DNA of 22,495 nucleotides from a virus. The stretch covers positions 1 through 22,495 of IMG/VR virus record IMGVR_UViG_3300021343_000074. One strand, given 5' to 3'. Below are positions 1 to 22,495 of this stretch, piece by piece; the stretch's first letter is position 1; each line of letters begins with the position of its first letter. The position numbers and the translations under genes are program-made. Below the pieces are notes generated by a model, which saw only the letters and a program-made list of their open reading frames with translations, was not told the origin of the DNA and made no database searches.

Positions 1-1083
1 ATGGCGACGATTCGAGCCCGTAAAAACAAAAAGGGCATTTCTTACTCGGCCCAAATCCGCATCAAGCAGAAAGGGGAGGTAGTATACACCGAGGCGAAGA
101 CCTTTGATAAAAAACGCCTGGCCGAGCAATGGGCCACCCGGCGCGAGGCCGAGCTTCAGAAGCCCGGTATGCTGGAAAAGTTACGTCACCGCGGGGTCAG
201 CGTGGGGCAGGTGTTGAAGTGGTATGATGAGGATTACAACACCGAGAAGTCACCTTTTGGGCGTACCAAACTGGAAGCCATTCTCGCGCTCCAAAACATG
301 GACATTGCAGACCTTGATGCGCTGCAGCTCACTACCCGGCAGGTGATCAATCATATCCAATGGCGTGTCAGGACCGTCTCGGGTGCCACAGCGGAGAATG
401 ACATTACTTGGTTACGGGCTGCCTTCCGTGGAGCCCGGTTAACCCGAGGGATGCCAGTGGACGAACAGGTGATCAATGACGCCGCAGCAATCCTGCGCAG
501 CGAGAAGATCATTCATAAGGCCCAGCAGCGTAACCGTCGGCCCGCCCTGGAAGAGTTGGACACCCTATTGAGCCATTTTAACAAGCGCGATGTGCGGGCT
601 TCTATCAACATGGTGGACGTTGTTCTATTCGCCCTGTTTTCGGCACGCCGGCAGGATGAGATATGCCGTATTCGGTGGTCAGACCTGGATGAGAAGCGGC
701 AAAGTGTGCTGGTGCGGGAGATGAAGCATCCGCGCAAGAAGGTCGATACGTGGGTGTACCTGACTGATGAGGCATGGGCGCTGATTCAGAGACAGCCGCG
801 AGTGGATGGTGATGATCGAATATTTCCACTGAAAAGCAAATCAGTGAGTTCTGCCTTTACCAAGGCGTGCAAGTTCTTGGCGATCGAGGACCTGCGGTTT
901 CACGACCTGCGTCATGAATGCGCGAGCTGGCTATTCGAGACCGGCCTGGATATCGTCAGGGTGGCGCGGGTAACCGGCCATTTGTCGTGGGAGTCATTGC
1001 GTCGCTATACGCATCTGCAGGATCAGAAACACTTTAATAAGTACGAAAACTGGCGATGGAGGCCACTGCTGGAGCAGGGATAA
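1..1083 (+). CDS. int: Tyrosine-type phage integrase
   Basis: Site-specific recombinase that would integrate and excise the phage at attP/attB. The 360-aa length is normal for the family. The N-terminal part (about residues 1-65) is a basic arm-type DNA-binding segment, followed by a core-binding domain and a C-terminal catalytic domain. Catalytic residues can be seen in order: R216 in FSARRQDE, K242 in the EMKHP turn, H301 and R304 in HDLRHE, H327 in TGHLSWES and nucleophile Y336 in RRYTHL. The ATG is the first base of the window, so its ribosome-binding site and any attL site lie outside. It converges on the leftward operon: its stop is 18 bp from the stop of the PrtN-family gene, with no terminator visible between them, so leftward early transcripts may run antisense into it. 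The family call is secure; the exact start cannot be checked. Confidence 0.95.
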   Translation: MATIRARKNKKGISYSAQIRIKQKGEVVYTEAKTFDKKRLAEQWATRREAELQKPGMLEKLRHRGVSVGQVLKWYDEDYNTEKSPFGRTKLEAILALQNMDIADLDALQLTTRQVINHIQWRVRTVSGATAENDITWLRAAFRGARLTRGMPVDEQVINDAAAILRSEKIIHKAQQRNRRPALEELDTLLSHFNKRDVRASINMVDVVLFALFSARRQDEICRIRWSDLDEKRQSVLVREMKHPRKKVDTWVYLTDEAWALIQRQPRVDGDDRIFPLKSKSVSSAFTKACKFLAIEDLRFHDLRHECASWLFETGLDIVRVARVTGHLSWESLRRYTHLQDQKHFNKYENWRWRPLLEQG

Positions 1084-1101
1084 ATGCAGCGCCGGTGATC
1101 C

Positions 1102-1362
1102 CTACGCTGCACTGTTCATTTTTTTCCAGTTTTCTTTTGCTTCGGTTTTTTTCGTGTCCAGATATTCAGCGAGTTCTGAGGCGCTCACCAACCAGGTGCT
1201 CTTCTGACTGCCGCCTCGATAAGCTGGCACAGGTAATTCACAGCTGGCGGCGCGTTGCTTTGCCTTGCGTTCTTCTAGGCCAAAATATTTCTTGCAGACT
1301 TTTTCCAATTCGATTTCTGCAGTTCCGAATTCTGCCATTAGGGCGAAGAAGGTGCTGTTCAC
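1102..1362 (-). CDS. PrtN-family (pyocin activator-like) DNA-binding regulator
   Basis: An 86-aa protein resembling the Pseudomonas pyocin activator PrtN family: N-terminal MNSTFFALMAEFG, then a LEKVCKKYFGL segment, and a conserved SASELAEYLDTK helix near residues 60-71. PrtN itself activates pyocin genes from P-box sequences. Short PrtN relatives are often found next to integrases in gammaproteobacterial prophages, where an excisionase-like or early regulatory role is plausible but is my inference. The start is a GTG at 1362 with GGAG 8 nt upstream. It is the last gene of the leftward operon and ends 18 bp from the integrase stop, tail to tail. An ordinary excisionase gene is otherwise absent, which makes this protein or the XRE gene nearby the best Xis candidate. 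Confidence 0.8.
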   Translation of the reverse strand: MNSTFFALMAEFGTAEIELEKVCKKYFGLEERKAKQRAASCELPVPAYRGGSQKSTWLVSASELAEYLDTKKTEAKENWKKMNSAA

Positions 1363-1418
1363 TTATCTACTCCATATGGTGGTGGTTTATAAATTTCAAT
1401 CATTACAGGTATTTTCGA

Positions 1419-1739
1419 TTAGTCTTTTTCCGCTGGGTGCCGCCAAGTGTGGTCAGTCCATGCAAGCTTTTTGGAAAGCCGGATTGCTTCGACTTCATTG
1501 TCGTCAATCCTTCGGGCTGCGCCATGCCAACCATTCCCGTTTGGGTACAGTCCCTCCAATATTTCACCCGTTTTCAGGCGTACATCATGGGGCATTTTTA
1601 GTCGGTAGGTGTGGGCTTCTTCGTGATAGTCGATCCACTGGAATATGTAGAATCCGTAAGGGCTATCTTCACGGATAATGTCGCAAAATATGTCCCTCGG
1701 GTAATTGATGTCTTTTTCGTTTGCGCTGCTAAATTTCAC
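1419..1739 (-). CDS. Hypothetical protein, 106 aa
   Basis: I do not recognise a family. The protein is hydrophilic, with many aromatic residues (a YGFYIFQWIDY stretch) and a conserved-looking LEGLYPNGNGWHGAARRIDD segment that could be a beta-rich fold. There is no signal peptide or membrane segment. The start chosen is GTG at 1739, because GGAG sits 8 nt upstream. An in-frame TTG at 1745 is possible but lies only 2 nt from that GGAG. It is read leftward between the XRE gene and the PrtN-family gene, with 27 bp to the former, so it is probably part of the same early transcript. The function is unknown; its position among small accessory genes suggests a host-takeover or anti-defence role, as inference only. 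Confidence 0.65.
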   Translation of the reverse strand: MKFSSANEKDINYPRDIFCDIIREDSPYGFYIFQWIDYHEEAHTYRLKMPHDVRLKTGEILEGLYPNGNGWHGAARRIDDNEVEAIRLSKKLAWTDHTWRHPAEKD

Positions 1740-1766
1740 TATCAAGTCTCCGGTTGTTAGACGAAG

Positions 1767-2006
1767 TCACGCCTTAATACGGCGCACAATAATGGTCTTC
1801 TCTACCACTTCTGTGGTGTCTGGCCAGACCTCATAAACCGATCTCCCAAGCACTTTAGCTATTGCATAGGCCGTGGTGATTTTAGGGGCTGAGCCCGACT
1901 CTTTTTCGAGGTCGTGCATGTGGGACTTGCTGATTCCGCACATGTCGGCAAGCCCCTGCAAAGTAAGTCCGGCATCTTGTCGCAATCTCTTGAGGTTGCT
2001 TTTCAT
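1767..2006 (-). CDS. XRE-family helix-turn-helix regulator
   Basis: A 79-aa single-domain DNA-binding protein. Residues 1-60 form a Cro/C1-type helix-turn-helix: LKRLRQDAGLTLQGLADMCG followed by the recognition-helix pattern ISKSHMHDLEKE and then a scaffold helix (TAYAIAKVLGRSVYEVWP). A short basic tail follows. It starts at the ATG at 2006; the ribosome-binding site is weak (GAGTAG-like). It lies near the distal end of the leftward operon, far from the CI/Cro switch, so it is unlikely to be the main lysogeny repressor. It may regulate the distal operon genes or excision. The HTH call is secure; the target is unknown. Confidence 0.85.
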   Translation of the reverse strand: MKSNLKRLRQDAGLTLQGLADMCGISKSHMHDLEKESGSAPKITTAYAIAKVLGRSVYEVWPDTTEVVEKTIIVRRIKA

Positions 2007-2034
2007 TCAGCTACTCGCATTTAGTACAGAATCG

Positions 2035-2202
2035 CTATTTATTGATCGACATATAAATGCCGCTATAAGGGCGTACTATCGTGCGCCGCCCACCCTCATC
2101 CCAGTTATGGGATTTGGTGTTTATATCGAACCGCTCGCCATGCTTTTTGATGAACCATTCAACCACGAAAAACGGCAATATTTTTGTCCACGATTTCAGC
2201 AT
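2035..2202 (-). CDS. Small hypothetical protein, 55 aa
   Basis: A short leftward frame that fills the gap between the XRE gene and the zinc-binding protein gene. It begins at an ATG at 2202 with AGGAA a few bases upstream and ends in TAG at 2037-2035. The peptide starts MLKSWTKILPFFVVEWFIKK, so it has a mildly hydrophobic, aromatic N-terminal segment, and then a polar part ending in IVRPYSGIYMSINK. The hydrophobic stretch is interrupted by charged residues and is too short to call a membrane helix with confidence. No family is recognised. Coding is supported by the start signal, the fit to the gap and a sensible composition, but not by homology. Confidence 0.5.
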   Translation of the reverse strand: MLKSWTKILPFFVVEWFIKKHGERFDINTKSHNWDEGGRRTIVRPYSGIYMSINK

Positions 2203-2233
2203 TTCCTAATTTCCACCACGTACAAAATTGACC

Positions 2234-2449
2234 CTATGCGGGCTTATATTCAATCCCCAACTCCTCGGCAGCTTGCTTGGCATGGCCGGGGCAGTAGTGG
2301 GTTTCGTTTTCTGGAACGGCCAGCCAGCGGTCAGGCGGATTAAGATATTCATCTTCCACCAGGTGCATTTCGTCAATGCCGTCGATAAATATCTCTCGCT
2401 CTCTATAGCAACCAGCTGCATCACAGGTTAACTTCACTTCAAGTGTCAT
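2234..2449 (-). CDS. Small putative zinc-binding protein, 71 aa
   Basis: A 71-aa acidic protein with two cysteine pairs: C9 and C14 in LTCDAAGC near the N-terminus, and a CPGH motif at about residues 53-56 near the C-terminus. Together they could bind one zinc ion in a small ribbon-like fold. The start is ATG at 2449 with AAGGG about 6-7 nt upstream. It is read leftward as part of the early operon, 31 bp upstream of the 55-aa gene. A minus-strand frame overlapping it (2206-2424) has no ribosome-binding site and is rejected. The function is unknown. Small zinc proteins with this layout are common in the accessory early regions of gammaproteobacterial phages. Confidence 0.65.
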   Translation of the reverse strand: MTLEVKLTCDAAGCYREREIFIDGIDEMHLVEDEYLNPPDRWLAVPENETHYCPGHAKQAAEELGIEYKPA

Positions 2450-2472
2450 TTTCTAGCCCTTGGAATCGTACA

Positions 2473-2496
2473 GGAATGAGGTTATTACCCCATTCC
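2473..2496. other. Imperfect hairpin between two early genes
   Basis: GGAATGAGG and CCCCATTCC pair with one mismatch around a TTATTA loop. It lies in the 58-bp gap between the Acb2/Tad1-like gene and the downstream zinc-protein gene. No T-tract follows on either strand, so it is not a standard terminator; it could be an RNA processing site or mean nothing. Confidence 0.25.
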
Positions 2497-2507
2497 CTAT
2501 GATCTGA

Positions 2508-2765
2508 TTAAAAGGTAGTAGGCTTCGCCACGCTGCGGACCAGGGCCATAAATCCTTTCTGCAGATCGGTGCGACCGATATTGAGCCAGCGAGCGTTCGG
2601 AGCAGTAGTGCCATCAGGTGCATCACACGGTTCTCCGTCCATGTGCTCCATTTTTTGGATAAGCTCGTGGACTTCCTCGGCTTTCTCCTTGATCTCGTTC
2701 ATCAGGTCGATTTCCGATTGAGTCAGGTCGCGATAACCTTTGATTTTTTCGTGTTGGTCTTTCAT
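2508..2765 (-). CDS. Acb2/Tad1-type cyclic-nucleotide sponge (anti-CBASS/anti-Thoeris)
   Basis: An 85-aa protein matching the small helical-hairpin family (formerly a DUF) that includes anti-CBASS protein Acb2 and Thoeris anti-defence protein Tad1. Signatures seen are HEKIKGYRDLTQSEIDLMNEIK at the N-terminus, a long helix, and the C-terminal block RWLNIGRTDLQKGFMALVRS ending in AKPTTF, which is nearly invariant in the family as I remember it. Known members assemble into multimers that trap cyclic di- and trinucleotides or gcADPR and so keep CBASS or Thoeris effectors off. The linker between the two helices (about residues 44-58) is longer and more polar than in the forms I recall. It starts at ATG 2765. 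It is the clearest anti-defence gene of the left operon. The family call is strong; the ligand is unknown. Confidence 0.85.
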   Translation of the reverse strand: MKDQHEKIKGYRDLTQSEIDLMNEIKEKAEEVHELIQKMEHMDGEPCDAPDGTTAPNARWLNIGRTDLQKGFMALVRSVAKPTTF

Positions 2766-2812
2766 GTAGCTGCCTCCTTGGGCTTGTAGTGAAAGTGGTA
2801 CAGATTCGCTAG

Positions 2813-3037
2813 TTAATCCCTAAAAGGGCATTCAAAATCACATTGCTCTGACCCGGCATGCAAACAGCGACCATCTGGCATTTTTCCGCAGTCATCCCAT
2901 GCCTTTTGCATTTCGTCAGCCTCTTCATCTTCGTCGCCATACCAATCGACCTGGCTTTCACAGGTGTTACAGGTGTGCTCGAGATATTTGGCTTCATCCG
3001 GTGTCAGTTCTTTCCCGCAATCATCACACTTTTTCAT
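2813..3037 (-). CDS. Cysteine-rich zinc-binding protein, 74 aa
   Basis: A small acidic protein with eight or more cysteines. An N-terminal zinc ribbon is formed by KKCDDCGK and HTCNTCES (CxxC-15-CxxC). A second cluster at the C-terminus (DDCGK, GRCLHAGSEQC, FECPF) may bind another metal ion. Between them lies a Glu/Asp-rich linker. The start is set at ATG 3037, which has AGGA 8 nt upstream; an in-frame ATG at 3055 would add six residues but has no good ribosome-binding site. It is read leftward in the early operon. The C-terminal HAGSxxCDxECP pattern looks familiar from other phage early genes, but no function is known to me. Confidence 0.7.
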   Translation of the reverse strand: MKKCDDCGKELTPDEAKYLEHTCNTCESQVDWYGDEDEEADEMQKAWDDCGKMPDGRCLHAGSEQCDFECPFRD

Positions 3038-3064
3038 GCCGTTAATCCTGTACATAAATGAGAT

Positions 3065-3409
3065 CTAACCCCATTTTTCCAGCAGGTCTCGCATCACTCC
3101 GGCGCCGTCTATTCCTGCGTCATTCATCCATTTAGATGGCCAAAGCTCATGAGGGCGATATCCCATTAGAACCAAATCGGCATGAGCTCTATTGGTGCTG
3201 TCGAAACGCAACAATAATTCAAAGTTGAAAGGTTTGCCGTGCTCCATGGCTAAAAGGAGTTTTGCTGCCGCTTCCGATCCTGATCCTGAGTATCGCAGAG
3301 CCATAGACGCAAGCTCCCAGGCTGATCCACCTCTGTCAGAGTTTTCCAATATATCAGCGCGATCCTGCTCTTGCTGGGCCATAATTTCTTCAATGGTTAT
3401 AGTTTTCAT
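3065..3409 (-). CDS. Hypothetical early phage protein, 114 aa
   Basis: A mostly helical, soluble protein. The pattern AAAKLLLAMEHGKPFNFELLLRFDSTNRAHADLVLMGY followed by HELWPS resembles a conserved DUF7673-like family of small phage proteins in which a small-residue-rich helix precedes a hydrophobic helix ending in an aspartate; that resemblance is weak. The start is ATG at 3409. It lies between the 59-aa gene and the cysteine-rich gene in the leftward early operon. No catalytic motif, signal peptide or membrane segment is visible. Confidence 0.65.
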   Translation of the reverse strand: MKTITIEEIMAQQEQDRADILENSDRGGSAWELASMALRYSGSGSEAAAKLLLAMEHGKPFNFELLLRFDSTNRAHADLVLMGYRPHELWPSKWMNDAGIDGAGVMRDLLEKWG

Positions 3410-3439
3410 TTTTAATCCTTTGGTCTTGTGCTGGGTGCT

Positions 3440-3619
3440 TTATGCGCTTTCGAGTACTTCTACCACTTCATCAATATCTGAGTGGCTAATCACATCGGCA
3501 TCAAGGCAAGCAAAAATAAATACTTTTCCACCGCTATATACCCGGTACCTTCCAGTTCTCAATTTAAGGCGTACTATGTCCCATGGTTTGAACTCAACTG
3601 TTTCTTCTTGTTCGCTCAT
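3440..3619 (-). CDS. Small hypothetical protein, 59 aa
   Basis: A short leftward frame filling the gap between its neighbours. It starts at ATG 3619 and ends in TAA at 3442-3440. The N-terminus is acidic (MSEQEETVEF), followed by a beta-rich stretch (KPWDIVRLKLRTGRYRVYSG and KVFIFACLD) that suggests a small SH3-like barrel, and an acidic helical end (DIDEVVEVLES). The ribosome-binding site is weak (CCGGAT just before the ATG). No family is recognised. Coding is inferred from its fit in the operon, its composition and the absence of a better frame. Confidence 0.5.
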   Translation of the reverse strand: MSEQEETVEFKPWDIVRLKLRTGRYRVYSGGKVFIFACLDADVISHSDIDEVVEVLESA

Positions 3620-3652
3620 ATCCGGTATCTTTAACCTCGTGCAGATTTTGGG

Positions 3653-3862
3653 TTACTGGCACGCCGCCTCAACTTCTTTCATGGTGTTAGTTTCACGGTC
3701 ACCGGCAGGGGCCAGACAGTCGGTGCTGGTTTTTATAAATTCGCCGTCCGATAAAACTACAACATGAAATTTACGGTCATCACCATAAAACGCATCACTC
3801 ATTACTTTGCCAGTTCGTCCGATGTTATTACCGCTTGTAAATTCAACACACATATTTTTCAT
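3653..3862 (-). CDS. Small hypothetical protein, KOW/SH3-like, 69 aa
   Basis: The start is ATG at 3862, set by a very good ribosome-binding site (AAAGGAG, 7 nt upstream); an in-frame ATG further up has none. The sequence CVEFTSGNNIGRTGKVMSD followed by alternating beta-strand residues (KFHVVVLSDGEFIKTS) resembles a KOW-type small barrel, in which a glycine follows short strands. Such folds often bind RNA, DNA or ribosomal protein, but this is only a fold guess. It belongs to the leftward early operon. Confidence 0.6.
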   Translation of the reverse strand: MKNMCVEFTSGNNIGRTGKVMSDAFYGDDRKFHVVVLSDGEFIKTSTDCLAPAGDRETNTMKEVEAACQ

Positions 3863-3888
3863 GTTGTTGCTCCTTTGCATGGCTAGAT

Positions 3889-4158
3889 CTAGCTCCATAA
3901 ATAACAGTTGAACCCAAAGGCAATGCGGTCCTGGGTCTCCGCTAACAGCTCATCGATACTGTCTTTGATGGTGTGTTCCAACAGGTCAATAAAGTGGCAC
4001 TTCTCTTTGGTGGTAATACAATTTTCCAGTTTTTCGCCGTTGGCCTGTTTGATCCAGATATCCACACGGAACCGTGCCGGGTACTTCGGCGCCTGGGTAA
4101 AGCGAACAAAGCGGCCGCTATCGTGCTGACCGGCCTTGAATACGGCGAAGGGTTTCAT
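3889..4158 (-). CDS. Hypothetical early phage protein, 89 aa
   Basis: A small soluble protein with a beta-rich N-terminal half (PFAVFKAGQHDSGRFVRFTQ, then FRVDIWIKQANGEKLENC) and a helical C-terminal half (FIDLLEHTIKDSIDELLAET). I do not recognise a family. The start is ATG at 4158 with GAGG 8 nt upstream. Its ATG overlaps the stop of the upstream gene (ATGA, 4155-4158), which suggests translational coupling. It is read leftward behind the methyltransferase. Confidence 0.6.
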   Translation of the reverse strand: MKPFAVFKAGQHDSGRFVRFTQAPKYPARFRVDIWIKQANGEKLENCITTKEKCHFIDLLEHTIKDSIDELLAETQDRIAFGFNCYLWS

Positions 4159-4394
4159 ATCGCCTGCCTCTTGAGCGCGGGCGGTATTTCGGGTGCTTGC
4201 TCAACCAGGCCCATCTTGCGCAGAATCTGCGCGTGGTCGTCGAGCAGTGCGCGGATACCTGGCTGGTCGCTGCCGGCCTCAATGGCGTCGTCCAGCACTT
4301 CCTGCAGCTCCTGCGCGGCATAGCTAGACCATTGCTCCAGCGCTTGTAGCTGTTCGTGTAAACCGGTGATTTCCTGTTTCATTAAAGAGTCCAT
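4155..4394 (-). CDS. Hypothetical helical protein coupled to the methyltransferase, 79 aa
   Basis: A predicted all-helical soluble protein: an N-terminal helix (ITGLHEQLQALEQWSSYAAQ), then ELQEVLDDAIEA, a loop, and a helix LLDDHAQILRKMGLVEQ with a proline-containing tail. The start is ATG at 4394, which overlaps the methyltransferase stop in TAATG and has GGAGG 7 nt upstream. The longer in-frame version reaches back into the methyltransferase gene and is not needed. The coupling suggests it is made together with the methyltransferase. No family is recognised. Confidence 0.65.
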   Translation of the reverse strand: MDSLMKQEITGLHEQLQALEQWSSYAAQELQEVLDDAIEAGSDQPGIRALLDDHAQILRKMGLVEQAPEIPPALKRQAI

Positions 4395-5764
4395 TAGGCG
4401 GCCTCCTGTGCTGTGGCTTCGAGATTGAGCAAGTTGGCTTTTACCAGCGCTGCAGCGATAGGCGGGCAAACGGAGTTACCGCACTTCGCTACTTGCTGGG
4501 TTTTGGTGATTCGATTGCCTTTGGCGTCACGGTTAATGACGTAGTTATCGGGAAAGCCTTGGGCGGCAAATAGCTCATGGGGTTCCAGCATGCGCATACC
4601 AATATCTACTATCTGGTAAGGCTCGCCTTTGACCATAACCAAGCCCATACGGGCCTTGGTAGGCAAGGTGTGCATGGGCTCGTTTAAGTCCTGCCATTGC
4701 CCTCCAGTGCTGTAATATTTCATAAGGAAGGCCCGCACTTCGCCTACGTGTCCACCACCTGCAGTCAGAGTTGGTAGTGGTGTTTCTACACCCTGCCCAA
4801 ACTGGTCGTTGCGTAATTTAATCAAGTGACTGGTGACAACCTGATTTTGAGTCCCGCGAGTGGTCACGGTTGGCCAGGGCTGATCAATGGGTGTGCCTGT
4901 TACACCACCAAAGTGTTTGGCCAAAAACGCCGCGCAGAGCGCAGCTCGATTTTCCGCACCCTGATCTATGTTAACGATAAAGGGTTTGGGGTTTTCGATC
5001 ACAAACCGTTGGATACCATTCGCTATACGACGTTGAGTGTTTTCCGCCAAAGGTTTTTTCCGCTCGAATATGCTGGGGCAGGGAATCGACCAGTCGATAA
5101 TATCGGCGGCGGTTTTATAGGGTTTCAGGCCCGGGCCGTGGGTAGGTTGGGGCCATACGATCGGATGGTTGTCGCATCGCGCAATCAAGAATAGGCGCTT
5201 GCGGATTGTGGGGGCGCCATAGTCGCAGGCGCGCAGCTCCTTGGTTTCCACCCGATAGCCGTGGCGCTTGATCGCGTTAATAAAGGCCTGAAAGGTTTGC
5301 CCCTTGCGATTGGGGCACGGCCGGTGGTTATCACCGTCTTTGATCAGGGGGCCCCAGGTTTTGAATTCCTCGACATTTTCCAAAATGATGACTCGCGGAC
5401 GCACAGTGCCAATCCAGCGCATCACCACCCATGCCAGGCCTCGCACCCGGGGGCTGACTGGTGCGCCCCCCTTGGCCTTGGAAAAGTGCCGGCAGTCCGG
5501 AGAGAACCAGGCAAGGCCCACAGGGCGACCGTCGCAAACTGCTCGAGGATCAACATCCCAGACGCTCTCGCAGTAGTGCTGGGTCTGTGGATGGTTGACG
5601 GTATGCATGGATATAGCTTGTTGGTCGTGATTAATGGCGATATCAACTGAGCGGTCCAGCGCCGCTTCAATGCCTGTGCTCGCACCGCCACCACCGGCGA
5701 AGTTGTCGACAATCAGCTCCCGTTGAAAATCAAGCTGGTATTGTGGCGAAGTCCTGTAGTGCAT
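4394..5764 (-). CDS. DNA (cytosine-5) methyltransferase, phage orphan type
   Basis: Transfers a methyl group from SAM to cytosine C5 in a specific DNA sequence, most likely to protect phage DNA from host restriction. Numbered from ATG 5764 (456 aa): motif I DNFAGGGGAS (residues 20-29), motif IV SPDCRHFS with nucleophile C91, motif VI ENVEE (129-133), motif VIII TIRKRLFLIA (186-195), a target-recognition region after about 230, and the C-terminal motifs GFPDNY and CGNSVCPP. Motif IV has PDC where classical enzymes have PPC. An in-frame TTG at 5821 would extend it but has no ribosome-binding site, and the 24-aa frame at 5781-5855 occupies that region; ATG 5764 has AGG 8 nt upstream. No restriction partner is seen. 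The target sequence cannot be read from the protein. Confidence 0.92.
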   Translation of the reverse strand: MHYRTSPQYQLDFQRELIVDNFAGGGGASTGIEAALDRSVDIAINHDQQAISMHTVNHPQTQHYCESVWDVDPRAVCDGRPVGLAWFSPDCRHFSKAKGGAPVSPRVRGLAWVVMRWIGTVRPRVIILENVEEFKTWGPLIKDGDNHRPCPNRKGQTFQAFINAIKRHGYRVETKELRACDYGAPTIRKRLFLIARCDNHPIVWPQPTHGPGLKPYKTAADIIDWSIPCPSIFERKKPLAENTQRRIANGIQRFVIENPKPFIVNIDQGAENRAALCAAFLAKHFGGVTGTPIDQPWPTVTTRGTQNQVVTSHLIKLRNDQFGQGVETPLPTLTAGGGHVGEVRAFLMKYYSTGGQWQDLNEPMHTLPTKARMGLVMVKGEPYQIVDIGMRMLEPHELFAAQGFPDNYVINRDAKGNRITKTQQVAKCGNSVCPPIAAALVKANLLNLEATAQEAA

Positions 5765-5780
5765 GCTGAATGCCTGGTAA

Positions 5781-5855
5781 TCAGTCGTTTTTGTTAATGG
5801 TTGATGCAATGTAGATGGCAATTAGTGCGGCAATGGTCAGAGCGGCGGTTTCCAT
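5781..5855 (-). CDS. Possible 24-aa hydrophobic leader or microprotein
   Basis: A very short frame just upstream of the methyltransferase gene. It has an excellent start signal (AAGGA, 7 nt before ATG 5855) placed directly behind an intrinsic terminator. The peptide has a hydrophobic core of about 16 residues (LTIAALIAIYIAS) between METAA and a polar end TINKND, so it could span the membrane once. It ends 16 bp before the methyltransferase ATG. It may be a real phage membrane microprotein, a leader peptide that controls the gene downstream, or chance; the strong ribosome-binding site argues against chance. Confidence 0.45.
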   Translation of the reverse strand: METAALTIAALIAIYIASTINKND

Positions 5856-5867
5856 GGTGCTGTCCTT

Positions 5868-5889
5868 AAAAAGCCCGCCCGAAGGCGGG
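5868..5889 (-). terminator. Intrinsic terminator inside the leftward operon
   Basis: Read on the minus strand, CCCGCC and GGCGGG form a 6-bp GC stem closed by a UUCG tetraloop (CCCGCCTTCGGGCGGG), followed by C and five Ts. It separates the proximal genes (DUF2303 and upstream) from the methyltransferase and accessory genes. Distal expression therefore needs read-through, antitermination or a further promoter. Confidence 0.8.
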
Positions 5890-5986
5890 TAAATATGAGA
5901 GAGCGATTAAGCAGTCTTTCCCGCTGTCAGCACTGTAGGCGGTGCCGCCATGGGCCGAGCATTAGTGCAGCTGGCCCAGTCAGAGA

Positions 5987-6805
5987 TCAGTACCGGGCTT
6001 GCACAATATGACCGGTGCTCATTTCCTCTTTGATCTTGTTGAATACATCGTTAACCGCGTCTTCTTGGATCAGGTGAGGGCGAATCAGCGTGTACCACAT
6101 GACAAGACCCTGCTGGGTAATCCGGTACCGGAATCGGGCCTCGCACTCGTAGGGGGCGCCAGACTGTAGGGGCTTGATGGCCAGTTTGATTTTCTCCGGG
6201 ATTTGTAGCTGACCGGTGACGCCGGCCTGGCCGTCGATGGTTTCTGAGTAGGTGAACTGGGTCTGGCCGTTGTCCAGGCGCACGCTCTGCTTGAAGTCGA
6301 CGTTGGTTTTCGCTTTCAATGAAGCGGCGATCTCCAGCATCTGGGCGCCATCGGGCTCCATGATCTCGCGCAAGTTGTCTTCAATGAACAGGGCGAAGTC
6401 TTCCTGGCTCATCTTGTCGTTGTTGTAGTGTTGCCAGTTGGTCCACTCCTTGGTGAGGGGGCAGTCGTAGGTAGCGGTGTGCAGCTTCCAGGCGGCCTCA
6501 TTGGGGCTGTCATGGTAGTCCAGAACAGCAGTAAACTTGCCGTTGGTAATGTCCACAAAGATGGTGCTGCTTTCGATCGCGTAACGGTTGTAGTACTCGA
6601 TAAAGCTCTCAGCGCTTAGCAGCTCAATTTTCTGCTTCAGTTTGTAGGGGCGTTCAAGCTGCTGTTCAACCAGGTTTTCCAGGGTGTGGACTTTCATATC
6701 GTCAGGAACGATATAAACCGGGACCCCTTTGTACTCAGTTGCTACGGTTTGCTTTTTGCCGGCCTCAAAAACCGGCTTGAATTCTGGTACTTTTGTCAGT
6801 TCCAT
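5987..6805 (-). CDS. DUF2303 (YfdQ-like) phage protein
   Basis: A 272-aa protein of the DUF2303 family, named after E. coli prophage YfdQ. Features typical of the family are seen: an N-terminal HTLENLVEQQLERPYKLKQK region, SFIEYYNRY, then FTAVLDYHDSPNEAAWKLHTA, and EWTNWQHYNNDKMSQEDFALFIEDN in the middle. The biochemical role is unknown; members sit in early leftward operons of lambdoid and Pseudomonas phages, close to recombination or nucleotide-metabolism genes. The start is ATG at 6805 with AGGTG 6 nt upstream; a GTG nine bases further up lacks a ribosome-binding site. It is the last gene before the intrinsic terminator and follows the 124-aa gene by 34 bp. Confidence 0.85.
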   Translation of the reverse strand: MELTKVPEFKPVFEAGKKQTVATEYKGVPVYIVPDDMKVHTLENLVEQQLERPYKLKQKIELLSAESFIEYYNRYAIESSTIFVDITNGKFTAVLDYHDSPNEAAWKLHTATYDCPLTKEWTNWQHYNNDKMSQEDFALFIEDNLREIMEPDGAQMLEIAASLKAKTNVDFKQSVRLDNGQTQFTYSETIDGQAGVTGQLQIPEKIKLAIKPLQSGAPYECEARFRYRITQQGLVMWYTLIRPHLIQEDAVNDVFNKIKEEMSTGHIVQARY

Positions 6806-6839
6806 GTGTTTCACCTAATGGTTAATCGGTTAAAGTGCC

Positions 6840-7214
6840 TTAGCTGATTTGCTTGGCGGGTTGTTGGGCCTCAGATACGGTTTTAACCGCGGCGGGGGAT
6901 TCGTCGATAGAGCGTAGAGGCAGCTCGCCCTGATTGGGATCTGTGCGCTGCAAGTTACCCTCTGGCGTGCCAAACATAAGGGTTTTACCTCGCTCGAATT
7001 CAGGTAGTTTTACAACGACGTTGTCCTCGAGGAAATACTGCCCTGTGTCGCCCTTGTCGGGGCGGACTTTGATTTTTAGCGTGAGCTCGCCAACCTTGCC
7101 GGTATCGCGGCAGGCGTTAACGATCTCATTGAGTTTTTTGCTCAATTCCTCCTGGGTGCGTCCACTGCGCAGCTGATTGACAGTGTTCGTGAACAAGTCT
7201 TGGCGGTATGCCAT
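6840..7214 (-). CDS. Hypothetical early protein paired with DUF2303, 124 aa
   Basis: A soluble protein with an N-terminal helical part (MAYRQDLFTNTVNQLRSGR, then EELSKKLNEIVNAC), a beta-rich middle (GELTLKIKVRP, DNVVVKLPEFERGKTLMFGT) and a polar, proline-containing tail that looks unstructured. The start is ATG at 7214, supported by GGAG 8 nt upstream; the longer in-frame version has no such signal. It lies directly upstream of the DUF2303 gene, and I believe similar pairs occur in other gammaproteobacterial prophages, so the two products may work together. No function is known to me. Confidence 0.7.
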   Translation of the reverse strand: MAYRQDLFTNTVNQLRSGRTQEELSKKLNEIVNACRDTGKVGELTLKIKVRPDKGDTGQYFLEDNVVVKLPEFERGKTLMFGTPEGNLQRTDPNQGELPLRSIDESPAAVKTVSEAQQPAKQIS

Positions 7215-7244
7215 AATAGAGACTCCATATGTGTAATGGTCTTC

Positions 7245-7272
7245 GCCGCAGTTACCGCTGCGGCATTTTTTT
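7245..7272 (+). terminator. Intrinsic terminator on the strand opposite the operon
   Basis: GCCGCAG and CTGCGGC form a perfect 7-bp stem around a TTACCG loop, followed by A and seven Ts on the plus strand. No plus-strand gene precedes it nearby, so it would stop antisense transcription. Leftward transcripts would carry the same hairpin but without the U-tract. Confidence 0.55.
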
Positions 7273-7294
7273 GCACTGTAAAGCGGTGCCGCTA

Positions 7295-7525
7295 TCAACC
7301 AGGCTCTACTTCAGCCGGTTTTGAAACAGTGGATTGCCAGTGTTGCTCGCAACATTTCATGGCTGCTTTAGCGATATCGAAAGTGCCCATCCATGGCGGC
7401 TGTTGCCGATCTCCGGGTTTCGGACCCCAGGCGCTGTACTTCAGCTGGCCAGCCGTCATCGCTTTGCTGACCCGGTACCCGTGTTCCCCCTGGATGTACC
7501 ACTCGCTCATCTTCACCCATTGCAT
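7295..7525 (-). CDS. Hypothetical protein, 76 aa
   Basis: A small soluble protein rich in aromatic residues near the start (MSEWYIQGEHGYRVSKAM, from residue 6) with a C-terminal helix FDIAKAAMKCCEQHW. The ATG at 7525 has AGGGA 8 nt upstream; the internal ATG at 7510 is an alternative. It overlaps the 3' end of the KilAC gene by 158 bp in a different frame, and its codon and residue composition look more natural than the KilAC tail there. It is probably part of the leftward early operon. The function is unknown. Confidence 0.6.
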   Translation of the reverse strand: MQWVKMSEWYIQGEHGYRVSKAMTAGQLKYSAWGPKPGDRQQPPWMGTFDIAKAAMKCCEQHWQSTVSKPAEVEPG

Positions 7526-7787
7526 CCAATAGTTCCCTTAAGAAACGCATGCCCTTGCCGGTAACGCGCGGTTTGCTGTGGTAATGCAGTACCGGGCCTC
7601 TGCGGTAGTGCGTTCGCTCCGTGAAGAAATAGCCCCGCTGGATATATTTCCGCTTGGGCGTGTTTCTCAAATCGCCGTGGCGGTGAAAAATATCCGCCTC
7701 CCTGAGCGTGCGAAACAGCACGTTAGGGCCCAGGCCCAGTGCGTCTGCTGCTTTTTTGACGCTGAGGGAGCGGGCTGACTTGGCCAT
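7368..7787 (-). CDS. KilAC-domain (phage antirepressor C-terminal domain) protein
   Basis: Residues 8-88 match the KilAC domain found at the C-terminus of phage antirepressors: SVKKAADALGLGPNVLFRTL, then ADIFHRHGDLRNTPKRKYIQ, RGYFFTERTHY, and PRVTGKGMRFLRELL. KilAC domains bind DNA or partner proteins and are usually fused to an N-terminal Bro, Rha or ANT domain; here the domain stands alone. After about residue 90 the predicted tail (rich in Gly, Pro, Arg) runs out of frame over the downstream 76-aa gene for 158 bp and looks like non-coding translation, so the natural stop may have been lost through a frameshift. ATG 7787 follows the upstream stop by 2 bp, which suggests coupling. Confidence 0.8.
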   Translation of the reverse strand: MAKSARSLSVKKAADALGLGPNVLFRTLREADIFHRHGDLRNTPKRKYIQRGYFFTERTHYRRGPVLHYHSKPRVTGKGMRFLRELLDAMGEDERVVHPGGTRVPGQQSDDGWPAEVQRLGSETRRSATAAMDGHFRYR

Positions 7788-7789
7788 GG

Positions 7790-8023
7790 TTATGCCGTTA
7801 CCGCCATGGCAAAGCTTTGAGTCGTGTAGGTATTGGCAGCCTGTGCCATGCCGTCAACGCACTCGGTTAACAGTGCCACCTGCTCGCGGGTGGAGTTGAG
7901 CTGTTCCCGGGTGAATCTGAGCTCTTGGCACGTGTTGTCCAGCGTTTGCTCTAACTCATAATTTTTGTCTTTTAAGTCAGCGATGATGTCCATCAAGTCA
8001 CTGAAGCTTGGATTCGTGTTCAT
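7790..8023 (-). CDS. Small coiled-coil protein, 77 aa
   Basis: A predicted long helix or coiled coil: DLMDIIADLKDKNYELEQTL, then CQELRFTREQLNSTREQVAL, with a polar C-terminus ending MAVTA. No enzyme motif is visible. The start is ATG at 8023 with GGGGGA 5 nt upstream; it overlaps the end of the diphosphohydrolase gene by 26 bp in another frame, and its stop is 2 bp from the KilAC start. Tight packing with both neighbours argues for a real gene in the leftward operon. The function is unknown. Confidence 0.65.
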   Translation of the reverse strand: MNTNPSFSDLMDIIADLKDKNYELEQTLDNTCQELRFTREQLNSTREQVALLTECVDGMAQAANTYTTQSFAMAVTA

Positions 8024-8528
8024 CGGTTTCCCCCAACTCCTTTTCCAGCAGAAAGAGCAGGCAGCAAATGGCATGAGCCAAGTGATGCAGGCCGCTTTCC
8101 GGATCCCGTTTTTCGCCTTTGAACCAGGCAATGGTGTGACGCAGGGCGGCGGCAAAATAGCGCCGGCGGCTGTTGTCGACCTGGCGCCAGTTCTCCGGGC
8201 CGTATTTGTCGGCACCGAAGGTTAGCACCTCGACCACTTCCCCCTGCGCAGCCCAGGGCACAAGGTCCCATTGGGGCTTGCCCTGATCGTGTTTTTTTCC
8301 TGGGGATGTCGTTTCGTGCGCATCTTTGTCAAAATCGTCAAAGGCAAGCGGGTATTCGTCTTCGTCGGAGAGTTCTATGGATGGCCGGCTTTTCCAGCTT
8401 TCAAATGATTCACCGGTATCGCGGTCGTGGCCGCATTCAGGGCAGGTGACGAATTCATTGCCGTTTCGAGCCAAGGGCCCCCTCTCTGGCTGGCATGCTT
8501 GGCAATGTGCGCATATTAGACTGCTCAC
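7998..8528 (-). CDS. MazG-like dATP/dGTP diphosphohydrolase (DUF5664) with N-terminal zinc ribbon
   Basis: The C-terminal 100 residues match the DUF5664/dATP-dGTP diphosphohydrolase N-domain family, a MazG-like all-helical fold: KHDQGKPQWDLVPW (79-92), EVVEVLTFGADKYGPENW (97-114), RRYFAAALRHTIAWFKGE (122-139), DPESGLHHLAHAICCLLFLL (142-161). Such enzymes cut dNTPs to dNMPs and are used by some phages to shape the nucleotide pool. The first 50 residues add a zinc ribbon (C6/C9 with C12 nearby, and C29/C32) followed by FESWKSRPS, reminiscent of Lar/Com-type fingers. The start is GTG at 8528 with a strong GGAGGTG 7 nt upstream, overlapping the stop of the gene before it in GTGA. No PurZ is seen, so a modified-base pathway is not supported here. 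Confidence 0.82.
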   Translation of the reverse strand: MSSLICAHCQACQPERGPLARNGNEFVTCPECGHDRDTGESFESWKSRPSIELSDEDEYPLAFDDFDKDAHETTSPGKKHDQGKPQWDLVPWAAQGEVVEVLTFGADKYGPENWRQVDNSRRRYFAAALRHTIAWFKGEKRDPESGLHHLAHAICCLLFLLEKELGETDEHESKLQ

Positions 8529-8716
8529 GCTGCGTCACCTCCGAAAGGGCCAAAGTCCTCTGTGCGAATATGCGCAGCTGCTTGAGGGGTATCAATTGGT
8601 TTGAGGCTGGACTCTGGGGCTCTGGTCGCTGCTTCTGGCCCTGCATATCTAAGTATTTTGCTTAAAAATTGAACGTTTTCGGCCTTTGCGAGGCTTGGGT
8701 GCAGGAAAAGATCCAC
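8525..8716 (-). CDS. First gene of the leftward operon, 63-aa hypothetical protein
   Basis: A small protein with a helical N-terminal half (LFLHPSLAKAENVQFLSKIL) and a flexible Pro/Ala-rich C-terminal half ending FGPFGGDAA. It starts at GTG 8716, with GGAG 7 nt upstream. A longer version from ATG 8758 would begin before the likely transcription start and inside an operator, so it is rejected. Position one behind the leftward promoter is where lambda has gene N, but this protein lacks the arginine-rich N-terminus of N, so an antiterminator role is unsupported. Its stop overlaps the next start in GTGA. Confidence 0.65.
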   Translation of the reverse strand: MDLFLHPSLAKAENVQFLSKILRYAGPEAATRAPESSLKPIDTPQAAAHIRTEDFGPFGGDAA

Positions 8717-8728
8717 TTGCTTGCTCCA

Positions 8729-8788
8729 ACAGATATATTTGTTGATAAATATACACATATATTTGTATTAATCAACAGTTATATTTGT
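8729..8788. promoter_or_regulatory. Left operator: three repressor-binding repeats
   Basis: Three 14-bp near-palindromes with 24 and 22 bp between their starts: ACAGATATATTTGT (8729-8742), ACACATATATTTGT (8753-8766) and ACAGTTATATTTGT (8775-8788). They cover the start point, spacer and -35 edge of the leftward promoter. The first is identical to the third site of the right operator, as expected for CI-type control. Confidence 0.85.
8748..8775 (-). promoter_or_regulatory. Leftward early promoter (PL-like)
   Basis: On the minus strand, TTGATT (8775-8770) and TATATT (8753-8748) are separated by 16 bp. The predicted transcript starts near 8741, about 25 nt before the first gene's GTG. All elements lie within or beside the three operator repeats, so repressor binding would shut it off. 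Confidence 0.7.
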
Positions 8789-8964
8789 TTTTACGGCGGG
8801 GTGGCGATTGGTAATATGTAGTCTCGGCGGCAACTTCTTGATTTTATTGGATAAGGGAAGTGCGATTAGGGGTTTCCTTGCACGCTATCGATAAGTGTTC
8901 TCGGCAACTTCAATGAGCTTTGTGGTTAATTTGAATATTATTTAACAGCTAAAAGGGATGTTCT

Positions 8965-9519
8965 ATGGATATTGATGAACTTAAGAAGCAATGGAAGCCG
9001 CGTCCGAAGCGAACTCAACGACTCTTGGTTAAGCATATCGATGGCTGGAAGCGCGAGATGGATACCAGTGATTGGGCATTTCCTATCGGTTACGCGTTTA
9101 GAGATGCGCTTGATATAAAGCTCACTGAGCGAGTTAAAACTCTTGTCAATGAAGAGACAGGCGAAAAGATTTTAGATCCTGAAGGGAAGCCCAAAAAGAC
9201 TGTGGTCAAAAATTGGACACAAGGGCCAATCATTGCTTTCAAAGAAGGTGATGCCATTTATAACACGGATCAAAGCATAGTAATTCAGGTTGGTGAGCTT
9301 TCCGTTGCGATGGGTTGGGATAAGGCAGCAGGGTTCATGTACCAAGGACGGGTCAATTATACGGTCTATAAAAAAGGAACCGGGGTGTCTAGCGAAGGAA
9401 TTTATCAACCATTTTATCAATATCATTGCTCTCAGATGAGCTTTTTGAGGCAGCTTATACACGGCTTGGCCATTCCGAATGAAGTCCTTCAGGAAGCTAA
9501 ACCAATAGTGGCTATATAG
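8965..9519 (+). CDS. Unknown protein in the immunity region, 184 aa
   Basis: I do not recognise a family. The protein is soluble, with a basic N-terminal region (KKQWKPRPKRTQRLLVKHID), an insert rich in Glu/Lys/Pro around residues 58-75, and a beta-rich C-terminal half (GPIIAFKEGDAIYNTDQSIV, then NYTVYKKGTGV). No membrane helix or signal peptide is seen. The start is ATG at 8965 with AAGGG 7 nt upstream. It lies on the plus strand between the left operator and the repressor gene, opposite to both repressor and left operon, so it needs its own promoter; I see no convincing one in 8789-8964, only a 10-bp direct repeat CGGCAACTTC (8828-8837, 8902-8911). The region is AT-rich compared with the phage. 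Placement suggests expression in the lysogen: a moron, perhaps exclusion or defence. Confidence 0.7.
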   Translation: MDIDELKKQWKPRPKRTQRLLVKHIDGWKREMDTSDWAFPIGYAFRDALDIKLTERVKTLVNEETGEKILDPEGKPKKTVVKNWTQGPIIAFKEGDAIYNTDQSIVIQVGELSVAMGWDKAAGFMYQGRVNYTVYKKGTGVSSEGIYQPFYQYHCSQMSFLRQLIHGLAIPNEVLQEAKPIVAI

Positions 9520-9548
9520 TCAATTGCACTGGGAAAGGGGGTAGTTTC

Positions 9549-9890
9549 ATGGAGCCGCAAGAGATAAAATTTGAAGTGCAGGGCTCTTCGCCAACACCGT
9601 ATGTTGTAACCTTTGTAAGGCGTTCAATAAGAAATCTGTCTGCTTACTGTACTTGCCCTGCAGGAGATAAAGGGCAATATTGTAAGCATAGATTCAATAT
9701 TCTTGATGGTGAGATAGATGCGATCGTTAGCAATAATCTACAAGATATTAAGCTAGTGCAATCTTGGTTGCCGGGAAGTGATATTGAAGAGGCGATAAAG
9801 AATTTACGCGATCTAGAATTGGCGGCCGCCAATATTAAAAAGCAACTTACGGCTGCAAAGAAATACGTTGCAAAAGTAATGCGTGATTAG
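9549..9890 (+). CDS. SWIM zinc-finger protein in the immunity region, 113 aa
   Basis: A SWIM-type zinc finger is plain: C34-x-C36, eight residues, C45-x-H47 (YCTCPAGDKGQYCKH). SWIM fingers bind DNA or proteins and are found in MuDR transposases, SWI/SNF-type ATPases and some small bacterial proteins. Before it lies a beta-rich segment (KFEVQGSSPTPYVVTFVRRS); after it come helices (SDIEEAIKNLRDLELAAANI and a lysine-rich end). The start is ATG at 9549 with a GGGGG ribosome-binding site 7 nt upstream. It follows the 184-aa gene by 29 bp on the same strand and probably shares its transcript. It ends 10 bp from the repressor stop, tail to tail. GC is low (21 of 60 bases at 9661-9720). The role is unknown. 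Confidence 0.75.
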   Translation: MEPQEIKFEVQGSSPTPYVVTFVRRSIRNLSAYCTCPAGDKGQYCKHRFNILDGEIDAIVSNNLQDIKLVQSWLPGSDIEEAIKNLRDLELAAANIKKQLTAAKKYVAKVMRD

Positions 9891-9900
9891 TCTGTCGGCG

Positions 9901-10527
9901 TTAAAACATTTCCAATTTGCAGATGATCACCCCGCAAATATGCCATTCCTCATCCATTTTTATAATGCGGTTAGGCCACTCGGGGTTGAGGGCTTTTAAA
10001 TAATGTTGCCCGCCGTCAGTCATTAGTTGCTTAAATGTGACGCTTTTGTCCCCGGTTTTCTGAGCGATAACATAGCTTCCTGAGTTTGGCGACTTCATGG
10101 GGTCTACAATAATTAGCTCTCCCTCAGTGAACTTGGGCTCCATGCTGGCGCCTTGCACTTTAAGTGCGAACGATGAGTCAGAGTGCTGTGTGGGGCATGG
10201 TATCCAGTCGTCTGCATCCCCTGGCTGAAATAAGTCAATAGCTTCACAGAATTCCCCGGCCTGAACCCATGAAATTAAGGGTACGCGCCCTTGAATTTCC
10301 GGGCCTGGCGCGATGTTATCGGGTTCTCTTGGGCCTTCGCCGGATGAGAGCCAGCGTGTGTTTACACCGAGGATGTTGGCAAATTTGTCGCTATGAATAG
10401 ATCCACGTCCCTTTCCTGCGCAGAGATATTGCACGGACTGCTGTGAAATGCCAGCCTGTCGCGCCAACTCTGCCTGGCTCATGCCCGCACTTTTGAGGGC
10501 CGATTTAAGTCGCTCACCGTAATCCAT
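9901..10527 (-). CDS. CI/LexA-like lysogeny repressor (S24 peptidase)
   Basis: A 208-aa repressor. Residues 1-60 form an HTH DNA-binding domain (GMSQAELARQAGISQQSVQY, then CAGKGRGSIHSDKFANILGV). The C-terminal half is an S24 autocleavage domain: cleavage site A90-G91 in WVQAGEF, nucleophile S128 in QGASMEP, and general base K166 in SVTFKQL. RecA-stimulated self-cleavage would induce the prophage after DNA damage. The start is ATG at 10527, directly after GGAGGGGTT; an upstream in-frame start lies in the operator. It is divergent from the YdaS/Cro-like gene across three operator repeats. No clear maintenance promoter could be placed by eye. It converges on the SWIM gene. Confidence 0.93.
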   Translation of the reverse strand: MDYGERLKSALKSAGMSQAELARQAGISQQSVQYLCAGKGRGSIHSDKFANILGVNTRWLSSGEGPREPDNIAPGPEIQGRVPLISWVQAGEFCEAIDLFQPGDADDWIPCPTQHSDSSFALKVQGASMEPKFTEGELIIVDPMKSPNSGSYVIAQKTGDKSVTFKQLMTDGGQHYLKALNPEWPNRIIKMDEEWHICGVIICKLEMF

Positions 10528-10556
10528 AACCCCTCCGCTAGATTCGAGCTCATAAT

Positions 10557-10619
10557 ACAAAAACTTCTGTTGCCAATCTCGACATAAATATCTGTTGACT
10601 TAAATACAGATATATTTGT
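10557..10619. promoter_or_regulatory. Right operator: three repressor-binding repeats
   Basis: Three 14-bp sites with 25 and 24 bp between their starts: ACAAAAACTTCTGT (10557-10570), ACATAAATATCTGT (10582-10595) and ACAGATATATTTGT (10606-10619). The consensus ACA-n-A-n4-TTTGT or its complement is shared with the left operator; the last site is identical to 8729-8742. The first is the most divergent and is nearest the repressor gene. Confidence 0.82.
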
Positions 10620-10624
10620 AGTAT
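10595..10624 (+). promoter_or_regulatory. Rightward early promoter (PR-like)
   Basis: TTGACT (10595-10600) and TAGTAT (10619-10624) are 18 bp apart, and one operator repeat fills the spacer. Transcription would start near 10631, about 26 nt before the Cro-like ATG. The near-consensus -35 box supports the call. Confidence 0.72.
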
Positions 10625-10656
10625 TGTAAAGGTTGTATTTATTAATAGGCAGAAAG

Positions 10657-10908
10657 ATGACTGGTTCTCAAAAAGAAACTGTGGCCGAAATCACCGAACG
10701 GGTAATTGAAGTGCTCGGAGGGCAGGCGGCAACGGCTAGGATCGCTGAGTGCAGTCAACAAACGGTTGGCTATTGGCTGCAAAAAAAGAGAGCAATCCCC
10801 GCTGAGTACGTGTTGAAAATAGAGGCAGCCTTGTTTGAAAGAGGTGTGCCCATCTCTCGTTATCAGATTCGTCCGGATGTGTATGGTAGCGCAGCTGAAA
10901 GCGAATAG
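10657..10908 (+). CDS. YdaS/Cro-like helix-turn-helix protein
   Basis: An 83-aa protein at the cro position. The segment IEVLGGQAATARIAECSQQTVGYWLQKKRAIPAEYVLKIEAA is a YdaS-type HTH: a helix, the recognition helix (SQQTVGYWLQ) and the conserved RAIPAEYVLKIE. Family members act as Cro-like repressors of the lysogeny gene. The start is ATG at 10657, with AGG 7 nt upstream; a TTG eight codons earlier is too close to the predicted transcription start. It is read from the rightward promoter. Confidence 0.82.
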   Translation: MTGSQKETVAEITERVIEVLGGQAATARIAECSQQTVGYWLQKKRAIPAEYVLKIEAALFERGVPISRYQIRPDVYGSAAESE

Positions 10909-10998
10909 GTGTTGCATGGTATCTGTCCGTGACTATTTGCGGTTCAGGTTAGCCTTGTAGCGATAGAGAACAAACGGTGAATATCTGGGGGGAACGCC

Positions 10999-11199
10999 AT
11001 GATGGAACAATGGGTGGTAAAGATTAGTCGGGAGCGAGAGGGTGACGACAGGGTGCATATTCGTCGTGAGGTTAAAGGCAGGATTATTGAGACCTACGCC
11101 CCGGTGGACGCAGATCGTGGCGCTCTCTATATGTCAGCGATTATTCATGGTTATCAACCACCACGTTACCTTCATCGTCTCGATAAACCATTTGATTAA
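10999..11199 (+). CDS. Hypothetical early right protein, 66 aa
   Basis: A small basic protein: MMEQWVVKISREREGDDRVH, then IRREVKGRIIETYAPVDADR, and a C-terminal tail YQPPRYLHRLDKPFD. Alternating hydrophobic residues suggest a small beta sheet. ATG at 10999 or 11002 can both use GGGGGA upstream. The 90-bp gap before it (10909-10998) shows no gene. Its last 59 bp overlap, tail to tail, the minus-strand 66-aa gene. The function is unknown. Confidence 0.6.
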   Translation: MMEQWVVKISREREGDDRVHIRREVKGRIIETYAPVDADRGALYMSAIIHGYQPPRYLHRLDKPFD

Positions 11200-11341
11200 A
11201 CTCGACCTGTAAGCGGTTTGGGCTGCGCTGCTTGAGTCGGTAGAAGTCAAGAGTTGAGAAGTCGACTTCGAGGTTTTTATCAAAGCCAGAGAGTTGTTCA
11301 ATGAGCTCACCGACTGTGATGCAGGGAAGTTGTTTTTTCAT
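11141..11341 (-). CDS. Conserved-looking hypothetical protein on the opposite strand, 66 aa
   Basis: A leftward gene inside the rightward early operon. The product reads LPCITVGELIEQLSGFDKNL, then EVDFSTLDFYRLKQRSPNRL, VEFNQMVYRDDEGNVVV. The TVGELIEQL-x3-D-x-NLEVDF pattern recalls a small family seen in many phages and plasmids, with unknown function. It starts at ATG 11341 with AAAGGA 9 nt upstream. Coding is supported by the ribosome-binding site and the natural composition. It must be expressed from its own promoter, not identified, and would be antisense to the end of the plus-strand gene at 10999-11199. Confidence 0.62.
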   Translation of the reverse strand: MKKQLPCITVGELIEQLSGFDKNLEVDFSTLDFYRLKQRSPNRLQVEFNQMVYRDDEGNVVVDNHE

Positions 11342-11462
11342 AAGTATCAATCCTTTTGATAGGTTGTTTTGGTTGCGCGACATAGCCTATCAGGAACCGC
11401 GCCACCTGCGTAGTGGTGGGACAGCCGGAGAGACGGCACCTATTGAATATTGGGAGAACGCA

Positions 11463-11924
11463 ATGATGGATTCTTCATTGACACTGGGGCAGGCCTGCTA
11501 CCAGGCGGTCCATGACTACAAAGGCGGTGTTAAGGCGGTGGCGGCCGTGCACGGACGCAATTCCTCTACACTGCAAAACAAATTGAACCCGACACAGGGG
11601 ACTCATCGGCTCAACGATGAGGATATTGCTGAGATACTGTCTGTAACCAGAGATCCGCGGATCTTGGACGCTGCTTGTGCTGCTCACGGTGGAGCTATTT
11701 GGCTGGATTTGAGTAGGGTGGCTGGCGCTGCGACTGACATGGCCATGCTGGACAATATTACTGAGCTGGTTCAACGGGTAGGGGACTTGTCAGGCAAGGT
11801 AAATCAGAGCCTGGCGGATGGCCGGGTGGATCAAAAAGAGCTGGTGGAGTTGGAAACCGCGACTTATCGATTGGTGCAGTCAGGCTTTTCTGTGCTGTCG
11901 CGCGCCAAACAGTTTATGGACTGA
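11463..11924 (+). CDS. CII-type regulator (CP76 family)
   Basis: A 153-aa protein of the phage CII (CP76) family: LGQACYQAVHDYKGGVKAVA, then VHGRNSSTLQNKLNP (the recognition helix), TQGTHRLNDEDIAEILSVTR, and HGGAIWLDL. The C-terminal part is a helical region (ITELVQRVGDLSGKVNQSLA) likely to mediate oligomerisation. In P2-like and related phages these proteins steer transcription towards lysogeny or toward replication genes. The start is ATG at 11463 with GGAG 6 nt upstream (a second ATG at 11466). It is read rightward after the Cro-like gene. The family call is firm; the promoter it acts on is unknown. Confidence 0.85.
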   Translation: MMDSSLTLGQACYQAVHDYKGGVKAVAAVHGRNSSTLQNKLNPTQGTHRLNDEDIAEILSVTRDPRILDAACAAHGGAIWLDLSRVAGAATDMAMLDNITELVQRVGDLSGKVNQSLADGRVDQKELVELETATYRLVQSGFSVLSRAKQFMD

Positions 11925-11951
11925 TCTAACAATAACCATAGGAGTAACACC

Positions 11952-12158
11952 ATGGATGCAGTGGATGTAGCTCAAATCGAGCAGGACCGATCGTTGGAAC
12001 TGGCGATCAACCAACACAGAAGTCAACATACGGTCAAGGACAGCGCCGATAACTGCATCGAGTGCGGTCAACAAATCCCTTCCGAACGGCAAATAGCCAA
12101 ACCAGGTGTGGATACCTGTGTTTTTTGCCAGACCTTAATCGAAAAAGGCCGGCTTTAG
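11952..12158 (+). CDS. TraR/DksA-type zinc-finger protein
   Basis: A 68-aa protein with a four-cysteine zinc finger (C35, C38, C56, C59; CIECGQQIP and TCVFCQ), the hallmark of the TraR/DksA family. Short TraR-like members bind the secondary channel of RNA polymerase and mimic DksA plus ppGpp. The N-terminal helix (VAQIEQDRSLELAINQH) fits the short coiled form. The start is ATG at 11952 with AGGAG 7 nt upstream. It lies between the CII gene and the primase gene in the rightward operon and may tune host transcription during early infection. Confidence 0.85.
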   Translation: MDAVDVAQIEQDRSLELAINQHRSQHTVKDSADNCIECGQQIPSERQIAKPGVDTCVFCQTLIEKGRL

Positions 12159-12173
12159 TCGCTGGAGGGAGTC

Positions 12174-13214
12174 ATGGCAGAGTTTTCAGAATGCACGTTG
12201 GATGACGTGGCAAGCGCCCTGCGCTACTTAAATGAAAGTGATCAGGATGTGTGGATTCGCATGGGGTTTGCGATTAAATCAGAGTTCGGCGAGTCGGGCT
12301 TCGATGTCTGGAATGACTGGAGCAGCGGTTATGCCAAGTACAAGGAAAAAGAGGCGCGAACGCGTTGGAAGTCATTTAAAACCTATGGCAGTTCGTCGTC
12401 TGTGGGTATTGGCACGTTGTTTCATGAAGCGATGCAGCGTGGCTGGCAGTTTGAGCGCTCCGAGCTGACGCCGGAGCAAAAGGCTCAGTTTGCAAAAGAG
12501 CGTGAGGCCCGCTGTTTACAGCGCGAGAAAGAGGAGGCTGCGGAGCGTGAAGCAACCCTACGATGGCATGCGCTAATTGCTGCCAAGGCTCAGGAGATAT
12601 GGGGGCTGTTAAAATCTAGCGGTAAATCTCCTTATTTGGGCAAGAAAAAAATCAAGCCATATGGGGCAGGGTTTGTCCCAAGAGGTATGGTGGTCCACTT
12701 CGATGAAGCGGAAGAAGCTGTTCATATCATTGTCGGTAAAGACAATATAGATCAGTTTTTTGCCGACAAAACCGAAGAAACTTCCTTTTGTTATATCAAG
12801 CCTGGCTGTTTGGTAGTGCCCTTGCTCGATGAGAACTGGCAGATCTGCAACTTGCAGATCATTTATCAAACGGGGAAGAAGTCTTTTCTAAAGCATGGTC
12901 GGAAGAGTGGTTTGTTTTTCGTGATAGGTAGTATTACCGAAGGTGTTCCGCTGGCGTTTGTGGAAGGTTTTGCGACGGGTGCCAGTGTTCATATGGCGAT
13001 TGGCTGGCCAGTAGTGATTGCCCTTGATGCAGGGAATTTGGTTGTTGTAGCTAAACTATTTCGGAAGAAATACCAGCAGCTTCAATTTGTGATAGCCGGC
13101 GACAACGACTTGGATACTGAGGGCAACCCAGGCAAGAAAAAAGCCTTGCAGGCAGCCAACGATGTAAATGGTATTGCGGTATTGCCCCAGTTTGACGAGG
13201 TTATGAATGGTTGA
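12174..13214 (+). CDS. Phage primase: PriCT-2 and Toprim domains
   Basis: A 346-aa protein. Residues about 10-92 match PriCT-2 (ALRYLNESDQDVWIRMGFAI, then GFDVWNDWSSG, and VGIGTLFHEAMQRGW). A charged helical linker covers about 97-128. The C-terminal part is Toprim-like: E264 in FVEGFATGA and D310-N-D312 in IAGDND, the acid residues that hold the metal ion. It should make primers for phage DNA replication together with the helicase gene that follows. The ribosome-binding site is GGAGG before ATG 12174. The gene ends 8 bp into the next one; the usual TDFNDLH sequence that ends this Toprim region lies in the next frame, so the ancestral protein was probably longer. Confidence 0.85.
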   Translation: MAEFSECTLDDVASALRYLNESDQDVWIRMGFAIKSEFGESGFDVWNDWSSGYAKYKEKEARTRWKSFKTYGSSSSVGIGTLFHEAMQRGWQFERSELTPEQKAQFAKEREARCLQREKEEAAEREATLRWHALIAAKAQEIWGLLKSSGKSPYLGKKKIKPYGAGFVPRGMVVHFDEAEEAVHIIVGKDNIDQFFADKTEETSFCYIKPGCLVVPLLDENWQICNLQIIYQTGKKSFLKHGRKSGLFFVIGSITEGVPLAFVEGFATGASVHMAIGWPVVIALDAGNLVVVAKLFRKKYQQLQFVIAGDNDLDTEGNPGKKKALQAANDVNGIAVLPQFDEVMNG

Positions 13215-14715
13215 TAAGAAGAGGCCAACGGACTTTAATGATCTGCACCTGGAGCAAGGCCTGCAGGCAGTTAAGGCTCAATTAGAGGCTGCCGTCACGC
13301 AGACTAATTTCGGGATGGTTTCCCCCGGGCCCCCTTCCGCGAGTGAGCTTGAGCCTCCTGGGTATATATCCGATATTCCGGATGAGTATGAATCTCCCGC
13401 ACCCTCTGGTGGCTGCGTCGGTTCTGATGAGCAGCTGTTGGATGAAAGCGGACGCTATACTCTCCAGGCTTTGATTAAGCACTTTTGGTTTATTTGGGGG
13501 ACTGACACAGCGTGGGATAACGTTAACCGGAGGCAGATACGCCTCTCTCACTTGCGCCACGGGGTGGGGAGGGAGCGCTACAAAGCGTGGGAAGACTCAT
13601 TTGCGCGGCATTGGGTAAAGGATATCCTCTTTGAGCCGGGTAAGGATCTAGGGGCACGATCGGTAAATTTGTATGATGGCATCAAGATGAAACCCGATCC
13701 TCGCGGTACTAATGGTTGTGACCGAATTCGGCACCATATATTTCGCTTGTGTAACTTCCGGGATGATGAGTTTGAATGGCTGATGAAGTGGATTGCTTAT
13801 CCGCTGCAGCACCCGGGAGCTAAGATGGCAAGCTCAGTTATTATGTATGGCTCGGAGGGGCCGGGTAAGTCGATTATATGGGAAGAAGTGGTCAAAAAGA
13901 TTTACGGTGAGTATGGGGTTACTATTGGGCAAGCGCAGCTTGAGAGTCAGTTTACGGGGTGGCGCAGTAGACGCCTATTTGCTCTGGCGGAGGAAGTGGT
14001 CAGTCGATCTGAACGCAATCACCACAAGGGTCAGTTAAAGCAGTTGGTCACCGGCGCAACCAGTATGATTAATGAGAAAATGCTGCCAGAGCGCGAAGAA
14101 TCCAACCATATGAACTTCGTATTCCTCTCCAATTCCACAGTACCGTTGGAGCTGGATATGGGAGACCGACGTTACATGGTTCTCTACGTAGACAAGGTGC
14201 CTGAGCCTGGCTATTTTGACGATCTATTTGAAGAGATTGAGACTGGCGGCGTTGAGTGCTTCTACCAACATTTGTTGAAAATGGATTTAACGGGCTTCTC
14301 ACCTCACACAAAGCCGCCCAAAAATCAGGAGAAAGATGACCTCATTGATGCTAGCCTGCCATCGCCTGTGTACTTTCAGAAGCTTTGGAAGGAGGGAGAA
14401 CTGGATATTCCCTATAAATCAGCGGTGTCTGGTGATCTATACCGAGCCTTTCAGAGGTGGTGCGAGCGTAATGGGGAATTTAAACGAACCGACCGGTATT
14501 TTGGCGCTGAGTTAAAGCGAGTGATGCCGCAGGTGCGAAAAAACATACGGTACCCTGATGAAATGAGTTCTCATTCTACCAAGCGCATATACGTCACAGA
14601 AGACGATCTCAAGCTGCAACATGAACCGGATTATGTGGACAGGTTAGCCGCGTCATGCCGCGAGTTCTTGGCGTCGGAAAATTCCAGGGCAGCTTCAGCG
14701 GTAAGAGATCATTGA
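13207..14715 (+). CDS. DUF5906-type replicative helicase (SF3-like)
   Basis: A 502-aa protein with an SF3-like AAA+ helicase domain: Walker A GSEGPGKS (215-222), Walker B-like LFALAEE (257-263), and FLSNSTVPLELDMGDRRYMV with probable arginine finger R321/R322. This resembles the DUF5906 family that includes phage NrS-1-type primase-helicases. The first 30 residues (RPTDFNDLHLEQGLQAVKAQ) look like the tail of a Toprim domain, so primase and helicase are normally fused and here are split. ATG 13207 has GAGG 6 nt upstream. It probably unwinds DNA at the repeat region directly downstream. Confidence 0.85.
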   Translation: MVDKKRPTDFNDLHLEQGLQAVKAQLEAAVTQTNFGMVSPGPPSASELEPPGYISDIPDEYESPAPSGGCVGSDEQLLDESGRYTLQALIKHFWFIWGTDTAWDNVNRRQIRLSHLRHGVGRERYKAWEDSFARHWVKDILFEPGKDLGARSVNLYDGIKMKPDPRGTNGCDRIRHHIFRLCNFRDDEFEWLMKWIAYPLQHPGAKMASSVIMYGSEGPGKSIIWEEVVKKIYGEYGVTIGQAQLESQFTGWRSRRLFALAEEVVSRSERNHHKGQLKQLVTGATSMINEKMLPEREESNHMNFVFLSNSTVPLELDMGDRRYMVLYVDKVPEPGYFDDLFEEIETGGVECFYQHLLKMDLTGFSPHTKPPKNQEKDDLIDASLPSPVYFQKLWKEGELDIPYKSAVSGDLYRAFQRWCERNGEFKRTDRYFGAELKRVMPQVRKNIRYPDEMSSHSTKRIYVTEDDLKLQHEPDYVDRLAASCREFLASENSRAASAVRDH

Positions 14716-14718
14716 TCT

Positions 14719-14960
14719 TGTGACACTATGACTCTTGCTGTGACGCTTTCTATGACACTAGAAAAGGCAGTAACGGCGCGGGTTGTGACACTTATGACAC
14801 TATTTTTTGTTTCTCTATATACGCGCGCGCATGCGCGTATGCGGATATGTTTTTTAGTGTCATAAGTGTCATAGTGTCATAAAAATTTTTAACTCGTTGA
14901 AATATGTAAAGTTTTTTGTGTGACGCTGTTTGTGACGCAAATTTTTGATGTGTCATAAGT
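14719..14960. repeat. Repeat-rich candidate replication origin
   Basis: About ten copies of a short element, TGTGACAC or TGTGACGC and (T)ATGACAC, in both orientations: 14719-14732, 14739-14746, 14751-14760, 14784-14802, 14855-14881 (three inverted copies), 14919-14926, 14931-14938 and 14950-14960. The element at 14784-14802 (TGTGACACTTATGACACTA) and the inverted copies at 14855 can pair over 17 bp. Between them lies ATACGCGCGCGCATGCGCGT, an alternating purine-pyrimidine stretch with an exact 12-bp palindrome, flanked by T-runs; AT-rich DNA follows at 14877-14918. Its place behind the primase and helicase genes and its iteron-like layout suggest an origin. No protein-coding gene is evident here. 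Confidence 0.6.
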
Positions 14961-14980
14961 GGATTTCCAAGGGGGCAGGA

Positions 14981-15460
14981 ATGATTGAGCGAGTACATTT
15001 GCGGTTGTGCGCATGGGCCGATGAGCTTGTCGGTGGGTATGAGGGCGGATCAACCGGCTGCTTGCTGGGAACCCTCATCGATAACCCTGCAGCGGTCACC
15101 AGGCTACACCGGCGCAAGCGTCGGCTGTGTTCGGAAACCGGCCAGATGCTGTTCCCGAACCTGACGGCTGAAGGAGTGCATACCCGGGTAAGCCGTTTTA
15201 AGCAGGTCGATGTGAAAACGGCTTCCATGGAAGTGGATGAGGCGGTGAAGAAGTTGCCAGAGGATCTGCAGAACGTTGTCTGTGTTTTTTATTTTGAGGG
15301 TGGTTTGGCGGCCAAGGCGAGAGCGCAAAAGCTGAAAATGTCGGTAGCCACCATGTATCGTCGTCGGGATGCTGCCCACGCAGTGTTGGATAGCATTTTG
15401 TACAAGGCAGAGCTACCAAGGGTTGTAGAAACTTATCCACAGGCTCTGAGTCAACGGTGA
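14981..15460 (+). CDS. Q-like late-gene antiterminator
   Basis: A 159-aa protein resembling the phage antitermination Q family of Pseudomonas-type phages. The N-terminal part starts MIERVHLRLCAWADELVGGY; the C-terminal part has a sigma-region-4-like helix-turn-helix, KLPEDLQNVVCVFYFEGGLA (91-110) and then KLKMSVATMYRRRDAAHAVL (117-136). Q proteins bind DNA at the late promoter, load onto paused RNA polymerase and let it pass terminators. The start is ATG at 14981 with GGGGG upstream; a longer frame begins inside the repeat region and is rejected. The late promoter and terminator follow directly, as in lambda. Confidence 0.8.
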   Translation: MIERVHLRLCAWADELVGGYEGGSTGCLLGTLIDNPAAVTRLHRRKRRLCSETGQMLFPNLTAEGVHTRVSRFKQVDVKTASMEVDEAVKKLPEDLQNVVCVFYFEGGLAAKARAQKLKMSVATMYRRRDAAHAVLDSILYKAELPRVVETYPQALSQR

Positions 15461-15470
15461 TTTTCGAGAT

Positions 15471-15499
15471 TTGTCACCGTGAGAATCTAGTGGTATAAA
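15471..15499 (+). promoter_or_regulatory. Late promoter (PR'-like)
   Basis: TTGTCA (15471-15476) and TATAAA (15494-15499) are 17 bp apart, a near-consensus sigma-70 pair, 10 bp after the Q-like stop. The start would be near 15506 and the leader would reach the terminator after about 65 nt. A Q-binding site would be expected in or beside it. Confidence 0.75.
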
Positions 15500-15570
15500 T
15501 TGGGCACACTCGACAGAGGTGTGAATAACAAACACGGTTAATCGCTCTCCTCCTTTTGGTCTTGTTGGTA

Positions 15571-15604
15571 ACGGGTAACTCGCAAGGGTTGCCCGTTTTT
15601 TTTT
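15571..15604 (+). terminator. Late leader terminator (tR'-like)
   Basis: ACGGGTAAC and GTTGCCCGT pair over 9 bp with one G-U, around an 8-base loop (TCGCAAGG), followed by nine Ts. It stands between the late promoter and the first late gene, so late expression needs antitermination, the classic Q arrangement. Confidence 0.85.
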
Positions 15605-15615
15605 GGGGGCTCTCC

Positions 15616-16059
15616 ATGGAAATTTTTTTAAAGCGCTTTCGGCACGGTCAGGATTCAACCCTCGGGCTGCTGTCGATTGAAAACGAGTTCGTGTGCTTTA
15701 CCTGTGAAGACCAATTCCAGGCGGTGAAGATCAAAGGGGAGACCCGCATCCCGGCAGGGCGCTATCAGGTGGAGTTGCGTACGTCACCCAGCCCCATGAA
15801 CAAGCGTTATGCGCAGCGGTTTGATTTTCACAAGGGCATGCTCTGGCTGCAGGATGTGCCCGGCTTCACGTGGGTGTATATCCATGTGGGCAATGACGAT
15901 GACGATACCGACGGTTGTGTGCTACTTGGGATGGACGCTTATCAAACCAATAACGGCGGCAAGGTGGGGCGCAGTATCTATGCCTACTCCCAACTCTATC
16001 CGGTTATTGTTGAGGCGCTGGAGCAGGGGCAAGACGTGTATATCACCATCGAGGACTGA
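15616..16059 (+). CDS. DUF5675 protein, candidate lysis enzyme
   Basis: A 147-aa protein of the DUF5675 family: FRHGQDSTLGLLSIENEFVC, then KGETRIPAGRYQVELRTSPS, MNKRYAQRF, GMLWLQDVPGFTWVYIHVGN and TDGCVLLG. The order H90 ... D/G-C101 recalls the His/Cys catalytic pattern of YkuD-type L,D-transpeptidases (H-x-n-S/T-x-G-C), which I take as a hint, not proof, of a cell-wall enzyme. It is the first late gene and lies before the holin, where an endolysin is expected, and no classical endolysin is seen in the window. The start is ATG at 15616 with GGGGG 6 nt upstream. Confidence 0.8.
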   Translation: MEIFLKRFRHGQDSTLGLLSIENEFVCFTCEDQFQAVKIKGETRIPAGRYQVELRTSPSPMNKRYAQRFDFHKGMLWLQDVPGFTWVYIHVGNDDDDTDGCVLLGMDAYQTNNGGKVGRSIYAYSQLYPVIVEALEQGQDVYITIED

Positions 16060-16061
16060 GC

Positions 16062-16445
16062 ATGGGTTTATTCTCGATATTCAAAGCCGGTGACGCTGCC
16101 GAGAAGGCGATGGACGGCATCGTTAAAGGTGTCGATGCCCTGGTGCTCACGGACGAAGAGAAAATTCAGTATGGCCAGCGGGCCACGGAGTTATGGCTCA
16201 AGATCCAAGAGGCGATTCGGGAAGAGGGCAGTATTCGCTCGCTCACTCGCCGGTACATCGCCATTGCGGCGATAGCTGCGTATTTACTGCTGGCGCTGGT
16301 TGCGGCTGCGGCGTTTCCCTTTGATGCAAAGTATTCAGCGTTCTTGTTGTCGTTGATGGACAGCAAACTGGGCTGGTTGGTGATTGGCATTGGTGGCTTT
16401 TACTTTGGCCCGCATATGCTGGGGCGAATAACGAAGAAGAATTGA
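16062..16445 (+). CDS. Holin, GTA-type 3TM family
   Basis: A 127-aa protein of the GTA-holin/3TM type. It has an amphipathic N-terminal part (MGLFSIFKAGDAAEKAMDGI), a basic patch SLTRRY, a first membrane segment (YIAIAAIAAYLLLALVAAAA, 65-86) and a second one (LGWLVIGIGGFYFG, about 103-116) ending in basic residues GRITKKN. Such proteins form membrane lesions that let the lysis enzyme reach the wall. GAGG lies 7 nt before ATG 16062, and the gene starts 2 bp after the DUF5675 stop. Confidence 0.82.
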   Translation: MGLFSIFKAGDAAEKAMDGIVKGVDALVLTDEEKIQYGQRATELWLKIQEAIREEGSIRSLTRRYIAIAAIAAYLLLALVAAAAFPFDAKYSAFLLSLMDSKLGWLVIGIGGFYFGPHMLGRITKKN

Positions 16446-16446
16446 C

Positions 16447-16737
16447 ATGGCTGGGGACAAAGACGAGCGAATGGACCGGGTTGAAGAGCGATTGAAGCGT
16501 ATCGAGGAAAAACTGGACCGCATTGTCCGCCTGGAAGAGCGCCAGGTTGGCTACGATGAATCGCTGAAGCGGGCGTTTGGGCGTGTGGAAACCCTTGAGA
16601 GTCGCGTGCGGGAGCTGGAGATCCAGCACGGGCGCAGCGACACGAAAACCGATAACACTGGCCGCCTGGTGTGGGCGGTGGTCAGCGTGGCGCTGGGCGT
16701 GCTGGGTAGCATTATTGGTTTCAGCCTGCGTTCGTGA
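16447..16737 (+). CDS. Coiled-coil membrane protein of the lysis cassette
   Basis: A 96-aa protein with a strongly charged coiled coil in residues 1-62 (heptads such as RVEERLKRIEEKLDRIVRLE) and one C-terminal membrane helix (LVWAVVSVALGVLGSIIGFS, 74-93) with a short basic end. This layout is like XhlA-type lysis accessories and small spanin or holin partners. It starts 1 bp after the holin stop with AAGAAG upstream, so it is co-translated with it. No lipoprotein box is seen, and no Rz/Rz1 pair is found in the window. Confidence 0.72.
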   Translation: MAGDKDERMDRVEERLKRIEEKLDRIVRLEERQVGYDESLKRAFGRVETLESRVRELEIQHGRSDTKTDNTGRLVWAVVSVALGVLGSIIGFSLRS

Positions 16738-16767
16738 AAAAGGTACTTCCCGGGCAATTCCGGTCAT

Positions 16768-16787
16768 ACGGGGCTGTAGAGGCGCGG
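16768..16787. other. Candidate cosN packaging site
   Basis: ACGGGGCTGTAGAGGCGCGG has the same frame as the lambda cos junction as I remember it: ACG, then a 12-base overhang beginning GGGC, then CGCGG. The eight bases after GGGC differ. It lies in the 107-bp gap between the lysis cassette and the terminase genes, where lambda has cos, about 75 bp before the small terminase ATG. Pyrimidine-rich stretches at 16788-16796 and 16820-16829 could be terminase-binding sites. Confidence 0.55.
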
Positions 16788-16844
16788 ATTCTTTCCAGAA
16801 ACAGGTTTGCCATGGACTTCCTTCCTTTTTGATGTTTTGCACTG

Positions 16845-17369
16845 ATGATCGTTAACAAGAAGCAGCTTGCCGACATACTCGGTGTTTCCGAGCGGTCGCT
16901 TAGTGAATGGCAAAAGGATTCGACCTTTCCCATCAAGCTCAATGCCGGTCGAGGGGCCTCCAACCAATACGATACCACTGATGTCATTGAATGGATGGTG
17001 CAACGTGCACTGAACGGCCAGCAACAGGAATCATCGCGCGATCGCCTGGACCGCATCCGGGCGGATCGGGAAGAAATCGCCTTGGTAAGAGATATTGACG
17101 AGCTGGTACCGTGTGAGCCGCTAAAGGAGAAGCTTGAGCGTATTGCGTTAAGTATCCGGACAGCGTTACTGAATGGAAACAGCAAGTTAAAAACTGAGAT
17201 AGACACGCTGTACGATATCAATCTGGACATAGTGATCCTTCATGACCATTCTCGATCCCTGCTCACCCATCTCTCAGAAATTGATGGGAAATCTGGATCG
17301 CGTGGTCAGCAAGGCGATGCGGGCCTTTCTCCCGCCGCCGCGGATGTCGACGACGGAATGGGCCAATGA
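16845..17369 (+). CDS. Terminase small subunit, Nu1-like
   Basis: A 174-aa protein. The N-terminal part is a winged HTH typical of Nu1-type small terminases: MIVNKKQLADILGVSERSLS, then EWQKDSTFPIKL and SNQYDTTDVIEWMVQRAL. A charged helical region follows (SSRDRLDRIRADREEIALVR, then LKEKLERIALSIRTALLNGN). It recognises cos and brings in the large subunit. ATG 16845 follows the candidate cos site; no strong ribosome-binding site is seen. The last 128 bp overlap the large-subunit gene in another frame; the Gly/Gln-rich end looks like read-through and the true end may be earlier in evolution. Confidence 0.85.
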   Translation: MIVNKKQLADILGVSERSLSEWQKDSTFPIKLNAGRGASNQYDTTDVIEWMVQRALNGQQQESSRDRLDRIRADREEIALVRDIDELVPCEPLKEKLERIALSIRTALLNGNSKLKTEIDTLYDINLDIVILHDHSRSLLTHLSEIDGKSGSRGQQGDAGLSPAAADVDDGMGQ

Positions 17370-19308
17370 GTATCGCTGGCTTGCCCAGGAACAGAGTGCG
17401 CATTCTGGAAAATACAGCACGGATTTAACACCATGGGTACCGGGTATGCTGGACGCCCTGGACGATCTCAACATTCGTGAAGTGGTGTGTAAAAAGTCCG
17501 CGCAGGTTGCCTGGACGGATGGCGTGTGGAACAACTACCTTGGCCGACGTATACACCTGGATCCCTGTCCCATGGTGCTGCTGTTCCCCAAGGACAAAAC
17601 CATCCAGAAGTATCTGCGGCAAAAATTCGTGCCGATGATTCGGGTGACGCCGGTACTGCGGGAACTGGTAGATATCAGTACCAGCCGCTCCTCCGGCAAT
17701 ACCCAGGACTACAAGGAATTTCCGGGGGGATTTCTGGCCCTGGTGGGCTCCAATGCACCTGACAACGTAAAGTCACTGTCGGCGCCGGTTGGGGCGGTAG
17801 AGGAGCCGGACGATTGCTCGATGGACGTGAGGGGGCAGGGTGATTCCGTTGAGCTGTTGCGGGAGCGCTTGAAGACGTTTGAAGACAGCAAGCTGATTTT
17901 TGGTGGCACCGCCACGATTAAAGGCCACTCCCGTGTGGATGAGGCCTACAAGAATTCGGACCAACGCAAGTTTTACGTCCCCTGTCACGAGTGCGGCGAG
18001 AGCCACGTTCTGAGTTGGGACAATGTGATCTGGGATAGTGATCCGAAATTGCATGATGAGGTTTTTGGCTCCGCAAAGCCGGAAACGGCGCGGTATGTCT
18101 GTGACTGCGGCACGGAGTGGTCTGATCGACAGAAAAATCTCAATGTCCGCAAAGGCGAGTGGATCGCTGAGCGGGAGACAAAGGACATTGCAGGGTTTTA
18201 CATCAACGAGCTGTACAGCCCTTTTCCTGGCTCCAAACTGGCCAAATTGGTAACCAAGTACCTGAAGGCGCAGCATGCCATGGAGCAGGGCGACGAATCG
18301 AAAATGATCGCATTCGTCAACAATACGCTTGGTGACTCCTATGAGTACAAAGATGGCTCACCAGGTGCTGATGTATTGCGGGAGCGGGTCGAGCCCTATA
18401 CCGAACTGGTAGTGCCTGCAGGTGGTCTGGTCTTAACCATCGGTATTGATGTGCAGCCAGACCGGCTGGCGGTCAAGATCAAAGCTTGGGGCCGCGGTGA
18501 AGAGTCATGGCTGGTGTACTTTGGTGAAATCAAGGCCAGGGTTGGTGTGACCGATGTCCACGATCCGGTGTGGGGCGAACTCGACAGAATTCTCTTTGGC
18601 TTTTATCGTCACGAAGGTGGACAGTTGTTGCGTATCAAGGCGGCCAGCATTGACTCCGGCGACGGTAACACCAACGATGCCGTCTATCACTATGTGCGTA
18701 CACGCCGCAATCGCGGTGTCCGGCTGATGGCGATCAAGGGCTCTAAAAACATTGATGCCGAGATCGTCGCCATTCCCAAGAAGGTGGATATCAACAGCAC
18801 CAGCAAGGCCGCGAGGTTCGGCTTGCAAGTCTGGCAAGTGGGCGTCAATAAGGCCAAGGACTTGGTCGCCGGCCGCATGAAGTTGACGGGGAGAGGCCCA
18901 GGACGCATGCATTGGTATACGGAAGTGCGCTCCGATTATTTTGATCAAATGACCGGGGAAAGCAAGATTCCGTCGCGGAAACAACGCGGCAAGTTGGTTT
19001 GGACCGAGAAAGCCGGTGCACGGGTTGAGGCGTGGGACTGCGAAGTCTACGCCACCCATGCGGCCCGGGTTGAACGACTGCACGTAAAAAAACCGAGTTT
19101 CTGGGACGCGATTGAGGCTGAGCTTATGCAGGGTGATCTACTCGGCAATGCGGTTGATGAGTCAGAAATTGTAACGCGCATTGACCTGGAACCTAATGAC
19201 ACAGAGTCTTCAGCGACTGAAGACATAGAAGCCGGTCAGATTCAATCGGCTACCAAGCCAACGTCCATGGCTGAGAAAATGAAGATGCTCGGACAAAAGA
19301 TGGGTTAA
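17242..19308 (+). CDS. Terminase large subunit, GpA family
   Basis: A 688-aa motor and nuclease of the lambda gpA family. N-terminal assembly region: NLDRVVSKAMRAFLPPPRMS, then TEWANEYRWLAQEQSA. ATPase: CKKSAQVAWTDG (83-94) is the Walker A-like loop with K85, and SAPVGAVEEPDD is the Walker B region. A zinc-binding insert follows (CHECGES and CDCGTEW). The nuclease domain starts at LTIGIDVQPDRLAVKIKAWG with its first aspartate; SIDSGDGNTNDAVYHY and DCEVYATHAARVERL come later. It cuts concatemers at cos and pumps DNA into the head. ATG 17242 or 17284 are both possible; neither has a strong ribosome-binding site. It overlaps the small-subunit gene by 128 bp. Confidence 0.92.
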   Translation: MTILDPCSPISQKLMGNLDRVVSKAMRAFLPPPRMSTTEWANEYRWLAQEQSAHSGKYSTDLTPWVPGMLDALDDLNIREVVCKKSAQVAWTDGVWNNYLGRRIHLDPCPMVLLFPKDKTIQKYLRQKFVPMIRVTPVLRELVDISTSRSSGNTQDYKEFPGGFLALVGSNAPDNVKSLSAPVGAVEEPDDCSMDVRGQGDSVELLRERLKTFEDSKLIFGGTATIKGHSRVDEAYKNSDQRKFYVPCHECGESHVLSWDNVIWDSDPKLHDEVFGSAKPETARYVCDCGTEWSDRQKNLNVRKGEWIAERETKDIAGFYINELYSPFPGSKLAKLVTKYLKAQHAMEQGDESKMIAFVNNTLGDSYEYKDGSPGADVLRERVEPYTELVVPAGGLVLTIGIDVQPDRLAVKIKAWGRGEESWLVYFGEIKARVGVTDVHDPVWGELDRILFGFYRHEGGQLLRIKAASIDSGDGNTNDAVYHYVRTRRNRGVRLMAIKGSKNIDAEIVAIPKKVDINSTSKAARFGLQVWQVGVNKAKDLVAGRMKLTGRGPGRMHWYTEVRSDYFDQMTGESKIPSRKQRGKLVWTEKAGARVEAWDCEVYATHAARVERLHVKKPSFWDAIEAELMQGDLLGNAVDESEIVTRIDLEPNDTESSATEDIEAGQIQSATKPTSMAEKMKMLGQKMG

Positions 19309-19311
19309 ACG

Positions 19312-19527
19312 ATGACAACAGCCGAAAAACTGGCCGACGCCAAATCGAAGCTGCACAAGCTGGTGACGGGCTCTTTGCGTGAAACTGTGCGCGATGGTGA
19401 TGTCACTGTCACTTACACCCAGGCCAATAAGGGTGCACTGGAGAAATATATTGAGCAGCTGGAAGGCTTGCTTGCGATTGAAACCAATGGCGCCCGTCGT
19501 CGCCGTCCGGCTGGAGTGATATTTTAA
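19312..19527 (+). CDS. gpW-like head-tail joining protein
   Basis: A 71-aa protein matching the lambda gpW family in size (lambda gpW is 68 aa) and pattern: AEKLADAKSKLHKLVTGSLR, then VTVTYTQANKGALEKYIEQL and a basic end. gpW completes the head after packaging and prepares the site for tail attachment. ATG 19312 lies 3 bp after the terminase stop. Its TAA overlaps the portal ATG in TAATG. Position between terminase and portal is the lambda order. Confidence 0.9.
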   Translation: MTTAEKLADAKSKLHKLVTGSLRETVRDGDVTVTYTQANKGALEKYIEQLEGLLAIETNGARRRRPAGVIF

Positions 19528-21143
19528 TGCGTGCACAGGTTAAACAGATCGAGGCACCGGTGCTGGTCGACGTGCGCGGCAATCCTCTGAGTAAGGGTGC
19601 CAGTTACGACGCCGGTGACCGGCTGACGCGTGAGCTCGCGACCTGGACGCCGCGCTCGGTCTCTGGGGATGCGGCGGTGTTGCCGGGGCGTGAGCGTTTA
19701 AGCAGCCGTGCTTCCGATATCTCTCGCAATAATGGCTATGCACAAAGCGGCGTTCAGCTACACGTGGATGCGATTGTCGGTAATCACTTCAAGCTTAGCT
19801 ACAAGCCCAATTGTCGGGTTCTGGGATTAGATCCGGAGAGCGAGGCGGTGACCGACTTCATTCAGGACGTGGAGGCGGCTTTTACCGATTACGCGGAGAA
19901 TCCCGAGTGTCTGATCGATGCGGAGGGCAAGCGGACGTTTACCATGTTGGTCCGTGCTGGCGTGCACTGTCACGTGCGGACCGGCGAGATTTTCTCTTCG
20001 GCGGAGTGGATTCGGCGGTCTGGACTTCGCACGGCAATCAAGGTGGTTCACCCTGATCGGATCAGCAACCCCAATGGACTGCGCGATAGTGCACGGCTCC
20101 GTGGTGGGATTGACTTGGGGCATTACGGGGAGGCGATTGGCTATCACCTGCGTACCGCGCATGCCAGCGACGCGGGCTTTGGGGTAAATACCCACAAGTG
20201 GCGATTCATCCGCAAGCAAACCCGCTGGGGACGTGCCCAGATGATTCATGTGTTCGATCCAACCGAAGACGGGCAGAGTCGCGGCAATAGTGGTTTTGCG
20301 TCAGTGCTCAAACGGTTGAAAATGCTGGACAAGTACCAGGATGTAGTGCTGCAAAACGCCGTGGTCAACGCCATGTATGCCATGGTGATCGAATCGGAGT
20401 TTGATCAAGCTACGGCACTTGAAGCCATCGGGGCCAGTGCTGCAGGTGATGACAGCAGCTTGCTGGGGCTTTTGGGCGCCATAAACGCCTATTATGAGGG
20501 GGCCAATGTTACCTTCGATGGTGTAAAGATTCCTCACCTGTTCCCGGGTGAAAAGCTCAACATGCAGACGGCCAAGTCGCCGATTGGCGTAGAGCACTAC
20601 GAACAGCAGTTGCTGCGTTACGTCGCGGCAGGGCTCAACGTCAGCTATGAGCAGCTGAGCAAGGATTACAGCAACACCAACTATTCCAGTGCCCGCGCGG
20701 CCATGCTGGAGACCTGGCGATACTTTTCGGGGCAGCGATCCGTCATTGCTAAGCGCTATGCCTCCATGATTTTTGCGCTGGTGCTCGAGGAAATGATTGA
20801 CCGGCGGGTTGTAGTTCTCCCGGCGGGCGCACCGAGCTTTTACGATGCGAAGTCGGCCTGGTGTAACTGTGATTGGATTGCCGCTGGCATGACACATATC
20901 GATGGCCTCAAAGAGGCTAAACGATTGGTGCTGTTGCTTGAGGCGGGGCTGATTACCGAGGAAACTGCGCACGCAGAGTTGGGTCAGGATTATCAGGCGG
21001 TATTCGATCAGTTAATGCGCGAGCAGCGTGATAGAGAGAAGCGCGGTATGCCGCCACCGCTGTGGCGGCAGGAAGCAAAAATGTCTACCAGTGCTGCGTA
21101 TCAAGAGGCGCCTGCGGTCAATACCAATGCGCAGTCCAGTTAA
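19527..21143 (+). CDS. Portal protein, lambda family
   Basis: A 538-aa portal of the lambda gpB family (lambda gpB is 533 aa). Recognisable stretches are LSSRASDISRNNGYAQSGVQ, then HVDAIVGNHFKLSYKPN, HVRTGEIFSSAEWI, KVVHPDRISNPNG, MIHVFDPTEDGQSRGNSGFA, and QLLRYVAAGLNVSYEQLSKD followed by YSNTNYSSARAAMLE. Twelve copies would form the ring through which DNA enters the capsid. It is translationally coupled to gpW by a 1-bp stop/start overlap. The polar C-terminal tail after the WRQE segment is variable in the family. Confidence 0.93.
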   Translation: MRAQVKQIEAPVLVDVRGNPLSKGASYDAGDRLTRELATWTPRSVSGDAAVLPGRERLSSRASDISRNNGYAQSGVQLHVDAIVGNHFKLSYKPNCRVLGLDPESEAVTDFIQDVEAAFTDYAENPECLIDAEGKRTFTMLVRAGVHCHVRTGEIFSSAEWIRRSGLRTAIKVVHPDRISNPNGLRDSARLRGGIDLGHYGEAIGYHLRTAHASDAGFGVNTHKWRFIRKQTRWGRAQMIHVFDPTEDGQSRGNSGFASVLKRLKMLDKYQDVVLQNAVVNAMYAMVIESEFDQATALEAIGASAAGDDSSLLGLLGAINAYYEGANVTFDGVKIPHLFPGEKLNMQTAKSPIGVEHYEQQLLRYVAAGLNVSYEQLSKDYSNTNYSSARAAMLETWRYFSGQRSVIAKRYASMIFALVLEEMIDRRVVVLPAGAPSFYDAKSAWCNCDWIAAGMTHIDGLKEAKRLVLLLEAGLITEETAHAELGQDYQAVFDQLMREQRDREKRGMPPPLWRQEAKMSTSAAYQEAPAVNTNAQSS

Positions 21144-21196
21144 CCCATTTATTCATTTGCAGAGCGAAGCCGTGGAAACGCGGTTCATTGATTCCT

Positions 21197-22495
21197 ATGC
21201 CAAAGATTGAACACGACAGTATTGCTCAGCGATTACACGGTCGCCCTTTGCTGATGGACCCCAGTGCGGCACGTTCCCTGTATGACGGTCTGCGGCAGCG
21301 TCAAAGCGGTAGTGTCGAGCTCCTGCCCGGGGAGATACGCAGCGCCGAAGCGAGCAAGCTAATGGGATTTAGGCTGCAGAAGGAGAGTAATCGCGAATAT
21401 CCCGTGATCGACGGTGTGGCGGTAATACCGGTCGTGGGAACCCTCTATCACCGCTGGCGTTATTCCGGCTATATGCCGATTGAGAGACGCTTGTTGGCGG
21501 CAGTGGATGACCCTGAAGTCAAAGGGATATTGCTGGATATCGATAGCCCCGGGGGTGAAGTGTCAGGTTGCTTTGATTTGGCAGACTTGATCTACGGGTT
21601 GCGCGATGAAAAGCCCATATGGTCGCTTGCCAACGAAATGGCAGCCAGTGCAGCCTATGCGCTCGGATCGTCGGCTTCACGCTTGGTGCTTACCCGGACC
21701 TCGGAAGTCGGCAGTATCGGGGTGGTGATGACCCATGCCGACTGGTCCAAGTTCTACAGTGATGTGGGCATTAACATCGAGTTCATTTTTGCGGGGGCTC
21801 ACAAGGTCGATGGCAATCGCTATCAACCACTTCCCGGTGCAGTGCGCGATCGCTATCAAGGCGAAGTGGATGAACTGCGGGATTTATTCGTCGAAACCGT
21901 GGCCCGTAATCGGGGTGTCAACACTCAATCCATTTTTGATACCGAGGCGCTGTTGTATACCGGCCAACACGCTGTCGAGGCGGGGCTGGCTGATGCCGTT
22001 ATGCCGGCGCGTGACGTCTTGGTTGAATTTTCAAAAACGCTGTCCAGCTCGGGCGGCCCTAACTTAGGAACCTTCAATATGAGCACTGAAACAGACAAGC
22101 CCCGAGCGGAGCAGCCGGGCGGTACCACTGGTAGCCAAAGGGCTGCTACTCACACCCAGGCGGATGTGGATAACGCAGCGAAGACGGCGGCGACCGAAGC
22201 CCGTCAACGGGTAGGCGCCATCCTCGGCTGTGATGCCGCTAATGGCCGCGAAGCCATGGCAAATGAATTGGCGCTGTCGGATAAGTTTTCTCATCTAAGT
22301 GCAGAGCAGGCGATTGCGCTGCTGGAGGCCGCCCCAAAGGCTTCAGCGGAGGGTGAGTCTCAAGGGAAGACCCTTGATGAGGCCATGGCAGAGACTGAGC
22401 AACCGGGTGTTGGCGCTGAGGCTGGGGATGGTTCCGAGGTCAGCGATGCAGATCGCATTGTGGCCAGTTTTAACAAGGGTACCGGCCGCAAGTAG
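21197..22495 (+). CDS. S49-family capsid maturation protease (lambda C-like)
   Basis: A 432-aa protein. The S49/SppA-like protease domain spans about residues 65-300: LLDIDSPGGEVSGCFDLADL, nucleophile S151 in EMAASAAYALGS, and general base K203 in GAHKVDGN; the 52-residue spacing of Ser and Lys matches archaeal SppA as I recall it. The domain processes the head proteins during assembly. The C-terminal part (after about residue 295) is a polar, Gln/Ala/Glu-rich scaffold region. ATG 21197 is the first start after the portal stop; its ribosome-binding site is weak. The 53-bp gap before it carries no gene. The gene ends with the window. Confidence 0.9.
   Translation: MPKIEHDSIAQRLHGRPLLMDPSAARSLYDGLRQRQSGSVELLPGEIRSAEASKLMGFRLQKESNREYPVIDGVAVIPVVGTLYHRWRYSGYMPIERRLLAAVDDPEVKGILLDIDSPGGEVSGCFDLADLIYGLRDEKPIWSLANEMAASAAYALGSSASRLVLTRTSEVGSIGVVMTHADWSKFYSDVGINIEFIFAGAHKVDGNRYQPLPGAVRDRYQGEVDELRDLFVETVARNRGVNTQSIFDTEALLYTGQHAVEAGLADAVMPARDVLVEFSKTLSSSGGPNLGTFNMSTETDKPRAEQPGGTTGSQRAATHTQADVDNAAKTAATEARQRVGAILGCDAANGREAMANELALSDKFSHLSAEQAIALLEAAPKASAEGESQGKTLDEAMAETEQPGVGAEAGDGSEVSDADRIVASFNKGTGRK
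22079..22495 (+). CDS. In-frame internal start: Nu3-like scaffold protein
   Basis: Within the protease gene, ATG 22079 is in frame and has TAGGA with 9 nt between AGGA and the ATG. It would give a 138-aa protein equal to the C-terminal scaffold part (MSTETDKPRAEQ at the start, then a helical stretch and an acidic end). In lambda, gene Nu3 starts the same way inside gene C and supplies the scaffold. The internal start is inferred from the ribosome-binding site and this precedent. Confidence 0.6.
   Translation: MSTETDKPRAEQPGGTTGSQRAATHTQADVDNAAKTAATEARQRVGAILGCDAANGREAMANELALSDKFSHLSAEQAIALLEAAPKASAEGESQGKTLDEAMAETEQPGVGAEAGDGSEVSDADRIVASFNKGTGRK

Follow-up and report, generated by a model that had tools for sequence, protein, structure and literature searches.

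In a temperate phage, what is the role of two short genes flanked by the left operators on one side and the repressor on the other, and could they exclude other phages, as a sequence-only reading of this DNA had proposed? The window, that is, the whole stretch of DNA analyzed, comprises the 22,495 bases of a virus record and carries genes for an integrase, a DNA methyltransferase, a CII-like activator, a primase, a terminase, and a portal protein; given this gene content, the phage is a temperate one and the pair lies in its immunity region. The features of this stretch are listed below.

8727-8789, unstranded: left operator cluster OL, with 14-bp near-palindromes (ACAnnTATATTTGT-like sites) at 8729-8742, 8753-8766, and 8775-8788
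8965-9519, plus strand: P1, 184 aa, ATG start
9549-9890, plus strand: SWIM zinc-finger protein, 113 aa, ATG start
9901-10560, minus strand: HTH and S24-peptidase (LexA/CI-like) prophage repressor (Peptidase_S24, 2.9e-26; HTH_3, 2e-7)
10582-10619, unstranded: right operator sites in the interval between the repressor and the cro-like gene, matching the OL sites and starting at 10582 and 10606
10633-10908, plus strand: Cro-like/YdaS-family regulator (YdaS_toxin, 5.4e-16)

As seen, the left operators and the S24 repressor enclose an interval occupied by two intact plus-strand ORFs, P1 and SWIM, with the coordinates and lengths previously claimed for them. The two genes are spaced 29 bp apart, and the SWIM gene ends 10 bp from the end of the repressor gene. 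Shine-Dalgarno-like sequences, AAAAGGGA and GGGAAAGGGGG, precede the P1 and SWIM starts, respectively, in keeping with the ribosome-binding sites noted earlier. The G/C counts from which a deviant composition had been argued (21 of 60 at 9661-9720 and 38 of 60 at 19561-19620) were exact. With GC contents of 0.438 for P1 and 0.406 for the SWIM gene (GC3, 0.43 and 0.35), the pair are the two lowest-GC ORFs among the 25 window ORFs of at least 90 aa, and equally AT-rich 926-base stretches make up only 2.6% of the window. A promoter search of the window region found no sigma-70 consensus promoter for the pair, and no Rfam RNAs were found in the region. The possibility that P1 and SWIM are chance ORFs was ruled out by their homologues and by purifying selection.

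The left operator described by the sequence-only reading was confirmed: the operator motif has 11 matches in the window against 1.05 expected, and none of 100 shuffles contained as many. The OL sites overlap a minus-strand PL-like promoter. Their spacing is 24 and 22 bases, and the presence of three sites on the left and two on the right is as in a two-operator lambdoid switch. The pair had been described as facing both the repressor and the left operon; it is indeed convergent with the repressor but divergent from the left operon. Among the minus-strand genes of that operon, the protein encoded at 7998-8528 has a zinc-ribbon-like start and matches a phage dATP/dGTP pyrophosphohydrolase family (phrog_801, 3.9e-42), and a 475-aa DNA methyltransferase (4394-5821; phrog_116, 1.3e-98) is possibly an anti-restriction protein.

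The assignment of the second gene as a SWIM zinc-finger protein held, with a PF04434 score of 22.3 bits against a Pfam cutoff of 19.6. The zinc-ligand motif CxCx8CxH, which it shares with other PF04434 proteins, lies at residues 34 to 47 and is followed by a conserved C-terminal region; residues C34, C36, C45, and H47 are invariant across seven homologues. Unlike other PF04434 proteins, the window type forms a small 113-aa subfamily defined by this C-terminal region and by its link to P1, and members are found alone in some bacteria. In PADLOC, the protein gave weak matches of about 45 residues to PDC-S62 (1.4e-5, in the SWIM-containing part) and DpdE (0.026).

P1 has no family match in Pfam, NCBIfam, or PADLOC. 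Among PHROGs, it strongly matches phrog_31886 alone and, more weakly, phrog_36782; both are of unknown function. A 22-row alignment revealed the signature FRDALDI...WTQGP...F.EGD...Q..F, with W37, F45, L49, W84, F92, G128, Q157, and F160 invariant. The AlphaFold model (pLDDT, 91.3; pTM, 0.83) predicts an all-beta protein with a C-terminal helix. Foldseek against PDB returned nothing at an E value of 0.001 or less for this model, and the top VIA-align hit, a beta-propeller-like blade aligned over 44 residues at a Z score of 5.0, is not a usable match; PDB sequence profiles likewise contained no relative of either protein of the pair. The single confident BFVD match, a 168-aa protein of an "uncultured Caudovirales phage," is apparently P1's own relative LR797314. 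Because the model has no usable PDB match, no enzymatic function can be proposed for P1, and the missing match does not prove that the predicted fold is new.

Profile searches, with near-identical contigs and the Pseudoalteromonas group merged, identified 27 distinct P1 lineages. Alignment-based queries were needed for this: in a viral-contig scan for close relatives, the P1 query alone found none and the SWIM query alone found only locus L004, and one genome-collection scan yielded just four loci. A recognized partner was present in 24 of 26 informative lineages; L018 and L029 have none, and the L019 contig ends at P1. The partners were distributed as follows.

SWIM adjacent to P1, in either order: window, L004, L015, L016, L026, L027, L028, L061, L077, L078
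SWIM fused to P1: Burkholderia stagnalis plasmid protein, L040
GapS2 (4 of 27 lineages): L017, L055, L075, L082
Other BRCT protein (4 of 27): L014, L058/L076, L025 (fused), L059 (fused)
WYL-like protein (4 of 27): Pseudoalteromonas (PY3) group (fused), L057, L064, L089 (fused)

Whether the pair travels together in other immunity regions, a question left by the sequence-only reading, can be answered in the affirmative, as SWIM is adjacent or fused to P1 in 12 of the 27 lineages. Start and stop codons of the two genes share a 4-bp ATGA overlap in L015, L077, and L004, and such overlaps occur in both gene orders. In L016, a syntenic phage, the left operon and repressor are the same as in the window but the SWIM/P1 order is reversed; in L078, P1 accompanies a clearly different SWIM protein next to an HTH repressor and a serine recombinase. 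The BRCT partners match LigA BRCT regions and the exonuclease-BRCT model PRK06195. BRCT and P1 are two genes in L014 and L076 and a fusion in L025 (blast, 4e-36); the BRCT part of L059 was assigned by eye, outside profile support, as was the TerB-like label. WYL-like partners and P1 are two genes in L057 and L064 and a single protein in the PY3 group and L089. Their WYL-like N terminus is a weak profile match (E value of about 0.001) and the AlphaFold model of the partner is of low pLDDT (43.7), so the WYL label relies on weak profile matches. Values of dN/dS of 0.07 to 0.10 in the fused group indicate purifying selection. Module genes are rare, occurring in about 1 to 2% of genomes, and this rarity, together with their mobile context, rules out a housekeeping role. 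Judged by these sequence comparisons, P1-SWIM is a real, selected unit, and SWIM is merely one of several interchangeable partners of the constant domain P1, which goes beyond the earlier reading.

One of these partners, GapS2, is defined by NCBIfam model NF047932 and annotated as "anti-phage protein." GAPS2 reportedly originates in gamma-mobile-trio elements, where GapS2 is said to be experimentally anti-phage. The gene directly after P1 in L017 matches the model at 2.1e-94, slightly below the curated cutoff, and those directly after P1 in L055 (339.6 bits) and L082 (365 bits) exceed it; in L075, GapS2 also directly follows P1. P1 therefore lies directly upstream in four of seven distinct GapS2 loci, the others being L056/L080, L083, and L084, with an eighth, partial match (L085) excluded from the count. 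Among 227 genomes of one family, P1 was found in four, GapS2 in five, and both in two, adjacent in each case; the chance of the two sharing 2 of 227 genomes is 0.0023. GapS2 shares the mobile and immunity-region setting of the pair, and in L084 it lies directly behind an S24 repressor. In contrast, the partner of P1 in the window, a SWIM protein, lacks a BRCT domain, and neither window protein matches NF047932. As GapS2 accompanies only 4 of 27 lineages and BRCT is unrelated to SWIM, defence can be transferred to the window pair only by analogy. Other defence-like genes near P1 include RelA_SpoT-domain genes matching the candidate defence model PDC-S33 at two unrelated loci (L015:1721-2749 and L058:3064-4146), a TIR-effector-like gene (L004), and a putative AbiC gene, putAbiC (L024). 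On the question of neighboring defence genes, raised by the sequence-only reading, some relatives have GapS2-family partners or defence-like neighbors, but the pair itself has no PADLOC match, neither gene satisfying any system model of PADLOC-DB 2.0.

Most P1-module loci are prophage immunity regions. P1 overlaps, or lies 4 bp behind, a co-directional CI gene in L025 and L029, and in L017 and L059 it is found after an S24 repressor; SWIM-P1 comes after an HTH regulator in L026 to L028. The module is convergent with an S24 repressor in the window, L016, L057, L064, and L089. In lambda, rexAB lies in the immunity region behind cI, in the orientation opposite to that of the window pair. The earlier remark that the pair lies where lambda carries rexAB therefore holds for the interval, with the refinement that the orientation is reversed, and searches of Pfam, PHROGs, NCBIfam, and PADLOC linked neither protein to Rex by sequence. 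The P1 loci behind a repressor or HTH regulator (L025, L029, L017, L059, and L026 to L028) do have the cI-rexA-rexB arrangement, which is also the repressor-then-pair arrangement of RexABpp, a RexAB-type system of Pseudomonas putida that has been tested (PMC12894663). RexAB and RexABpp likewise consist of two genes next to a CI-like repressor (PMC12894663), whereas the window pair is convergent with its repressor and shows no sign of a membrane protein like RexB. At the sequence level, the pair shows homology neither to RexAB nor to any PADLOC system. Given a location next to the repressor that is tandem in relatives but convergent in the window, it is no more than plausible that the lysogen expresses the pair.

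Taken together, these results incline us slightly toward reading P1-SWIM as a version of a modular two-component unit that is carried by prophages, would be expressed in the lysogen, and would exclude superinfecting phages (an anti-phage unit). Elsewhere, SWIM, BRCT, and WYL-like proteins attach to nucleic acid or to proteins bound to DNA. With P1 as the constant component and such binders as the varying one, the simplest model is a constant acting part that works with exchangeable recognition arms. In this model, the partner, swapped between lineages (SWIM, BRCT including GapS2, WYL-like, or TerB-like plus BRCT), would recognize some DNA structure, or a complex on DNA, that typifies an incoming replicating phage; through it, P1 would be brought into action and the incoming phage stopped, while the resident prophage would stay silent. 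We infer that recognition falls to the partner and action to P1; the roles may be the other way round, given that GapS2 is also found in loci lacking P1. The role of the module would probably be that of a resident virus keeping other viruses out, and by analogy we infer the same for the window pair itself. The link to defence is circumstantial, coming from GapS2, the defence-like neighbors, and the location. The candidate exclusion or defence cassette originally proposed is supported in part, by the unit itself, its immunity-region location, purifying selection in relatives, and relatives with GapS2 partners or defence-like neighbors; that it is unrelated in sequence to RexAB and PADLOC systems goes beyond that reading.

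The location next to S24 repressors, often co-directional and overlapping, would also be explained if partner and P1 acted on the repressor, the operators, or the host damage response to modulate the resident prophage's own switch. WYL domains elsewhere sense single-stranded DNA or damage and regulate transcription (PMC12340889, PMC10693628), and, according to work cited in PMC12894663, RexA of lambda additionally represses PRM, to which it binds. However, the repressors beside the module are of unrelated types (S24, CI HTH, and double HTH), the module is also found outside phages and beside integrase or recombinase genes, neither protein has an HTH domain, and some partners match an anti-phage model, making this explanation unlikely. 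WYL-domain defence and damage regulators (PMC4012209, PMC9122601) share a WYL-like N terminus with one type of P1 partner, but these partners lack the DNA-binding HTH and are absent from the window.

The matches of BRCT partners to LigA and PRK06195 bring to mind an accessory of DNA replication or repair, in which SWIM, BRCT, and WYL-like arms would dock P1 onto DNA ends, single-stranded DNA, or repair proteins to help the phage. We regard this as improbable, given that the genes are rare, lie in accessory slots with a repressor or integrase outside the replication operon, and are AT-rich, as is often the case with recently acquired cargo. A toxin-antitoxin pair that stabilizes the prophage or triggers abortive infection would fit two short, overlapping, mobile genes in either order, but the repeated fusions, the replacement of the partner by unrelated domains, the solo P1, SWIM, and GapS2 genes, and the lack of a match to any toxin-antitoxin family make it very improbable; the obligate separate toxin and antitoxin of type II systems are not what was found.

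Beyond the exclusion unit favored above, we tentatively entertain a broader possibility, in which P1 would be a new phage-borne defence family, with a fold absent from solved structures, that recruits sensor arms (SWIM, BRCT, and WYL-like), GAPS2 being in many genomes only its visible half. Most genes of prophage immunity regions are unnamed, and P1 now has a family, a confident structural model, and a searchable signature, and the logic of its partners connects it to the anti-phage annotation of GapS2. Two predictions follow: GapS2 would have in P1 a companion overlooked by single-gene models, and one machine would use SWIM, BRCT, and WYL-like proteins interchangeably as its arms.

Components of the module also occur alone, namely, GapS2 in L056, L083, and L084, SWIM in L043 and L045, and P1 in L029. 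In L060 (6175-6786), a SWIM gene without P1 directly follows an unnamed 203-aa gene without a Pfam match, which is possibly another partner of the SWIM protein. On a Rhizobium rhizoryzae plasmid (L006:4998-5666), a SWIM domain is fused with a stretch similar to the C-terminal portion of the WYL-like partner (5e-5) in a gene that adjoins an S24 repressor without P1, a fusion whose composition reads as further shuffling of the module.
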